This document shows, one piece after another, positions 1-64,000 of a stretch of 64,000 nt of DNA. The first letter of the stretch is position 1, and every line of letters begins with the position of its first letter. This DNA is from Melioribacteraceae bacterium (GTDB taxonomy: Bacteria; Bacteroidota; Ignavibacteria; Ignavibacteriales; Melioribacteraceae). A model generated the notes under the pieces. That model was not told the DNA's origin. It saw only the letters and a list, made by a program, of their open reading frames with translations, and ran no database searches. The position numbers and the translations under genes are program-made. Location of the stretch: contig BQMY01000077.1 of the NCBI GenBank assembly GCA_022181065.1, positions 1 through 64,000 on the forward strand, given 5' to 3'.

Positions 1-905
1 TCTCTAAATATGCCCAGCCCTTTCCCGCACACGGGACAGGCGAGTGCCACAGGGACCTACCAATGAGGTGTCTGAGTTCATCGAAGACCCGTCAAGGGCT
101 GAAATATCCACTTTGACCGGCCCTTCGACAGGCTCAGGAACCTTAATGCGAGGGTTGTTGATGCGGAAGCACCTGTCTTTGCAGGGATTCTCTAAATATG
201 CCCGGCCCTTTCCCGCACACGGGACAGGCGAGTGCCACAGGGGCCTACCAATGAGGTGTCTGAGTTCATCGAAGACCCGTCAAGGGCTGAAATATCCACT
301 TTGATCGGCCCTTCGACGAGGCTCAGGACCTTAATGCGAGGGTTGTTGAGGCGGAAGCACCTGTCTTTGCAGGGATTCTCTAAATATGCCCGGCCCTTTC
401 CCGCACACGGGACAGGCGAGTGCCACAGGGACCTACCAATGAGGTGTCTGAGTTCATCGAAGACCCGTCAAGGGCTGAAATATCCACTTTGATCGGCCCT
501 TCGACGAGGCTCAGGACCTTAATGCGAGGGTTGTTGAGGCGGAAGCACCTGTCTTTGCAGGGATTCTCTAAATATGCCCAGCCCTTTCCCGCACACGGGA
601 CAGGCGAGTGCCACAGGGATCTACCAATGAGGTGTCTGAGTTCATCGAAGACCCGTCAAGGGCTGAAATATCCACTTTGACCGGCCCTTCGACGAGGCTC
701 AGGGACCTTAATGCGAGGGTTGTTGATGCGGAAGCACCTGTCTTTGCAGGGATTCTCTAAATATGCCCGGCCCTTTCCCGCACACGGGACAGGCGAGTGC
801 CACAGGGGCCTACCAATGAGGTGTCTGAGTTCATCGAAGACCCGTCAAGGGCTGAAATATCCACTTTGACCGGCCCTTCGACGAGGCTCAGGAACCTGTC
901 TTTGC
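1..905. repeat. 188-bp tandem repeat array, about 4.8 units
   Basis: Five head-to-tail units start at 1, 189, 377, 565 and 754, so the period is 188 bp (the fourth unit has one extra G). Units differ at a few positions, for example CCCAG or CCCGG near the start, TTGACCGG or TTGATCGG, and CGACAGG or CGACGAGG. Each unit has a small hairpin (TCCCG-CACA-CGGGA) and a larger imperfect inverted repeat, with CTGAG(72-76)/TCGAAG(81-86) facing CTTCGA(123-128)/CTCAG(133-137) in unit 1. The last unit lacks about 31 bp between two ACC trinucleotides and ends at TGTCTTTGC (905). The array may continue left of the window. The 86-residue reading frames inside it recur only because of the repeat and are not believable genes. 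Confidence 0.95.
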
Positions 906-912
906 TTAAAAC

Positions 913-948
913 AAAAAAATCCCTGCATCGTATTGATACAAGGATTTT
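913..948 (-). terminator. Rho-independent terminator of the tRNA-Met gene
   Basis: Read on the minus strand, AAAATCC pairs with GGATTTT. An inner imperfect stem (TGTATC/GATGCA) surrounds a five-base loop, and a run of T follows. It lies a few bases past the tRNA 3' end and separates that gene from the repeat array. Confidence 0.8.
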
Positions 949-956
949 ATTTTCTG

Positions 957-1030
957 TGGGCTCACAGGGACTCGAACCCCGGACCCTCTGATTATGAGTC
1001 AGATGCTCTAACCAACTGAGCTATGAGCCC
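957..1030 (-). tRNA. tRNA with CAU anticodon, probably elongator tRNA-Met
   Basis: The minus strand folds into a full cloverleaf. The acceptor stem is GGGCTCA/TGAGCCC, the D arm is GCTC..GAGC, the anticodon stem TCTGA/TCAGA carries loop CTCATAA (anticodon CAT), and the T arm contains TTCGAGT. The discriminator is A and no CCA is encoded. CAU anticodons are shared by elongator Met, initiator Met and lysidine-modified Ile2. The non-initiator acceptor and D-arm pattern favour elongator Met, but Ile2 cannot be excluded by eye. Confidence 0.9.
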
Positions 1031-1226
1031 TAAAACAGATTCGAAAATTAAGTAATCATTAACACTAAGTCAATAATAAAATAGTTAAAAAGACTTTATG
1101 GCAGTATTACCAATTTGCTACGACAAAATAAATGCTTATATTTCGCACTGGTTAAAAGTTCTTATTATTTAGTGATGTCAACGGTTTCAAAGCAATTAAT
1201 TGTGCAATTAAATTAAGATGCCGGTA

Positions 1227-1257
1227 TTGCTTTGAAAAGATAAAAAGGTTATATTTG
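1227..1257 (+). promoter_or_regulatory. Probable Bacteroidota-type promoter of the tRNA-Leu gene
   Basis: TTG at 1227-1229 is followed after 20 bp by TATATTTG at 1250-1257. This matches the -33/-7 arrangement of the primary sigma factor in this phylum. The -7 element ends 14 bp before the tRNA-Leu 5' end. The rest of 1031-1271 is AT-rich with no gene that I can see. Confidence 0.55.
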
Positions 1258-1271
1258 AAATCTACTTTTTT

Positions 1272-1357
1272 GCCGGGGTGGCGGAATTGGTAGACGCAAA
1301 GGACTTAAAATCCTTTGGGTGTTTTCACCCGTGCCGGTTCGAGTCCGGCCCTCGGTA
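1272..1357 (+). tRNA. tRNA-Leu (UAA)
   Basis: This is a long-variable-arm tRNA. The acceptor GCCGGGG pairs with CCTCGGT using G-U wobbles, the anticodon loop is CTTAAAA (anticodon TAA at 1306-1308), the variable arm is GGGTGTTTTCACCC, and the T arm is GCCGG-TTCGAGT-CCGGC. The discriminator is A and no CCA is encoded. tRNA-Val follows 17 bp downstream, probably on the same transcript. Confidence 0.96.
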
Positions 1358-1374
1358 CAGCAGAATACAAAGAG

Positions 1375-1451
1375 GGGTTCTTAGCTCAGTTGGTTAGAGT
1401 GTCTGCTTGACGTGCAGAAGGTCACAGGTTCGAATCCTGTAGAACCCACCA
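1375..1451 (+). tRNA. tRNA-Val (GAC)
   Basis: The cloverleaf has acceptor GGGTTCT/AGAACCC, anticodon stem TCTGC/GCAGA with loop TTGACGT (anticodon GAC at 1409-1411), and T arm ACAGG-TTCGAAT-CCTGT. Unlike the two neighbouring tRNA genes, it encodes the 3' CCA (1449-1451). Confidence 0.96.
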
Positions 1452-1456
1452 TTTAT

Positions 1457-1479
1457 CGGAGTTGACTCCGTTTTTTTTT
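1457..1479 (+). terminator. Intrinsic terminator between tRNA-Val and thrS
   Basis: A five-pair stem CGGAG/CTCCG closed by TTGA is followed directly by nine T. The T run ends only 13 bp before the thrS ATG. This would end the tRNA transcript, yet it leaves no room for a separate thrS promoter downstream. Confidence 0.8.
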
Positions 1480-1492
1480 AAAGTTCAGGATT

Positions 1493-3415
1493 ATGGATAT
1501 TATAAAAATCACTCTACCGGATGGTACAGTTAAGGAATTTGATAAAGGAGTAACCTCTTACCAAATCGCCGAATCGATTTCCGGCGGATTAGCCAGAAAC
1601 GCTTTGGTTGCAAAAGTTGATGGAGTTGTTACCGACCTTAATGTTCCTATAAATAAAGATGTTGATCTTCAGATTTTAACTTTCGACAGCCCTGACGGCA
1701 AGCATGCTTACTGGCATTCCTCTTCACACGTGATGGCTCATGCAATTAAAGAGTTATACCCTGAAGCTCAGTTTGGTGTTGGTCCGGCGATAGATAACGG
1801 ATTCTATTACGATTTTGAGATTGATAAAAAACTTACTGAAGAAGATCTCGAAGTAATAGAAAAGAAAATGATGGAAATCGCCAAGCGTAATGAAACTTTC
1901 GAAAGAGAGGAGATTAGCAAGGATAAAGCGATTTCTATTTATCAAGAAAGGGACGATTTCTATAAATTGGAAATTATTTCTGATCTTGATGAAGAAGAAG
2001 AAGTTATAAGCATATATAAAGAAGGTGAATTTACCGACTTGTGTACAGGTCCGCATATCCCTTCAACCGGTATAATAAAAGCTGTTAAATTGCTTAGCGT
2101 TTCCGGTTCATACTGGAGGGGTGACGAGCACAATCGCAGTATGCAGAGAATATACGGTGTTTCATTCCCCAAAAAGAAGATGCTCGATGAGTATCTTTAT
2201 TTGTTGGAAGAAGCTAAAAAACGCGATCATCGTAAGCTCGGTAAGCAGCTGGATTTATTCAGCATCCAGGAAGAAGCGGGACCGGGACTTATATACTGGC
2301 ATCCGAAAGGCGCGAGATTACGTCATGAAGTGGAAACATTCTGGCGCGAAGCTCACCTTACCAATGGTTATGATTTAGTTTACTCTCCTCATGTTGGCAA
2401 AAGCTGGTTGTGGGAAAAGAGTGGGCATTTGCACAATTACAAAGAAAATATGTATTCATCAATGAAAGTTGATGATCAGGATTATTATGTGAAACCGATG
2501 AACTGTCCGTTCCACATAATGATGTATAAAAACGGTTTGCGTTCTTATCGTGATTTGCCGTTAAGATGGGCAGAGTTGGGAACTGTATATCGTTATGAAA
2601 AAAGTGGTGTACTTCACGGATTGTTAAGGGTTCGTGGATTTACACAGGATGACGCGCACATTTTCTGCGCTGAAGAGCAGATGGAATCCGAAATTATAGA
2701 AGTTTTGAGATTTTCTCTTTATATGTGGAAATCATTTGGATTCGATCAACTGAAGTTTTATGTTGCTACTCGTCCGGAAAAAGCTGTCGGAAGTCAGGAT
2801 TTGTGGGACAGAGCTACAGATTCCTTGAAAGAAGCTCTTGTGAAAGAAGGTCTTGAATATGAAATGGATGAAGGAGGCGGTGCCTTCTACGGTCCTAAAA
2901 TTGACATAAAAATTAAAGACGCTCTTAATCGTGAATGGCAGATGAGTACAATTCAGTTCGATTTTAATCTTCCTGAAAGATTTGATATGACTTATATCGG
3001 GGAAGATGGAAAAGAACACAGACCATTTATGGTTCACAGAGCGTTGTTAGGTTCTATCGAAAGATTTATTGGTGTATTGATTGAACATCACGGCGGAGCG
3101 TTCCCCGCATGGTTAGCGCCTGTTCAGGCTGCTGTTGTACCAGTATCTCAGAATTATTTTGAGTATGCTGAAAAAGTAAAGGCGCAACTTGAAAAAGCGG
3201 GTTTCCGCGTAGAACTCGACAGAAGAAACGAGAAGATTGGTTACAAAATACGTGATTGGGAAACAAATAAGGTTCCATTCATGTTAATAGTAGGTGAAAA
3301 GGAAGAATCTGCCGGAACAGTATCTGTTCGTCAGCATAAAGTTGGTGATACAGGCGCAAAGATGGTAGATGAATTTATATCCGAATTACGTGAATTGGTT
3401 GATTCAAAGAAATAA
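1493..3415 (+). CDS. thrS: Threonine--tRNA ligase
   Basis: This cytoplasmic class II synthetase charges tRNA-Thr and is full length at 640 residues. The order is an N-terminal TGS domain (about 1-62), the editing domain with HSSSH (H75, H79) and TDLCTGPH, the class II catalytic core, and the C-terminal anticodon-binding domain (about 540-640). The zinc ligands expected for the family are present: C338 in MNCPFH, H389 in DDAHIF and H515 in MVHRALLGS. The ATG is preceded by a weak CAGGA. It heads a classical thrS-infC-rpmI-rplT-pheS-pheT order. A terminator 13 bp upstream suggests that expression depends on read-through from the tRNA transcript. Confidence 0.98.
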   Translation: MDIIKITLPDGTVKEFDKGVTSYQIAESISGGLARNALVAKVDGVVTDLNVPINKDVDLQILTFDSPDGKHAYWHSSSHVMAHAIKELYPEAQFGVGPAIDNGFYYDFEIDKKLTEEDLEVIEKKMMEIAKRNETFEREEISKDKAISIYQERDDFYKLEIISDLDEEEEVISIYKEGEFTDLCTGPHIPSTGIIKAVKLLSVSGSYWRGDEHNRSMQRIYGVSFPKKKMLDEYLYLLEEAKKRDHRKLGKQLDLFSIQEEAGPGLIYWHPKGARLRHEVETFWREAHLTNGYDLVYSPHVGKSWLWEKSGHLHNYKENMYSSMKVDDQDYYVKPMNCPFHIMMYKNGLRSYRDLPLRWAELGTVYRYEKSGVLHGLLRVRGFTQDDAHIFCAEEQMESEIIEVLRFSLYMWKSFGFDQLKFYVATRPEKAVGSQDLWDRATDSLKEALVKEGLEYEMDEGGGAFYGPKIDIKIKDALNREWQMSTIQFDFNLPERFDMTYIGEDGKEHRPFMVHRALLGSIERFIGVLIEHHGGAFPAWLAPVQAAVVPVSQNYFEYAEKVKAQLEKAGFRVELDRRNEKIGYKIRDWETNKVPFMLIVGEKEESAGTVSVRQHKVGDTGAKMVDEFISELRELVDSKK

Positions 3416-3436
3416 TAACATTTAGAGAGGTTATAT

Positions 3437-3964
3437 ATCGCATCAGATAAACATCGTGTAAACAGAGATATCAGAGTTTCCGAAGTAAGGGTCATTGACG
3501 CTGAAGGAAAACAAGTTGGTATTGTTCCTATTCAAAAAGCATTAAATCTTGCAGCCGAGTCTGAACTTGATTTAGTGGAAATAGCGCCTCAGGCCAAGCC
3601 GCCGGTTTGTAAAATTATCGATTATGGCAAGTTTTTGTATGAGCAGCAGAAAAAAGAAAAGCTGGCCAAGAAAAAACAGGCGACAACAGTACTGAAAGAA
3701 ATAAGATTGCATCCAAATACGGATACGCACGATTTTGAATTTAAGGCACGTCATGCGATTGGCTTCATTGAAGACAACAACAAAGTAAAAGTATCTGTAA
3801 TATTTAAAGGTCGCGAGCTTGCTTATAAAGAGCATGGCGAAACATTGTTGAAAAAGTTTATTGAAAAGTTGGAAGATATAGCGAAGGTTGAGCATAATAT
3901 TCGTTTTGAAGGACGGACGATGCATGTAATACTCGCACCGAGTAAATCTAAAAAGAAAAAATAA
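3437..3964 (+). CDS. infC: Translation initiation factor IF-3, apparent ATC start
   Basis: IF-3 binds the 30S subunit and rejects non-canonical start codons and elongator tRNAs. The frame from 3437 gives 175 residues starting [18 protein letters not shown] after the initiator, a normal IF-3 N domain. The first in-frame ATG (3575) would remove most of that domain. Between the in-frame stop at 3416 and the conserved N-terminus there is no ATG, GTG or TTG. An AGAGAGG (3424-3430) lies six bases before ATC at 3437. AUU, AUC or AUA starts on infC are known elsewhere and allow IF-3 to limit its own synthesis, so ATC is my preferred start. The function call is near certain; the exact start is inferred. 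Confidence 0.93.
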
Positions 3965-3980
3965 AAACAGGGTTTTAATT

Positions 3981-4175
3981 ATGCCAAAGATGAAGAGCAA
4001 CAGAGGAGCCGCAAAAACATTCAAAGTAACAGGTTCCGGCAAAATTAAAAGATATAAAGCTTTTAAAGCTCATATTTTGACTAAGAAATCTACAAAAACC
4101 AAAAGAAACTTGAGAACCGCTACTTTGGTATCAAAGAGCGACTCAAGGCGCGTTAAAATAATGATACAAAAATAA
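3981..4175 (+). CDS. rpmI: 50S ribosomal protein L35
   Basis: This small basic 64-residue protein begins [20 protein letters not shown] and contains [17 protein letters not shown], both typical of bL35. The length is normal. It sits between infC and rplT in the standard infC-rpmI-rplT order, 16 bp after infC and 12 bp before rplT, so the three are almost certainly one transcript. In several bacteria this operon is controlled by L20 binding to its leader; I see no obvious L20 site here. Confidence 0.97.
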
Positions 4176-4187
4176 GAGGTAAGTGGA

Positions 4188-4535
4188 ATGCCACGTACAA
4201 AAAACAACGTTGCTTCGCGTCAAAGAAGAAAAAAAATAATGGGTATGGCTAAGGGCTACTGGGGTGCGCGCAGTAAAGTCTACACAGTAGCGAAAAACCA
4301 TGTCGAAAAAGGTCTTAATCACGCTTACGCAGACCGGAAGAAGAAAAAACGTAACTTCAGACAACTTTGGATTACACGTATTAATGCCGCCGCTCGTATG
4401 AACGGTACTACTTATTCACGCTTGATTAATGCTCTTCAGAATAAAGGTATTGATATTAACAGAAAATTACTTGCCAATATGGCTGCCGAAAATCCAAAAG
4501 CGTTTTCCGATATAGTAAAATTTGTGATGGATTAA
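4188..4535 (+). CDS. rplT: 50S ribosomal protein L20
   Basis: This is bL20, an early 23S rRNA assembly protein of normal length (115 residues). The N-terminus [18 protein letters not shown] is the family's basic arm. The segments [12 protein letters not shown] and [17 protein letters not shown] are highly conserved. An AGAGGTAAG lies upstream of the ATG. It is the last of the ribosomal genes before pheS, with a 90-bp gap containing competing hairpins. Confidence 0.98.
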
Positions 4536-4545
4536 TAATTACGTT

Positions 4546-4597
4546 TACCCTCTGTGAGAATTGGTCCAACTCCGGCTCAATTCCGGAGGGTATTTCT
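4546..4597 (+). promoter_or_regulatory. Overlapping hairpins in the rplT-pheS gap, possible terminator or attenuator
   Basis: Two stems share bases and cannot both form fully. TACCCTC (4546-4552) pairs with GAGGGTA (4586-4592). CTCCGG (4570-4575) pairs with CCGGAG (4583-4588). A short T-rich stretch (TATTTCTTT) follows. The arrangement could be a simple weak terminator or an attenuator ahead of pheST. I see no Phe-rich leader peptide. Confidence 0.4.
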
Positions 4598-4625
4598 TTA
4601 AACATTATTATGGATTTTCTTTGTT

Positions 4626-5615
4626 ATGCTAGAAAAGATTGAATCGGCCGTTAAAGATTTTAACGCAGAAATCAACAACGTTAACAGTACTGAAACCCTC
4701 GAAGATATCAGAGTTAAATTTCTGGGAAGAAAAGGACTCTTTGCGCAGCTTTTTGAAGAATTTAAAGCGCTGCCCAAGGAAGAAAAACCCAAATACGGAC
4801 AACTACTGAATAAGGAAAAGAATAACGCTTCCGCAAAATTTGATGAAGTTAAAGATGAAATTGAAAGCAAATCAGTTTCCTACGATTCCTACGTTGATCT
4901 GACTCTTCCCGGAGTAAAAAGAAAAATCGGGAACAAACATATACTTATCCAGACACTTGATGAAATTAAAGTTTTTTTTAAGGGGCTGGGTTTCGCTATT
5001 TATGATGGTCCCGAGCTGGAAAGTGATTATAACAATTTTGAAGCTTTGAACTTCCCGGAAGATCATCCCGCGCGTGATATGCAGGATACATTCTTTGTGA
5101 ATGATAATTTCCTTCTCAGAACTCACACGTCACCTACACAAATCAGGTTGATGAAGACAACTAAACCGCCAATCCGCGCGATTATGCCGGGTAAGGTTTA
5201 CAGGAATGAAGCTATCAGCGCTAAAAGTTACTGTCTGTTCCATCAAGTGGAAGGATTGTATATTGATACAGATGTTTCTTTTGCTGAACTGAAAAGTACG
5301 CTTGTATCATTCGCGCAGTATTTGTTCGGTGCTGATGTGAAATATCGTTTTCGTCCGAGTTTTTTCCCGTTCACCGAGCCGAGCGCAGAAGTGGATATTT
5401 GGTGGGAGCCGAAAGGTAAACCGGGCAGATGGCTTGAAATACTTGGTTGCGGTATGGTTGACCCTAATGTTCTGGATAATGTAGGTATCGACTCGGAAAA
5501 ATATGTAGGTTATGCTTTCGGTATGGGTGTTGAAAGAATGGCGCTTAGAAAATATAACATTCCTGATATCAGATTATTCTTTGATAATGACAACAGATTT
5601 TTAGAGCAATTTTAA
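4626..5615 (+). CDS. pheS: Phenylalanine--tRNA ligase alpha subunit
   Basis: This is the catalytic alpha subunit of the alpha2-beta2 PheRS. The 329 residues are a normal length. A coiled-coil tRNA-binding N-terminus (about 1-90) is followed by the class II core with HTSPTQIRLM, motif 2 (KVYRNEAISAKS), FRPSFFPFTEPSAEVD, and motif 3 GYAFGMGVERMALRKY near the C-terminus. It lies 16 bp upstream of pheT and is certainly co-transcribed with it. Confidence 0.98.
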   Translation: MLEKIESAVKDFNAEINNVNSTETLEDIRVKFLGRKGLFAQLFEEFKALPKEEKPKYGQLLNKEKNNASAKFDEVKDEIESKSVSYDSYVDLTLPGVKRKIGNKHILIQTLDEIKVFFKGLGFAIYDGPELESDYNNFEALNFPEDHPARDMQDTFFVNDNFLLRTHTSPTQIRLMKTTKPPIRAIMPGKVYRNEAISAKSYCLFHQVEGLYIDTDVSFAELKSTLVSFAQYLFGADVKYRFRPSFFPFTEPSAEVDIWWEPKGKPGRWLEILGCGMVDPNVLDNVGIDSEKYVGYAFGMGVERMALRKYNIPDIRLFFDNDNRFLEQF

Positions 5616-5631
5616 TTGCGGAGTTGAGAAA

Positions 5632-8034
5632 TTGATTATTTCCCTTAATTGGCTAAAAGATTACATAAACCTCGATGGAATTACCGTTGAGGAAATTGAA
5701 GATAAGCTTTCAACAAGCGGACTTGAAGTAGAAGAGATTACAGATTATCCCAAAACTCTAGATGGTTTTGTTGTAGGACATGTACGTGAAAAAATTAAAC
5801 ATCCAAACGCTGATAAATTGTCTTTGTGTAAGGTGTTTGACGGTGAAGAGGAACTAAGTATTGTTTGTGGTGCTCCTAACGTTGACGGGGGACAGAATAT
5901 AATTTTAGCTAAAGTTGGCGCGGTTGTGCCAAATGGTGGTTTCGAGATTAAAAAAGCGAAAATTCGTGGTGAGAAGTCGTTTGGCATGATTTGTTCGGAA
6001 AGTGAACTGGGAATCAGTGAAAATCATGATGGAATTATGGTGCTCGATCCCGATTTGCAGCCCGGAACATCAGCCGCAAAAGCTCTCGGGCTTGATGATG
6101 TAGTTTTCGAGATCGCTGTTACGCCCAACAGACCTGACGCTTTAAGTCATATTGGTGTGGCTCGCGATTTATCAGCTGTTTTTGGAAGACCGTTCAATTA
6201 TCCGGAACTAAAGCTTGATGAGAATAAACCCGCTTCATCCGAACAAGTTAAAATAAGTATTGAAGATACTGCCGGATGTTCTCGTTATATTGGTAAAGTT
6301 GTAAGAAACGTGACTATCAAGGAGTCACCCGAATGGATGAAAAAACGTTTGGTAGCCATAGGACTGCGTCCTCGTAATAATATTGTTGATATTTCAAACT
6401 ATGTGCTGCATGAAGTAGGACAGCCACTCCATACATTTGATTTGGATAAACTTGCCGGATCTGAAATTATCGTCAAACAGGCTGGTAAGGATAAAAAGTT
6501 TGTTACTCTTGATTCCAAAGAACGCCAGCTCAAAGCAGATGATTTAATGATCTGTGATGGTGAAAAAGAAGTAGCGATCGCCGGTGTTATGGGTGGTGAA
6601 AACAGCGAAGTAACCGAATCCACCAAAAATATATTAATTGAAGCGGCGTATTTTCATCCTTCTTACATCAGAAAGACAGCTAAAAGGTTAGGTCTATCTT
6701 CAGACGCGTCATATCGATTTGAAAGAGGCTGCGACCCCGAAATTACCAAATGGGCTGCCGATAGAACAGCGGCACTTATCGCAGAATTGGGTGATGGTGA
6801 AATTTCAGAAGGTGAAGTTGATATTTATCCGAATAAATATCAGCCGAAAATTGTAAATCTTCGTTACAACAGAATTAACAAAATTTTAGGTTACGAAGTT
6901 GAACCCGCGAGAGTTAAAGAAATTCTTGACTATCTGGGTTTTAAAACTGAGTCTGAATATGACGATTCACTAAATATCGCTATTCCATCTTATCGGCCTG
7001 ATTGTGAAAGGGAGATTGATTTAGTAGAGGAAGTTGCGAGAATTAACGGTTTCGATCTTATTCCTGTAAAACCAAAAATCAATGTAACACTTGGAGTAAA
7101 GGTTGACGAATCGGCTTACCTTGATAATATCAGAACGCTTCTCACCGGAATGGGATTAAATGAAATAGTAACCAATTCATTGTTAAATTCAGCAACCGCG
7201 GCAAAATATGGCAACCCAATAGGGGTGTTAAATCCTCAAAGTGTTGAAATGTCGCACATGCGTCCTTCGATGCTTCCCGGTATGCTAAGTACAATTTCCA
7301 AAAACCTTAAAGTTAAAGAAAAAAATCTCGCGCTTTTTGAAATGGGAAGTGTATTTAACCAGGTTGGTGAAGGTGAAATTGCTTCATTCGATGATTTTAG
7401 TGAAATCAAAGAATTGGTTATCGCTTTAACAGGAAACAGCGTGGAACATGCCTGGTACACTGCCGATGATGAATACGATTTTTATCATCTTAAGGGTATC
7501 GCAGATGAATTAATCACTAAATTATTTGTTGACAATCAGTTAGCGGATAACTATTATTCAGAAGGTGATGATTTTTACAAATATGGCTTCCGTAAAGTAT
7601 TCGGGGAAGAAGTTGTTTGTCGTGGCGGATTAATCGAAAACGAATTGACTGACAGTTATGATATAAGTCAGCCGGTATTTGTGTTTACAGTTAATTTAAC
7701 TGCGTTAAAGAAAATTCAACCGGAAGAAAAATCCTATACCGAACTACTTAAATTTCCTAAAGTTTACAGGGATTTTGCTGTAGTGATAGAAAAAAATATT
7801 GATTCAGGCGAAATAATTAGTGATATTTTAGCTTCCAGCTCCAAGCTATTGAAAAATATAAAGTTATTCGATATTTTTGAAGGTAAATCGCTTGGTGAGA
7901 ACAAAAAGAGTCTTGCATTCAGGCTGGAGTATTATGATAATGCTGCTACATTAACTGAAGACAAGGTTGAGAAAGAGTTCTGGAAGGTGATAGATAAGGT
8001 TAAAAAGAAATTTAACGCTCAACTCCGAGGTTAA
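5632..8034 (+). CDS. pheT: Phenylalanine--tRNA ligase beta subunit
   Basis: This is the non-catalytic beta subunit, involved in tRNA binding and editing. At 800 residues it is full length. From the N-terminus it shows an EMAP-type tRNA-binding domain (about 40-150), the B3/B4 editing domain, B5, a degenerate class II core, and a C-terminal FDX-ACB domain (about 705-800, from LKFPKVYRDFAVV). Translation starts at TTG, preceded by GCGGAG. The stop is followed three bases later by the start of a small coiled-coil gene. Confidence 0.97.
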   Translation: MIISLNWLKDYINLDGITVEEIEDKLSTSGLEVEEITDYPKTLDGFVVGHVREKIKHPNADKLSLCKVFDGEEELSIVCGAPNVDGGQNIILAKVGAVVPNGGFEIKKAKIRGEKSFGMICSESELGISENHDGIMVLDPDLQPGTSAAKALGLDDVVFEIAVTPNRPDALSHIGVARDLSAVFGRPFNYPELKLDENKPASSEQVKISIEDTAGCSRYIGKVVRNVTIKESPEWMKKRLVAIGLRPRNNIVDISNYVLHEVGQPLHTFDLDKLAGSEIIVKQAGKDKKFVTLDSKERQLKADDLMICDGEKEVAIAGVMGGENSEVTESTKNILIEAAYFHPSYIRKTAKRLGLSSDASYRFERGCDPEITKWAADRTAALIAELGDGEISEGEVDIYPNKYQPKIVNLRYNRINKILGYEVEPARVKEILDYLGFKTESEYDDSLNIAIPSYRPDCEREIDLVEEVARINGFDLIPVKPKINVTLGVKVDESAYLDNIRTLLTGMGLNEIVTNSLLNSATAAKYGNPIGVLNPQSVEMSHMRPSMLPGMLSTISKNLKVKEKNLALFEMGSVFNQVGEGEIASFDDFSEIKELVIALTGNSVEHAWYTADDEYDFYHLKGIADELITKLFVDNQLADNYYSEGDDFYKYGFRKVFGEEVVCRGGLIENELTDSYDISQPVFVFTVNLTALKKIQPEEKSYTELLKFPKVYRDFAVVIEKNIDSGEIISDILASSSKLLKNIKLFDIFEGKSLGENKKSLAFRLEYYDNAATLTEDKVEKEFWKVIDKVKKKFNAQLRG

Positions 8035-8037
8035 TAG

Positions 8038-8352
8038 TTGCCTGTGATGACGAAATACGAATTTATTATGAATGAACTTGCCGCTCTTGAGAAGCAGGTT
8101 TATATGTATGTTCAGAAAACACAGGTGCTTCTCAACGAAAATGGTGAGCTTAAGAAAAAAGTAAGAAGATTAGAAAAAGAAAACAAAGAGTTTAGAGAAA
8201 AAATAGAAAGTTCGGTAAAAACCGGCATAAAAGACGGGGCGGATATTCCCGGATTATTTGATGCCTCAGCTTTGAGTGATGAGGAAAGAGAAAACCTCAG
8301 AACAAAAATAACCGAACTTATAGATAAATTAGATTTTCATTTACGTTCTTAA
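8038..8352 (+). CDS. Small coiled-coil protein between pheT and zapA
   Basis: This 104-residue protein is unknown to me. GAGG (8027-8030) sits seven bases before TTG 8038, which favours TTG over ATG 8047. The first two thirds form a heptad-rich, highly charged coil (about 12-62, including KKKVRRLEKENKEFREKI). A short C-terminal part follows with ALSDEERENLRTKITELIDKLDFHL. There is no membrane segment or signal. Its place directly before zapA, and its size and coil, resemble small division-associated coiled-coil proteins such as ZapB, but I see no firm homology. Role inferred from position only. Confidence 0.75.
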   Translation: MPVMTKYEFIMNELAALEKQVYMYVQKTQVLLNENGELKKKVRRLEKENKEFREKIESSVKTGIKDGADIPGLFDASALSDEERENLRTKITELIDKLDFHLRS

Positions 8353-8384
8353 ATTTCATGAACGTATGATGGATAAGACAATAA

Positions 8385-8684
8385 ATGAGCGAAAAAAAGA
8401 AGCTAAAAGTTAAAATATACAATAAAGAGTATTCTTTACTGGTTGATAATGAGGATATAGCATCGGAATTGGCCAAGTATGTTGATGATGTTATGGAAGA
8501 TACACGTAAGGAATTACCCGGTCAGCCTACAGAAACATTGGCGATCATTGCTGCATTGAATATAGCGTATGATTTATTTGTAGAACGTAATAATTTGCGT
8601 GAATTTAGCGTTCAGGCTAATGATAAAATCAAAAAAATAAAGCTTCTTCTTTCCAATCAGGATTCATTGTCCAGCCCATCATAA
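8385..8684 (+). CDS. zapA: Cell division protein ZapA
   Basis: ZapA tetramers cross-link FtsZ protofilaments at the division ring. The 99-residue protein has the family pattern: a beta-rich N-terminus (KKLKVKIYNKEYSLLVDN), the stretch ELAKYVDDVMEDTRKELPGQ, and LAIIAALNIAYDLFVER leading into a C-terminal coiled coil. It is normal in length. The gene lies between a coiled-coil gene and a 6S RNA followed by rny. Confidence 0.92.
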   Translation: MSEKKKLKVKIYNKEYSLLVDNEDIASELAKYVDDVMEDTRKELPGQPTETLAIIAALNIAYDLFVERNNLREFSVQANDKIKKIKLLLSNQDSLSSPS

Positions 8685-8689
8685 AGTTT

Positions 8690-8880
8690 ATCCGCGTTTC
8701 CGGTCTTCATTAAATGAAGAACTAACACCTTAAGACCAGGGTGGTTGACTCGCGGCGTGTATTACAGGCCCCATTTCCTTCGGGAAAGCCTTTGTGCCCA
8801 GGGGAAGTAAAAAGCGTCGGGCAATTACCCGCATATGTCATTATAGAGTTCTTCTTGTTTGAAGCACCGGTCTCGCGGTG
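8690..8880 (+). ncRNA. ssrS: 6S RNA
   Basis: The zapA-rny gap folds as a long interrupted hairpin. The closing stem is CCGCG (8692-8696) with CGCGG (8874-8878), continued by CCGG (8700-8703) with CCGG (8867-8870). Inside, GAAGAACT (8716-8723) pairs with AGTTCTTC (8847-8854). A G/C-rich apical arm contains CATTTCC-TTCG-GGAAAG. A long rod with a large central bubble is the hallmark of 6S RNA, which mimics an open promoter and sequesters RNA polymerase. A gene next to zapA is a known location for it. A frame continuous with rny runs through the region but is not conserved RNase Y sequence. Exact ends are estimates. Confidence 0.82.
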
Positions 8881-8908
8881 TGTTATATTATTGCATTGTG
8901 GAGGAATA

Positions 8909-10474
8909 ATGGATTCGTTGATAATTATAGTACCTGTAGCGTTGCTTTCTTACGCCCTGGTGTTTTATCTGGGTTGGGCGATTAACTCTAAATTGGGCAA
9001 AAACACTATTGCTAATGCCGAGGAAAGAGCTAAAAATATAGTTGATGATGCTGAAAAAGAAGCACGTAATATAAAACGTGAAAAACTGATTGAAGTTAAG
9101 GATGAGTGGTTTAGAAAAAAACAGGAATTTGATAACGAGGTAAACAAACGTAATCAGAAACTGGGTAATTTTGAAAAACAACTTAAAGCCAGAGAAGAAA
9201 ATCTTGAAAAGAAATTTGATGTTGTTAATCAACGTGAAAAAGATTTGAAAGATGGTGAAAGAAAACTTCAACTTAAAACTGAACAAATTACCAAAAAGAA
9301 TGAAGAGTTAGACAGACTAATATATGAGCAGAATATCCGGCTTGAAAAAACGGCGGCCTTAACAGCTGAAGAAGCCAAAAAAATGCTCATGGAAAATATG
9401 TACGAAAAAGCTAAAACTGACGCGGCTCAGCATATGAAAGAAATTAGAGATCACGCGAAAGTTGAGGCTAAAAAAGAATCGCAAAAGATTATTGTCCAGG
9501 CAATTCAAAGAACTGCTGTTGACCATTCGGTTGAAACAACAGTATCTGTGGTTCAGATACAGAACGATGAAATGAAGGGACGTATTATCGGTCGAGAAGG
9601 ACGTAATATTCGCGCGTTTGAAGCTTGTACCGGTGTTGATGTTATTGTGGATGATACACCCGAAGCAGTTATTCTTTCAGCGTTTGACCAGTTCAGACGT
9701 GAAGTGGCGAGGATATCCCTTGAGCGTTTGATTTCTGACGGTCGAATCCATCCGGCGCGTATTGAAGAAGTTGTACAAAAAGTTCAGGCCGAACTTGAAG
9801 AAGAAATAGCTCGTGAAGGTGAAAATACACTTATTCATTTGGGTATTCATAGTGTTCATCCTGAATTGACTAAACATATCGGAAAGATGAAATATCGTTC
9901 AAGCTACGGTCAGAATTTGTTGCAGCACAGTATTGAAGTGGGTTACCTCACAGGTATAATGGCTTCCGAGTTGGGATTTGATCCGGTACTTGCGAAAAAA
10001 GCCGGTTTGATGCACGATATCGGTAAAACAGTTGATAAAAGCATTGAAGGTCCTCATGCTTTGTTAGGTTACGACCTCGCGAAAAAGTATAATGAGAACG
10101 CAATCGTCATTAATGCTATTGGTAGTCACCATGAAGATATTGAAATGGAACACCCGATCGCCGCACTTGTTCAGGCTGCAGACGCAATTAGCGGCGCGAG
10201 ACCTGGCGCAAGGCGTGAACCGCTTGAAAGTTATGTGAAACGACTTGAAAATCTTGAGAATCTCGCAAAAACTTTTGAAGGTGTCGCTAAAACATACGCG
10301 ATACAGGCTGGAAGGGAAGTAAGAGTTATTGTTGAACCTGATAAGGTTGATGATAATTTCTCAGACCGTCTGGCATATGATATCTCCCAAAAAATTCAGG
10401 AGGAGATGGAGTACCCCGGTCAGATAAAAGTTACAGTGATTCGAGAAGTTAGAAAAATTGCATACGCAAAATAA
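8909..10474 (+). CDS. rny: Ribonuclease Y
   Basis: RNase Y is a membrane-anchored endoribonuclease that starts mRNA decay. The ATG at 8909 is preceded by GGAGGAA and gives 521 residues, the usual length. The order is an N-terminal transmembrane helix (about 4-24), a long charged coiled coil (to about 200), a KH domain (MKGRIIGREGRNIRAFE, about 222-240), and an HD domain with HSIEVGYLTGIMA and the metal-binding HD in LMHDIGKTVD. Reading on upstream to 8741 would add 56 residues lying inside the 6S RNA, so I reject the longer form. A strong terminator follows. Confidence 0.97.
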   Translation: MDSLIIIVPVALLSYALVFYLGWAINSKLGKNTIANAEERAKNIVDDAEKEARNIKREKLIEVKDEWFRKKQEFDNEVNKRNQKLGNFEKQLKAREENLEKKFDVVNQREKDLKDGERKLQLKTEQITKKNEELDRLIYEQNIRLEKTAALTAEEAKKMLMENMYEKAKTDAAQHMKEIRDHAKVEAKKESQKIIVQAIQRTAVDHSVETTVSVVQIQNDEMKGRIIGREGRNIRAFEACTGVDVIVDDTPEAVILSAFDQFRREVARISLERLISDGRIHPARIEEVVQKVQAELEEEIAREGENTLIHLGIHSVHPELTKHIGKMKYRSSYGQNLLQHSIEVGYLTGIMASELGFDPVLAKKAGLMHDIGKTVDKSIEGPHALLGYDLAKKYNENAIVINAIGSHHEDIEMEHPIAALVQAADAISGARPGARREPLESYVKRLENLENLAKTFEGVAKTYAIQAGREVRVIVEPDKVDDNFSDRLAYDISQKIQEEMEYPGQIKVTVIREVRKIAYAK

Positions 10475-10477
10475 AAT

Positions 10478-10515
10478 TAAGCCCGAATTCTGGAATTCGG
10501 GCTTTCTTCTTTTTG
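10478..10515 (+). terminator. Terminator after rny
   Basis: A nearly perfect 11-12 bp stem (AAGCCCGAATT/AATTCGGGCTT, 10479-10504) is followed by the T-rich TCTTCTTTTTG. This is the clearest intrinsic terminator in the first 11 kb and ends the pheST-zapA-rny transcript. Confidence 0.93.
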
Positions 10516-10555
10516 TTCAAATTTTTAGATGTTTATGACTTAATTGATGGTCTCT

Positions 10556-11203
10556 ATGAATAAATTAAAAGTTGGTATAACAGGTGGTATTGGCTGTGGT
10601 AAATCTACGGTAGCCGGCATTGTTAAAGAGATGGGTTATGATGTAATCGACGCGGATAAAATCGCAAAGGATATTATGCATAACGATATATCTGTTAAAG
10701 AAGCTCTCATTGAAGAGTTTGGCAGTATTGTTTTCAAGGATAACACACTCAATACCGATTTTCTGCGAGCAAAAGTTTTCAGCGATAAAGAAAAACTCAC
10801 CAGGTTAAATTCAATTGTTCATCCGGCAACGATAGACAAAATATACGACCTGATGAACAACTCATTAAAAGATCACGATCTTGTGTTTGTTGAATCTGCA
10901 CTCATTTTTGAAGCCAAAATGGACAAGGTACTAGATCTTATTGTTCTTGTGCTCGCCGATGAGGAGATTAAAATTCAGCGAACAATTGAACGTGACGGGT
11001 TATCGGAAGATCAGGTGAGAAAGATTATTGATAATCAGCTATCCGACAATACAAAGAAGGGAAGAGCTGATTTTGTTCTGATGAATAATGGTTCTATTGA
11101 GTATCTTAATCAGAATATAAAATTCTTCATCAATCTTTTCAAATCTCTGGGAAGCGGTACCGATGTTAAACGTTTGAAACGCGAGGAAACCGAAGAAGAG
11201 TAG
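10556..11203 (+). CDS. coaE: Dephospho-CoA kinase
   Basis: This enzyme phosphorylates dephospho-CoA in the last step of coenzyme A synthesis. The frame from ATG 10556 gives 215 residues. The Walker A motif GGIGCGKST is near the N-terminus. DVIDADKIAKDIM and LNSIVHPATIDKI fit the CoA-binding and lid regions. FVESALIFEAKMDKVLD matches the conserved substrate loop. TTG 10544 and ATG 10547 are in-frame alternatives and no Shine-Dalgarno decides. A gap of about 190 bp with no visible gene follows. Confidence 0.95.
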   Translation: MNKLKVGITGGIGCGKSTVAGIVKEMGYDVIDADKIAKDIMHNDISVKEALIEEFGSIVFKDNTLNTDFLRAKVFSDKEKLTRLNSIVHPATIDKIYDLMNNSLKDHDLVFVESALIFEAKMDKVLDLIVLVLADEEIKIQRTIERDGLSEDQVRKIIDNQLSDNTKKGRADFVLMNNGSIEYLNQNIKFFINLFKSLGSGTDVKRLKREETEEE

Positions 11204-11393
11204 TTTTCATGCTTGCCATCGGAACTATCGTGATTTTGTCAAAATATCATCGGTTAAAGAATTCAATTTACTCCAATAATGGTTGATTTAATATTTGCGG
11301 ATATTGATATTTACACCATGAATAGAATTTATAAGATATTCAGGTCTTTACTTATTGTGTGTAATTTGTTAACACTTTAATAGTGAGGTTTTT

Positions 11394-12296
11394 GTGAACT
11401 TTTTAAATCAACTTATTGTACGCTTTGTTAAGATTTTACCAAAATCACTCGTTTATCTTTTCGCAAAAAAGTATATAGCGGGAACGAAGCTTCAGGATGC
11501 AGTTAATGCCGTTAAAGATTTGAATTCAAAAAATATCATGGCAACTATGGATGTTCTTGGTGAAGCAATCAGTTCAAAAGAAGAAGCTATTGCAGCCAAA
11601 GAAGAATGTTTTGAAGTACTGGACGCTATTAAGGATAATAATCTCGATGCCAACTTATCTATCAAACCAACTCAATTAGGACTTAGTATTGATGAAGATT
11701 TTGCTTATGAGAATATCCTGGAAGTAGTGAAAAAGGCTGCTTCATTCAATAACTTTGTTAGAATTGATATGGAGGATTCACCTTATACCGACAAAACAAT
11801 TCGCCTCTATCGCAGGATAAAAGAAGAATATCCCAAGAATGTTGGTATAGTTGTTCAGGCTTATCTCAAAAGAACGATGGATGATGTAACAGCTCTTAAT
11901 CAGGAAGGCGGACATTACAGATTATGTAAAGGTATTTACGTTGAACCCGCCGAGATCGCTTACAAAGAGAGAGAACGTGTAAGAAAGAATTTTCTTGATG
12001 TACTCGAAAAAATGCTTGATGATGGTAATTTTGTTGGAATCGCCACTCATGATGATCCATTAGTGGTCGGCGCATACAAGTTTCTGGAGGAGAAAAAAGT
12101 AGCAAAAGATAAATATGAATTCCAGATGTTGTATGGCGTTAAAGAAAACATGCGAGATAAAATTAATACGGACGGACACCGATTACGTATATACGTTCCT
12201 TATGGCGAACAATGGTATGCATATTCTGTTAGAAGATTACAGGAAAATCCGCAGGTGGCCTGGTATATAACAAAAGCGGTTTTAAGGTTAGATTAG
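11394..12296 (+). CDS. Proline dehydrogenase (stand-alone PRODH)
   Basis: This is an FAD-dependent TIM-barrel enzyme that oxidises proline to pyrroline-5-carboxylate. It is the short single-domain form (300 residues) rather than the bifunctional PutA. Visible family motifs are ISIKPTQLGL-like (NLSIKPTQLGLSID), FVRIDMEDSPYTD, GIVVQAYLKRT, RLCKGIYVEPAEIAY, ATHDDP, and the C-terminal YSVRRLQENPQVAWY. The start is GTG, six bases after GTGAGG. No pyrroline-5-carboxylate dehydrogenase is in the window. tsaD follows after three bases. Confidence 0.9.
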   Translation: MNFLNQLIVRFVKILPKSLVYLFAKKYIAGTKLQDAVNAVKDLNSKNIMATMDVLGEAISSKEEAIAAKEECFEVLDAIKDNNLDANLSIKPTQLGLSIDEDFAYENILEVVKKAASFNNFVRIDMEDSPYTDKTIRLYRRIKEEYPKNVGIVVQAYLKRTMDDVTALNQEGGHYRLCKGIYVEPAEIAYKERERVRKNFLDVLEKMLDDGNFVGIATHDDPLVVGAYKFLEEKKVAKDKYEFQMLYGVKENMRDKINTDGHRLRIYVPYGEQWYAYSVRRLQENPQVAWYITKAVLRLD

Positions 12297-12299
12297 TTA

Positions 12300-13313
12300 A
12301 TGAATATTTTAGGAATTGAAAGTTCCTGCGACGAAACTTCGGTCGCGGTGTTATCAGATGGGGAGTTGAAGTCAAACATTATATCTTCCCAGATTTTTCA
12401 TAAAAATTATGGAGGTGTTGTTCCTGAACTTTCCAGCAGGGCACACCTCCAGATTGTTGCGCCTCTGGTAAAAAAAGCACTTGAAGAATCTCAGCTTGAA
12501 TTGAAAAGTATTGATCTGGTGGCTGCTACCGCGGGTCCCGGTTTGATCGGTGCTTTGCTTGTCGGTCTTACTTACGGCAAGTCCCTGGCATATTCACTTA
12601 ATAAGCCGTTTGTACCTGTTAACCATATTGAAGGGCATATATACTCTCCATATTTAATGCCGGAAAAACCGGAGTTACCTTATCTTTGCATTGTTGTATC
12701 CGGCGGGCATACTCTCCTCCTGATTGTAAAAAGCGAAACCGAAATTATCAAACTCGGTACGACGATAGATGACGCGGCAGGAGAAGCGTTTGACAAGGTC
12801 TCGAAAATGTTGGGGTTGGGTTATCCGGGTGGACCAAAAATCCAGGTGGCGGCAGAAAAAGGGGATAGGAAGAAGATTTTGTTCCCTGTTGCTAATACGA
12901 AAAACCCTTACGATTTTTCATTTAGTGGTCTAAAAACATCAGTACTACGTCATCTGCAGAACAATTATGGAACTGACTATAATGTTCCCGAAGATGATAT
13001 TCCGGATATCGCTGCTTCATTTCAACACGCGGTTGTAAGAGCAATTGGTAATCGAGTCAAAAAGGCGTTGAAAGAATATTCTGTTAATACAATCTCGCTC
13101 GCGGGAGGCGTTGCCGCGAATAAAGCGATTCGAAATGAAATTGTCAAGATTGCCAGAGGAAAGGGACTCAAAGTAGTTATTCCTGATATGGAATATTGTG
13201 GTGACAACGCGGCAATGATTGCATTGAGGGGGGAAATGGTACACAATTCCGGCAAAAAATTTGACTTTAATTTTACAGCTTACCCATCTATATCAGAAAA
13301 TATTTTTATATAA
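12300..13313 (+). CDS. tsaD: tRNA threonylcarbamoyladenosine transferase TsaD
   Basis: TsaD transfers threonylcarbamoyl to A37 of ANN-decoding tRNAs, with TsaB and TsaE. The 337-residue length is normal. The N-terminus MNILGIESSCDETSVAVL is diagnostic. The metal-binding HIEGH (H109, H113) and the ASKHA nucleotide-binding signatures (VVSGGHTLLL, DAAGEAFDKV, SLAGGVAANKAIR, CGDNAAMIA) are present. It starts three bases after the proline dehydrogenase stop, so the two are probably one transcript although their functions are unrelated. Confidence 0.98.
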   Translation: MNILGIESSCDETSVAVLSDGELKSNIISSQIFHKNYGGVVPELSSRAHLQIVAPLVKKALEESQLELKSIDLVAATAGPGLIGALLVGLTYGKSLAYSLNKPFVPVNHIEGHIYSPYLMPEKPELPYLCIVVSGGHTLLLIVKSETEIIKLGTTIDDAAGEAFDKVSKMLGLGYPGGPKIQVAAEKGDRKKILFPVANTKNPYDFSFSGLKTSVLRHLQNNYGTDYNVPEDDIPDIAASFQHAVVRAIGNRVKKALKEYSVNTISLAGGVAANKAIRNEIVKIARGKGLKVVIPDMEYCGDNAAMIALRGEMVHNSGKKFDFNFTAYPSISENIFI

Positions 13314-13333
13314 AAATTAACATTCTTACTTGA

Positions 13334-13360
13334 TTATTATCCTGTAATTTTGGATAATAA
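13334..13360. repeat. 9-bp perfect inverted repeat between tsaD and a peroxiredoxin
   Basis: TTATTATCC (13334-13342) is the exact reverse complement of GGATAATAA (13352-13360), with a nine-base spacer. There is no T run after it on the plus strand. It could be a weak tsaD terminator or a protein-binding site upstream of the oxidant-defence gene. Neither is proven. Confidence 0.45.
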
Positions 13361-13453
13361 AAGCTATGCAAGTCTTATAATGGATGGTGAATCCTTTAAT
13401 TAGTAACCGCATCATATAAACATATTAAAATAATCCAAATAATGAGGTTAAAA

Positions 13454-14104
13454 ATGGAAGAACACAAAAGCGGTATCCCACTATTGGGCGAAAAATTACC
13501 AATAATGCAAGTTCAAACAACACACGGTGAAATCAGTTTACCAGAAGATTATAAAGGTAAATGGTTAGTACTATTTAGTCATCCGGGCGATTTTACACCG
13601 GTATGTACAACAGAGTTTGTGGCGTTTGCAAAAAGAGCAGAAGAATTCGAAAAACTCAATGCACAGTTGTTGGGTCATTCACTTGATCAGGTATTCTCAC
13701 ACATCAAGTGGGTTGAATTTATTGAAGAAAAAATTGGCGTTAAAATTCCTTTCCCTGTCATTGCTGACGAAATGGGACGCGTTGCTACCAAACTTGGTAT
13801 GATTCATCCCGGAAAAGGTACAAACACAGTAAGAGCCGTATTTTTGGTTGATCCTCACGGTATTTTGCGTTTGATGATTTATTATCCACAGGAAATTGGT
13901 CGCCAGATTGACGAAGTTCTTCGCGCGTTGAAAGCACTTCAGATTTCAGATGAAAACAAAGTTGCTATGCCTGAAAACTGGCCTAATAACGAACTAATCG
14001 GGGATAAAGTAATTATTCCTCCACCAAAAGATGTAAAAACCGCCGCGGAACGTAAAAACATGGAAGGTTACGACTGGTGGTTTACTTACAAAGATCTTAA
14101 ATAA
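13454..14104 (+). CDS. 1-Cys peroxiredoxin (Prx6 type)
   Basis: This thiol peroxidase reduces H2O2 and organic peroxides. The ATG at 13454 follows GAGG at 13444-13447, so the in-frame ATG at 13442 is better read as part of the ribosome-binding site. The protein has 216 residues. The peroxidatic Cys51 lies in [11 protein letters not shown] and is the only cysteine, so no resolving Cys exists. The C-terminal extension with [17 protein letters not shown] is the Prx6/AhpC-long type. It is monocistronic, with a palindrome downstream facing the convergent hydF. Confidence 0.94.
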
Positions 14105-14123
14105 AAATTACTCTCCATCAATT

Positions 14124-14146
14124 CCTCCCCTTTACCAAAGGGGAGG
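14124..14146. terminator. Palindrome between convergent peroxiredoxin and hydF
   Basis: A perfect 10-bp stem CCTCCCCTTT/AAAGGGGAGG encloses ACC. It lies between two genes that converge, so it could stop transcription from both sides, though neither side has a clean T run. The sequence right after it (GTTAGGAGGGG) and its composition resemble the CCTCC/GGAGG hairpins in the dispersed elements at 31.9 and 44.5 kb, so it may be a relic of a repeat family. Confidence 0.55.
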
Positions 14147-14162
14147 TTAGGAGGGGTTCGTG

Positions 14163-15401
14163 TCAAAGCACAAAATTCAAATCGGTTTTCACACCTTCCC
14201 ACATCGCGATAGCTTCCTCAAAAGGTTCAAGCGCTCTCGGCACAGCTCCATGCATATATGAAATCAATACGCCATAATTTACAATGGGAACTCCCGCGAA
14301 TTTAGCTTCCTTGATTCTTACTTGCATAGCCTTTCTTGTAAGCATACACCCGCCACAATGAACTATCAGTTTGTAATCGCCAAGATTGGAAGGGAAATCG
14401 TGACCGTTTTTGATGTCAATCTTAAGGTCTTTTTTGGTATGCAGCCTCAACCAGCGGGGTATTTTTACTTTCCCGATATCATCTTCCTGAGCATGATGAG
14501 AACAAGCTTCCGCGATTAGAACGTTATCTCCATTTTTCAGTTCCTCAACACGTCTCAATCCTCTTACATATTCGGGCAGGTCACCTTTGTATCTTGCCAT
14601 GAGAACAGAAAATGTAGTCATAGGAATATCATCAGGGACATCCGCGTTAACTTTCATTACTGCCTGGCTGTCAGTGATTACGAGTCTGGGTGGTACTGCC
14701 AGTTTGCTTAAAGCCGCTCGTAATTCTTTATCCTTCGTTACCATTACAATTGTGTCAACATCCAGCGATTCACGAATAGTCTGTACCTGAGGCATTATAA
14801 GCCTTCCTTTTGGCGCGCCCAGATCAATCGGTACGACCAAAACAACAACATCATGTTGTTTGACCAAATCACCTATCAGAGGGCGTTCCTCTTCATCGGG
14901 GATTAGCTTTGCCATTTTCTCCTTTAACTCATGGATGCCCGAGCCAGTAAGAGATGAGACCGCGAAATGCCTGGCACTGAGTTTATCAAGTTGCTCAAGA
15001 AGGGCATAGTTGATTCCGAGGTCTTCCTTATTGATTACCACGATGAAGGGAATTTCAAAACGATTGCATTTTTCTATGATTTTTTCATCATGCGGGTCAA
15101 GCAGAGAGGTAGCGTCAACAGTAAGAACGACAAAATCCGCTTCCGCAATAGCTTTATCTGTTTTAGTGATTCTTTTTGCGCCAAGCTCGCCTTCATCGTC
15201 TATGCCCGCGGTATCGATTATAACAACCGGACCGAACGGAAGTAACTCCATAGCTTTTTTAACCGGATCGGTGGTAGTGCCCGGGGTATCGCTTACAATG
15301 GATAATTCCTGACCGGTTATTCTGTTGACCAGAGATGATTTACCGGCGTTACGTCTGCCTGTAAATACTATATGTTTTCTTTCAGATTGAGCTACTTTCA
15401 T
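14163..15401 (-). CDS. hydF: [FeFe]-hydrogenase maturation GTPase HydF
   Basis: HydF is the scaffold on which the 2Fe subcluster of [FeFe]-hydrogenase is built before transfer to HydA. The 412 residues comprise an N-terminal GTPase (Walker A GRRNAGKSS, DTAG, NKED), a dimerisation domain, and a C-terminal cluster domain with C300 (EACSHHAQ) and HCGGC (C349, C352), the expected cluster ligands. Its ATG shares one base with the stop of the upstream aspartase-family gene (TAATG), so the two are translationally coupled. No hydE, hydG or hydA is in the window. Confidence 0.96.
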   Translation of the reverse strand: MKVAQSERKHIVFTGRRNAGKSSLVNRITGQELSIVSDTPGTTTDPVKKAMELLPFGPVVIIDTAGIDDEGELGAKRITKTDKAIAEADFVVLTVDATSLLDPHDEKIIEKCNRFEIPFIVVINKEDLGINYALLEQLDKLSARHFAVSSLTGSGIHELKEKMAKLIPDEEERPLIGDLVKQHDVVVLVVPIDLGAPKGRLIMPQVQTIRESLDVDTIVMVTKDKELRAALSKLAVPPRLVITDSQAVMKVNADVPDDIPMTTFSVLMARYKGDLPEYVRGLRRVEELKNGDNVLIAEACSHHAQEDDIGKVKIPRWLRLHTKKDLKIDIKNGHDFPSNLGDYKLIVHCGGCMLTRKAMQVRIKEAKFAGVPIVNYGVLISYMHGAVPRALEPFEEAIAMWEGVKTDLNFVL

Positions 15402-16807
15402 TATAATTTAATACCAAGATCTTTTGATAAAATTGAATAAAGTTCATCTTCATCTACAATTTTGCTTCTAACCAGCGCTTTCGCAAAGGGAATGCTATAT
15501 TTTTCCGCGTATTTTACCACCTCCTGTACTGTTTCATAGCCGAATGTGGAGATCAGACTTGCGGAAATTGCGGAGGAACTTATAAGATGTTCTTTGCATT
15601 TTTCTTCATTCGCGGTGATACCCAGGATGCAATTTTTCGCGAGATTGTAGTTCGTATTTTTCAGCATAGTTAGTGATTTAAGGAACAGGTGCGCGATCAT
15701 TGGCAGAAACGCGTTTAGTTCCAGATGTCCGCCACTAACACCGCTCATAATGACTGAATCGTATCCTGCAACCAGTTCAGCGGTTTGTACCGCGTGTTCC
15801 AGTATAACAGGATTTACTTTTCCCGGCATTATACTGGAACCTGCCTGACGTGGTGGAAGATTGATTTCGCCAATTCCACCATTCGGACCTGATGATAAAA
15901 ACCGTAGATCATTAGCTATTTTTTTTATGTTGGCCGCTCCTGCTTTTACAATTCCGTGAACTTCTACAAATACATCAAGGTTTTGTGTGGTGTCAATCAG
16001 ATCTTCGCCTTTAGCGACAGGGAGTTTCGTAATTTTCTTCAGGATATTATTCACATTCAGGACATATTCTCGCGGCGCGGAAACTGAGTTCCCGACTGCT
16101 GTACCACCAAGGTTTACTGAACGCAGGCGTTCCTCGGCGTTGTAGATTCTCCATCTGTCACGGGCTATTGCCTGAGCATACGCGCCAAACTCCTGACCGA
16201 GAGAGATAGGGACAGCGTCCTGATATTGAGTCCTGCCAAGTTTGATTATTCCTTTAAATTCCTCTTCTTTAATCTGAAGCACCCGCTGCAACTCGGCAAA
16301 AGATTTTTCAAGTTCACGGAGAATGTATATGGCAGCTATTTTAAGCGCGGTACCGAAAGTATCATTAGTGGACTGCGACATGTTAACGTCATCCAGGGGA
16401 TGTATAAAATCATAATCACCTTTCTTTTTATCAACTAATTCAAGCGCAAGATTTGAGATCACCTCATTCAGGTTCATATTGAGTGAAGTACCTGCGCCTC
16501 CCTGATATGGGTCAACAACTATTTTATCATAAATAGAATAACTCTCTCCCGTAATTGCCAACTCTGTTTCTTTCAGGAGCTGTTCTATCGCTTCTTCAAT
16601 CGGGTCAAATTTTTCTTTGAATAGTATCCCGCATTTGTAATTAGTCTCAGCAGCAGCAATTTTTACCTGGAGATATGCTTTAATCAACAAGGGTTGAATC
16701 TTTTCGCCACTGGAAGGAAAATTATCCAAACCCCTTTGTGTATGGATACCATAATAAATATTATCGGGAATATTGATATTACCTAAAGAATCGCTTTCTA
16801 AACGCAT
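15401..16807 (-). CDS. Aspartate ammonia-lyase family protein
   Basis: This is a fumarase/aspartase superfamily enzyme of 468 residues. The signature loop SSIMPGKVNPV lies near residue 320. Other family blocks are NLNEVISN, DDVNMSQSTND and TAVGNSV. The N-terminal segment (LGNINIPDNIYYGIHTQRGLDNF) is of the aspartase type, so aspartate to fumarate plus ammonia is the likely reaction, though fumarase activity cannot be excluded by eye. It overlaps hydF by one base, which ties it to hydrogenase maturation or to an ammonia supply for it (inference). It is divergent from a radical SAM gene across a 159-bp AT-rich gap. Confidence 0.9.
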   Translation of the reverse strand: MRLESDSLGNINIPDNIYYGIHTQRGLDNFPSSGEKIQPLLIKAYLQVKIAAAETNYKCGILFKEKFDPIEEAIEQLLKETELAITGESYSIYDKIVVDPYQGGAGTSLNMNLNEVISNLALELVDKKKGDYDFIHPLDDVNMSQSTNDTFGTALKIAAIYILRELEKSFAELQRVLQIKEEEFKGIIKLGRTQYQDAVPISLGQEFGAYAQAIARDRWRIYNAEERLRSVNLGGTAVGNSVSAPREYVLNVNNILKKITKLPVAKGEDLIDTTQNLDVFVEVHGIVKAGAANIKKIANDLRFLSSGPNGGIGEINLPPRQAGSSIMPGKVNPVILEHAVQTAELVAGYDSVIMSGVSGGHLELNAFLPMIAHLFLKSLTMLKNTNYNLAKNCILGITANEEKCKEHLISSSAISASLISTFGYETVQEVVKYAEKYSIPFAKALVRSKIVDEDELYSILSKDLGIKL

Positions 16808-16966
16808 CTCGCCACATATAAAATATTTTTAGTAGTTTATAAATATATAAAATGTGATTCTTAATTTATATTAAAATCACTTAATATTGTTCATAATGCA
16901 TGATCAGTAATTTGTATGGGAACAATAGTCTTAAAAATTATTTATCCGTAATTAGTCGAGATTTAG

Positions 16967-17791
16967 TTGAAGGTATATGATAAATGGCTTCAGTGGGATT
17001 TAGGGAGAAACTGCAATCTGGATTGTGATTACTGCTTTGACTCAAAAAAAGAGTTTAATAGTGAGTACAGAGAGATAAATATTGATGCGGTAATGAATTT
17101 TTTGAGAAGTTCCGTGTATAAATATAGAATAGGTTTAACTGGTGGTGAACCTTTTCTTATCAGGAATATTATTGAATTTTGTGAAGAAGTTACGACGGCG
17201 GGACACATAATTTCAATAAACTCGAATTTGTTATCACCGAAGTTAGTTGAATTTGAAAGGAAAATAGATCCCGCAAATGTATTATTTATACACGCTTCAT
17301 ATCATCACAGGGAGCTTGAAAAATTTAACAGACTGGAAAAATATTTACTGCACTACAAGTTGCTGGAAAAAAGCGGTTTCAATATATATGCGGAGGCAGT
17401 TTTGTATCCCGGAGATATTGGTGTGTTGAGAGAGGTGGAGATCAATTTAAACAACCTTGGAATAAAGTTGAAATTTGCTCCATACATCGGGCGTTATGAG
17501 GGGGACTGGTATCCCGATAGTTATTCAGATGATTTATTGAGACAATTTAATATCGCGCCGGAAATAAAAGAACATTTTTCGCAAAAGGGAGAAATATGCA
17601 ATGCCGGATACAGCGCCGCAATAGTAGATCCCGACGGTGATGTAAGAGTTTGTTTTAACTACAAGGAAAAGTTGGGAAATATAACCGAGGCAATTAATTG
17701 GAATGAAGAACCGCTGATTTGTCAGCATAAAAAATGTGGTTGTCCATTAAATAAATATGATAAGGAATTGTTTGATAAGTTTTGGAGGTAA
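16967..17791 (+). CDS. Orphan radical SAM protein with a Cys-rich C-terminus
   Basis: The 274-residue protein begins at TTG and has the radical SAM cluster motif CNLDCDYC (C16, C20, C23) followed by LTGGEP. The C-terminal quarter contains CNAGYSAAIVDPDGDVRVCF and CQHKKCGCPL, resembling the auxiliary-cluster cysteines of SPASM/twitch proteins. It is not HydE or HydG: those have different motif spacing and C-terminal domains. Substrate unknown. The only neighbour in the same direction is rplU, 300 bp away with its own promoter. The divergent partners are the aspartase gene and hydF. No small peptide gene is obvious next to it. Confidence 0.85.
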   Translation: MKVYDKWLQWDLGRNCNLDCDYCFDSKKEFNSEYREINIDAVMNFLRSSVYKYRIGLTGGEPFLIRNIIEFCEEVTTAGHIISINSNLLSPKLVEFERKIDPANVLFIHASYHHRELEKFNRLEKYLLHYKLLEKSGFNIYAEAVLYPGDIGVLREVEINLNNLGIKLKFAPYIGRYEGDWYPDSYSDDLLRQFNIAPEIKEHFSQKGEICNAGYSAAIVDPDGDVRVCFNYKEKLGNITEAINWNEEPLICQHKKCGCPLNKYDKELFDKFWR

Positions 17792-17823
17792 GCTGCTGAG
17801 GTAGAGGGCGAACCTCAGCAGCT
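17791..17823. terminator. 12-bp perfect inverted repeat after the radical SAM gene
   Basis: AGCTGCTGAGGT (17791-17802) is the exact reverse complement of ACCTCAGCAGCT (17812-17823), with a nine-base loop. It starts at the last base of the radical SAM stop codon and probably stabilises or ends its transcript, although no T run follows. The rest of 17824-18027 is AT-rich with no gene that I can see. Confidence 0.6.
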
Positions 17824-18027
17824 GGATAGTTTGTTAAAGGAGGGAAAAACTTTAAGAGCAATATATAATATCAATTACAGTTTCGCAAGAAAAATATTCA
17901 GAACTTTACTTCTTTAATTCTCAACGGTAATATTAGATTTATGTTATCAAATGTCAAGAGAATTATGAATATAATAATGTAACATTATCAGGTATGCAGG
18001 AGTTTATAATAAATCTGAAAGAATAAA

Positions 18028-18059
18028 TTTGACACAGTAAAATTTATTTTATATTTTTG
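18028..18059 (+). promoter_or_regulatory. Probable rplU-rpmA promoter
   Basis: TTTGACA starts at 18028 and, after TTG and a 20-bp spacer, TATTTTTG lies at 18052-18059. The spacing is identical to the promoter proposed for tRNA-Leu. It lies about 33 bp ahead of the rplU start. Confidence 0.6.
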
Positions 18060-18092
18060 TAAGTCTATTGTAGTTATAACATGGAGGATTGG

Positions 18093-18401
18093 ATGTTCGC
18101 AGTGGTTGATATTGCCGGGCAACAGTTTAAGGTAGAAGAAAACAGTACTTATTATGTTCCGAAGTTGGATGCTGAAGTTGAGAAAGAACTTACATTTGAT
18201 AATGTTTTATTGGTTTCAGGAAATGATGAAACTAAAGTTGGGGTTCCGGCAGTAGAAGGTGTTAGTGTCACCGCTAAAGTTGTTGAACATATTAAAGATG
18301 ACAAAGTGATTGTTTTTAAGAGTAAAAGAAGAAAATCTTACAAGAAAAAAAATGGTCACAGACAACAGCTTACTAAAATTGAAGTTACGAAAATTGGATA
18401 A
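18093..18401 (+). CDS. rplU: 50S ribosomal protein L21
   Basis: This is bL21, a 102-residue 23S-binding protein. GGAGG at 18083-18087 precedes ATG 18093, so the in-frame ATG at 18081 is not the start. The N-terminus [16 protein letters not shown] and the C-terminal [18 protein letters not shown] are strongly conserved. It is followed 14 bp later by rpmA, the universal L21-L27 pair. Confidence 0.97.
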
Positions 18402-18415
18402 AAAGGAGTAATGTA

Positions 18416-18670
18416 ATGGCTCATAAGAAAGGACAGGGCTCATCCAGGAACGGTAGAGATAGTAATCCTCAATATTTAGGTGTAAAAGCTTTTGGTGGTG
18501 AATTTGTATCTGCAGGTTCAATTATCGTACGCCAGAGAGGAACCAAATTCCATCCGGGTAACAATGTGAAGAAAGGTAAAGATGATACCTTATTCGCGAT
18601 TATGGATGGATATGTTAAGTTTGAGACTAAAAGAAACAATCGGAAATTCATCAGTATTATGGAATCATAA
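18416..18670 (+). CDS. rpmA: 50S ribosomal protein L27
   Basis: This is bL27 (84 residues), whose N-terminus reaches the peptidyl-transferase centre. It begins directly with [20 protein letters not shown], so no cleavable N-terminal extension of the Firmicutes type is present. [20 protein letters not shown] and FHPGNNV are conserved. An AAGGAG precedes the start. A strong terminator follows. Confidence 0.97.
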
Positions 18671-18691
18671 GATTGTTAAATAGATTTTTTT

Positions 18692-18721
18692 AGGTCCGGC
18701 AATTTGCCGGACCTTTTTATT

Positions 18722-18722
<1 letters not shown>
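18692..18722 (+). terminator. Terminator after rpmA
   Basis: A nine-pair stem AGGTCCGGC/GCCGGACCT with an AATTT loop is followed by TTTTATTTT. The T run is on the plus strand only. The convergent mdh stop codon overlaps the end of this terminator. Confidence 0.92.
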
Positions 18723-19720
<998 letters not shown>

Positions 19721-19773
19721 TTATAGTCTAAAATACTTTGAGAATATAACCAAATTACAAATAAAATGTAATA

Positions 19774-20187
19774 TCACTTTAACTCTAGTTCGAGTATTGT
19801 TTCAGTTCCATTTGGTGTAAAATTGTATTTTAGCCGGTTCAGGTAAGATTTCATGATATGAATGCCTCTTCCATGATCTTTTAACAGATTTTCAGGTACT
19901 GTTGGATCGGGCACTGCGTTTGGATCGAACCCCTCTCCCTGATCCAAAAATTTAACGAGAAAACTGTTATCGGCAACCAATATTTCTAACTTGACAATCT
20001 TGGTCGGATCAGATTTGTTACCATGAATGATACTGTTTGAAGACGCTTCAGAGACAGAAAGCGCAAGCAGATTTAGATTATCATCACTCATATTATGTTT
20101 TTGAGCGATTTCTAATATATAGTTTTCAATTTCGGGTAGTACTTCCGGGTTACTTGGGTATTCTTTATTATAAACAAAATCTCCCAA
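19774..20187 (-). CDS. RsbW-like anti-sigma factor / serine kinase, HATPase domain
   Basis: A 137-residue single-domain GHKL ATPase. The N box is EASSNSIIHGN, the G1 box DQGEGFDP and the G2 box HGRGIHIMKSYL, the layout of RsbW/SpoIIAB-type kinases. The likely start is TTG 20187 after AGGAGCAGG. Such kinases usually bind an anti-sigma antagonist or a sigma factor, but no partner STAS protein or sigma factor lies nearby, so its target is unknown. The next gene upstream is about 90 bp away and unrelated. Confidence 0.88.
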   Translation of the reverse strand: MGDFVYNKEYPSNPEVLPEIENYILEIAQKHNMSDDNLNLLALSVSEASSNSIIHGNKSDPTKIVKLEILVADNSFLVKFLDQGEGFDPNAVPDPTVPENLLKDHGRGIHIMKSYLNRLKYNFTPNGTETILELELK

Positions 20188-20278
20188 TTCCTGCTCCTGA
20201 TTTTCTCAAAATCATATATTCAGAAAATATGTATTATCTACTATTCATAGCAAATAATTTTAATTTCCTCCACCTGAA

Positions 20279-22189
20279 TTACAGGATATTCCAATATAAT
20301 CTTACATTGAGATTTACATTTTCCCGGTTTTTCCCATCCTCAGGTCGGATAAATTCATACCATCCATAAATTTTAAGGTTGAGTCTGCCCGCAACCCGCA
20401 TTATTATATCCACGATAGGTCCAACGCTATTGTATTCGGATGCTTTCTTTCTGTCGTTTATATTTTCGAAATTATACGTAGTAAGATTAAAATATCTGAA
20501 GCCTGTACCAAATTTTAATGCCCCTTTATGAACAAAAATTTTTGGCTCTAAATAATACTCCTCAAGGTATCTTTGAGGCTTTCCGGAAAATTCGCTCCAG
20601 TTAAAGTCACCTTGTTCTGATAATTTTGCGTACCCTGTAATGTCGGCTGTAATTCTTTTTGAAAGGACCAGGGAAGTTGAGTCTTTGAGCGCAAATTGAC
20701 GAAAGGAATAACTCTGGAAATTTGGCTGAAGGTCTTCGAAATCATAGACCGTATAATTGGCTGATACTTCAGCTTCCAGTTTGTTGTCAAGATGGTCGGA
20801 GTTATAATAACCACCGGACGCGAGTTTAATAATTCGCCTGATGTTATTGTTTGAACTTCTTTCTGAAAATATATAGACAATGTGATTTATACTCCCCTCA
20901 AAATTCAGAAAATAAGTGAATAGTGATGAGAACCTATGCTGATACGCTGTTCTGAAGATACTTAGTAATTCATCCCGGTCATCATTGTTTTCTTCGCTTG
21001 GGGTGTCGTAAACCAATTTTCTGTGAAAAACGCTGAACGAAATTTTGTCGGCATTCGTAAAATCCCAATCTCCTGTATAGATGAGATTAACAATCTGGGA
21101 TCGATTGTTTTTTCTGTTCTCAAGCTCATCCCGCTCATTATATATCAGCTCTGACAAATCGGGGATATTCTCAATCGAATGTTTCTCTTCACGTTCATTC
21201 AAGCCAATCTTGATTCTGCTCCTGAAATTGTCGCTTACATACATCAGCGAAGCATTCAGGTCGATTCTGAACTCGTTTATGTTTGTATTAAACAGGGTGG
21301 TATTCACATTTTCAGCGCTAAGGTATCTATTTCTTCTTGCGATATCTCTCCAGCCTACACTACCACCAAATTCAAATCCAAAATTTGATGAAGGATCTTT
21401 AAACTCGAAAATGTCTTCGATGAGGTAGTTTTTCTCGGTTCGTGACTGGATATTACTTTTAACATCAAAGGTTGCGGAGGTGATGGAATCGGCTTCGAAA
21501 TAGAAGTCTTTTCTCAGCTCAGAATAACCACCGTTTATAATATTTACGAAGTTATTCTCAATTACATTAAGCGCCGTGATTTTTATGTTTCTCAACAAAT
21601 TTCTTCGGGGAAAGATATCCTCGTTCCTGAAATTCAGGGATGAATATATTTGAAAGTCATCTGAAGAAAAATTGTCCAGAAGCGCCTCTGCACCATAGAT
21701 CAAACCGTTATCAACTTCCGATATCTGCTTGTTGTTGGAATAGCCAATAAAAGGTATAAGTTTAAGCTGATTGATTGGTTCTATTTTTGTATAAACAGAA
21801 CTGAGAAATGAAGATGCTTCATTTATGTCGAGTTTTCTATCATCCGAGAACAGATTTGAGGAGATCAGGACACCTGACTTAAACCCCGGACTAAATCGAT
21901 ACTCTCCAAGGAGAGATATCTGCTGATCATCTTTAACGCTTTTTGTAGTCGATTTGACAATAGAAGAATTGAAGTTTTCATTTACCCCGATAAAATATTT
22001 CTCTTTGTCAATATTGTAAACAAATCCGGTATTGAGGGTATATGTATTTAACTGTTTATCGAAAGTTGAGTATAATCGTTTTTGTGAATAATTGTTAACG
22101 ACAAAGTTGAGTGAATCGCGAAGGAATTGCGCATAGGTCTCATGACCACCGAACAGCAAGATTGCAATTATCAGTATCAGCTTTTTCAA
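20279..22189 (-). CDS. Predicted large outer-membrane beta-barrel protein
   Basis: I do not recognise a named family. The 636-residue protein has a signal peptide (MKKLILIIAILLFGGHETYAQ). Long stretches of alternating, aromatic-rich beta strands follow (for example FNFSGSINHIVYIF-like and FGFEFGGSVGWRD), ending in a strand with a C-terminal NVRLYWNIL, the look of an outer-membrane barrel. Many short charged loops separate the strands. It overlaps the upstream lipoprotein gene by four bases (ATGA), so the two are coupled and may act as a surface complex. Confidence 0.75.
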   Translation of the reverse strand: MKKLILIIAILLFGGHETYAQFLRDSLNFVVNNYSQKRLYSTFDKQLNTYTLNTGFVYNIDKEKYFIGVNENFNSSIVKSTTKSVKDDQQISLLGEYRFSPGFKSGVLISSNLFSDDRKLDINEASSFLSSVYTKIEPINQLKLIPFIGYSNNKQISEVDNGLIYGAEALLDNFSSDDFQIYSSLNFRNEDIFPRRNLLRNIKITALNVIENNFVNIINGGYSELRKDFYFEADSITSATFDVKSNIQSRTEKNYLIEDIFEFKDPSSNFGFEFGGSVGWRDIARRNRYLSAENVNTTLFNTNINEFRIDLNASLMYVSDNFRSRIKIGLNEREEKHSIENIPDLSELIYNERDELENRKNNRSQIVNLIYTGDWDFTNADKISFSVFHRKLVYDTPSEENNDDRDELLSIFRTAYQHRFSSLFTYFLNFEGSINHIVYIFSERSSNNNIRRIIKLASGGYYNSDHLDNKLEAEVSANYTVYDFEDLQPNFQSYSFRQFALKDSTSLVLSKRITADITGYAKLSEQGDFNWSEFSGKPQRYLEEYYLEPKIFVHKGALKFGTGFRYFNLTTYNFENINDRKKASEYNSVGPIVDIIMRVAGRLNLKIYGWYEFIRPEDGKNRENVNLNVRLYWNIL

Positions 22190-23169
22190 TCTTGAAGCCC
22201 CGGCTCAATTATGAAGTACGTTTTGTCAGAATATGAGTTGGGTATTGTTTTATTATTGGTGAATGCAACTATTTGCCAGTAATATCTGCGATAGGGTGTT
22301 AGTGAAATATTTTCGAGCGGCACTTCTATTAAAGAGGGTGAATCGGGTGCAGCAAAATTTATTTCCTGAGTATCGGTACCCAATTCATTTTCCGAAATAA
22401 GTATTTTGTATGCAGCTTCTCTTGAACAACCTCGAAATTGAAAATGTGAGAAATAATCAAGACGCTGGGAATCAAATGGAAATAGATTCACAGGATTGTC
22501 GAGAATATAATCACTAATCTCGTTGGATGGATCACTTTCCAATCCGCCTTTATCTATTCTGGTGATCTGATAATAGTAATTTTTCAATAATTCCAGATCA
22601 GTTGTATCTTCATAATAATAATCGGTTGAAAAATCTTGTAGATATGAAGAATCGGGTGTGAAGTTTTCAACATCACTTCTGTAAATATTGTACCCGGCAA
22701 TATCATATTCATTACCCGGCTCCCAGAATATTTCAATGGTTTTTTCGCCTGCTCTATTCCTTGAACTAATCTCAACTGAACGGGGAGGATAAGGTGTATA
22801 ACGGTTTCGTGGTACGACAGAAATTTCCTGTGAAGGATTACTTTTTTTACCTGATTGGTCACCTGCCACTATTTTATATGAGTAAATTGTTTCATATTCA
22901 AGTGGAGCGTCGATGAAATAAAGGTTTGTTGTGGAGTCGTATAAAGAAAATAGTAAGTTAGTTTCAGCCCGATGAATATAGTAAATCCGAACATCCGGTT
23001 CAGGATTTGGCGACCATTCCAATCCGACAGCACCATCCGAGGCGTAATAAGCGTAAAGTCCGGTTGGAGGGGATGGAGGCAGATTATCATCTACAGGTTC
23101 GGTGCCGGTTTCCCGATTGCAAAAGGAGAAAACTAATAATAGTAATATATATACAGGTAAGTATCGCAT
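22186..23169 (-). CDS. FN3-domain lipoprotein
   Basis: The 327-residue protein begins with a lipoprotein signal ending in LVFSFC, so Cys17 should be lipidated. Two fibronectin type III-like domains follow: about 35-115 (PPSPPTGLYAYYASDGAVGLEW, with AETNLLF) and about 120-215 (WEPGNEYDIAGYNIYRSD). A further beta-rich domain contains YRRYYWQIVAFT. It is translationally coupled to the barrel protein downstream. A cell-surface role is inferred; no ligand is suggested by the sequence. Confidence 0.82.
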   Translation of the reverse strand: MRYLPVYILLLLVFSFCNRETGTEPVDDNLPPSPPTGLYAYYASDGAVGLEWSPNPEPDVRIYYIHRAETNLLFSLYDSTTNLYFIDAPLEYETIYSYKIVAGDQSGKKSNPSQEISVVPRNRYTPYPPRSVEISSRNRAGEKTIEIFWEPGNEYDIAGYNIYRSDVENFTPDSSYLQDFSTDYYYEDTTDLELLKNYYYQITRIDKGGLESDPSNEISDYILDNPVNLFPFDSQRLDYFSHFQFRGCSREAAYKILISENELGTDTQEINFAAPDSPSLIEVPLENISLTPYRRYYWQIVAFTNNKTIPNSYSDKTYFIIEPGLQD

Positions 23170-23223
23170 ACTTAAAAGATATAAAAAGTATCGATTTTAG
23201 AACAGGGTAAATGATCAGCCCAT

Positions 23224-24294
23224 CTACATCTTGATGATTTTGTAGTTTTTGTATCCATGGTATATTTCCCGGGCGGCAGTTTTTACCACAGTGGCTGTAG
23301 GTACCGCAAGCAACATTCCCAAAATTCCCATCACCTTGCTTCCCATAAGTATGAGAATAATGATCATGAGCGGATGAATATCAGTGCTTTTGGAAAAAAC
23401 ATTGGGTTGAATATAACCGTTATCAAATGTATAGATAATTACAAACATGATTGATATTGCCGGTAACATTGAAAAATCACCAAATTGGATCAGGGAGATA
23501 ATCAATGCCGGAAGTCCACCAATTACAGGTCCGAAATAAGGTATCAGATGCCCAATTCCCGCGATGATACCAATTGTGATGGAGTTATCAATACCCAGTA
23601 TAGAAAGCCCAATGGATGCTAGAAATCCAACTAGAAACGCGTCAAAAATCCATGCGCGAACAAAACGTCCCAATTGTAATGACATTTTATTGATAACAGA
23701 AAAAGACATTTCGAAATATTTATTTGGCATTATATCTATCAAACCTTTGATGATTCTGTTTTTATCTTTTAGCAGGAAGAATGATAAAAATGGAACAATC
23801 ACAACGATTGAAATCACTGAGAAGATACTGGAAACTATATCGGATATATTATTGATAGTGCCAATAAAAACATTGTTAAAGAAGTTGGAGAGCTCTTTGG
23901 CTATATCTGTTTCAGCGAGAAATGGAACATATGCCTTGAGGCGTTCTTCTATCTGATTAACAAGTGTGGATACTGTCTCCTGATTGATACTCTGGGTAAT
24001 AGCGTTAACCTGACTAACAATTTTAGGTATTAAAACGGAGAACCCGAAAAAAATGACAACTACACTAACGGTAAAGACCAGAATAACACTAACTAATCGA
24101 CTGATACCGTTTTTTTCAAGGATGGTTATAAGGGGGTTGAAGATCATCGCGACAAGAAGCGATATGATCAATACTATAATGATATCCAGGAATAAAAATG
24201 AAAAGTAGAGAAGGAGACCAATTCCTGTCAGGGAGCCGAAAATTTTAACTAAAGTTTTGATTGTTCCTTCGTTAATTGCCATCCAAAAGCCCAA
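23224..24294 (-). CDS. AI-2E family transporter (PerM-like membrane protein)
   Basis: This is a polytopic inner-membrane protein of 356 residues, the usual length. Hydrophobic segments include GIGLLLYFSFLFLDIIIVLIISLLVAMIF and VVIVPFLSFFLLKD. The family blocks GFLASIGLSILGIDNSITIGIIAG and IGHLIPYFGPVIGGLPALI are clear, as is PNVFSKSTDIHPLMIIILILMG. Members export or exchange small solutes; the substrate cannot be told. It is separate from its neighbours and upstream of the divergent pgeF. Confidence 0.9.
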   Translation of the reverse strand: MGFWMAINEGTIKTLVKIFGSLTGIGLLLYFSFLFLDIIIVLIISLLVAMIFNPLITILEKNGISRLVSVILVFTVSVVVIFFGFSVLIPKIVSQVNAITQSINQETVSTLVNQIEERLKAYVPFLAETDIAKELSNFFNNVFIGTINNISDIVSSIFSVISIVVIVPFLSFFLLKDKNRIIKGLIDIMPNKYFEMSFSVINKMSLQLGRFVRAWIFDAFLVGFLASIGLSILGIDNSITIGIIAGIGHLIPYFGPVIGGLPALIISLIQFGDFSMLPAISIMFVIIYTFDNGYIQPNVFSKSTDIHPLMIIILILMGSKVMGILGMLLAVPTATVVKTAAREIYHGYKNYKIIKM

Positions 24295-24488
24295 ATAAAT
24301 TTAATCAAATATAGTTATTTCTACAGAACAAAACTGTGATTTGTTATTCATATCGTAGATAAAAATACCTGTTTACAACATTATCGGCGAATAATAATAA
24401 TTCTTAATTATCCGATAGTTTTAATCTTTGAATATAACACCCTTTTAAGCTAACTTTCAAAGTTAAATTATTTTAAAGAGTTATCAAT

Positions 24489-25238
24489 TTGAAAAAGAAA
24501 TTGAAAATAATAAAGAGTGATCTACTTTCAACTCAAGCGGGTATTTCGCATGGATTTTCCACAAAAACGGGGCTGGAAAGGGGATCACCATTCTATTTTA
24601 ACATGTCGCTCAGTGTCGGTGATGCAGAGGAAAATGTAATCGCTAACCGAAACGCCTTTTTTGAAGCGCTGGGTTCGGACTATAAAAACGCCGCAACTCA
24701 GTATCAGGTTCACGGCACAGGAATAAGTATTGTGGAGCGTCCCGGTTATTATGGTGAAAATGATGCCATGATAACAAATAAAAGTAACGTTATTTTAACC
24801 GTTACATCTGCCGATTGTGTGCCGGTGTTGATATACGATCCTGTAATTAAAGTTATCGCTGCTGTTCACAGTGGTTGGCGAGGTACAGCAAAACGAATTG
24901 TTGAGCAAGTTATCATCGAGCTAAAAAGGAGTTATGGTTCAAGTTTACAGGATATATTGGTTTATCTTGGTCCATCTATCTCTCAAAAAAACTATGAAGT
25001 AGGTCCCGAAGTCGCGGAGCAATTTGAGAATAAATATCTGCTTCCGAAAGGGAATAAATATCTTCTGGATGTACCGGCTTGCAACCGGGATATAATACTG
25101 GCTTGTGGTGTGAAACCGGAAAATCTTGATGTGAGTCCTTTGTGCAGTTATGAGGATGATTCCCTCCACTCTTACCGCAGAGATGGGAAAACTTCAGGAA
25201 GAGCGATGGGAGCAATCATGCTTCACGGAGATCAATAA
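24489..25238 (+). CDS. pgeF: Purine nucleoside phosphorylase / LACC1-family protein (YfiH)
   Basis: This DUF152 member, long annotated as polyphenol oxidase, acts on purine nucleosides or removes misincorporated residues from peptidoglycan precursors. The 249 residues carry family motifs GISHGFSTKTGL, QVHGT, TSADCVPVLIYDP (catalytic Cys), AVHSGWRGTA (metal His), YLGPSISQKNYEVG and CSYEDDSLHSYRRDG. The start is TTG with a weak upstream AAAGAG. The EamA gene begins immediately after its stop codon. Confidence 0.92.
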   Translation: MKKKLKIIKSDLLSTQAGISHGFSTKTGLERGSPFYFNMSLSVGDAEENVIANRNAFFEALGSDYKNAATQYQVHGTGISIVERPGYYGENDAMITNKSNVILTVTSADCVPVLIYDPVIKVIAAVHSGWRGTAKRIVEQVIIELKRSYGSSLQDILVYLGPSISQKNYEVGPEVAEQFENKYLLPKGNKYLLDVPACNRDIILACGVKPENLDVSPLCSYEDDSLHSYRRDGKTSGRAMGAIMLHGDQ

Positions 25239-26156
25239 ATGAATGAAGTAGTTAAAATAGCTGCCGGTTATATACTTATTTGCCTTCTCTGGGGCTCAAC
25301 ATGGCTTTTTATAAAGATGGGACTGGATAGTCTTTCACCTATGTTTTCGGCTGGTATAAGATTTTTATTGGCATCTGTGTTTATTTATACCCTGATGAAA
25401 ATCAGGAAAGTGGCGATTGTAAAAGGGAAGACCGCGGTGATTTTGTATTTTGTTATCGGGATATTTTCGTTTGGTGTTCCATTTTATCTGGTCTATTGGG
25501 CAGAACAGCAAATTGCCTCAGGTTTGGCATCAGTTTTGTTTGCGGCATTTCCATTTTTCGTGCTGATTACATCCCGATTAATGTTACCGGGTCACAAGTT
25601 TGATCTTTATAAGTTATCCGGGATAATTATTGGGTTTAGCGGAATTCTTGTGATATTTTCGAAGAATATAAACATAAATCTTGATCAGGACTTTTACGCG
25701 ATGATCGCTGTTCTCGGCAGTGCTTTCATACAAGGAATTGTTGCGGTCACCGTTAAAAAATACGGAGCTGAACTCAATCCGCTTTCTATGAATTTTTTCC
25801 CGACTATCATTGCCGGTGTTTTCCTCACTCTTTCAGGATTTTTGATTGAAGACTTTTCTGTTTTGGTTTTTGATACCAACGCAATCATTTCGCTCCTTTA
25901 TCTTGGATTATTCGGTACGGTTTTTACATTTACAACATACTATTGGCTCCTGAAAAGAATCAATGTTGTTCTTCTTTCCCTTTCTGCTTTCATAACACCT
26001 GTCGTTGCTTTGGTGTTAGGGTGGATTGTTCTTGGTGAAGTTTTTTCATCCAGTGATTTGGCTGGCGCTTCACTGGTTCTCGCAGGAATACTTCTTGCTA
26101 ATATGACGGGTTTAATAAAATATGTCAACACAAATTTTAGATTAAAAAAAGCATGA
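25239..26156 (+). CDS. EamA/DMT-family transporter
   Basis: A ten-helix drug/metabolite transporter (305 residues) with two EamA repeats. The first begins CLLWGSTWLFIKMGLDSLSPM and the second is near residue 150 with AVLGSAFIQGIVAVTVKKYG. TTYYWLLKRINVVLLSLSAFITPVVALVLGW is the typical second-repeat end. The substrate is unknown. Its ATG directly abuts the pgeF stop and its end overlaps folB by four bases, so it belongs to the pgeF-eamA-folB-folK run. Confidence 0.92.
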   Translation: MNEVVKIAAGYILICLLWGSTWLFIKMGLDSLSPMFSAGIRFLLASVFIYTLMKIRKVAIVKGKTAVILYFVIGIFSFGVPFYLVYWAEQQIASGLASVLFAAFPFFVLITSRLMLPGHKFDLYKLSGIIIGFSGILVIFSKNININLDQDFYAMIAVLGSAFIQGIVAVTVKKYGAELNPLSMNFFPTIIAGVFLTLSGFLIEDFSVLVFDTNAIISLLYLGLFGTVFTFTTYYWLLKRINVVLLSLSAFITPVVALVLGWIVLGEVFSSSDLAGASLVLAGILLANMTGLIKYVNTNFRLKKA

Positions 26157-26521
26157 CTAATATAATACGATTAAAAAACGCGACTTTTTACGCTTATCAT
26201 GGCGCTATGAAGGAAGAACAGCATATCGGAGGTAAATTCGAGGCTGATGTTGATCTTTACACCGATTTTTCTGAAGCGGCCGCAGAGGATAATTTAGAAA
26301 AAACAATCAATTATCACGATGTTTATCAGTTTATTAATAGAATTGTACACGATAAGAAATATTATTTGATCGAAGCCCTTGCTTATGAGATTGCCACGAG
26401 AATCCTGGAAGAATTTGATGGCGTGATAAAAATTGCGGTACGGGTACGTAAAAATTCAGTCCCGATCGGGGGAGTAATCGATTGTGTTGAAGCAGAGGTG
26501 GTTTTAGGTTCAGATGAATAA
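26153..26521 (+). CDS. folB: Dihydroneopterin aldolase
   Basis: FolB converts dihydroneopterin to 6-hydroxymethyl-dihydropterin and glycolaldehyde in folate synthesis. The 122-residue protein shows the FolB fold motifs FYAYHGAMKEEQHIGGKFEADV and INYHDVYQFI. A lysine in VRVRKNSVPIGG is the expected catalytic residue. It overlaps the EamA gene by four bases and folK by eight, so it is translationally coupled to both. Confidence 0.96.
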   Translation: MTNIIRLKNATFYAYHGAMKEEQHIGGKFEADVDLYTDFSEAAAEDNLEKTINYHDVYQFINRIVHDKKYYLIEALAYEIATRILEEFDGVIKIAVRVRKNSVPIGGVIDCVEAEVVLGSDE

Positions 26522-27014
26522 AGTATTTCTTGGTATTGGAAGTAATATTGGTGACAGGGAAGAAAATATTATCAGGTCTCTGACTTTGTTGGAAGAAAAT
26601 GAGGACATGAAAACACTGGAATGTTCTTCCCTTTACGAAACCAAAGCATATGGTGTTAAAGAGCAAAATAATTTTTATAACTGTGTAGTTTCGATCGAGA
26701 CAGAACTACTTCCCGAAGATCTGCTAAAACGACTCAAAAAAATTGAGACGGAAACCGGCAGGAAGAAAACTTTTAGGTGGGGTCCGCGGGTAATTGATAT
26801 AGATATTTTGTATTTTAACAGATTAGTTTATAATTCTGAAAAGCTCAGGATTCCCCATCCTGATTTACTTAACAGAGATTTTTTTGTTATTCCTTTGCTG
26901 GAACTTCATCAGAATATTATACATCCGGGAAGTAATAAAAAATTGTCAGAGATATTCCCGCAAAATTTACCCGGTACAATCCTGAAAAAAATGAAGTTTA
27001 ATCCGTTAGCTTGA
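26514..27014 (+). CDS. folK: HPPK, 6-hydroxymethyl-dihydropterin pyrophosphokinase
   Basis: FolK transfers pyrophosphate from ATP to the pterin, the step after FolB. The 166-residue protein contains FLGIGSNIGDREENI, SSLYETKAYGVKEQNNFYNCV, and the signature RWGPRVIDIDILYFN with metal-binding Asp residues, then LRIPHPDLLNRDFFVIPLLEL. It overlaps folB and is followed nine bases later by the deoxynucleoside kinase. Confidence 0.97.
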   Translation: MNKVFLGIGSNIGDREENIIRSLTLLEENEDMKTLECSSLYETKAYGVKEQNNFYNCVVSIETELLPEDLLKRLKKIETETGRKKTFRWGPRVIDIDILYFNRLVYNSEKLRIPHPDLLNRDFFVIPLLELHQNIIHPGSNKKLSEIFPQNLPGTILKKMKFNPLA

Positions 27015-27023
27015 GGTGAAATA

Positions 27024-27662
27024 GTGAGTAAAGCCAAATATATTGCAATTGAAGGCGTGATTGGTGCGGGTAAAACTTCACTAGCCAGAATGATTGCCGA
27101 AAAATTTGACACAAAAATCGTTCTTGAAGAGTTTGAAAAAAACCCGTTTCTTGGTGATTTTTACGATGACAGAAAACGATACGCGTTTCAGACGCAGATG
27201 TTTTTCCTGATTAATAGATATAAACAGCAGCAAAATCTTGGACAGGGTGAACTCTTTTCCGAAATATTAATTTCTGATTATATATTTGACAAGGACAGGA
27301 TTTTTGCATATTTAAACCTTTCCGGAGATGAACTCAAACTTTATGAAAGTATTTTCCCTCTTCTTCAAAGGGATATCAGAAAACCGGATTTGGTTGTTTT
27401 TTTGCAATCAAGTGTTGACCGTTTGATGTATAATATCAAAAAACGGAACAGAACTATTGAAAAAAATATGAGTCGGGATTATATCACACAGCTTAGTGAG
27501 GCTTACAACAATTTTTTCTTCAAGTATAATCATACACCCTTGCTCATTGTAAATACAACTGAAATAGATTTCGTTAACAATACTCAACATTTTAATGAAC
27601 TTGTAAGACAATTATTAAGAGATGACCGCGGATTTTTAGAGTATTTTAATCCGGGAAAATGA
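27024..27662 (+). CDS. Deoxynucleoside kinase
   Basis: A dGK/dCK-type salvage kinase of 212 residues, starting at GTG after GAGGTG. Walker A is EGVIGAGKTSLA. SEILISDYIFDKDRIFA holds the DRS-like substrate motif (here DYIFDKDR). NIKKRNRTIEKNMSRDYI forms the lid with arginines. It makes dNMPs from deoxynucleosides. The folB-folK-dNK order is seen in Bacteroidota/Chlorobi genomes. A small membrane gene follows after seven bases. Confidence 0.92.
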   Translation: MSKAKYIAIEGVIGAGKTSLARMIAEKFDTKIVLEEFEKNPFLGDFYDDRKRYAFQTQMFFLINRYKQQQNLGQGELFSEILISDYIFDKDRIFAYLNLSGDELKLYESIFPLLQRDIRKPDLVVFLQSSVDRLMYNIKKRNRTIEKNMSRDYITQLSEAYNNFFFKYNHTPLLIVNTTEIDFVNNTQHFNELVRQLLRDDRGFLEYFNPGK

Positions 27663-27669
27663 GATTATC

Positions 27670-27897
27670 ATGTTAAGATTTATATTTTTATCACTTTTTT
27701 TTTCATTCATAATATATTTAGTGTTCAGACTTGTTGGTGGTTTTATAAGGTTTATGGGCGGTAATACAGGTCGGTCACGAAGCTCTCGGTTCAATAAAAA
27801 TGAAAACCGGAAAGCAGAAAAAAAAGCTATCAATCCGGAAGATATAGTTGAAGCTGAATTTGAAGAAATCGAAACTAAAAAAGAACAGAATCAATAA
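27670..27897 (+). CDS. Small single-pass membrane protein (DUF4834-like)
   Basis: A 75-residue protein with one N-terminal hydrophobic helix (residues 4-25, FIFLSLFFSFIIYLVFRLVGG). A basic stretch with GGNTGRSRSSRF follows, then an acidic tail (NPEDIVEAEFEEIETKK). This layout matches a small Bacteroidota family (DUF4834-like), but I cannot confirm it without a search. It sits seven bases after the deoxynucleoside kinase and 27 bases before the GT9 gene. Function unknown. Confidence 0.8.
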   Translation: MLRFIFLSLFFSFIIYLVFRLVGGFIRFMGGNTGRSRSSRFNKNENRKAEKKAINPEDIVEAEFEEIETKKEQNQ

Positions 27898-27924
27898 TTT
27901 TACGCCCGGGAAAACAACAACTTC

Positions 27925-28989
27925 ATGCTGAACTTTATTCTCAGACAATTTTTAGAACTCAAAGAAAACAAAAGTAGAGAATTAGGGAACCCTAAAAAGT
28001 TTCTTATCGTCAGGCAGCATAACCAGTTTGGTGATATGTTAGCTAATGTTTCAATTTTCAGGGCTATCAAAGAAACCTACACCGATGCGGAAATAACACT
28101 GATAGTTAGCCCGCAAAATTATTATGCTATTACCAAAAACAAGTTTATTGACAGATATTTTAATTTTGATAAAAAACAACTGTTAAATTCGCAATATCGC
28201 GCAGAATTATGGTCATTGCTCAAAGAACATTATGATGTTGCTGTTATACCTTCAACCGTATCGATTTCATCCACCAGTCTTATTCTGGCAAGACTGGCAA
28301 ATGCTGATATCAGAATCGGACCGGCGAGCCTCAACGGTCAGCCAAATAAATATTCGTACCTTCTTGACCGGAGGATAACTCTCAACTGGAGGAGATATCC
28401 AGACGCGCATGTTTCAGATTTCGGTCTCGAAATAGTAAGACCATTCGGAATATCAACGAAGGATTTCAGTTCTACAGTAAGTTTTGACGAAACGGACGTT
28501 AACTCCGCCTTGAATTTTCTAAGCGAAAACGAAATTACGAGCAAATCTGGTGTTATTGGTCTGCATGTTGGTGCCGGAAAACCGCAAAACCGATGGTCAG
28601 CGATTAAATTCGCTGAACTGATCGATCAGCTCCATCAACAATATAAATGCTCCGTTATTCTAACCGGCAGCAGTAGTGATATTGAAGAAATCGAATATGT
28701 GAACAAGCATACAAAAGTGAAGACTGTGCAGTTCCTGAATAAAACTATTCCGGAACTTGCCGCATTGATAAGTCGGGTAAATCTTTTTATTACTAATGAC
28801 ACAGGCGTAATGCATGTTGCCGGAACTACCGGGACACCGCAGATATCTGTCTTTGGACCAACCAATCCATTCAATTGGGCACCCGTGGGTCCAAATAAAT
28901 ATTTTATCAGGAAATCGGATCTCATTGATGATATCTCTGTAGAAGAGGTTTATAATCTGGCAAAAATGATCCTCGGAAACGTGGAGTGA
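27925..28989 (+). CDS. Glycosyltransferase family 9 (heptosyltransferase-like)
   Basis: A GT-B transferase of the LPS heptosyltransferase family, 354 residues. The N-domain motif is FLIVRQHNQFGDMLANVSIFRAI. The C-domain shows IGLHVGAGKPQNRWS and the conserved LFITNDTGVMHVAGTTGTPQISVFGPTNP-type loop, split here only by reading. It probably adds a sugar to lipopolysaccharide core or another envelope glycan. It overlaps the Ppx/GppA gene by four bases (GTGA). Confidence 0.92.
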   Translation: MLNFILRQFLELKENKSRELGNPKKFLIVRQHNQFGDMLANVSIFRAIKETYTDAEITLIVSPQNYYAITKNKFIDRYFNFDKKQLLNSQYRAELWSLLKEHYDVAVIPSTVSISSTSLILARLANADIRIGPASLNGQPNKYSYLLDRRITLNWRRYPDAHVSDFGLEIVRPFGISTKDFSSTVSFDETDVNSALNFLSENEITSKSGVIGLHVGAGKPQNRWSAIKFAELIDQLHQQYKCSVILTGSSSDIEEIEYVNKHTKVKTVQFLNKTIPELAALISRVNLFITNDTGVMHVAGTTGTPQISVFGPTNPFNWAPVGPNKYFIRKSDLIDDISVEEVYNLAKMILGNVE

Positions 28990-30542
28990 ATTTGGCAACT
29001 GGAAATATCGCCGCGATAGATATTGGTACAAACTCGTTTCATCTTATTGTGGTGAAAGCTGATAACGATGGCAATTTCGATATTATTGATCGGGAAAAAG
29101 AAGTTATCAGACTTGGAGATGGTAATCCCGGCGATATAAAAGCAATTTTACCGCACTCTATTGAGAGAGCTGTAATTGCACTGAAACGTTTTAAGGGCAT
29201 CGCTGACTCTCATAATGCGGGAATCAGGGCGGTGGCGACAAGTGCTGTCAGAGAAGCGCTCAACGGTGAAGATTTTATCGAAAAGGTTTATCATGAAACC
29301 GGAATTGAAATTGAGGTTGTGAGCGGTCACGAGGAGGCAAGATTAATTTATCTCGGTATTCTGAAAGCAGTTCCCGTATATGACGAAAGGGCACTATGCT
29401 TTGATATCGGTGGAGGTTCCACCGAGTTTGTAGTGGGATATCAAGGGAATATACTTTTCTCAACCAGTTTGAAACTTGGCGCAGTGCGACTCACACACAA
29501 ATTTTTCCCTGATTATAAAGTAAACAAGAGTCTGATAAAAGTTTGCAGAAATTGGGTTGAGGGTGAATTATTTCATGTTTTACGCGATACCAAAAATTAT
29601 AGTTATAATAAAGTTGTAGGTTCATCCGGCACATTTCTCTCTGCGGCTTCCATGATCGCAGCCCGAAAAGGACAGGAGCTATCAGCCGCAATTGCGTTAA
29701 ATAATTATTCTTTCACATCGGATGATTTGTTTGAGCTGGAAGAAGAAATTCTGTCTAAAAAAACACCTGCCCAGCGCAAGAAAATCCCCGGTTTGGACGG
29801 CAAGCGGATAGATATAATACCCGCGGGAATAATCATTCTTGCAACGATAGTCAGACTTCTGGAAATTAAAACACTAACCGCAAGTGATTATGCTCTTCGT
29901 GAAGGTGTAATTATCGACTCCATCCAGTCGGTCAAACAATCGCCCGAGTTGCCATCCATTGTAGATATAAGAATGGAAAGTGTTAAAAAGCTTGCAGATT
30001 CTTCCTCCTTTCCAAGAGAGCATTGTGCGCATGTTGCTACCTTGGCGGGAAAGATATTTGATCAAACACAAAATTATCACAAGCTTGAACCAAAATTTAA
30101 AGAATATCTCGAGGTTGCCGCCAGGCTGCATGATATTGGGCATCATATCGCGCATTCTCAACATCACCGGCATACACAGTATATTATTAAAAATAGCGAG
30201 TTGCTCGGCTTTACAGATAATGAGATAAACATAATCGCCAACGTGGCGAGGTATCACAGGAAGAGTCATCCTAAAAATTCGCATCAGGATTTTGCGGTGC
30301 TAAGTGAACAAAACAGGGAAATTGTTAGAAAATTGTCAGCGCTTTTACGATTGGCTGATTCTCTCGACAGAACACACCAGCGAATCGTTAGCGATATTGA
30401 GGTTAAGGATGATAAAAAGATTGTGAATTTTAATCTGCATTGTAATGGTAAGGATCCCGCAATAGAACTTTGGAATCTTGATAGACGTAAATTGCTTTTT
30501 GAAGAGACTTTTGGTAAGACTATAAATGTAAATATAATTTGA
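28986..30542 (+). CDS. Ppx/GppA family phosphatase with C-terminal HD domain
   Basis: An exopolyphosphatase / guanosine pentaphosphatase family protein of 518 residues, starting at GTG inside the GT9 stop region. The N-terminal ASKHA half has AAIDIGTNSFHLIV, ATSAVREA, CFDIGGGSTEFV and SSGTFLSA. The C-terminal half has an HD module with AARLHDIGHHIAH and HRHTQYII. The long two-module form is as in E. coli Ppx. It may link polyphosphate and (p)ppGpp levels. Substrate choice between Ppx and GppA cannot be told. Confidence 0.93.
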   Translation: MNLATGNIAAIDIGTNSFHLIVVKADNDGNFDIIDREKEVIRLGDGNPGDIKAILPHSIERAVIALKRFKGIADSHNAGIRAVATSAVREALNGEDFIEKVYHETGIEIEVVSGHEEARLIYLGILKAVPVYDERALCFDIGGGSTEFVVGYQGNILFSTSLKLGAVRLTHKFFPDYKVNKSLIKVCRNWVEGELFHVLRDTKNYSYNKVVGSSGTFLSAASMIAARKGQELSAAIALNNYSFTSDDLFELEEEILSKKTPAQRKKIPGLDGKRIDIIPAGIIILATIVRLLEIKTLTASDYALREGVIIDSIQSVKQSPELPSIVDIRMESVKKLADSSSFPREHCAHVATLAGKIFDQTQNYHKLEPKFKEYLEVAARLHDIGHHIAHSQHHRHTQYIIKNSELLGFTDNEINIIANVARYHRKSHPKNSHQDFAVLSEQNREIVRKLSALLRLADSLDRTHQRIVSDIEVKDDKKIVNFNLHCNGKDPAIELWNLDRRKLLFEETFGKTINVNII

Positions 30543-30564
30543 AGAATTTTTAGCAGGAGAACAT

Positions 30565-31857
30565 ATGAGTGGAAAAATAGGAATACGTAAGGAAGATAAA
30601 AATATTTGGGAAAGAAGAGTACCGCTTATCCCTGCGCATGTTAAAAAATTAAAAGAAGAATTTGGTATTAATGCTATTGTCGAGCCATTTCGGAGGAGAG
30701 CATTTGCCGATGATGAATACAAGGCTGCCGGAGCAGAATTAGGCGATAATTTGTCGGATGCTGATTTCGTATTTGCGGTAAAAGAAATTCCGATGAAGTA
30801 TCTACAGCAAAATAAATCATATATCTTTTTTTCGCATACAATCAAAGGGCAGGATTACAATATGCCTCTTTTGCAGAAACTTCTCGATCTTAACTGTACG
30901 CTAATAGATTATGAAACTATGACCAACGATCAGGGACGAAGAGTTGTGTTTTTTGGTGTTTACGCAGGATATGCCGGAATGATCGATGCTCTGAACGGTT
31001 TGGGTATCAGACTCAGGGAACAGGGGATTCCTAACCGCTTTGAGGAGATAAAGCCTGCCTACGAATACGAAGATCTTGCGGACGCAAAAGAGAAAATTAA
31101 GGCGGTTGGCGATAAAATTAAGGAAGAAGGTCTGCCACTTTCCATCAGACCTTTGGTTTTCGGATTTGCCGGTTACGGAAACGTATCGAAAGGCGCGCAG
31201 GAAATCTTTGATCTACTACCATTCGAAGAAAAAACTCCTGATGAATTGCTTGAATTAAGCGAAGAGGAGAATAAAATCATCAAAGTGGTCTTCAAAGAAG
31301 AACATATGGTCAAAGAAAAAAATGGTAAAGATTTTGAACTGATGGATTATTATAATAATCCCGAAAATTATGAGTCGAATTTTGAAAAATATCTTGATAA
31401 AATAGATGTACTTGTAAACGCAATCTATTGGGATGAACGTTATCCGGTATTTGTTTCAAAAGCTTACCTTCAAGCAAACAAAGAAAATCTCAGATTAAAA
31501 ATTATCAGCGATATCACATGCGATATTGATGGCGCGATTGAAACAACTTTTAAATCTACTCCGAGCGATAATCCGGCTTTTGTTTATGATCCGTTTACTG
31601 ATAGCTATACTGACGGATACAAAGGACGAGGGGTTGTTGATATAGCAGTTGATAATTTACCCGCTGAAATGCCGAAAGATTCATCAGTTGGTTTTAGTAC
31701 CGCTTTATATCCTTTTGTACCCGGAATTGTGAACGCTGATTTTAGCAAAGATTTTGAAGAAGCAGGTTTTCCGCCGGAAGTTAAGAGAGCTGTAATTGTC
31801 TATAAAGGTGAACTCACACCAGATTACAAGTATCTTGAGGAATATCTTAAAAGTTAA
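30565..31857 (+). CDS. Stand-alone lysine-ketoglutarate-reductase-type protein
   Basis: The 430-residue protein matches the LKR half of the eukaryotic bifunctional aminoadipic semialdehyde synthase along its length. Key blocks are IGIRKEDKNIWERRVPLIP, FFSHTIKGQDYNMPLL, LIDYETM, VFFGVYAGYAGMI, the Rossmann GFAGYGNVSKGAQ, NAIYWDERYPVF, SDITCDIDGAIE, and YPFVPG near the end. LKR condenses lysine with 2-oxoglutarate to saccharopine using NADPH. The saccharopine dehydrogenase half is absent, and no separate copy is in the window. The related alanine dehydrogenase family is less likely given these blocks. An AGGAG precedes the ATG. An intergenic element follows. Confidence 0.85.
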   Translation: MSGKIGIRKEDKNIWERRVPLIPAHVKKLKEEFGINAIVEPFRRRAFADDEYKAAGAELGDNLSDADFVFAVKEIPMKYLQQNKSYIFFSHTIKGQDYNMPLLQKLLDLNCTLIDYETMTNDQGRRVVFFGVYAGYAGMIDALNGLGIRLREQGIPNRFEEIKPAYEYEDLADAKEKIKAVGDKIKEEGLPLSIRPLVFGFAGYGNVSKGAQEIFDLLPFEEKTPDELLELSEEENKIIKVVFKEEHMVKEKNGKDFELMDYYNNPENYESNFEKYLDKIDVLVNAIYWDERYPVFVSKAYLQANKENLRLKIISDITCDIDGAIETTFKSTPSDNPAFVYDPFTDSYTDGYKGRGVVDIAVDNLPAEMPKDSSVGFSTALYPFVPGIVNADFSKDFEEAGFPPEVKRAVIVYKGELTPDYKYLEEYLKS

Positions 31858-31862
31858 ATTTA

Positions 31863-32116
31863 TAGCGGGGCATTACCCCAGTCTGTTGACAAAGTCGTTT
31901 CGTTTTAAGGTCCTCCTTGGAAGGAGGTGGATTCCGACGAATGTCGGAAGACGGAGGATGATTTATTGCATTTTTTGTGTCTTTTAGTCATCCCCCATCA
32001 CAAAATCCGCCGCTGGCGGAGTGATTTCCCCCTTCAAACCTGTGCGCCTCAGGCGTAAGGGGGATGTGAAAATCAACAACCGGGTTTTTCAACAATCTCT
32101 AGCGGGGCATTACCCC
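31863..32116. repeat. Dispersed intergenic element, copy A
   Basis: A palindrome-rich element is bracketed by identical 17-bp sequences TAGCGGGGCATTACCCC at 31863-31879 and 32100-32116. Inside (31880-32099) are near-terminal inverted repeats (CTGTTGACAAA near the left; TTTTTCAACAATCT near the right), the hairpin CCTCCTT-GG-AAGGAGG, and TTCCGAC-GAAT-GTCGGAA. Long matches to the copy at 44433-44665 include the CCTCCTT hairpin through GACGGAGGATGATTTATT and TCATCCCCCATCACAAAA. No transposase or plausible gene is encoded. It lies between two same-direction genes. Confidence 0.88.
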
Positions 32117-32138
32117 GCTTACCTTAAATATCAATGTT

Positions 32139-32933
32139 ATGCTGGAAAAACTTAAATATGAATTATCAAGGATAATCAAATTTACATCCGCCTGGCGAAA
32201 AGAGACGGTAATTATATTTGTCTCAATTACTATTCTCCAAACCATATCATACTACTACACTTCCCGAAGGTTCTTCCGACGAAACTTTTTTTATCAATAT
32301 TTCCCCAATGAAACAGAAGCACTCAATTACGAATTCCTTTATTGGTTTACAGGGGATTTTATTGTGTTTTTTGTCCTCCCCCTGTTACTGATTTGGTTTA
32401 TACATAAAAGTCGGCCTGCAGAGTATGGGCTGAAATTGGGAGATATTCGTGCCGGAATAAATTATACATTGTTATTCACAATAATAATGTTGATAATTCT
32501 CTGGTTCGTGACCTCAAACCGGGTTTTTGTTGAGAAGTATCCTTTGCTTAAAAATGCGAGATTTGATACTTCAATTTTCTGGTTGTTTAATGCGGGATTT
32601 TTGTTTTACATGCTTGCCTGGGAATTTATTTGGAGAGGATACACTTTATTTGGTCTTCAAAAGGAATTCGGGAGCGTCGCGGTATTGATTCAGATGATAC
32701 CCTTTGTTATTTTGCACAATGGTAAACCTGACCTGGAAACATTCAGTGCTATTCCGGGGGGCATCGCCCTTGGGTTACTTGCCTTGAGAACAGGGTCGAT
32801 GATATACGGCGTCTTGATTCATTTTTTCGTAATGTTGTTTATCAATTGGCTAAGTGTTATCAGGTTTAAGTATGGCATATACGGTACAGGGTTTTCCGAT
32901 TTCCTCGAAGTGATTACTCGAACATTTAATTAG
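32139..32933 (+). CDS. CPBP-family intramembrane metalloprotease
   Basis: A polytopic membrane protein of 264 residues in the CAAX/CPBP (Abi) family. The motif 1 region is AWEFIWRGYTLFGLQ (E and R as expected for the family, with one Glu instead of the usual EE). Motif 2 is FVILHNGKP with its His. Motif 3 is HFFVMLFIN. At least seven hydrophobic segments are visible. Substrate and role are unknown. pdxJ follows ten bases after its stop. Confidence 0.85.
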   Translation: MLEKLKYELSRIIKFTSAWRKETVIIFVSITILQTISYYYTSRRFFRRNFFYQYFPNETEALNYEFLYWFTGDFIVFFVLPLLLIWFIHKSRPAEYGLKLGDIRAGINYTLLFTIIMLIILWFVTSNRVFVEKYPLLKNARFDTSIFWLFNAGFLFYMLAWEFIWRGYTLFGLQKEFGSVAVLIQMIPFVILHNGKPDLETFSAIPGGIALGLLALRTGSMIYGVLIHFFVMLFINWLSVIRFKYGIYGTGFSDFLEVITRTFN

Positions 32934-32943
32934 TGGACAAGTT

Positions 32944-33660
32944 ATGAAATTTAGTTTAAATATAGACCATGTTGCCTTTTTAAGAAACGCAAGGGGAGAA
33001 AAACAACCCGATCCGATAACTTTTGCGCTTATGGCAGAACAGTTTGGAGTTGATGGTATTGTGGTTCATCTAAGAGAAGACAGACGACACATTAAAGAAT
33101 ATGATGTAAGAATTCTTCGTGAAGTGTTAACTACAAAACTTGATCTTGAGATGGCTGCTGAGGAAGAAATAATAACGATTGCTTGTGATGTGGTTCCCGA
33201 TCTGGCTACAATTGTTCCTGAAAAAAGGGAGGAATTGACTACAGAAGGTGGACTAAACGTCATTGATAATCTCGATAAAATTAAAAGTGCTATTGAACGT
33301 CTGCACAAGCATGATATTCCAGTTTCACTTTTTGTTGAGCCCGATTTTAATCAAATAGACGCTTCAGCTGAAATTGGTGCTGATCTTATTGAGATTCATA
33401 CAGGAAATTACGCTAACGCACCCTCGGAAGAGGCTATGTATGATGAACTTGAGCGTATCAGACAAGCCACCAAACACGCCAAAAGACTGGGGATGGGTGT
33501 TAACGCGGGTCATGGCTTGAATTACTTGAATCTGAGAGATTTTATTACAATTGAAGATATAGACGAAATCAGCGTTGGTCAATCTGTTGTAGGAAAAGCT
33601 GTTTTTGTCGGCCTTGAAAAAGCACTTAAAGAAATGCTTGACATAATAAATCACAGATAA
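32944..33660 (+). CDS. pdxJ: Pyridoxine 5'-phosphate synthase
   Basis: PdxJ condenses 1-deoxyxylulose 5-phosphate with an aminoacetone phosphate to make pyridoxine phosphate. The 238-residue TIM barrel begins MKFSLNIDHVAFLRNARGE. It has VHLREDRRHIKEYDV, LDLEMAAEEEI, VSLFVEPDF, IEIHTGNYA, GMGVNAGHGLN and ISVGQSVVGKAVFVGLE, all family signatures including the catalytic His and Glu. No other pdx gene is in the window. The next gene starts one base later. Confidence 0.97.
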   Translation: MKFSLNIDHVAFLRNARGEKQPDPITFALMAEQFGVDGIVVHLREDRRHIKEYDVRILREVLTTKLDLEMAAEEEIITIACDVVPDLATIVPEKREELTTEGGLNVIDNLDKIKSAIERLHKHDIPVSLFVEPDFNQIDASAEIGADLIEIHTGNYANAPSEEAMYDELERIRQATKHAKRLGMGVNAGHGLNYLNLRDFITIEDIDEISVGQSVVGKAVFVGLEKALKEMLDIINHR

Positions 33661-33661
33661 A

Positions 33662-35497
33662 ATGAGAACAATAATATTCCTGATTCTTTTTGCCTGTAGT
33701 TTATACTCGCAAATTGAAAACATACGTGTAAGTCCGACTTCCTTAACATCGCCAGAAGAAGTGGCGATTGCTATCAATCCTGTTAACCCTGACGTAATAG
33801 CCGCGGGAGCGAATATTGATTATTTCTTTCTCTCAACTGATGGAGGTGATTCCTGGAATTATCAGGAACTGACATCATCTTTGGGAGTATGGGGGGACCC
33901 TTCACTGGTTTTTGATACCGAGGGAAATCTCTATTTTGGTCACCTTTCCAACCCGATCAGTGGTTATTGGATTGATCGTATAGTTGTGCAAAGAAGTACA
34001 AATAATGGTATCTCCTGGAACGATGGTGCAGGTGTAGGTTATACCTATCCCCGGAATCAGGACAAGGAATGGCTTGCGGTTGATCATTCAAACTCTCAAT
34101 TCAGGAATAACATTTACATGTTCTGGACCGAGTTTGATAATTACGGAAGTTCTTCCAATAGCGACAGTTCAAGAATATTATTTTCCAAATCAACTGATAA
34201 AGGGTTGGTCTGGTCTAATCCTGTGAGAATTTCGGATGTTGGCGGAAATTGTATTGATGAAGATCATACCGTGGAAGGCGCGGTGCCTGCTGTAGGTCCG
34301 AACGGAGAGATTTATACCGCATGGTCAGGACCGTTGGGTATAATGTTCGACAGATCATTTGACGGCGGTGAAACTTTCGGTAATGATATATTTGTAACAG
34401 ATCAACCGGGCGGATGGGCATTCAACATTCCTTCAGTATCAAGGTGTAACGGTTTCCCGATAACAGCTTGTGACATAAGTGATTCGCCGTTTAGAGGCAA
34501 CGTCTATATTTTGTGGAGTGATCAAAGAAATGGTACGACAGATACCGATATTTTCTTCACTAAATCAACCGACCACGGTGATACCTGGAGTGAGAAAATA
34601 AGAGTGAATGATGATAACTCCGGCAGACACCAGTTTTTCCCATGGATGTGTGTTGATTCTACTACAGGCGCAATTTATTCGGTCTTTTATGACAGAAGAA
34701 ATACAACAGGTTCGGGAACTGATGTTTATATGGCGAAATCGACTGATGGCGGTGAAACATTCGAAAATTTCAAAATCAGCGAATCGACTTTTAACACAAC
34801 ATCCTCGGTATTTTTCGGTGACTACATCAATATCGCTGCTCATAACAGAGTTGTGAGACCATTATGGACAAGGATGGATGGATTCGATCTGAGCGTTTGG
34901 ACCGCTGAATATATTGATTCATCGGATGTTCTTCCGGCTGAATTCGGATTGTTTAGCGCCAATGTTGAAGGGAGAACTGTCTTGTTAAACTGGGTCACTT
35001 CCTCAGAACTTAACAATAAAGAATTTGTAGTTCAGCGAAAATTGAATACTGAAGACTCTGAATGGCTAAATCTTGTTACCATTACTGGAGCAGGTACAAC
35101 CAATAAAGAGAATTTTTACTCTTATAATGATAATAATGTGAATCTTGGTGAGTACAGCTACAGGATTAAACAAATCGATTTTGATGGCTCTTTTTCTTTT
35201 TCTAAACAGATTGTTGTTGAAGTCAGGATCGTGAATAGTTTTGTTTTGCACCAGAATTATCCAAATCCGTTCAATCCCACAACAACTCTCGGATTTGAAA
35301 TTGCGGAAGATACTGATATTAAACTTGAGGTTTATGATGGTCTTGGAAACAAAATATCTACTCTATTTTCAGGTCGAGCATCCGCCGGAATGCATGAATA
35401 TACATTTACCGGTGATAATCTTGCTTCAGGTATTTACCTCTGTAAGTTAAGTTCCGGAGATAAAATCGCTATACAGAAAATGTTACTTTTGAAATAA
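33662..35497 (+). CDS. Secreted Asp-box protein with T9SS sorting domain
   Basis: A 611-residue secreted protein with a signal peptide (MRTIIFLILFACSLYSQ). Six Asp-box-like repeats are visible: STDGGDSWN, STNNGISWN, STDKGLVWS, SFDGGETFG, STDHGDTWS and STDGGETFE, indicating a sialidase-type beta propeller. FN3-like sequence (about 420-520) follows, then a C-terminal sorting domain starting QNYPNPFNPTTTLGFEI and ending in IAIQKMLLLK. The propeller fold does not prove sialidase activity; catalytic residues are not evident. It is predicted to be exported by T9SS and anchored at the surface. Confidence 0.9.
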   Translation: MRTIIFLILFACSLYSQIENIRVSPTSLTSPEEVAIAINPVNPDVIAAGANIDYFFLSTDGGDSWNYQELTSSLGVWGDPSLVFDTEGNLYFGHLSNPISGYWIDRIVVQRSTNNGISWNDGAGVGYTYPRNQDKEWLAVDHSNSQFRNNIYMFWTEFDNYGSSSNSDSSRILFSKSTDKGLVWSNPVRISDVGGNCIDEDHTVEGAVPAVGPNGEIYTAWSGPLGIMFDRSFDGGETFGNDIFVTDQPGGWAFNIPSVSRCNGFPITACDISDSPFRGNVYILWSDQRNGTTDTDIFFTKSTDHGDTWSEKIRVNDDNSGRHQFFPWMCVDSTTGAIYSVFYDRRNTTGSGTDVYMAKSTDGGETFENFKISESTFNTTSSVFFGDYINIAAHNRVVRPLWTRMDGFDLSVWTAEYIDSSDVLPAEFGLFSANVEGRTVLLNWVTSSELNNKEFVVQRKLNTEDSEWLNLVTITGAGTTNKENFYSYNDNNVNLGEYSYRIKQIDFDGSFSFSKQIVVEVRIVNSFVLHQNYPNPFNPTTTLGFEIAEDTDIKLEVYDGLGNKISTLFSGRASAGMHEYTFTGDNLASGIYLCKLSSGDKIAIQKMLLLK

Positions 35498-35518
35498 TAT
35501 TGATTCATCGGGAATTCT

Positions 35519-36292
35519 ATGGGACTCAAACATAAGTTAGATTATCATTACAGATTTTTTAACGCTTCACAAATATCACCGGACCCGCTGGAATTTCCGC
35601 ACAGATTCAGGGATAAAAATGATATCGAGGTTTCAGCTTTTATATCATCAATTTTCGCGTTTGGCAATATCAAACAAATTATAACAATACTTGAAAAAGT
35701 TCATTCTATCATGGGAGAGTCACCGTATAAATTTGTGATGGAATATGATAATGAGAAACAGGGACATCTTTTCGATGGTGTTATTCACAGGTTTTTCACA
35801 AGTGATGATATAAGGGCCTTGTTTCGCGCGCTTAATAAAATTTATGTTAACTACGGGTCTCTGAAATATTTTTTCCTGCTTTATCACTTCCCAAAAGATA
35901 AAAATCTTAAAGACGCGATCGCGTTCTTTTCAAAAAACCTTACCGAGTTTGCTGTTGAAGACTACAAGCTTACCGGCGGCTTAAAATTTATGTTTCCCAA
36001 TCCATTCAAAAGCAGCGCATGTAAAAGGATGAATCTTTTTCTACGCTGGGTGGTGAGAAACGATGAACTTGATTTTGGGTTATGGAAAGAAATTCCTCCA
36101 TCAAAACTCGTTATTCCTGTTGATACACACGTCGCTAAGATTTGCAAGGAGCTTGGACTTACAACCAAAAAAAATCTTACCTGGGGAATGGCAGAGGAAA
36201 TTACTGAAAATTTAAAAGAGTTTGATGCTGATGATCCTATAAAATATGATTTCGCGATATGTCATATCGGAATGAGAAAAATGAAGTTTTAA
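35519..36292 (+). CDS. TIGR02757-type (DUF2400) protein
   Basis: This 257-residue cytoplasmic protein has the look of the TIGR02757/DUF2400 family. It starts MGLKHKLDYHYRFFN and contains SPDPLEFPHRF, a conserved histidine-rich segment, CKRMNLFLRWVVRNDELDFGLW, KLVIPVDTHVAKICKELGLT and KYDFAICHIGM. The helical C-terminal part recalls helix-hairpin-helix base-excision enzymes, which is an impression only. Function unknown. It follows the Asp-box protein by 21 bases and precedes the OPT operon. Confidence 0.88.
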   Translation: MGLKHKLDYHYRFFNASQISPDPLEFPHRFRDKNDIEVSAFISSIFAFGNIKQIITILEKVHSIMGESPYKFVMEYDNEKQGHLFDGVIHRFFTSDDIRALFRALNKIYVNYGSLKYFFLLYHFPKDKNLKDAIAFFSKNLTEFAVEDYKLTGGLKFMFPNPFKSSACKRMNLFLRWVVRNDELDFGLWKEIPPSKLVIPVDTHVAKICKELGLTTKKNLTWGMAEEITENLKEFDADDPIKYDFAICHIGMRKMKF

Positions 36293-36380
36293 TGCATAAA
36301 ATAATAGAAATTGACAAATATTTAGTTATTTTTGTTTGATTTCATACAATTACATCTTTTTCTAAAACCGCGGAGAGAAT

Positions 36381-38330
36381 ATGGACCAAAATACTAAATC
36401 GTCTGAATTCCAGCCCTATATTTCACCTAAAGATTTTATCCCTGAATTTACACCGAAAGCTATAATACTTGGTGCTATATTCGGAATCATATTCGGAGCC
36501 GCGACGGTATATTTGGGCCTTAAAGTTGGTCTTACTGTTAGTGCCTCCATCCCTATTGCGGTTCTTGCGATATCTGTCTTTAAGAAGATAGGCAAGGCAA
36601 CCATACTGGAAAACAATATTGTTCAGACGATTGGGTCAGCCGGTGAGTCGGTTGCGGCTGGCGTAGTGTTTACAATTCCCGCATTATTATTCCTTCCGGG
36701 TGGAGGTGACTATTTCAAATACTTCCAGATATTTATTCTCGCGCTTGCCGGTGGTATTTTAGGCGTTTTGTTTATGATCCCTCTTCGTCGTTCTTTAATA
36801 GTGAAGGAGCATGGCAAACTTCCCTTCCCGGAAGGTACAGCGTGTGCTGACGTTCTTGTGGCGGGTGAAAAAGGTGGTAAACTTGCGCAAAAGGTTTTTT
36901 ATGGTCTTGGAATTGCGTTTGCTTATAAAACTCTTATGTCAATCTTTGGTTTATGGAAAGATGTTCCTACTTATGTATTCAGTAAAAAATCATCATTGCC
37001 AAATGGAACGATAAATGGTGAAATTACTCCGGAATTACTTGGTGTTGGGTATATTATTGGTCCCAAGATCGCGGGTATTATGGTCGGTGGTGGCGTTTTA
37101 TCATGGCTGGTGCTTATTCCACTCATTAGTTTGTTGGGAGAGAACCTCGGTACAGTGTTTGCGCCTGCTGACAAGCTTATTGCAGATATGTCACCCAAAG
37201 AGATATGGAGTAACTATATCAGATATATTGGTGCAGGCGCGGTAACCTTTGGTGGTGTGGTAACATTGATAAAATCATTTCCAACTATTATAAACGCATT
37301 TAAAGATTCTTTCAAAGACCTGAAGGAAAACAAAGGTAATAGCAAACAGGAAAAAGACAGAACCGAAAAGGATATACCACTTGTATTTGTTCTTATCGGG
37401 AGTGTAGTTCTGGTAATATTCATGGCAGTTATTCCTTCAATTCCCACTAATCTTCTTTCTGCTCTAATGATTATTATTTTCGGGTTTTTCTTCGTGACGG
37501 TGTCTTCACGAATAGTTGGACTTATAGGCTCATCATCCAACCCGATTTCAGGTATGACGATCGCAACGTTAATGGCTACCTCCCTGATTTTCGTCGCTGT
37601 TGGCTGGACAGATGATATTTATCAGCCGATAGCTCTTGTGGTTGGCTCAATTGTGTGTATCGCTTCCGCGAATGCAGGTGCAACTTCGCAGGATCTTAAA
37701 ACCGGTTATATCGTAGGCGCAACTCCGATCAAACAGCAGATAGGACTTATAATTGGTGTACTTGCATCGGTTTTTGTTATTGGGTTTACTCTTTTAATTC
37801 TGAATGATGCACTTGGTATTGGTAGTGATAAACTTCCCGCTCCTCAGGCAACTTTGATGGCTACCGTAATTAAAGGTCTGTTAAGCCAAAATTTACCATG
37901 GGGATTGGTTCTTGTTGGAATGGGAATTGCAGCTGTGATGGAACTTTCGGGTGTACGTTCATTACCTTTCGCGGTTGGAGCGTATCTTCCGCTTTCGGTT
38001 AGTACCCCGATATTTGTTGGTGGTATGGTTAAATATTTTGTTGATACATTCAAAAAAGGTGGTGAGAGCGATTCCGAAATTGGTCCCGGAGCTTTATTAA
38101 GTTCTGGTCTTATTGCCGGTGGTGCTCTTACAGGAATTTTATACGCCGTTCTGGTCGGTACAACATTCGAGACAGCTTCGGGCGAATCTTCGATAGCTGA
38201 AATGCTGAATTCCGGTATCGCTGAAAGTATGGGTCTTGAAGGCGATTTTATATCTGTTGTGATTTTCCTTGCGATGGCGGCAGTTTTATTTAAATTCGCG
38301 ATGGGTAAAGAAGAGAAATTAGAGAAATAA
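36381..38330 (+). CDS. OPT-family oligopeptide transporter
   Basis: A 649-residue inner-membrane transporter of the OPT superfamily. The conserved opening KAIILGAIFGIIFGAATVYLGLKVGLTVSASIP is clear (seen in parts). Then come FPEGTACADVLVAGE, SSNPISGMTIATLM, SIVCIASANAGATSQDLKTGYIVGATP (in parts) and LPFAVGAYLPLSVSTPIFVGG. Many helices are visible. Bacterial OPT proteins carry peptides or metal-peptide chelates. It is the first gene of a tight run with an MFSD1-like MFS, a PqqD-like protein, an outer-membrane protein and an aminopeptidase, which favours peptides (inference). TTGACA at 36311 is a possible -35-like element. Confidence 0.93.
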   Translation: MDQNTKSSEFQPYISPKDFIPEFTPKAIILGAIFGIIFGAATVYLGLKVGLTVSASIPIAVLAISVFKKIGKATILENNIVQTIGSAGESVAAGVVFTIPALLFLPGGGDYFKYFQIFILALAGGILGVLFMIPLRRSLIVKEHGKLPFPEGTACADVLVAGEKGGKLAQKVFYGLGIAFAYKTLMSIFGLWKDVPTYVFSKKSSLPNGTINGEITPELLGVGYIIGPKIAGIMVGGGVLSWLVLIPLISLLGENLGTVFAPADKLIADMSPKEIWSNYIRYIGAGAVTFGGVVTLIKSFPTIINAFKDSFKDLKENKGNSKQEKDRTEKDIPLVFVLIGSVVLVIFMAVIPSIPTNLLSALMIIIFGFFFVTVSSRIVGLIGSSSNPISGMTIATLMATSLIFVAVGWTDDIYQPIALVVGSIVCIASANAGATSQDLKTGYIVGATPIKQQIGLIIGVLASVFVIGFTLLILNDALGIGSDKLPAPQATLMATVIKGLLSQNLPWGLVLVGMGIAAVMELSGVRSLPFAVGAYLPLSVSTPIFVGGMVKYFVDTFKKGGESDSEIGPGALLSSGLIAGGALTGILYAVLVGTTFETASGESSIAEMLNSGIAESMGLEGDFISVVIFLAMAAVLFKFAMGKEEKLEK

Positions 38331-38353
38331 GTATTTCCGGAGATTAATAACGA

Positions 38354-39610
38354 ATGGATAAATATATAAATCCGAATAAACCTGAACCGGCACCAGTATT
38401 CCGCTGGATAATATTGATTTTCGTAAGTCTTGCGATGTTCGGCAACTATTACATATATGACAGTATTAGTCCGGTTGCCGATCTGCTCGCAAAACAATTA
38501 AATTTTTCAGATTCTGATATTGGACTACTTAACGGGATATACAGTATCCCGAACCTTATTATGGTACTTATCGGTGGAATAATCATTGACCGTCTTGGTA
38601 CCAGGATAAGTACTTTTATTTTCGCGACACTTTGCCTTATGGGTGCTGTAATTACTGCCTCGGATAGTTCACTTACGGTTATGGCGATTGGCAGACTAGT
38701 ATTCGGGTTGGGTGCGGAATCCCTTATTGTGGCTGTAACCACTGTTGTTGGAAGATGGTTTAAAGGCAAACAGCTTTCTTTCGCGTTTGGTTTAAATCTC
38801 ACTATTGCCCGACTTGGAACTGTTGTCGCGCTTAACTCACCTTCATGGGGAAGCGGCTATTATGATAACTGGCAGGGACCAATGTTGCTATCGGTTGCCG
38901 CAGGTGTAATATCTGTAGCTTCGGTTATAATTTATTGGGGCATGGATGTTTTTGCTTCTAAAAATTACAAGGTAAAAAAGACACCTAAACAAGACGAAGT
39001 TAACTTTAAAGTGATGTTCTCATTTTCAAAATCGTATTGGCTAATTGTTTTGTTGTGTGTGACATTTTATTCTGCGGTTTTCCCATTCAAGACATTCGCG
39101 ATCAAGTTTTTTATTGAAGAACATGGTACAACAAGAGAATTTGCGGGATTTCTGTCAAGTACTCTTGATATAAGCGCTATGCTTCTAACGCCGTTATTTG
39201 GGCTACTTGCTGATTATATGGGAAGGAGGTCGTTCCTTATGATGATCGGCTCGGTGGCGTTGATACCGGTCTATCTTTTAATGGCTTATACAGATTATTC
39301 ACTATATATTCCTATGGCTCTGATGGGGTTATCATTCTCACTCATTCCAGCTGTGATATGGCCGTCGGTGGCGCTGATTGTTAAGGAGGAGAACCTGGGT
39401 ACTGCCTACGGATTGATGACGATGGTTCAGGCGATTGGTTTGGCAGGTCTGAACTTCCTGATTGGTTATGTAAATGACGCTACTTCCGGCTATACTGCAG
39501 GTATGTGGATTTTCTCTACTCTTGGATTTTTCGGATTACTCTTTGCGTTTTTATTAAGAAAAAATGAACTTGGTCCTAATGGTCACGGTTTGGAAAAGGG
39601 AATTAAGTAG
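38354..39610 (+). CDS. MFSD1-like major facilitator transporter
   Basis: A 12-helix MFS protein of 418 residues. It closely matches the pattern of animal MFSD1: FGNYYIYD in helix 1, GRLVFGLGAESLIVA, the loop RWFKGKQLSFAFGLNLTIARLG, YSAVFPF at the start of the second half, and MGLSFSLIPAVIWPSVALIV followed by ENLGTAYGLM. MFSD1 is reported as a lysosomal dipeptide transporter, so dipeptide transport is a reasonable guess here. It lies 23 bp after the OPT gene and three bases before the PqqD-like gene. Confidence 0.88.
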   Translation: MDKYINPNKPEPAPVFRWIILIFVSLAMFGNYYIYDSISPVADLLAKQLNFSDSDIGLLNGIYSIPNLIMVLIGGIIIDRLGTRISTFIFATLCLMGAVITASDSSLTVMAIGRLVFGLGAESLIVAVTTVVGRWFKGKQLSFAFGLNLTIARLGTVVALNSPSWGSGYYDNWQGPMLLSVAAGVISVASVIIYWGMDVFASKNYKVKKTPKQDEVNFKVMFSFSKSYWLIVLLCVTFYSAVFPFKTFAIKFFIEEHGTTREFAGFLSSTLDISAMLLTPLFGLLADYMGRRSFLMMIGSVALIPVYLLMAYTDYSLYIPMALMGLSFSLIPAVIWPSVALIVKEENLGTAYGLMTMVQAIGLAGLNFLIGYVNDATSGYTAGMWIFSTLGFFGLLFAFLLRKNELGPNGHGLEKGIK

Positions 39611-39612
39611 TC

Positions 39613-39960
39613 ATGAGTGAAATGAGGGAGCTATATCCGGTAAGAGCTTGCGAATATGAACCGAATGAAGAGAATAATGAGTTAATTACGGTATTGTATT
39701 TAAATAAGAATCCGTCATTTATCGAGAAGTTGTTCTTTAAAAAACAACTTGCCAAACCGGTAAAAATTGACCTCGATGAAATTGGTTCTTATATTTGGTT
39801 AAAATGTGACGGGTCAAAAAATGTGAATGAACTGATAAATGAAGCGAAAGAACATTTTGGTGAAAAAATTGAACCGGCAGAAGAAAGAACCGAACTTTTT
39901 GTAAATCAACTGGTAAAAAATAAACTTGCTGTGCTTTATAAGAAAAAAGAATCGGACTAA
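39613..39960 (+). CDS. PqqD-like protein
   Basis: A 115-residue protein with the PqqD/RiPP-recognition-element fold pattern: KIDLDEIGSYIWLKCDGSKNVNELINEAKEHFG followed by ERTELFVNQLVKNKLAVL (positions about 55-110, shown in parts elsewhere). PqqD proteins bind leader peptides and deliver them to radical SAM enzymes. No radical SAM enzyme or PQQ gene is nearby; the only radical SAM gene is 22 kb away. It sits between the MFS (3 bp gap) and a secreted protein gene (3 bp gap), so it is surely co-expressed with them. Partner unknown. Confidence 0.82.
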   Translation: MSEMRELYPVRACEYEPNEENNELITVLYLNKNPSFIEKLFFKKQLAKPVKIDLDEIGSYIWLKCDGSKNVNELINEAKEHFGEKIEPAEERTELFVNQLVKNKLAVLYKKKESD

Positions 39961-39963
39961 ATT

Positions 39964-40698
39964 ATGATAAAAAGCAGATACCTGATATTAATTATTGCAC
40001 TGCTTTCAAGCGTTTATAATGCACAGAGTTGTGGATTCGGATGCCTTGGATTTAGCGGCGGCTATGGCGGTTATACTATCCAGAGATATGATCTGAAAGG
40101 ATTTAATGACTATCTGAAGGAAGACCTGACTGCTCTCGGATTTGAGGTTGGAGACGATGTTTTTTCAGAGGCAAGGGGATTTCGGGTTGGGATAAATCTG
40201 TTCAAAGCAAGGTTTGAAGGAGTTTATTTCGGTGCAAAATTTTTCTATCAGTTCCTTGAAGAAGAAAAAAGTTATGTAAGTAATCTATTAACTAATGAGA
40301 GAAGAGTATTTAACCTCGGATTTGATTATTACGGTCTCGGCGGAGAGTTGGGATTTCCGATTATATCATTCCTTGATCTCAAACTTGTTGAAGGTGGGGT
40401 TACCCTCCATAATGTTAATCTCAAGGATGAATTGTATATAGGCGAAACTGTTTTCAGTGAAGTTAAATATGAAAGTACCGGCACACAAATTGGTTATTAT
40501 GTTGGATCAGGTTTGATCATTCATCTGATAAAAAATTATATAAGTATTGAAGGAACTGCGAGTTATAATTTTGTCGATCTTGAAGAAGTAAGATCAGACA
40601 ATAACGAGGTGATCCCTCAGCCGAACGGAGTTGTGAGTTTTGGTCAAAAAGGGGGGGTGACAGGAACAGTTCAGTTAAATGTAAGTTTTCCCTTATAG
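39964..40698 (+). CDS. Predicted outer-membrane beta-barrel protein
   Basis: Not a family I recognise. The 244-residue protein has a signal peptide (to about NAQ at residue 20). The mature N-terminus is Cys- and Gly-rich: SCGFGCLGFSGGYGGYTIQ. The remainder is beta-rich with repeated aromatic alternation and ends in TVQLNVSFPL, like a small outer-membrane barrel. It lies within the OPT-MFS-PqqD-aminopeptidase run, so it could be the outer-membrane pore or sensor for the same substrate (inference). Confidence 0.7.
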   Translation: MIKSRYLILIIALLSSVYNAQSCGFGCLGFSGGYGGYTIQRYDLKGFNDYLKEDLTALGFEVGDDVFSEARGFRVGINLFKARFEGVYFGAKFFYQFLEEEKSYVSNLLTNERRVFNLGFDYYGLGGELGFPIISFLDLKLVEGGVTLHNVNLKDELYIGETVFSEVKYESTGTQIGYYVGSGLIIHLIKNYISIEGTASYNFVDLEEVRSDNNEVIPQPNGVVSFGQKGGVTGTVQLNVSFPL

Positions 40699-40706
40699 GA
40701 GTTGAA

Positions 40707-41672
40707 ATGGATAAAGAGTTAGTAAGAGCTTCGGAAATAGCGATTAAAGATTGTATGGGTGCTCAACCCGGTGAAAAAATACTGGTTGTTAGCGATGTTA
40801 ATAAAAGAGAGATAGGCACAACGCTGTTTGATACAGCTGTTAATCTTGGCTTTGACGCAATCTATATGGAAATGCAGCCAGGTATAATTAATGGCGAGGA
40901 GCCACCAGAAGTTGTCGCGGAATTAATGAAAAAATATGATGTGGTTCTGGCTCCGCTAACAAAATCGATTACACATACCGATGCCAGAAGAAACGCTTCG
41001 AAAGAAGGCGCGCGTATCGCAACATTTCCCGGTATTACTAAAGACGCGATGGTAAGAGGACTAAATGCAGATTATAATAAAATTGCTGCGTTGACACTCA
41101 AACTCAAAGCTATGATGGAAGAAACCAAAATTATTAGAGTTACCGCACCAAACGGTACCGATATTTCGATGGATATCACAGGACGGACAACCATTCCGAG
41201 TAAGGGACTATTCCACAAGAAAGGCGAAAGTGGTAATCTACCAACAGGTGAGGCGTTTGCGGCACCACTGGAAGGAAAATCAAATGGTGTATTTGTAGTT
41301 GATGGCTCCATGGCTGGTATTGGTGTACTTGATGGAGAAACTATCAGAATTGAGGTTGAAGACGGATATGCTACCGAAATTACGGGTGGTGAGAAAGCCG
41401 AAATATTGCGCAAGATGCTGGATGAAGTTGGTAAGGATGCGCGTAACATTGCCGAAATCGGTATAGGTACAAATGATAAAGTTGAACTTTCCGGATTGCT
41501 TTTGGAAGATGAGAAGAAACTCGGTACGATCCATATAGCTTTGGGAAATAATGTGTCAATGGGCGGTCATGTAAATGTACCGATACATTTGGATGGTGTA
41601 GTAAAAAATCCTTCGGTATATTTCGACGATAAAAAAATAATGGAAGACGGTAATCTGTTTGTAACTGTCTAG
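40707..41672 (+). CDS. M29-type aminopeptidase
   Basis: A 321-residue cytoplasmic protein related to thermophilic (M29) leucyl aminopeptidases. It has PGEKILVVSDVNKREIG, an ITHTDARRNASKEGARIATFPG segment (in parts), APNGTDISMDITGR, SKGLFHKKGESGNLPTGEAFAAP (metal Glu region), and the C-terminal GIGTNDKVELSGLLLEDEK and GHVNVPIHLDGV with His/Asp ligands. It would release N-terminal amino acids from imported peptides, fitting the upstream transporters. GGAG precedes the ATG. Confidence 0.88.
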   Translation: MDKELVRASEIAIKDCMGAQPGEKILVVSDVNKREIGTTLFDTAVNLGFDAIYMEMQPGIINGEEPPEVVAELMKKYDVVLAPLTKSITHTDARRNASKEGARIATFPGITKDAMVRGLNADYNKIAALTLKLKAMMEETKIIRVTAPNGTDISMDITGRTTIPSKGLFHKKGESGNLPTGEAFAAPLEGKSNGVFVVDGSMAGIGVLDGETIRIEVEDGYATEITGGEKAEILRKMLDEVGKDARNIAEIGIGTNDKVELSGLLLEDEKKLGTIHIALGNNVSMGGHVNVPIHLDGVVKNPSVYFDDKKIMEDGNLFVTV

Positions 41673-41698
41673 AATATTTAAGATTTGGAGATGTAAGT

Positions 41699-42205
41699 TT
41701 GTTTTATGTTCTGATTTATTTGGTAGCTATTGTTCTTGCAAATATGATTGTTTTATGGTTTGGTCCGGCTTCAACTATAATTAATGCTTTTTTCCTTATT
41801 GGACTAGATTTGTCCTTACGTGATAAACTCCATGATTTGTGGAGCGGGAATGGACTAATTATAAAAATGGGCGGACTCATAGTTACCGGTTCTGTTATTA
41901 CTTATTTGCTAAATTCCGATGCAGGGATGATTGCCGTGGCAAGTGTTACAGCATTTAGTTCCGCTGCGTTATTTGACAGTATTATATATGCCTTATTGAG
42001 GAAGAAAACGTTCCTTATTCGATCAAATTTTTCAAATATCGGGGGAGCGTTACTCGATTCCGCGTTATTCCCGACAATCGCGTTCGGAATATTTTTGCCG
42101 TGGATAATTCTTGGTCAGTTTACGGCAAAGATGGCAGGTGGATTTTTATGGTCACTTTTATTAAATAAGTACAAAGATAAAAAAGTGATATTACAAGGAA
42201 ATTAA
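41699..42205 (+). CDS. VUT-like membrane protein
   Basis: A 168-residue, five- to six-helix membrane protein starting at TTG after TTGGAG. The pattern NAFFLIGLDLSLRDKLHDLW, followed by SVTAFSSAALFDSIIYALL and RSNFSNIGGALLDSALFPTIAFG, resembles the VUT/YhhQ family of queuosine-precursor transporters. That family is usually longer (over 200 residues), so the substrate and even the family are uncertain. It is 26 bp after the aminopeptidase and five bases before the next gene. Confidence 0.75.
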   Translation: MFYVLIYLVAIVLANMIVLWFGPASTIINAFFLIGLDLSLRDKLHDLWSGNGLIIKMGGLIVTGSVITYLLNSDAGMIAVASVTAFSSAALFDSIIYALLRKKTFLIRSNFSNIGGALLDSALFPTIAFGIFLPWIILGQFTAKMAGGFLWSLLLNKYKDKKVILQGN

Positions 42206-42209
42206 GGCT

Positions 42210-42707
42210 TTGAAGAAAAAGAGATTTCCGGTTATAGAATTATTTGTATTACTATTCGGGCTGCTGTTGTTAAATGGCAGCGACGGATTTAATTCTTTTT
42301 ACGATTTCAAGTCGATTAGCTGGGTTGACAGCAAATATGGCAGCAATGAAGTGGTAAAAATTATTTCTATCGATGATATTAAAAACAATGGTATTAAACC
42401 CGGTGTACGTGTTTCGGTCGATACTACGATTGTTTCCACCCGATTTGAAGAGGATGGATATACTATAGTTGGTCTCGCCGAATTGGGAGATAATGTCAAC
42501 ACCACAATAAAGTTCCGTACGTTTGATTATAATGTTTATACAAAACTTTCCCAAACATCCGCAACCGTAAAACTTGAGTTACTCCTTGATGGTGTAAATT
42601 TGAGTGAATCTACCTCAAACCTCGCAGTTTTCGAGGAAGATTACATACCGGTGACACATACTGAGTTGCTTCTTACCGGAAAACTTACCGGTTATTCCTT
42701 CCTGTAA
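42210..42707 (+). CDS. Exported protein of unknown function
   Basis: The 165-residue protein starts at TTG with AAGG just upstream. It has a basic N-terminus and one hydrophobic segment (IELFVLLFGLLLLNGSDG), so it is exported or membrane-anchored. The rest is beta-rich (SIDDIKNNGIKPGVRVSVD, YTIVGLAELGDNVNTTIKF), like an immunoglobulin-type fold. I recognise no family. It closes the run that began with the OPT transporter. Confidence 0.75.
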   Translation: MKKKRFPVIELFVLLFGLLLLNGSDGFNSFYDFKSISWVDSKYGSNEVVKIISIDDIKNNGIKPGVRVSVDTTIVSTRFEEDGYTIVGLAELGDNVNTTIKFRTFDYNVYTKLSQTSATVKLELLLDGVNLSESTSNLAVFEEDYIPVTHTELLLTGKLTGYSFL

Positions 42708-42818
42708 AGCATTTATTTGATATTAGTAAAATAAAATACTTGCCTAACTTTCGATTTTAATTTATATTTAGTCTAAATAAAAACAGTGCTATATAACAAA
42801 TTAAATCATGGTAATTAT

Positions 42819-43886
42819 ATGTATAAATATTCTATTATTGTCTTAATCTCCTTTTTTATCACCGCAGGCTTGTCAGCCCAGGATGATATGTTTTTTGAAA
42901 GAAACTATTCAATTGGCGGATACGGTGAACTCCATTACAATTATGTGAAACCGGAAAATGGTGAAGCGAAAAAAACTCTCGATTTTCACCGATTTGTGCT
43001 TTTTTATGGTTATAACTGGACCGAAAAATGGTCATTCAAGGCCGAAGTTGAACTTGAACACAATTATGTAGCGGATGATCATGGCGAGTTGGAATTGGAA
43101 CAGGCTTATGTTAATTATAAACATGCTGACTGGCTAAATTTTCAGGCGGGTGTTATCCTACCATCAGTCGGGTTGATCAATGAATATCATGAACCACCAC
43201 TATTTTTAAGCGTCGAACGTCCGGAGTACCATAGCAAAATTATTCCTACTACCTGGTTTGGTAATGGTATTGCGTTTACAGGCGTTTATAAAGATTTTGA
43301 TTATAAATTAGTAGTTATGGAAGGATTAAATGGGAATAAATTTAGTAATTCTTCCGGAATTCGCAGTGGAAGGCAGAAGGGTTTTAAGTCAAACGCTGAT
43401 GATTTTCTCTACAATGCCAGAGTTGATTACTATGGTATTACCGGACTTAAAGCGGGCGCGTCAATTACATATAATAAAGCTTTTCATGATGTTGAGAAAA
43501 TTCCATTTACACTTTTGGAAGTTCATGCATCATACTATCACAACAATGTATATGCAGTATGTGAATATGGCAACATTAGTTATGACAATTTCGAAATTGG
43601 AAGTTCAAGCGGTTTTTACGCTGATTTGGGATACAATGTTGGCTCATGGCTAAAGCTTGATAGTGAGTTGATTCCATTTGTTCGTTACTCCGATATTAAT
43701 CCCGCAGCGACCACACTAACGGGCGGGGATTCCGAGTTAGCGAACCATTCAACAAAAATGATGGCAGGATTGGCATTTAAGCCCATTCCAGAAGTAGTTT
43801 TCAAATTGGATTATTCAATACAGAAGTTTGAATTAAACGATCAGAAGACAGATCTGCTAAATATTGGCGCAGGATACATGTTTTGA
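42819..43886 (+). CDS. Porin-like outer-membrane protein
   Basis: The reading frame extends upstream to a GTG at 42786, but ATG 42819 starts a clean signal peptide (MYKYSIIVLISFFITAGLSAQ), giving 355 residues. The mature part is a phosphate-selective-porin-type barrel: YSIGGYGELHYNY, DFHRFVLFYGYNWTEKWSFKAEVELE, QAGVILPSVGLINEYHEPP, and a C-terminal strand LNIGAGYMF ending in Phe. An FMN-binding gene starts one base after its stop, so the two are an operon. The substrate is not evident. Confidence 0.88.
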   Translation: MYKYSIIVLISFFITAGLSAQDDMFFERNYSIGGYGELHYNYVKPENGEAKKTLDFHRFVLFYGYNWTEKWSFKAEVELEHNYVADDHGELELEQAYVNYKHADWLNFQAGVILPSVGLINEYHEPPLFLSVERPEYHSKIIPTTWFGNGIAFTGVYKDFDYKLVVMEGLNGNKFSNSSGIRSGRQKGFKSNADDFLYNARVDYYGITGLKAGASITYNKAFHDVEKIPFTLLEVHASYYHNNVYAVCEYGNISYDNFEIGSSSGFYADLGYNVGSWLKLDSELIPFVRYSDINPAATTLTGGDSELANHSTKMMAGLAFKPIPEVVFKLDYSIQKFELNDQKTDLLNIGAGYMF

Positions 43887-43887
43887 T

Positions 43888-44415
43888 ATGAGACTAATTA
43901 TTATTCTACATATGCTATTTTGTGTGACGCTTTATGCCGGAATGAATGATGATATTTACACAATGTTATTTGAAAAATACGGCGAATCAAGTAAAATCAC
44001 TCATGTAAATATTAAAGTTGATCCCGGGCTAAAATCAATCATTGAGATGAAAACCGGGCAGAAATTTTTCAGAGATAATTTGCATTGTTATAAAATTTTG
44101 GATGCAAATGGTAACACCTATACCGGTCTGCTGGATAATGTTTATGGTAAAACTTTACCAATTACTTTTCTCGTTGTTTATGATGAGACGGGGAAGATAA
44201 ATGACTGCTTTATTGTGAAGTACAGAGAACCCAGAGGTTACGGGGTAAAGCAGCAGAGTTGGCTGAATCAGTTTGTGGGGAAAGATGCAAACTCAGAATT
44301 TAAAGTAGGTAGTGAAATTCATGGTATTACAGGATCTACTATTTCAGTAAACTCGGTTGCCAGAGGAATCAGAAAATTATCCATTCTGTATGAAAAGCTA
44401 AAAAGTGAATTATAA
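43888..44415 (+). CDS. Periplasmic FMN-binding domain protein
   Basis: ATG 43888 begins one base after the porin stop and gives 175 residues with a signal peptide (RLIIILHMLFCVTLYAG). The C-terminal FMN-binding domain contains HGITGSTISVNSVARGIRK, the Gly-(Ser/Ala)-Thr flavinylation motif of RnfG/NqrC-type domains, whose Thr carries FMN after ApbE action. GYGVKQQSWLNQFVGK also fits. The protein is a candidate periplasmic electron carrier. No ApbE or membrane oxidoreductase is in the window. It is followed by the intergenic element, copy B. Confidence 0.85.
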   Translation: MRLIIILHMLFCVTLYAGMNDDIYTMLFEKYGESSKITHVNIKVDPGLKSIIEMKTGQKFFRDNLHCYKILDANGNTYTGLLDNVYGKTLPITFLVVYDETGKINDCFIVKYREPRGYGVKQQSWLNQFVGKDANSEFKVGSEIHGITGSTISVNSVARGIRKLSILYEKLKSEL

Positions 44416-44432
44416 TCTTTATAAACTGTGAA

Positions 44433-44665
44433 AAGCGGGAAGTTTATCCCGCTTCAGGCTGTTGACAAACTAGTTTTTTTTAAGTCCTCCTTGGAAGGAG
44501 GTGGATTCCGACAAATGTCGGAAGACGGAGGATGATTTATTTCATTTTATGTGACTTTTGGTCATCCCCCATCACAAAAAACGTGATTTCCCCCCTTCAA
44601 AAGGGGGACTTGAAAATCAACAACCAGGTTTTTCGACAATCTCAAGCGGGAAGTGATTCCCGCTT
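44433..44665. repeat. Dispersed intergenic element, copy B
   Basis: A second copy of the element at 31863-32116. It is bounded by two near-identical hairpins: AAGCGGGA-AGTTTA-TCCCGCTT (44433-44454) and AAGCGGGA-AGTGAT-TCCCGCTT (44644-44665). The interior repeats CTGTTGACAAA near the left, the CCTCCTTGGAAGGAGG hairpin, TTCCGACAAATGTCGGAAG, CATCCCCCATCACAAAA and the right-hand AAAATCAACAACCAGG. It lies between convergent genes and could also act as a terminator region. Confidence 0.88.
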
Positions 44666-44670
44666 ATATT

Positions 44671-45057
44671 TTAATGTCTGCAATGAGCATTTTCGAGTAT
44701 ATTCAACTCACCTTTTTCGAACAGAATTGCAGCCGTATCGGCAACATTCTCATCGGTGATGACAGTTTTGATATTTTTTGAAGCAAAATCATCAACAAGT
44801 CTCTTGCCCATACCTTTTGAAATCAGAACGTCCATCTCTTTCAGCGCGTCTGTAAGTGAATCATGGCTATGATTATGTTCTGAGTGGTTATGTTGAGAAT
44901 GATCGTGATTTCCCTTGCCATGATGCGTGAAGTTATTTTCAATTTCTGATTTTGATTTTATTTCTCCTGCCTCTACATCATAAATCATAAACCCGGCACA
45001 TCTTCCAACATGACCACTAACAGTGACAAAATCGTCTGTTGATATTGCAATTTTCAT
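44671..45057 (-). CDS. NifX/NifB-type Fe-Mo cofactor domain protein with His-rich insert
   Basis: A 128-residue dinitrogenase iron-molybdenum cofactor domain protein (MKIAISTDDFVTVSGHVGRCAGFMIYDV). These small proteins bind metal clusters or metal ions. A His-rich insert follows (about residues 43-68, THHGKGNHDHSQHNHSEHNH), which should bind Ni, Zn or Cu. The C-terminal half ALKEMDVLISKGMGKRLVDDF and ILENAHCRH is typical. No nitrogenase gene is nearby, so nitrogen fixation is not implied. A metal-storage or redox role is inferred. Confidence 0.9.
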   Translation of the reverse strand: MKIAISTDDFVTVSGHVGRCAGFMIYDVEAGEIKSKSEIENNFTHHGKGNHDHSQHNHSEHNHSHDSLTDALKEMDVLISKGMGKRLVDDFASKNIKTVITDENVADTAAILFEKGELNILENAHCRH

Positions 45058-45153
45058 TTATCCTCCAATAATTTTATATGAATAGGATGTAAGTATCTCT
45101 ATTACGTTTCGAAAAATAATAAAAAGGCGGATAAAATATCTTATAAGAGGATA

Positions 45154-46122
45154 TTAATCTTTATTTGCGGAATTTAATGAGTTTACCCTGAAAATACTGT
45201 AGAACAATATTACAACAGCTATCCATTGTATCGGGGATAAAATATTATCTCTTAGAATATACTCAAGCAGCACAGCCGAAAGTGGAAATGATAACTCATA
45301 GATTGAACTGGAAGATGCTGAAATTTTTTTAAGTCCGTAATAATATAAAAAGATTGCCGCACCACCAGTAGAAAAAGCAATAATGATGAATACTATTATA
45401 TGAGTCTGGTTTAATTGGGATACATCACCAAAATTCATAAAGAAAAACGAAATGAAAATCATAATCAACGCGGAAAGGGCAAATCGCATATAAGTGGCAG
45501 TAAAGAAAGTTGTGTTTTTTAAGGCGCGTTTGCTCATAACTGTACTCAACGCAAAAGATGCGGCGGCAACTAATGCGAAAAGTGCAGCTATCGCGGTTTT
45601 ATCATTTGAGTCAAATACAGGCACATTCAAGCCAAAAGTCATGAGATACGCGCTTGCCACCGCAATTCCCGACCATATAAAAAAGCGTCCTCCCGGTCGT
45701 TCTTTCAGGAAAAGCGAGGCGAAAAGGATCGCGAATACCGGCTGCAATTTTTGAATTAAAATTACGATTGATAGATTTACAAAATTCACATAAAACAGAG
45801 CTTTAGTGATAGCAAGAGTTCCGATTGCACCCCCGAACAAAGCAACACCCGCGAAAGCGGCCCAGTCTTTTTTGGTAAGAGATTTAATCTCGCTTGTTTT
45901 CTTGATCATGAAAGGGGTTAGAATAAGTGCTACAAGCGAGCTTTCCAGAAGTACAACAATATTAACAGGCAGATCGTAAAGGTAAGGACGCAACACAATC
46001 CCGTCAACGCCCCAGAGAACCGCGGCGGTAATAACGAAAAGAGGACCTTGATTATTTTTCAAATTGTTTTCCCGGATTCGCGAGCTTTTATCAGTTTTTC
46101 TTGTGATTTGTCTCGGAGGCAA
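45154..46122 (-). CDS. EamA/DMT-family transporter
   Basis: A ten-helix drug/metabolite transporter (322 residues from ATG 46122). The first EamA repeat starts FVITAAVLWGVDGIVLRPYL and the second has TAIAALFALVAAASFALSTV. The first 30 residues are charged and overlap the upstream HTH gene by 32 bp, so a TTG start at 46062 (giving MKNNQGPLFV) is an alternative. The overlap implies co-transcription with the regulator. Substrate unknown. Confidence 0.88.
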   Translation of the reverse strand: MPPRQITRKTDKSSRIRENNLKNNQGPLFVITAAVLWGVDGIVLRPYLYDLPVNIVVLLESSLVALILTPFMIKKTSEIKSLTKKDWAAFAGVALFGGAIGTLAITKALFYVNFVNLSIVILIQKLQPVFAILFASLFLKERPGGRFFIWSGIAVASAYLMTFGLNVPVFDSNDKTAIAALFALVAAASFALSTVMSKRALKNTTFFTATYMRFALSALIMIFISFFFMNFGDVSQLNQTHIIVFIIIAFSTGGAAIFLYYYGLKKISASSSSIYELSFPLSAVLLEYILRDNILSPIQWIAVVILFYSIFRVNSLNSANKD

Positions 46123-46639
46123 TTTTCACTATGCCTGCAAGTTTATCTTTCAGTTGTTTAATTTCATTCTCGAGAATTGCCAGTTTATACGATTCAGGTT
46201 TTTCAACACCACCTAAAAGCCAGTTAAGATCGCATCCCAGATTAAGCAATTTGATAAGGATTTTTGATCCGGGCTCTCTGTTCCCACTTGTATATTGATG
46301 AAGTTGCTGAGGTGTTATTTCCATAGCGTTCGCGAGTCGGGTCATTTTCCCATATCTCTTTTTCGCGAAAGTTTTAATGCGCTCGCCAATTGAAATATTC
46401 AATTTACTCGATTCGAAAAGGGAAGGGTCTTTGGTTATATCTGTATCGAACAGGCTCATTTCAAATGGAGCTTCTTCAATAGCCTCTTTGAGTTTGTCGT
46501 ATAGATGATCGTCAATTTCGGTTACTTCATTGAGGAAGTAATTTAATTGCCTTGTGTTGAGACTAACTTGCTCGGCAAGCCATTCAAGTTCAATTTTATT
46601 TATCCTGATCTGTGATTTGATTTCATCGAGCCTGTTCAA
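46091..46639 (-). CDS. HTH (XRE/CI-type) transcriptional regulator
   Basis: The 182-residue protein carries a CI-type helix-turn-helix near residues 85-150 (RLANAMEITPQQLHQYTSGNREPGSK, shown in parts, ending GCDLNWLLGG), typical of phage-type repressors. A second HTH-like stretch lies near the N-terminus (EWLAEQVSLNTRQLNYFLN), so the protein may have two HTH modules. A C-terminal coiled coil (YKLAILENEIKQLKDKL) should give dimers. It overlaps the EamA gene, which it may control. Confidence 0.85.
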   Translation of the reverse strand: MNRLDEIKSQIRINKIELEWLAEQVSLNTRQLNYFLNEVTEIDDHLYDKLKEAIEEAPFEMSLFDTDITKDPSLFESSKLNISIGERIKTFAKKRYGKMTRLANAMEITPQQLHQYTSGNREPGSKILIKLLNLGCDLNWLLGGVEKPESYKLAILENEIKQLKDKLAGIVKIASETNHKKN

Positions 46640-46710
46640 AAACTACCTCTTCAATAATTTTGATTTACAAATATAATAAAAAACGGAATTACCTCGGGAG
46701 GGGATATAAA

Positions 46711-46734
46711 AAAAGGAGGGTAAACCCTCCTTTT
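46711..46734 (-). terminator. Terminator of the beta-propeller gene
   Basis: A perfect 10-bp stem AAAAGGAGGG/CCCTCCTTTT with a four-base loop. On the minus strand it is followed by a T run. It lies 17 bp past the stop of the upstream minus-strand gene and before the HTH regulator. Confidence 0.9.
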
Positions 46735-46750
46735 ATAAAATAATTATTGA

Positions 46751-48214
46751 TTACTTCATCAAAGTCATTTTTTTGGAAATTTTTTGTGTACCTGCCTGGA
46801 CTGAGTAGATATAGACTCCGGAGGCGAGGTTACTGCCATTGATGGTAACTTTATAGACACCCGGTTTGTATTCGCGATTATTTATCATGTGCGAGATAAG
46901 TTCACCGGTAACAGAATATAGACTCATTGTTACATTAGCCGTTTCAGTTATTGAAAACTCAACCGTAGTGGTTGGGTTGAATGGATTAGGATAGTTCTGA
47001 GTTAATGAGAATTCTGTAGGGATACTGTTTTCATCTTTTTCAATTGAGGTTATCACAGGAAGAGTTCCGGTGTATGCCCATTTTTCTGCGGCCCACCCAT
47101 AATAAGACTGACTGTAGAAGTTTCCATTTTCGTCGAAATCAAGATTGTAAACAGAAACATAGCCGGAAGCTGTACCCGGAGAGTCAACCTGAATACGATA
47201 TGCTGATGAATCATTTTGCAGATAGTTCCACATATATACGTCTGTGGTGTCAAGATTTTCGGCGGTGAACGGGTTGATGGTAAATATTTTACCGTAAGTG
47301 TAACCAACATTTCCTCTGAAACTAACGTCATGCGCCATAAAAAGAAGATTGTTATCCTGAAGATAACTCAAACCCATCGGGCCGGCATAGACTGTATCAG
47401 GTGACCATGTTGTGTCATTGACCATAGCTTCATTGTAATAACTGAAATTAGGGTCTTCCTGATATCCGCTTGTAACATCCCCAACGAATTTATGGATTGT
47501 TCGTGCATCAAAATTGGAAACCCAGATTTCTGTACCATCAGCATTAACCGCGATACCTCTTGCTTCGCCTTCACCCGGCACCTGAATTTCGTGCAAGACA
47601 GTTGGAGCGGTTAGCTGTGGATCTAACCATGAAGGTTCGTTAGCAAAATTGTCATAAACTCTGATTGAGCTTGTGTTATTAGCAGTATCAATAACAGTGA
47701 CAAAAACATGACCATCATTGTCAACGTCAATTGCCCAAATGTAATCAGCAGCAGTAGGCAGCCTGTATTCAGCTGATTCATAATCATCGGTTCCCATTTG
47801 GAACACAAGAATATTTCTCTCAACATCGTTGTTGGCTACGAAAATTTTTCCATCGGTTTTGTTAACTGCAACAGCATTGGGATCTTCCATGTTAACCTGG
47901 TCAAATCCTGATGCCCAAACTGTCTGATAAAGAGTCTGATTGTAAGGTATGTCACTAATTCTTCCGCTTGCTGAATCAGCGTCACGATAAGCGACGAGAT
48001 AATATGCCCCTTTGCTTGAAGCATTAATAAGAGCGACAAACTCATCTTCCGAAACAGCACCAACATCAATGGTATTTAAACCTGTACCGTTGGTTCCATC
48101 ATCGTAAGTAGCATATTGGCATTCCCAAACACCATCAAAGGTCTGGGCAAAGATTGAGGTTGAAGAAAGGGAAAAAAGAGCAATAATAAAGATAGCTCGT
48201 AGGATATTTCTCAT
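46751..48214 (-). CDS. Secreted beta-propeller protein with T9SS sorting domain
   Basis: The 487-residue protein starts with a signal peptide (NILRAIFIIALFSLSSTSIFA). The body is a probable NHL/SMP-30-like beta propeller with repeated VNKTDGKIFVANND-, IDVDNDGHVFVTVI- and VNADGTEIWVSNFD-type blades. The C-terminus is a T9SS domain (LTQNYPNPFNPTTTVEFSI to SKKMTLMK). GGAGG lies upstream of the ATG. Ligand or enzymatic role unknown. Confidence 0.9.
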   Translation of the reverse strand: MRNILRAIFIIALFSLSSTSIFAQTFDGVWECQYATYDDGTNGTGLNTIDVGAVSEDEFVALINASSKGAYYLVAYRDADSASGRISDIPYNQTLYQTVWASGFDQVNMEDPNAVAVNKTDGKIFVANNDVERNILVFQMGTDDYESAEYRLPTAADYIWAIDVDNDGHVFVTVIDTANNTSSIRVYDNFANEPSWLDPQLTAPTVLHEIQVPGEGEARGIAVNADGTEIWVSNFDARTIHKFVGDVTSGYQEDPNFSYYNEAMVNDTTWSPDTVYAGPMGLSYLQDNNLLFMAHDVSFRGNVGYTYGKIFTINPFTAENLDTTDVYMWNYLQNDSSAYRIQVDSPGTASGYVSVYNLDFDENGNFYSQSYYGWAAEKWAYTGTLPVITSIEKDENSIPTEFSLTQNYPNPFNPTTTVEFSITETANVTMSLYSVTGELISHMINNREYKPGVYKVTINGSNLASGVYIYSVQAGTQKISKKMTLMK

Positions 48215-48491
48215 ACGTTCCTCCGTAAAGATTGGTTGATATATAAGGCTAAAAATTGTTGACGGCCATTAATACCTGCAAACAATTTAAAGATATAGAT
48301 ACACCTCTCGAATCTTCTTTCCCTCAAAATCTAAAACACACACTCACATTGGTTCGGTCATCTATATCTTATACAGATATTGTGCATTTTACGAATAATT
48401 TATAAAGATAGCAATTTTATTTTGACAAAAAATTAACCAATTTATCTTATATAAAGCCAAATGATAAAGGAGTTTGGTTATAAAGCCTAAA
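48215..48491. other. 277-bp AT-rich intergenic region
   Basis: This gap separates two minus-strand genes. It should hold the promoter and ribosome-binding site (ACGGAGGAACG) of the beta-propeller gene and the end of the MFS transcript. I see no clear hairpin terminator, RNA gene or open frame. Confidence 0.5.
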
Positions 48492-49670
48492 TTATTGACC
48501 TTTTTTTAATTTGATGCCTATTATAATCATAATTATGAATGTGAGACCACTTACCAAAAAAGGAAATTTAATTCCTGCCAACGCTACAGATATCCCACTC
48601 AGGGAGGGACCTATCATATTCCCCAAAATTTGAGCGCTCGAACCAAGACCCATCACACCGGATTTCCTGTTCTCGGGTGTGTAGGAACTTATTGCCGCGA
48701 ACATAACCGGCAGGAGCCCGCCATATCCAAAACCTAGTAATGCCCTGACTGGTGCCAATAGATAAGCGTCGGGTACAATTACATGGAGAAAATACATCAT
48801 TCCGGTAAGTACAGATGCATAAATTATTACAATTCGGATTCCATTTTTCTGAGCGTATTTACCCCAGAGGGGTGCGGCAATAGCTGTGAAAAATCCGGAA
48901 ATACCGTATAACACGCCTGTAATTGTAGTGAAAAATTTTTGTGTAGTTAAAATATCCTCTACAAACAAAACAAAAATGGGTCTGATAAACGCAAACGCAA
49001 ATGATGTTAAAAGTATAAGATAGATGATATATCTAAGTTCTTTTTTACTAAATATAAATTTGGCGTTTTCGAGGAGCGTAAATCTTTTTTGCCCTGATAC
49101 GCTTCTTTTTTCTTCTTTTACATAAATCGCGAAAAATATGCCGGTTATAATCAGAAGACTTGCAACGATAAAGAAGACAGTTCTGTAACCCACCATGTCG
49201 GCGAGCACACCACCAATTAAAGGTCCAATAACGGTTCCGGTTGCCGTTGCAGTTTGAAGTAATCCCAGAGCGTAACTGTTTTTCTCCTCGGGTGTATTTG
49301 CGGCTACCATCGCCATTGCCGCAGGGCTAAATCCGCTCAAGCCACCCTGAATGAACCTGAAAACCAACAGTTGAGTGGGGGATTGCGCTAATCCTATTAG
49401 TATCTGGGCAATACCCAGCCCGAGGACAGCCCGAATTGAGATGATTTTTCTTCCGTACTTATCCCCCAAACTTCCCCAAAGAGGGGTCATAAATAGTGAA
49501 ATGAAAAAAGGTCCCGCAAAAACCCATCCCGACCATGACGCTGTTTCTTCAACTCCCGTAACGCCAAGTTCACGAATAAAGAGAGGAAGGAATGGTACAA
49601 TCGAGCTCATCCCCAGCATCGTGAGAAACTGACTTATCCAAATAAAAAACAGGTTGCGTTTCCAGTTCAT
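48492..49670 (-). CDS. MFS transporter, probably multidrug efflux
   Basis: A 12-helix MFS protein of 392 residues with the DHA1-type signature GSLGDKYGRKIIS in loop 2-3, FIQGGLSGFSPAAMAMVA and LGLLQTATATGTVIGPLIGG. The second half has SGFFTAIAAPLWGKYAQKNG. Such proteins usually export drugs or small metabolites. It stands alone, 277 bp upstream of the beta-propeller gene. Substrate not predictable. Confidence 0.92.
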   Translation of the reverse strand: MNWKRNLFFIWISQFLTMLGMSSIVPFLPLFIRELGVTGVEETASWSGWVFAGPFFISLFMTPLWGSLGDKYGRKIISIRAVLGLGIAQILIGLAQSPTQLLVFRFIQGGLSGFSPAAMAMVAANTPEEKNSYALGLLQTATATGTVIGPLIGGVLADMVGYRTVFFIVASLLIITGIFFAIYVKEEKRSVSGQKRFTLLENAKFIFSKKELRYIIYLILLTSFAFAFIRPIFVLFVEDILTTQKFFTTITGVLYGISGFFTAIAAPLWGKYAQKNGIRIVIIYASVLTGMMYFLHVIVPDAYLLAPVRALLGFGYGGLLPVMFAAISSYTPENRKSGVMGLGSSAQILGNMIGPSLSGISVALAGIKFPFLVSGLTFIIMIIIGIKLKKGQ

Positions 49671-49795
49671 AGGGGAGAATTATCTGACTTTTTTGAAAAA
49701 TGAAACTTAAGTAAATTCTTATTAAGAATGTGATATATATTATTTTAAGAAATAAGTCACTTGACAATAAGTATAAATGAGAATATATTTGTGGC

Positions 49796-50197
49796 ATGCG
49801 TATTATAAGGTTAATAGCGAGTATTTTAATAATTGCGGGTTTAACCAACCTGTTTGCGGGAGCATTCCTTCATTATTTTCATGCAAAAAGTGAAGGTGAT
49901 AATGTTGTTCTTACCTGGGAAACAGGTGAAGAAGCAGGTGTTTCCAATTATGTAATTCTTCGCGGTATTGAAAAAGATGAGATGGTTGAAGTTGCTGTCG
50001 TTAATCCTCGCGGAAGCAATTCAAGCTATAAATATACCGACGAATCCGCATATAAAACAGATGATTCATTCTATGTTTACCAGCTCAAAATAGTTGATGG
50101 TGATGGAAGTGAATCATATTCCAGCCATGTTTCTGTTTCGCACAGCCCATCAAGTGTTAAAAGAACATGGGGCAGCATCAAGGCCTTATTCCGATAA
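49796..50197 (+). CDS. Small secreted FN3-like protein
   Basis: A 133-residue protein with a signal peptide (IIRLIASILIIAGLTNLFAG). One beta-sandwich domain follows: FHAKSEGDNVVLTWETGEEAGVSNYVILRG, YQLKIVDGDGSESYSSH, an FN3-like pattern (WETGEEAGVSNYVI recalls the linker domain before T9SS tails). No T9SS tail follows. Function unknown. maf begins 15 bp later. Confidence 0.82.
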   Translation: MRIIRLIASILIIAGLTNLFAGAFLHYFHAKSEGDNVVLTWETGEEAGVSNYVILRGIEKDEMVEVAVVNPRGSNSSYKYTDESAYKTDDSFYVYQLKIVDGDGSESYSSHVSVSHSPSSVKRTWGSIKALFR

Positions 50198-50212
50198 CCA
50201 CACACCCTTTTT

Positions 50213-50791
50213 ATGATCCCTGCATCTGTTAAATTTTATCTGGCATCGCAATCTCCCAGACGTAGAAAACTTATGTCCTTGCTTTCCAACAATTTCTCCG
50301 CGTTTTCTGTTGATCTTGACGAGGTAATATACCCGGATGAAGACCCGGAAGATGTAGTTCTCAGGCTTGCCGAGCACAAAATGGATTTGGCAATTCAGCA
50401 GGCAGGCGAGGGTATTGTTATTACCGGTGACACTATTGTTGTGCTGGATGATGAAATACTGGTAAAACCCGTTGATGAAGAAGATGCTTTTCATATCCTT
50501 TCCAAACTTAGTGATCAAAGTCATTCAGTATATACAGGATATTCGGTTCATAACAAAGTTACAGGAAAGCGAATTTCGAGATTTGAACGCACCGAGGTTT
50601 ATTTCAGAAAGCTTTCCGAGCATGAAATCAGAGATTACATAAGAGGCGGTAGCCCTATGGATAAGGCTGGTGCCTATGGTATTCAGGATGATTATGGAGC
50701 CGTGTTCGTTAGAAAAATTGAGGGTTGCTACTACAATGTAGTTGGTTTTCCACTGTCAGCAATTTATTTGGCAATAAAGGAAATTATTTGA
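50213..50791 (+). CDS. maf: Maf-family nucleoside triphosphate pyrophosphatase
   Basis: Maf hydrolyses non-canonical or methylated NTPs to NMP and pyrophosphate. The 192 residues include the signature LASQSPRRRKLMSLL, GDTIVVLDDEILVKP, SVYTGYSVHN, and the C-terminal SPMDKAGAYGIQDDYGAVFV with GCYYNVVGFPLSAI. The length is normal. The stop TGA is directly followed by the TTG start of the next gene. Confidence 0.96.
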   Translation: MIPASVKFYLASQSPRRRKLMSLLSNNFSAFSVDLDEVIYPDEDPEDVVLRLAEHKMDLAIQQAGEGIVITGDTIVVLDDEILVKPVDEEDAFHILSKLSDQSHSVYTGYSVHNKVTGKRISRFERTEVYFRKLSEHEIRDYIRGGSPMDKAGAYGIQDDYGAVFVRKIEGCYYNVVGFPLSAIYLAIKEII

Positions 50792-51769
50792 TTGGAGAAG
50801 CTTAAAAAGAATATTCTTTTCTTTATAATTATTTCAATTTTCATCTACTTCGGTCTTACACTCTACGCTGATTTTGATTCTGTCCTGGAATCAATGACGC
50901 AAATAGATGTGCTGATTCTTCCGGTTGTTTTTTTTCTTTCCCTGCTTAATTATATAACTCGCTTTTTTAAGTGGCACTATTATCTCAGATTGTTAAAAAT
51001 AGATGTAAAGTTTTGGGATTCGTTCGGGATTTTCATGTCCGGACTTGCAATGAGCGCTACTCCCGGAAAACTGGGCGAGCTATTAAAATCATACCTGGTT
51101 AAAGACAAAGTTGGAACACCGGTAAGTAAAACGGCACCAATTATCTTCGCCGAAAGATTAACTGATATGATTTCGGTAATTGCGCTAGCCATTGGTGGAG
51201 CGTTATTTTACAAATTCGGTGTAAATGTGGTGATCATTACCGGTATTTTCTTTTTACTGATAATTATAGTTATCAGTAACAGGAAGATGTCGCTTTATCT
51301 GATTGATTTAATTTCAAAAATCGGGTTTATCAGTAAGTATGTAAAGCAGATCAGGGAACTGTATGAAAGCGCATTTATTCTAATCAGACTGCCGGCATTG
51401 ATAAAAATGACACTCCTCAGTTTCGTTTCGTGGTTTTTTGAGTGTTACGGCTATTATCTTGTGTTGACCGGTCTGGGTTTGGATGTATCACTTTTCTGGT
51501 CTGTATTTGTTTATGCATTCGCGACTATTGTCGGTTCGATAACAATGCTTCCCGGTGGTTTGGGTGCCACCGAGGGTTCGATTACACTTTTAATGGTTGA
51601 AAATGGAATTTCGAAGGATCTTGCTGTAATCTCTACATTCATCATACGTGTTGCAACACTTTGGTTCGCGATTTTATTGGGTGTTATTAGTCTGATTTGG
51701 TATCAGAAGAAGACCGGTATGAATAAAATTGATGCCAATCTTGATGAAATCCAAAAACGTAAATCCTAG
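50792..51769 (+). CDS. Flippase-like membrane protein (LPG synthase TM region family)
   Basis: A 325-residue, eight-helix membrane protein of the UPF0104 / lysylphosphatidylglycerol-synthase TM family. ITRFFKWHYYLRLLKIDV, MSGLAMSATPGKLGELLKSYLVKD, ERLTDMISVIALAIGGALFY and SITMLPGGLGATEGSITLLM match the family (the last is its most conserved block). The catalytic lysyl-transfer domain is absent, so a lipid-flipping role is likely. The start is TTG right after the maf stop. Confidence 0.9.
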   Translation: MEKLKKNILFFIIISIFIYFGLTLYADFDSVLESMTQIDVLILPVVFFLSLLNYITRFFKWHYYLRLLKIDVKFWDSFGIFMSGLAMSATPGKLGELLKSYLVKDKVGTPVSKTAPIIFAERLTDMISVIALAIGGALFYKFGVNVVIITGIFFLLIIIVISNRKMSLYLIDLISKIGFISKYVKQIRELYESAFILIRLPALIKMTLLSFVSWFFECYGYYLVLTGLGLDVSLFWSVFVYAFATIVGSITMLPGGLGATEGSITLLMVENGISKDLAVISTFIIRVATLWFAILLGVISLIWYQKKTGMNKIDANLDEIQKRKS

Positions 51770-51936
51770 TTGGCGAATACCGAACATGGATAATCATCCA
51801 TGGAACAATTACCGGGATTTTCTGTTAATATATATAGAAGAAGATTCATATCACACATGATGTAATCTCCTTGATTTTAGTACTTACAACGATTATATTA
51901 AAAAATAATTACACAACAAACAAAAAGGAGGATTCG

Positions 51937-52353
51937 ATGTCAGATGAACAAGGAGCCGGAAAAGGTTTTGTGATGGGCTTTATTACCGGTACATTAGTTG
52001 GTTCTATTGTTGCCCTTCTTTACGCTCCCAAATCAGGTAAAGAATTGCGTACCGATATAAAAGTAAAATCGGACGAGTATATGGATGAGGCTGAAACTTA
52101 CCTTAGCGACGCAAAAGTAAAAGTTAACGATATGATTCATGAAGGTAAAAAAAAATCAGAGTCAATGATAACGGAAGCGAAAACTAAAGTTGACGAATTG
52201 CTTGATGAAGCTGAAAAAATACTCGACAACGCAAAAAGTAAAACCGGTGAGTACGTAGACGTTAATAAAAAAAAAATTGAGTCTGAAGGTGAAAAGCTGA
52301 AAACAGCTGTAAAAGCCGGTATTGATACTTACAAATCTACCAAGGAATCATAA
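51937..52353 (+). CDS. YtxH-domain protein
   Basis: The frame reads back to 51871, but ATG 51937 has a strong AAGGAGG and gives 138 residues. One N-terminal hydrophobic helix, GFVMGFITGTLVGSIVALLYAPKSGKELR, is the YtxH motif (split in text). A long amphipathic, lysine- and alanine-rich helical tail follows (about 35-138), resembling LEA/apolipoprotein-type repeats. Function not established. The DUF948-like gene follows after five bases, a common pair. Confidence 0.88.
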   Translation: MSDEQGAGKGFVMGFITGTLVGSIVALLYAPKSGKELRTDIKVKSDEYMDEAETYLSDAKVKVNDMIHEGKKKSESMITEAKTKVDELLDEAEKILDNAKSKTGEYVDVNKKKIESEGEKLKTAVKAGIDTYKSTKES

Positions 52354-52358
52354 GGGGT

Positions 52359-52739
52359 ATGGGAATTAATGAAGTATTGATTCTGATACTCCTTGTTGTT
52401 TCTATTGTCGCAATAGTTTATTTAATAAATATATTAAGAAAACTGGGCGACTTAACAGAGAAGATGAGCGACGATATCACTGAAATGAAAAACGAAGTGG
52501 TCCCCGCAATTCAAAAGCTGAATGAAACACTTGAAAACACATCTATAATTACCGGTAGAATCGAGAGACGAAGCGCAGAACTTGATGAACAATTGGTCAG
52601 TTTAAGAGACAGATTAAGTTCGTTCGGAGAAGGTTTTTCTCTTGGTACCGGCTCACAAAACCCCGTACAAAATCTTGTAGGTAACATAAAAGCAGTTAAA
52701 AACGGTTTTTCTGCGTTTTGGTCCGCGTTTCGCAAATAA
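52359..52739 (+). CDS. DUF948-like membrane protein
   Basis: The 126-residue protein has an N-terminal transmembrane helix (ILILLVVSIVAIVYLINI) and a long coiled coil in which heptads predominate (EKMSDDITEMKNEVVPAIQK, to about residue 95). A Gly/Ser-rich end with a helical tail follows. It matches the DUF948/YtxG pattern that accompanies YtxH. Function unknown, possibly envelope stress. Confidence 0.88.
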   Translation: MGINEVLILILLVVSIVAIVYLINILRKLGDLTEKMSDDITEMKNEVVPAIQKLNETLENTSIITGRIERRSAELDEQLVSLRDRLSSFGEGFSLGTGSQNPVQNLVGNIKAVKNGFSAFWSAFRK

Positions 52740-52864
52740 TTTACCAGTTGTGAACGCGGATTTTTATTTTATTGATAGATATATGGGTATTTTTTCTTAT
52801 CTTTTAAATTAACAATTTTTTAACGCGAATATGTATGATCAAATAAAGTATTGAGGGAGGTATT

Positions 52865-54955
52865 TTGAAAGAATATACTACCGAAGCTATAAGAAATATA
52901 GCTCTCTACGGTCATGGCGGCAGCGGTAAAACCAGTCTGGTTGAGAATATGCTGTTTGCCGCGGGTGAAACTAACAGAATCGGAACTGTTGACGATGGTA
53001 ATACTGTATCCGATTTTAACGCAAATGAAATTGAAAGAAAAATATCCATCTCCGGAACCGCTCTCCATGTTGAATGGAAAAATCACAAAATTAACCTTCT
53101 TGATACCCCCGGCTATTCTGATTTTATCGGACAGGTAATAAGTTGTCTGCACGTTGCTGACGTCGGTACCGCAGTTGTAAATGCTGTTGAAGGTGTTGAA
53201 GTTGGTACTGAAGCCATTTGGGAATTTGTTCAGCAGAAAAATATTTCTTCAGCTGTTATCGTTAACAAAGTTGATAACGAACACTCAAGATTTTCTGAAG
53301 TGGTTGATATGGTCAAAGAGAGGTTGAGTAATGACGCTACCGTCATCACTTTCCCTGTCAAAGAAGGTATCGGTTTTGACAGTGTTGTTGATATCATTAA
53401 AATGAAAGCCTTCACTTTCGGAGCTCCCGGCTCAAAAGAAGTAAAAGAAATTGATATACCGGCAGAAGTTAAAGATACCGCAGAAAGTATGAGAGAAGAA
53501 CTTATTGAAAAAATTGCCGAAAGTGATGAAGCGCTTCTCGACAAGTTTTTTGAAGAGGGTACTCTCAATGAAGAAGATTTAACCAAAGGTATCAAAAATG
53601 CGGTATTATCAGGTGGTTTTATACCTATTTTCGCGGCTTCCGCTACTCAGGGCGCGGGGTTGACAAATTATCTTGATTTTATGGTTAATTTTATGCCGTC
53701 TCCTGTTGATGTTCCTGCGACAAAAGCAACCGATACAGAGGGTGAAAACCCACAGGAAGTTAAATGTGACGCTGAAGGTCCACTTTCACTTATCGTTTTT
53801 AAATCACTTTCAGAACCTCATGTTGGTGAACTTTCAATATTCAAAGTTATTTCAGGCACACTTGATCATGGTGTTGACCTAATCAATACAAATAACACCA
53901 AATCAGAAAGAATTGGTCAGCTATTTATACTTAATGGTAAAAACCGTAAAGAAGTTGGAAAATTGGTAGCCGGCGATATTGGTGCTGTTGTAAAATTGAA
54001 AGATACTCATACCGGTAATACTCTTGCCGTTAAAGGCAATAATATAATAATTGATACTATTCAATTTCCTCCATCTGTTATTCGCGGTGCTATCAAACCT
54101 AAATCAAAAGGTGATGAGGATAAAATATCATCAGGTCTTCACACAGTTCATGAAGAAGATCCAACACTTAATGTCAATTTTGATCCTGAATTGGGTCAGA
54201 CAATTGTTTCCGGTCAGGGTGAACTTCAGTTGATGCTTGCGGTTAAACTTCTTAAAGATCGCTACGGCGTTGAAGTTGAACTTATTGAACCAAGGATTCC
54301 TTATCGTGAAACTATCAAAGGTGCTATCGATACAGCTGAATATAAACACAAAAAACAATCGGGTGGTCGTGGTCAGTATGGTCATGTAGTTCTTAAACTT
54401 GAACCACAGCCAAGAGGTGAAGGTTTTGAGTTTGTTGACGCGATTGTTGGTGGTGTTGTACCGGGCAGATTTATCCCTGCGGTAGAAAAAGGTCTGAAAG
54501 AGATCATGGATAAAGGTATTCTTACAGGTAGCAGGGTTATTGATGTTAAGGTAACATTGCACTTTGGTTCTTACCACAACGTTGACTCTGATGAAGTTTC
54601 GTTCAAAATTGCTGCAGCTCAGGCGTTCAAAAAAGGATTTATGACTGCAAAACCTGTGATTCTTGAACCGATATATAAAATCAGAGTTAAAGTGCCTGAA
54701 GATTACATGGGTGACGTGATGGGTGATATCTCTTCACGCCGTGGTAAAATTTCAGGTATGGAAGCAGAAGGACCATTCCAGATAATCAACGCGACAGTTC
54801 CATTGGCTGAACTTTACAAGTATTCAACTCACCTTAGAAGTATAACTCAGGGTAGAGGAATGCATCATCGTGATTTCTCTCATTATGAAGAAGTACCGAA
54901 AGATGTTGAATCTAAAATTATCGAAGAATACGAAAAGTCAAAAGAAGAAGAATAG
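52865..54955 (+). CDS. Elongation factor G paralogue
   Basis: A translational GTPase of 696 residues with the full five-domain EF-G layout. The start is TTG after GAGGGAGG. The P-loop is GHGGSGKTSL instead of the AHIDAGKTT of canonical EF-G. DTPGYSDF (G3) and NKVDNE (G4) are present. EF-G blocks include GRGQYGHVVLKLEP, GGVVPGRFIPAVEKGLKE and ISSRRGKISGME. The P-loop variant marks the EF-G-like (FusA2-type) group. A canonical fusA in the str operon is expected elsewhere. Its role could be translocation, recycling or a stress function. A strong terminator follows. Confidence 0.93.
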   Translation: MKEYTTEAIRNIALYGHGGSGKTSLVENMLFAAGETNRIGTVDDGNTVSDFNANEIERKISISGTALHVEWKNHKINLLDTPGYSDFIGQVISCLHVADVGTAVVNAVEGVEVGTEAIWEFVQQKNISSAVIVNKVDNEHSRFSEVVDMVKERLSNDATVITFPVKEGIGFDSVVDIIKMKAFTFGAPGSKEVKEIDIPAEVKDTAESMREELIEKIAESDEALLDKFFEEGTLNEEDLTKGIKNAVLSGGFIPIFAASATQGAGLTNYLDFMVNFMPSPVDVPATKATDTEGENPQEVKCDAEGPLSLIVFKSLSEPHVGELSIFKVISGTLDHGVDLINTNNTKSERIGQLFILNGKNRKEVGKLVAGDIGAVVKLKDTHTGNTLAVKGNNIIIDTIQFPPSVIRGAIKPKSKGDEDKISSGLHTVHEEDPTLNVNFDPELGQTIVSGQGELQLMLAVKLLKDRYGVEVELIEPRIPYRETIKGAIDTAEYKHKKQSGGRGQYGHVVLKLEPQPRGEGFEFVDAIVGGVVPGRFIPAVEKGLKEIMDKGILTGSRVIDVKVTLHFGSYHNVDSDEVSFKIAAAQAFKKGFMTAKPVILEPIYKIRVKVPEDYMGDVMGDISSRRGKISGMEAEGPFQIINATVPLAELYKYSTHLRSITQGRGMHHRDFSHYEEVPKDVESKIIEEYEKSKEEE

Positions 54956-54973
54956 ATCCATTATAGATTATTT

Positions 54974-55011
54974 ATGGGCAGTTCGGTTCTTCCGGTCTGC
55001 CCATTTTTTTT
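54974..55011 (+). terminator. Terminator after the EF-G paralogue
   Basis: An eight-pair stem ATGGGCAG/CTGCCCAT with a 15-base loop is followed by eight T. It isolates the EF-G gene from the HIT gene. Confidence 0.93.
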
Positions 55012-55025
55012 ATCAGGAGTATTAA

Positions 55026-55523
55026 ATGAATAGAATGTGGTCTCCATGGCGATCTAATTATATTGATTCATTCAAGAATAAAAAAGAAACAAGTAATTGT
55101 GTCTTTTGTGACGCGGTTGATGCGGATATTTCATCTGATGAGTGTATAAAAGTTTATGATGGTGAAACCTGTTTCGTCATGTTGAACTTATACCCTTACA
55201 ATAATGGTCATGTTATGGTAATTCCTAAACGGCATATTTCCAATATGCTTGAATTGACAGAACCTGAAATGACCGAAATGATGAGTTTGGTAAGAAAGTC
55301 ATTGAAAGCCCTTGAAAAAATTCTTGCGCCGCACGGATTCAATTTTGGCGCTAATCTTGGCAAGGCTGCCGGAGCAGGTATTGATACACATCTGCATTTT
55401 CATATTGTGCCAAGATGGAACGGCGATACTAATTTTATGCCGGCGCTTGGTGAAGTAAAGGTTATTTCACAAGATTTGTTGATTACCAAAAAAAACTTAA
55501 TCGAGGCTCTCAAAGGGATATGA
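55026..55523 (+). CDS. HIT-family hydrolase
   Basis: A 165-residue HIT protein. The active-site triad HLHFHIVPRW (H-x-H-x-H) near the middle of the C-terminal half, NNGHVMVIPKRHISNM, and CVFCDA at the N-terminus (zinc-like Cys) are of the Ap4A phosphorylase/hydrolase type. It cleaves dinucleoside polyphosphates or nucleotidyl conjugates. It overlaps the glycerate kinase gene by four bases (ATGA). Confidence 0.94.
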   Translation: MNRMWSPWRSNYIDSFKNKKETSNCVFCDAVDADISSDECIKVYDGETCFVMLNLYPYNNGHVMVIPKRHISNMLELTEPEMTEMMSLVRKSLKALEKILAPHGFNFGANLGKAAGAGIDTHLHFHIVPRWNGDTNFMPALGEVKVISQDLLITKKNLIEALKGI

Positions 55524-56638
55524 GGCGTATATTAGTAGCGCCCAACAGCTTTAAAGGTTGTGCGTTATCACCGGAAATTGCGCAGATAATTTCCGCTGCA
55601 TTAAAATTACATCTTCCTGAAAATTCCTTTGAAGTCATTTCAATACCCCTAACCGATGGTGGTGACGGTTTTCTGGATGTAATTGTTAATTTGAGCAAAG
55701 GTAAAAAGATCTCTATCCCTTATGACTCGAATACAAAATCTTCAGATAGTTGTTTTTTTGCTGCTTTAGTGGAGAATAAACTTGTTATTGAAAGCGCTCT
55801 TGTGATTGGTTTGCAAGATAAAGCTCCACCGGAAAACAATCCTTTATACACCTCTTCAAAACCTTTGGGAAGAGCAATTTTGAGATCACTTGAATTCTTT
55901 AAGAATGAAAATATTGAAGAAATATTGATTGGTGTGGGTGGTACCGCAACTGTTGATATGGGAACAGGCATGCTTTCCGAGTTCGGACTCAAACTACTGG
56001 ATAAGACTGGAAACGAGCTTAAGCCGATTCCTGCTAATTTTAATAAAATAGCATCAGTAATTCCACCTTCGAGTAAAATTAAGCAAAAACTAAAATTTGT
56101 GATAGATTGTGATAATCCTCTTTTAGGGGTTAATGGTGGTGTTCAGGTGTATGGTCCCCAAAAAGGGCTGAATGCTGAAGGTATAAAAATAACCGAGAAA
56201 GGGTTCAGACATCTAATTGAAATAATTGGAATTTCTAACTGTGATCAACTTTCCGGTGCCGGTGGAGGGATAGCTTCATTAGTAACGCGTTATTTCCCGA
56301 CAGAGTTAATTGACTCTAAAACGTTTATTAAAAATGAACTATTGGCAGGTGAAAAACCTGAATCATTTGATATTCTCATCACAGGCGAAGGTAAAGCAGA
56401 TGAGCAAACTTTTATGAACAAGGCCCCCGGCGTTTTGCTTGAAATGTTCTCGGCCGCGGAGAAAATTAAATTTGTGCTGTGTGGAGTGAATGAAATACCG
56501 GATAATAAGTATAAAAATATTTCAGTTATAGAAATTTCCAAATATTTTGATAATTTTAAAGATTCTATCAGGAATTATAAAACAGGCCTGGAAAAGGGTG
56601 TGTCAGAAATAACAGATAAAATTTTAAATAAAATATAA
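55520..56638 (+). CDS. Glycerate kinase (GlxK/GarK type)
   Basis: A 372-residue kinase that phosphorylates glycerate, feeding the glycolytic pool. It contains VAPNSFKGCALSPEIAQII, IPLTDGGDGFLDVI, GVGGTATVDMGTGMLSEFGL and DQLSGAGGGIASLV, then a late ITGEGKADEQTF and GAPGVLL-like NKAPGVLL. The gene overlaps the HIT gene by four bases. The length fits the family. Confidence 0.94.
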   Translation: MRRILVAPNSFKGCALSPEIAQIISAALKLHLPENSFEVISIPLTDGGDGFLDVIVNLSKGKKISIPYDSNTKSSDSCFFAALVENKLVIESALVIGLQDKAPPENNPLYTSSKPLGRAILRSLEFFKNENIEEILIGVGGTATVDMGTGMLSEFGLKLLDKTGNELKPIPANFNKIASVIPPSSKIKQKLKFVIDCDNPLLGVNGGVQVYGPQKGLNAEGIKITEKGFRHLIEIIGISNCDQLSGAGGGIASLVTRYFPTELIDSKTFIKNELLAGEKPESFDILITGEGKADEQTFMNKAPGVLLEMFSAAEKIKFVLCGVNEIPDNKYKNISVIEISKYFDNFKDSIRNYKTGLEKGVSEITDKILNKI

Positions 56639-56650
56639 ATTGGTTTCATC

Positions 56651-57490
56651 ATGAAAGAATATTTAGACCTTGTAAAAACAGTTTTGGAAAATGGTACTCG
56701 TAAACCATCACGAACCGGTGTTGATACGATATCATATTTTGGCGCGTTCTATAAAGTTGACCTTGGCAAGGGATTCCCTTTGTTGACGACAAAGAAGATG
56801 GTTTGGAAATCATTACTTCACGAAGTATTATGGTATTTATCAGGCGAAAACCATATAAGGAATTTGCGAAAACATACTAAAATCTGGGATGCCTGGGCTG
56901 ACGAGGAGGGAAACCTCGAGACTGCTTACGGTTATTATTGGCGCCATTTCCCAAGTGCGAGTAAAGATAAAAACGGTAACTGGAAAGTAATGGAAGTTGA
57001 TCAGATCAAATATGTTATAGATGAAATCAGACGAAACCCCAACAGCAGAAGATTGGTCGTTACAGCCTGGGAACCGGGAAACGCGATAAACAGCAAGTTA
57101 CCTCCATGCCATTATACCTATACCTTCAATGTGAATGACGGGAAGCTGAACTGTCACCTCACTCAACGTTCTGGTGATATTGCGTTGGGTATTCCTTTTA
57201 ATCTGGCGGCATATTCGCTTTTAACTCAAATAATCGCACAGGAAACCAATCTTGAACTTGGTGAATTTGCCCATACAATTATTGATGCACATATCTATGT
57301 TGCGGATGAAGGGAGTGATATGGAGCGTTTTGATCATAAAAAAGGTTTGCTCGAGCAATTGGAACGCGAACCACTTACGCTACCGCGACTTGAAATCGTG
57401 AAAAAACCGATTGATGAACTTACGTTTGAAGATTTTACTTTACACGGATATAAAAGCCACGACAGAATTAAGTTTGAGGTTGCAGTTTAA
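56651..57490 (+). CDS. thyA: Thymidylate synthase
   Basis: ThyA methylates dUMP to dTMP using methylene-tetrahydrofolate. The 279-residue protein has the catalytic Cys in PPCHYTYTF, then QRSGDIALGIPFNLAAYSLL, IWDAWADEEGNLE, RRLVVTAWEP, and the C-terminal YKSHDRIKFEVAV. The length is slightly longer than the E. coli enzyme. folA follows 3.5 kb later, separated by two signalling genes. No ThyX is in the window. Confidence 0.97.
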   Translation: MKEYLDLVKTVLENGTRKPSRTGVDTISYFGAFYKVDLGKGFPLLTTKKMVWKSLLHEVLWYLSGENHIRNLRKHTKIWDAWADEEGNLETAYGYYWRHFPSASKDKNGNWKVMEVDQIKYVIDEIRRNPNSRRLVVTAWEPGNAINSKLPPCHYTYTFNVNDGKLNCHLTQRSGDIALGIPFNLAAYSLLTQIIAQETNLELGEFAHTIIDAHIYVADEGSDMERFDHKKGLLEQLEREPLTLPRLEIVKKPIDELTFEDFTLHGYKSHDRIKFEVAV

Positions 57491-57498
57491 AATTGTTT

Positions 57499-60400
57499 AT
57501 GGGGTGTAAATTTTATAAATATTTGGTTCTATTAGTGATAATTCTGAGCGGGAATGGTTCGGCTCAGAATTTTGCCCCTTTTAATGTTATCCATTATGAT
57601 GAAAAAGATGGACTTCCGACAAATCTGATCAAGAAAATTAAAAGTGATGATTTGGGGTTTATCTGGATTGCTTCCGACGGCGGATTGGTTAGATATGATG
57701 GCAATACTTTCATAGTTCTTAGCGATATTCTTCCTTCCACATATGCCAAAGATGTTGTGTTCGGAAAAAATCAGGAGGTATATGTTGTTACTGATTTCGG
57801 ATTTGGCGAAATAATAAATCCTCGTGGAAACCGTAACAAGATATCCTACAAACCAATCGCAACCGGTGGAATGAAAGAGGAACAAGGGCATCTATACTAT
57901 CCTAAATCCGTATTTATTGATTCTAAAAATAATGTCTGGATCTCCGGGATAACTTCAGTGAACAAGATCAAGGGAAAAGATTTTGAGACTTTTGTGTTCC
58001 CTAAGAAGTATCATTCCGACAGTTATTTTAGTTCTTACAATATAATTGAAACTGCAAATGGTGAAATATTTATCTCAAGTTGGGCGGGTTATATTCTGAA
58101 ATACGATAGTACCAGCAATTCATTCGTGGATCAGAATATCAAGGCTCTTGAGAACACACGAATTCATCATTTCTATTATGATGAAGGCAGGATTTTCGCC
58201 GGTACTTCAGAAGGTGTATTTGTTTTTTCCAAATCCCGCTCAAATGATCTGGAACTTGAGAAGCATCTGCCACTCGAATCAATATCATCAATTTCAAGAA
58301 TTCAGGAAGGCGCCTATATGTTTGGCACCTGGATGGAGGGAGTGTACTTCTATGATTGTGAAAGCAAGTCTGTCAAGAGAGTTGATTTACCTCGGGTTAG
58401 AAGGATCGTATCATTAACCAGGGATAAGTATCAGGGAATCTGGCTGGCGAGCGAAAACGGTATATTTCTGTTGAAGGAAGCTCTGTTTTCGCAAATTGAT
58501 TTTTCCTCAACGCCCGATATCGATGAATCTCCATTTATATTTAAGTCGGTTATTGCGGACGAAAGTAATATCTACTTCTCTGATCAAAGCAGAGTTTTTT
58601 CGATTGATATTTTCAGTAAGAAAATAAATCGGATTGATATGCCGGTTGATGAGGAAGTATATAATTTTGATGCACGTGATGAGTATCTTGCAATTTCATA
58701 CCGATCCGGTAAACTTTATTTTACAGACGGAAAAAGGAGCCTTGTTGACAGATTTAAAGGCGACAGGATTAATGACTGTAAAATTGATTCAAAGGGAAAT
58801 TTATGGGGATTGCTGGAGCAGAAGGGTTTACTGCTTAAAGTTTCATTAAGCGGGGAAGTGAAATACTACGAATACCTGTATGAAAACGATTTAATGATTT
58901 CGCTCGTTGATATTGTAGATGATGAGGTTTATGTAGGTTTAACCGGTGAAACCAACAGAATAGCCAAATATAGCGTTTTGACCGATGAACTTATTCCGGT
59001 GGGTACCAAAATTGAAAATGGTGAACGTTATCAGCTTCGAATTTTTGATATCGAGAAAAAAGACAATTTTTATTATCTCGCGACAAACAGAAGTTTACTG
59101 GAACTGCATTCAGACACGGTATATCAAAATGTTTGGATGAAAAATATTGAATCACCCAATATTCGCGCGATTGCGTCGGGGCAGAATGGTGAGTTGTGGC
59201 TGGGCACAGATAGAGGCGTATTTTTAGTAACAGATGATGGCACCTCGCAATATAGTGAAGCGGATGGATTACCCAATTCTACGGTAACAATTGAAGGACT
59301 TTTAGTTGACGGCGATAATCGTTTATGGGTTAGTACACCTGGAGGTCTTGGCGTTAGTGTTAAAGAAATTTTTACCGGTTCTATAACTCCTGAACCAATC
59401 ATTATTGAAACATCATTCTATGATGCGAATAACCGTTTTGTGGAAAATAAAAATCGGGAATATTATGCAGGAAGTGACGTAAATGTTGTATTTTCGTCTT
59501 TGTTTTATCCAACAAATGATATTTCTTATCAATATCAGCTGGTTGGTGAGGATGAACGATGGTCATCCTCAACAAAGGTAACTTCTGTCCGATATAACAA
59601 TTTACGCGCAAACGACTATATTCTCAGAGTTAGAGCCAAGAAAGACGGACATAGATGGAGTGCCCCGGCAGAGTTCAGGTTTTTTATCATAACCCCCTGG
59701 TACCTGAAACCGGGTATGATTATAGTTTACTCTCTCCTAGGTGTTTTGATCATTATTCTGGTTCTTGTCCTGGTCAATCAGAAAAGACTCAGGAACCTGC
59801 AGAATCAGAGAAAAGAGCTTGAAATATTAGTCGGCCAGAGAACGGCTGATCTGGAAGAGGAAAAAAGGAGAGTTGAACGCTATCTTGAAGAAAGTGTTAA
59901 AGCAGGTAAAGAGCTCAAGAGGTTGAATGAATTTAAAGGGGAACTACTAAGCATCGCATCCCATGATTTGAAGAATCCCTTACAATCGATATTGGGAATG
60001 GAGCAGATATTGTTGGAAGATCGCTCAATAAAGGGAGATTCGCAAGAAGCTGTGGAAATTATTTTTGAGGCTTCCAAAAATATGCATAATCTGATAACCG
60101 AGATTTTGGATAACTCAATTACAACCGCTTCTGATTTATCATTAAATAAAACAAAAGCTAATATTAGTGATATTGTAAGTCTGGCTGTTAATCAAAACAA
60201 AGTTCAGTCCGACAGGAAGAAACAAAATTTACATGTTGATATTGAAGAGAATATAGAGACCGAAATCGACAAGGTTTGGATGAGAAATGTAATAGATAAC
60301 TTGCTTAGTAACGCAATAAAATATACATATCCGGAGAAAAATATTTGGATAAAATTATTTAGAAAAAATTCACAAATTGTGTTTAGTGTAATGGATCAGG

Positions 60401-60600
60401 GTCAAGGTTTCACTGATAAGGATAAAGAGAAAGTTTTCAAAAAATTTCAGAGATTATCAGCAAAACCTACGGGAAATGAGACTTCCACAGGATTGGGTTT
60501 GTTTATAGTAAAAGAAATAGTTTCCAAACATGGCGGGAATATCGAATTAAAAAGTGTTCTTGGAGAGGGTTCAGAGTTTATCATTACATTGGATGAATAA
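57499..60600 (+). CDS. Sensor histidine kinase with periplasmic Reg_prop/Y_Y_Y sensor
   Basis: The frame opens at a TTG (57493) three bases after the thyA stop; the ATG at 57499 is my choice, giving about 1033 residues. A signal/anchor (LVLLVIILSGNGSAQ) is followed by a periplasmic two-component propeller with Reg_prop motifs (HYDEKDGLPTNLIKKIKSDD and TDRGVFL-type). A Y_Y_Y domain (about 650-735) and a transmembrane helix (about 740-760) follow. A coiled coil leads to HisKA (SHDLKNP, His824 counting from the TTG) and HATPase_c (NLLSNAIKYT, DQGQGFTD, TGLGLFIVKEI). No receiver domain is present and no response regulator is adjacent. The ligand is unknown. Confidence 0.9.
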   Translation: MGCKFYKYLVLLVIILSGNGSAQNFAPFNVIHYDEKDGLPTNLIKKIKSDDLGFIWIASDGGLVRYDGNTFIVLSDILPSTYAKDVVFGKNQEVYVVTDFGFGEIINPRGNRNKISYKPIATGGMKEEQGHLYYPKSVFIDSKNNVWISGITSVNKIKGKDFETFVFPKKYHSDSYFSSYNIIETANGEIFISSWAGYILKYDSTSNSFVDQNIKALENTRIHHFYYDEGRIFAGTSEGVFVFSKSRSNDLELEKHLPLESISSISRIQEGAYMFGTWMEGVYFYDCESKSVKRVDLPRVRRIVSLTRDKYQGIWLASENGIFLLKEALFSQIDFSSTPDIDESPFIFKSVIADESNIYFSDQSRVFSIDIFSKKINRIDMPVDEEVYNFDARDEYLAISYRSGKLYFTDGKRSLVDRFKGDRINDCKIDSKGNLWGLLEQKGLLLKVSLSGEVKYYEYLYENDLMISLVDIVDDEVYVGLTGETNRIAKYSVLTDELIPVGTKIENGERYQLRIFDIEKKDNFYYLATNRSLLELHSDTVYQNVWMKNIESPNIRAIASGQNGELWLGTDRGVFLVTDDGTSQYSEADGLPNSTVTIEGLLVDGDNRLWVSTPGGLGVSVKEIFTGSITPEPIIIETSFYDANNRFVENKNREYYAGSDVNVVFSSLFYPTNDISYQYQLVGEDERWSSSTKVTSVRYNNLRANDYILRVRAKKDGHRWSAPAEFRFFIITPWYLKPGMIIVYSLLGVLIIILVLVLVNQKRLRNLQNQRKELEILVGQRTADLEEEKRRVERYLEESVKAGKELKRLNEFKGELLSIASHDLKNPLQSILGMEQILLEDRSIKGDSQEAVEIIFEASKNMHNLITEILDNSITTASDLSLNKTKANISDIVSLAVNQNKVQSDRKKQNLHVDIEENIETEIDKVWMRNVIDNLLSNAIKYTYPEKNIWIKLFRKNSQIVFSVMDQGQGFTDKDKEKVFKKFQRLSAKPTGNETSTGLGLFIVKEIVSKHGGNIELKSVLGEGSEFIITLDE

Positions 60601-60601
60601 T

Positions 60602-60913
60602 ATGAATCAGAGAAATGTGCTTTTTTTTGCAGCGATAATAATACTCGTTATCCTGAATGCGTGCCGTGAATATCCTTTGGAAGTCAACTATGGTAATGCC
60701 AAAGTTAATATAAAATCGAATCCTCGTGGAGCAGCAATCTTCGTTGACGGATTATCCACCGGCAAAGTAACTCCGGATAGTCTTGTAAATCTGCATGGAG
60801 GTAATTACTCCATTTCATTGAAATTATACGGATATCGCGATACCTCTTTTGTCATCAATATTGAAGAATCTGATTCAAGTATTGTGTCAGTTGAATTAAA
60901 GCAGATTTTTTAA
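60602..60913 (+). CDS. PEGA-domain lipoprotein
   Basis: ATG 60602 begins one base after the kinase stop, giving 103 residues. The signal ends at the lipobox ILNAC (Cys 21). A PEGA domain follows: AKVNIKSNPRGAAIFVDGLSTGKVTPDSLV and LHGGNYSISLKLYGYRD. PEGA domains are small beta modules often found with sensors. It is probably co-transcribed with the kinase. Function unknown. Confidence 0.87.
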   Translation: MNQRNVLFFAAIIILVILNACREYPLEVNYGNAKVNIKSNPRGAAIFVDGLSTGKVTPDSLVNLHGGNYSISLKLYGYRDTSFVINIEESDSSIVSVELKQIF

Positions 60914-60993
60914 TATATATCTTAGTTGATATAATTACTATTCGTTCGATCACTTCAATATCTTCGTAGCCAATACTGTTGGGAGTACTATTT

Positions 60994-61479
60994 TTGAAAA
61001 AAATAATTATTGCCGCTGTTGCCAAAAACTTTGTTATCGGTAAAGACGGCAAAATGCCTTGGCATATCAGTGAAGAGCTAAAACATTTTAAAAAAACAAC
61101 GATGAATTTTCCTCTTCTGATGGGGAGAAAAACATATGTGTCTTTTGGAGCCAAACCGCTGAAAGGCAGATTGAACTGCGTCCTGACCAGAGATGAAAAC
61201 TATCAATCAGATTATGATAATTTGAAAGTATTTAATGATATAGATGAGCTTTTCAATCATTGCGGAAAAGAAGGATTTGAGAAAATTTTTATTATTGGCG
61301 GCTCGGAGATTTATAATAGTACGATAAACCATTGTGATGAGATGGTTTTATCTTTCTTGAATGAAGATTACGAAGGGGATACATATTTCCCGGAAATTGA
61401 TGAAAATATATGGAATATCGATAATATTGAAAAACATGACAGGTTTGATGTACATTACTACATACGAAGGAAGATTTAA
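60994..61479 (+). CDS. folA: Dihydrofolate reductase
   Basis: FolA reduces dihydrofolate, regenerating the cofactor consumed by ThyA. The start is TTG 60994, with GGGAG 60981-60985 upstream (the earlier TTG at 60979 adds five unlikely residues). It has 161 residues with IIIAAVAKNFVIGKDGKMPWHIS, FKKTTMNFPLLMGRKTYVSFG, NCVLTRDE, IFIIGGSEIYN and EGDTYFPEI. The expected Trp and acidic residues are present. mutL starts 12 bases later. Confidence 0.96.
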   Translation: MKKIIIAAVAKNFVIGKDGKMPWHISEELKHFKKTTMNFPLLMGRKTYVSFGAKPLKGRLNCVLTRDENYQSDYDNLKVFNDIDELFNHCGKEGFEKIFIIGGSEIYNSTINHCDEMVLSFLNEDYEGDTYFPEIDENIWNIDNIEKHDRFDVHYYIRRKI

Positions 61480-61491
61480 GGCAAGGAATTG

Positions 61492-63372
61492 ATGATTAAA
61501 AAAATTCAGATATTACCGGAATATATTTCGAATAAAATCGCGGCAGGAGAGGTTGTACAAAGACCCGAATCGGTTGTTAAAGAACTGATGGAAAACGCGC
61601 TCGATGCCGGGGCAACTTTAGTAGAATTGTATATAAAAGATGCCGGTAAATCACTCATTCAGGTTACTGACGATGGTTTTGGTATGAGTGAAGATGACGC
61701 GAGAGATTCAATCCTCAGGCATGCGACAAGCAAGATCACCACTTTTGAAGATCTTGAAAAAATCAGAACTTTCGGCTTCAGAGGTGAGGCACTCAGCTCA
61801 ATTGCCGCGGTAAGTAAACTTGAGATAAAAACCGAACAGCGTGATGAAGATCTCGGTACAATTATCAGAGTTGAAGAAGAACACCAAATAATAGTAGATA
61901 AAGGTTCTTTTGCCAAGGGAACTTCCGTGGTAGTTAAAAATTTGTTCTATAATACCCCTGCGAGAAGAAATTTCCTTAAATCGAACGCAACTGAACTGAA
62001 ACATGTAACCGATACCTTCAAGAAGTTTGCCCTAAGCTATCCGGAAATCGGTTTCAAATTTGTGAATGATGATGACGTTATCTATGATCTTGCGCCGGCG
62101 GATTTGGATGAAAGACTTTCTATATTGTTCTCGGATAATATCAATGATGCTCTTGTAGAAGTTAAAGAAGTAACAGATTATCTTAATATTACAGGTTATG
62201 TTTCGAAACCTACATTTCTGCGCAGAAGTAAAGGCGATCAATACCTTTTTATAAATAAACGTGCGGTAAGCAGTAAAATAATCAATCACGCGGTTTTCAC
62301 CGCATATGAAAATATACTTGAAAAAGGTGAGTATCCTTTTTTTGTTCTCTTTCTGGAGCTTGATCCAGCGAAAGTTGACATAAATGTTCATCCCAGCAAA
62401 CTGGAAGTCAAGTTTGATGATGAAAACGGGATTTACACTTTTGTGCAGGCAGTAGTTAGAAAAAGCCTTGGAAGTTATGATCTGGTTCCTACCATGACTT
62501 TTAACACCCCGAATGATGAAGGTGAAAAGTTAGGTTTTAATAAAGGTAACAGAGTATCGCAGCAGGATTTTGCCGACCGTCCGGACTACGGTTCCGGAGG
62601 ATACAGTTCCAGAGCATACAGGGAAGAATCCAAAGCACCAAATTACAGTGATGATGATATAGATCTGTTGTTCAGTTCGCTAAATACTGAAATCAAGCAA
62701 AACGCGCCTGCAACTCCTGTAGAACACCCATTCAGAGAGAAGCAGCAGATTGAAGTTTATCATGAAAGCTCTTCCGGGGAAAACGATAAACAAGATGCGC
62801 ATGATTCCAGTTTTATTGTGCTTCTTCACAACAAATATATCCTTGCCCAGATCAAAAGTGGTTTGATGATCATCGACGCGCACGTTGCCCATGAGAGGAT
62901 ATTGTATGAAAAAGCCCTTAAATCTTTTAACGCCAATATACCATTCTCGCAGCAATTGCTTTTTGCGCAGCGTGTAAAGCTTGATCCGGGTGATTATGCT
63001 TTAACAAAAGAATTATATCCGCACTTGATCAAGCTTGGTTTTGAAATTAATTTCATGTCAAAAAATAATATTGAAATCTCAGGTGTTCCATCAGACGTCA
63101 ATATCGGCTCGGAAATAGATACGCTCCGCGAAATCCTCTCCGAGTTCAAAAAGAACCAGATTGAGAAAGATCTGGAGATACGAGATAATGTCGCAAAATC
63201 ATATTCGTGTAAGGCTGCTATAAAAGCAGGTGATAAAATTTCCGAACGGGAAATGAAATTGCTTGTGGATCAGCTTTTCGCGACATCAATGCCTTATGTA
63301 TGTCCGCATGGAAGACCAATAGTAATTAAAATACCACTTCTTGAGCTCGACAGAAGGTTCGGGCGAACATAA
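61492..63372 (+). CDS. mutL: DNA mismatch repair protein MutL
   Basis: A 626-residue MutL with the GHKL ATPase N-domain: ELMENALDAGATLVEL, DDGFGMSEDDA, LRHATSKI, FRGEALSSIAAVSKLEI and FYNTPARRNFL. The C-domain has the endonuclease motif DAHVAHERILYE (the DxHAxxER type), SCKAAIKAG, and CPHGRPIVIKIP. MutL of this organism is therefore likely a nicking endonuclease, as in species without MutH. ATG at 61492 is preceded by AAGGA. It is followed after 29 bp by the mutase gene. Confidence 0.97.
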   Translation: MIKKIQILPEYISNKIAAGEVVQRPESVVKELMENALDAGATLVELYIKDAGKSLIQVTDDGFGMSEDDARDSILRHATSKITTFEDLEKIRTFGFRGEALSSIAAVSKLEIKTEQRDEDLGTIIRVEEEHQIIVDKGSFAKGTSVVVKNLFYNTPARRNFLKSNATELKHVTDTFKKFALSYPEIGFKFVNDDDVIYDLAPADLDERLSILFSDNINDALVEVKEVTDYLNITGYVSKPTFLRRSKGDQYLFINKRAVSSKIINHAVFTAYENILEKGEYPFFVLFLELDPAKVDINVHPSKLEVKFDDENGIYTFVQAVVRKSLGSYDLVPTMTFNTPNDEGEKLGFNKGNRVSQQDFADRPDYGSGGYSSRAYREESKAPNYSDDDIDLLFSSLNTEIKQNAPATPVEHPFREKQQIEVYHESSSGENDKQDAHDSSFIVLLHNKYILAQIKSGLMIIDAHVAHERILYEKALKSFNANIPFSQQLLFAQRVKLDPGDYALTKELYPHLIKLGFEINFMSKNNIEISGVPSDVNIGSEIDTLREILSEFKKNQIEKDLEIRDNVAKSYSCKAAIKAGDKISEREMKLLVDQLFATSMPYVCPHGRPIVIKIPLLELDRRFGRT

Positions 63373-63401
63373 ATTTATCACTATGCTAAAGGGGTTAGCA
63401 A

Positions 63402-64000
63402 ATGAATAAGGAATTCTTCCTGAAGGCGAAAGCCACGTATGAAGAGAATATAAAAAAAGCTAAAACTACCGGTATGAAGTTTACCACAGTTTCCGGTGAA
63501 GATATAAAACCACTCTACACACATGAAGATACAAAAGGAGCAGGGTTTAATGAAGAGATTGGTTTTCCGGGTCAATTTCCATACACAAGGGGAATTCATG
63601 TAAACGGTTATCGCGGGAAAGTTTGGACCATGCGTCAGTTTGCCGGGTTTGGATCTCCAGCCGATACCAATGAAAGATTTAAGTACTTGCTCAAAAATGG
63701 TCAGACGGGGCTTTCAGTAGCCTTCGATTTACCAACACTTATGGGTCGGGATTCGGATGATGAATTCAGTGAAGGAGAGGTTGGAATCTGCGGTGTTGCG
63801 ATATCATCACTTGAAGATATGGAAACATTGTTTGATGGTATCCCACTTGATAAAGTATCTACTTCTATGACAATAAATTCACCTGCCGCAATGATATTCG
63901 CGTTTTATCTTGCGGTCGCTAAAAAACAGGGTATTTCGTTCGACAAGCTGCGTGGTACTTTGCAGAATGATATCCTTAAAGAGTATATCGCACAGAAAGA
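63402..64000 (+). CDS. Methylmalonyl-CoA mutase, large/catalytic subunit, N-terminal part (cut by window edge)
   Basis: The frame from ATG 63402, preceded by AAGGGG, runs off the window end (about 199 codons). It encodes the start of the B12-dependent mutase alpha/catalytic chain: [59 protein letters not shown] and [16 protein letters not shown] (shown in fragments only). It isomerises methylmalonyl-CoA to succinyl-CoA in propionate and branched-chain degradation. Whether the cobalamin domain is fused cannot be seen. The upstream neighbour mutL is functionally unrelated. Confidence 0.95.

Follow-up and report, generated by a model that had tools for sequence, protein, structure and literature searches.

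The window considered here is the whole 64,000-nt stretch of contig BQMY01000077.1 from a Melioribacteraceae bacterium (positions 1 to 64,000, forward strand). It holds two copies, A and B, of a short element of the IS1182-type MITE kind, each enclosed by a pair of repeats and each placed just beyond an ORF. The features of the two loci are as follows:

30565-31857, plus strand: ORF upstream of copy A.
31863-31878, no strand assigned: left repeat of copy A, TAGCGGGGCATTACCC, a hairpin with an incomplete 3' arm.
31879-32099, plus strand: copy A element, IS1182-type MITE of 221 bp, one hairpin loop of which contains an additional small palindrome.
32100-32120, no strand assigned: right repeat of copy A, an exact TAGCGGGGCATTACCC at 32100-32115 inside the complete hairpin AGCGGGGCATTACCCCGCT.
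43864-44415, plus strand: ORF before copy B, ending 17 nt 5' of the left hairpin of copy B; one of two convergent neighbours.
44433-44454, no strand assigned: left copy of the presumed duplicated target hairpin of copy B, 22 bp, AAGCGGGAAGTTTATCCCGCTT, from flank comparison and a dyad test.
44455-44643, plus strand: copy B element, IS1182-type MITE of 189 bp.
44455-44472, plus strand: left terminus of copy B, CAGGCTGTTGACAAACTA, with 3 mismatches to CAGACTGTTGACAAAGTC.
44627-44643, plus strand: right terminus of copy B, GGTTTTTCGACAATCTC, with 1 mismatch to GGTTTTTCAACAATCTC.
44644-44665, no strand assigned: right copy of the presumed duplicated target hairpin of copy B, 22 bp, AAGCGGGAAGTGATTCCCGCTT.
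44671-45057, minus strand: convergent ORF after copy B, its stop 5 nt past the right hairpin of copy B.

The two elements are 93% identical over 103 nt and 90% identical over 50 nt, and copy B together with its repeats is predicted to fold strongly on either strand (z -9.3 and -8.8). The first-pass annotation had claimed that the two ends of copy B carry the same hairpin with a differing loop, and this was borne out: all 16 stem bases agree between left and right, while three of the six loop bases differ. Its parallel claim for copy A was correct as well, the 16-bp repeat being exact at both ends; the left repeat runs into the element and lacks part of the 3' arm, and the right repeat is extended to a full hairpin. 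The 16-bp repeat of copy A did not form a significant hairpin in the stem-score shuffle test and was 2.5 bp off centre (locus L009). In copy A, a 19-nt unit, CCTGTGCGCCTCAGGCGTA, is nested inside a hairpin loop of the MITE (32039-32057), and likewise in many other copies. The unit also occurs at loci L131, L134, L136 and L138 of genome G033, it largely explains the 200- and 221-bp length classes of the MITE, and a 24-nt stretch matching it is present in another genus of the same order. At the start of the window there are four direct repeats with a spacing of 188-189 bp (1-865), and beyond them lies an inverted repeat of 75 nt whose arms occupy 956-1030 and 1375-1449.

Both copies belong to a large family in this genome (4.9 Mb, 164 contigs). 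The core motif, at no more than three mismatches, gave 57 + 48 matches (about 105), compared with 0 + 2 for the reversed control. The consensus is CAGACTGTTGACAAAGTC for the left terminus and GGTTTTTCAACAATCTC for the right one, and the element reads CAGACTGTTGACAAAGTC...CAACAATCTC. From the fetched loci, 110 distinct profile hits were collected, including fragments and side families, and 52 of them had both ends; these copy counts come from mismatch-limited searches, and a first look scored 40 of 184 candidates. The elements are short (189 and 221 bp here), multi-copy and without a transposase gene, as MITEs are. We found that the element is constant between copies and the hairpin sequence is not. 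A longer MITE pattern gave no match in a scan of genome contigs. Among 164 genomes of the order, with at most four scored candidates from each, full copies were found only in the genome of origin, and partial matches of 24-57 nt occurred in three others.

At L089:750-1750, five element-profile hits stand in tandem, about 209 bp apart. Twelve contig ends (L046, L057, L081, L085, L092, L094, L104, L118, L119, L140, L149 and L150) break inside CCTT..AAGG hairpin loops of the MITE, at a long IS with the ends CAATGGCGTCAACTTAGTGG and CAATGCTGTCAACTTAAGGG. The left and right junctions of this IS suggest a 10-bp palindromic duplication, about CCTTYRAAGG, so this IS, too, may seek out hairpins. The end of a second IS, GTCCTGAAATAGGTTGAC, lies at the same spot of the right arm of the MITE at six contig ends (L098, L101, L108, L141, L142 and L154).

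The relationship between the two flanks of each copy was scored by overlap alignment, ending at the left boundary and starting at the right boundary of the element. The mean score was 28.7 for the own left and right flanks of the 52 two-ended copies and 5.9 for the 2652 cross pairs. Of the 52 own pairs, 36 scored above the 99th percentile of the cross pairs, 29 above the 99.9th percentile and 22 above the best cross pair. This extends to the family what had been noticed on the two copies of the window, namely that ends are alike within a copy and unlike between copies. Repeats were accepted at a score of at least 20 and an identity of at least 70%, thresholds which we set ourselves, and 37 of 52 copies passed. 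One of them, L121, was rejected as a long TSD, since its 62-63 bp repeat starts within the element sequence and represents a tandem duplication; this duplication (L121:720-1060) takes in the element's right end, a short piece of flank and the target hairpin. With L121 removed, 36 of the 52 two-ended copies have direct repeats, of 12-38 bp, and in these the covariation of left and right hairpins that had been proposed as a check is found. Low identity excluded L090 and L029, and the score of 13 copies was under 20. Five of these 13 (L003, L014, L022, L023 and L083) have related but diverged hairpins by eye, and eight are without any repeat. Unrelated left and right ends, named in the first-pass annotation as the observation that would speak against its reading, are thus confined to a minority, that is, these eight copies judged by eye and the two relatives L248 and L261 described below.

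Most of the repeats were hairpins. The stem score beat at least 95% of 200 shuffles in 31 of the 36 repeats, and the dyad was no more than 1 bp from the centre of the repeat in 29 of these 31, with lengths of 15-30 bp. When L121 is counted, the fold of 30 of the 37 repeats was better than that of any of their 100 shuffled versions; single-base shuffles were used in both tests. The repeats without a significant hairpin were those of copy A (L009), L016, L019, L034 and L060, and L008 and L127 were significant but off centre. Moreover, the 8 nt outside the left repeat contain 55% A, compared with 34% further out, and the 8 nt outside the right repeat contain 57% T, compared with 36% further out (37 copies, L121 included). 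An A-run outside the left repeat and a T-run outside the right one fit a single terminator, A and T runs included, which was split by the insertion. Differences between the two repeat copies fall on 17 of 494 stem sites and 18 of 141 loop sites (Fisher p 9e-5; 32 significant hairpins including L121), indicating that many of the hairpins retain their stems. In several copies, for example L097, the repeats stop one or two A-T pairs past the G+C stem, though the A/T runs could pair further, which suggests that the ends are set by the opened hairpin and not by the longest possible palindrome.

The possible mover of the MITE was sought in the same genome and elsewhere. No autonomous partner with MITE ends was found in the genome of origin, whose assembly breaks at multi-copy ISs, at contig ends, and the absence of a resident parent therefore proves little. 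The sole IS1182 transposase of the genome that exceeds the cut-off (C95) has other ends, AAGGGGCTGACTAAAAAG. A DDE_Tnp_1 search found three places in the genome, none with MITE ends, and two of them belong to an element ending in CACTAGTGTCCGGTTAA. These resident DDE transposases were rejected as parents since their ends differ.

The exact 18-bp left end occurred in at least 109 stretches of other genomes when GTDB r220 contigs were scanned; by our own estimate from base counts, with equal base use, chance alone would give about 7. Four such loci were tested, from Lentisphaera marina and from Clostridia, Erysipelothrix and Nitrospirae MAGs, and their transposases next to this end scored 341-486 bits against NF033551 (IS1182, cut-off 270). 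The consensus left end of the MITE is thus identical over 18 bp to that of ISs whose transposases pass NF033551, and the right ends of the MITE and of the IS1182 elements are related (TCAACAATCTC versus TCAACAGTCTG). Among the matches listed, a hairpin with a score of at least 15 abuts the end in 72 of 108 distinct termini, compared with 4 of 107 control windows taken 100-160 nt upstream. Some of the relatives with two ends are of MITE size, among them L240 from Caldanaerobacter subterraneus, which is 253 bp long and has a 20-bp repeat, and L256, at 188 bp and with a 25-bp repeat. A candidate right end was located for 46 of the 108 listed termini, and 11 gave a repeat score of at least 28; right ends were picked with a bias toward the repeat, and many of the other candidates are probably due to chance. 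The L. marina and plasmid cases below have intact termini and are independent of that choice. Centred hairpins were present in all eight cases from other genomes. In L248 and L261, both full-length relatives, the hairpin at one end is unrelated to that at the other, a mismatch that could be explained by recombination between copies.

A scan of 391 genomes of the class for the terminal inverted repeats, allowing one mismatch, gave 17 hits in 11 genomes besides the genome of origin and 17 for the reversed pattern, and so no overall excess. It led to L173 in genome G240, an IS whose 388-aa transposase is of the IS5_4 type (265.8 bits) and whose terminus, CAGGCTGTTGAAAAAGTC, is nearly identical. 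This weaker lead has an apparent 4-bp TSD, CTAG, so that similar ends can accompany a short target.

In L. marina, one IS of 1572 bp is present at five places, four complete and one interrupted, and its copies are 99-100% identical; the two halves of the interrupted copy gave separate matches, and one additional match covered 24 nt. All five are flanked by repeats, of 14, 15, 22, 23 (one mismatch) and 24 bp, and four of the five repeats are significant centred hairpins; the 14-bp repeat is not (p 0.075). As the copies are nearly identical, one kind of transposase made all five repeat lengths. A tblastn search with the L. marina transposase gave matches in 328 plasmid records, of which 12 were fetched, mostly from plant, soil or food organisms. 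All 12 of these IS1182 copies had perfect whole-hairpin direct repeats of 18-28 bp, with ends within 1 bp in two of them, and the hairpins were centred in all 12.

Unoccupied sites were sought for five of the 12 plasmid cases by joining the flanks with one repeat and searching the result against plasmids, and an unbroken site was found for four. The Bacillus site was present in five plasmids, its identity over 331 nt being 100% in four of them and 99.4% in the fifth, and the identities of the others were 99.7% for R. ruizarguesonis, 98.8% for R. leguminosarum and 97.2% for Rhizobium NLR16a versus R. anhuiense. For the Salinivibrio query, there was no unoccupied site among plasmids. The Bacillus and R. 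ruizarguesonis sites equal the joined flanks at 120 of 120 bases, with the repeat present once, and the remaining two differ from them at 2 of 120 and 5 of 121 columns. These sites directly show the duplication of a whole hairpin as target site in the relatives, and we infer the same event for copies A and B. No unoccupied site for copies A and B was found in 28 other genomes, all from outside the genus; eight of the 28 matched the site queries, seven in the neighbouring ORFs only and one (G028) over 36 nt inside the element core. Relatives with a single hairpin, which the first-pass annotation had proposed to look for, thus exist for four of five plasmid ISs and were not encountered for the two copies of the window themselves.

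Taken together, whole-hairpin repeats of variable length, and unoccupied sites with one hairpin, indicate a TSD with a length set by the target hairpin. The matching hairpins of the window most likely both go back to a single older transcription-stop hairpin that was duplicated when a small mobile element of the IS1182 kind landed there. The best explanation, to which we assign a probability of about 0.87, is that an IS1182 transposase acted in trans on a palindromic target chosen by shape and that the whole hairpin was duplicated, at a hairpin-like length. According to this mechanism, copies A and B would have been moved by an IS1182-family DDE transposase which selects its target not by sequence but by shape, as a palindrome that can fold into a hairpin or cruciform and is often an intrinsic terminator. 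Both element ends would be joined at the two feet of the palindrome, and gap repair would leave one whole hairpin on each side. The size of the duplication would then track that of the hairpin, at mostly 15-33 bp, with no fixed stagger. The attack at the cruciform feet is inferred. The earlier proposal that a pre-existing terminator hairpin had been duplicated is therefore supported by the copy-wise matching, the dyad centring, the outer A/T runs and the unoccupied sites of relatives.

Four other scenarios were weighed. First of all, insertion may have been guided by structure while the staggered ends were made by a structure-specific nuclease of the host, or by an attack at the replication fork on a hairpin in single-stranded form, and not by the transposase acting on a double-stranded cruciform. 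Variable ends determined by structure suit any cleavage at the hairpin foot, and our data are compatible with more than one cutting enzyme; yet the DDE chemistry of the family yields the same product without extra enzymes, and both feet are used symmetrically, so that we consider this scenario rather unlikely. Secondly, ordinary DDE transposition with a fixed stagger and a long TSD, as in the IS1202 subgroup, might prefer the neighbourhood of palindromes, the match to hairpin length being incidental. The TSDs of 16-28 bp in that subgroup (PMC10132070) do overlap the range found here. Against this, copies of one IS in one genome (L. marina) have 14-24 bp, and the dyads are centred in 29 of the 31 significant hairpins of the present genome, in all 12 plasmid cases and in all 8 cases taken from other genomes. 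The four transposases tested beside the 18-bp end belong to IS1182 and not to IS1202; a fixed stagger is accordingly very improbable. Thirdly, the hairpins could be terminal hairpins of the element itself, with the two ends kept alike by gene conversion, the other possibility raised in the first-pass annotation. Well-preserved copies with hairpins at both ends and stems better conserved than loops would agree with this idea. However, the hairpin varies by copy and the element does not, near-identical IS copies in one L. marina genome have different hairpins, and the unoccupied sites of relatives already hold one hairpin, by which conversion is refuted for the relatives. It is also not needed, as all five near-identical L. 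marina copies already have matching repeats, and for the MITE we find it scarcely credible.

Movement of the element as a REP/BIME unit by the REP-associated tyrosine transposase of the genome was rejected as having next to no probability: a RAYT-like gene does exist (L117:2187-2750; Pfam Y1_Tnp 27.7 bits, cut-off 23; NCBIfam REP_Tyr_transpos 69.1 bits, under the cut-off of 80) and about 65 bp upstream of its ORF there is a truncated end of the element, but the gene has flanking hairpins of its own (two GGGAGGGTCAGTRACCCTCCC), the hairpins of the element are unrelated between copies and contain no constant palindromic REP sequence, and the transposases encoded by full IS relatives sharing this end are of the IS1182 family. 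RAYT/HUH movement is not expected to produce TSDs.

Insertion into hairpins has precedents in the IS1182 family. For IS1272, the favoured pathway replaces the target stem-loop without a TSD, and a duplicating pathway b is drawn beside it as hypothetical (Wan et al. 2017, PMC5678879); blunt deletion of hairpins is described for IS1272/TnSha1, and a review is cited according to which some IS1182 members target palindromes (Furi et al., PMC4923244). As described in these two sources, IS1272 and TnSha1 resemble the present elements in belonging to the IS1182 family and in targeting hairpins that share no sequence consensus and in some cases are terminators or lie just downstream of genes, but they remove the target stem-loop wholly or partly and leave no TSD, while here the whole stem-loop is kept twice. 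Of the IS1272-type features, a hairpin target without consensus is thus shared, and loss of the stem-loop without TSD is not, since 36 of 52 copies are flanked by repeats.

The IS1202 subgroup has unusually long TSDs of 16-28 bp, as here, but its transposases are of another family, and no specific target was found for the long-TSD group (PMC10132070). Membership in IS1202 was rejected: IS1202 ends are 5'-TGT...ACA-3', the elements here start with CAG and end with CTG or CTC, and the four tested relatives encode IS1182 transposases. Bacterial MITEs such as Chunjie and QMITE2 (PMC10969869) are likewise small and numerous, with terminal inverted repeats and no transposase gene; unlike for the MITE studied here, the available portion of that source makes no mention of whole-hairpin TSDs of variable length. 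ISBspe1 and the other plasmid elements annotated as IS1182 family have related termini (CAGACTGCTGACAAACCCCT, CAGGCTGTTGAGAAAGTCTT) and whole-hairpin repeats, like the MITE; they are autonomous, with a transposase and about 1.52-1.59 kb, whereas copies A and B have 189-221 bp and no transposase. Termini common to autonomous IS1182 elements and a TSD in 36 of 52 two-ended copies characterize the MITE as one of the IS1182 family.

The data fit pathway b (Wan et al., PMC5678879) for a widespread part of the IS1182 family. No documentation of whole-hairpin TSDs was found in a literature search that did not extend to ISfinder or most subscription journals, and such TSDs may be known to curators; the available parts of PMC10969869, PMC10132070, PMC5678879, PMC4923244, PMC3733652 and PMC3196728 do not document them. 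The present cases provide natural examples, with unoccupied sites, of a pathway that Wan et al. (PMC5678879) present solely as a model.

We consider it fairly probable that a fixed stagger is lacking across a broad group of IS1182-family DDE transposases, that the secondary structure of the target sets where strands are joined and that the TSD length reads out the extruded hairpin. The terminator would be copied and not broken, resulting in a nearly harmless insertion that leaves each convergent neighbour with a hairpin of its own. TSD length is usually taken as a property of the transposase and is used in IS classification. Here it follows the shape of the target, and the duplications would record palindromes that are open in the living cell. 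The same process may also explain duplicated terminators in other genomes.
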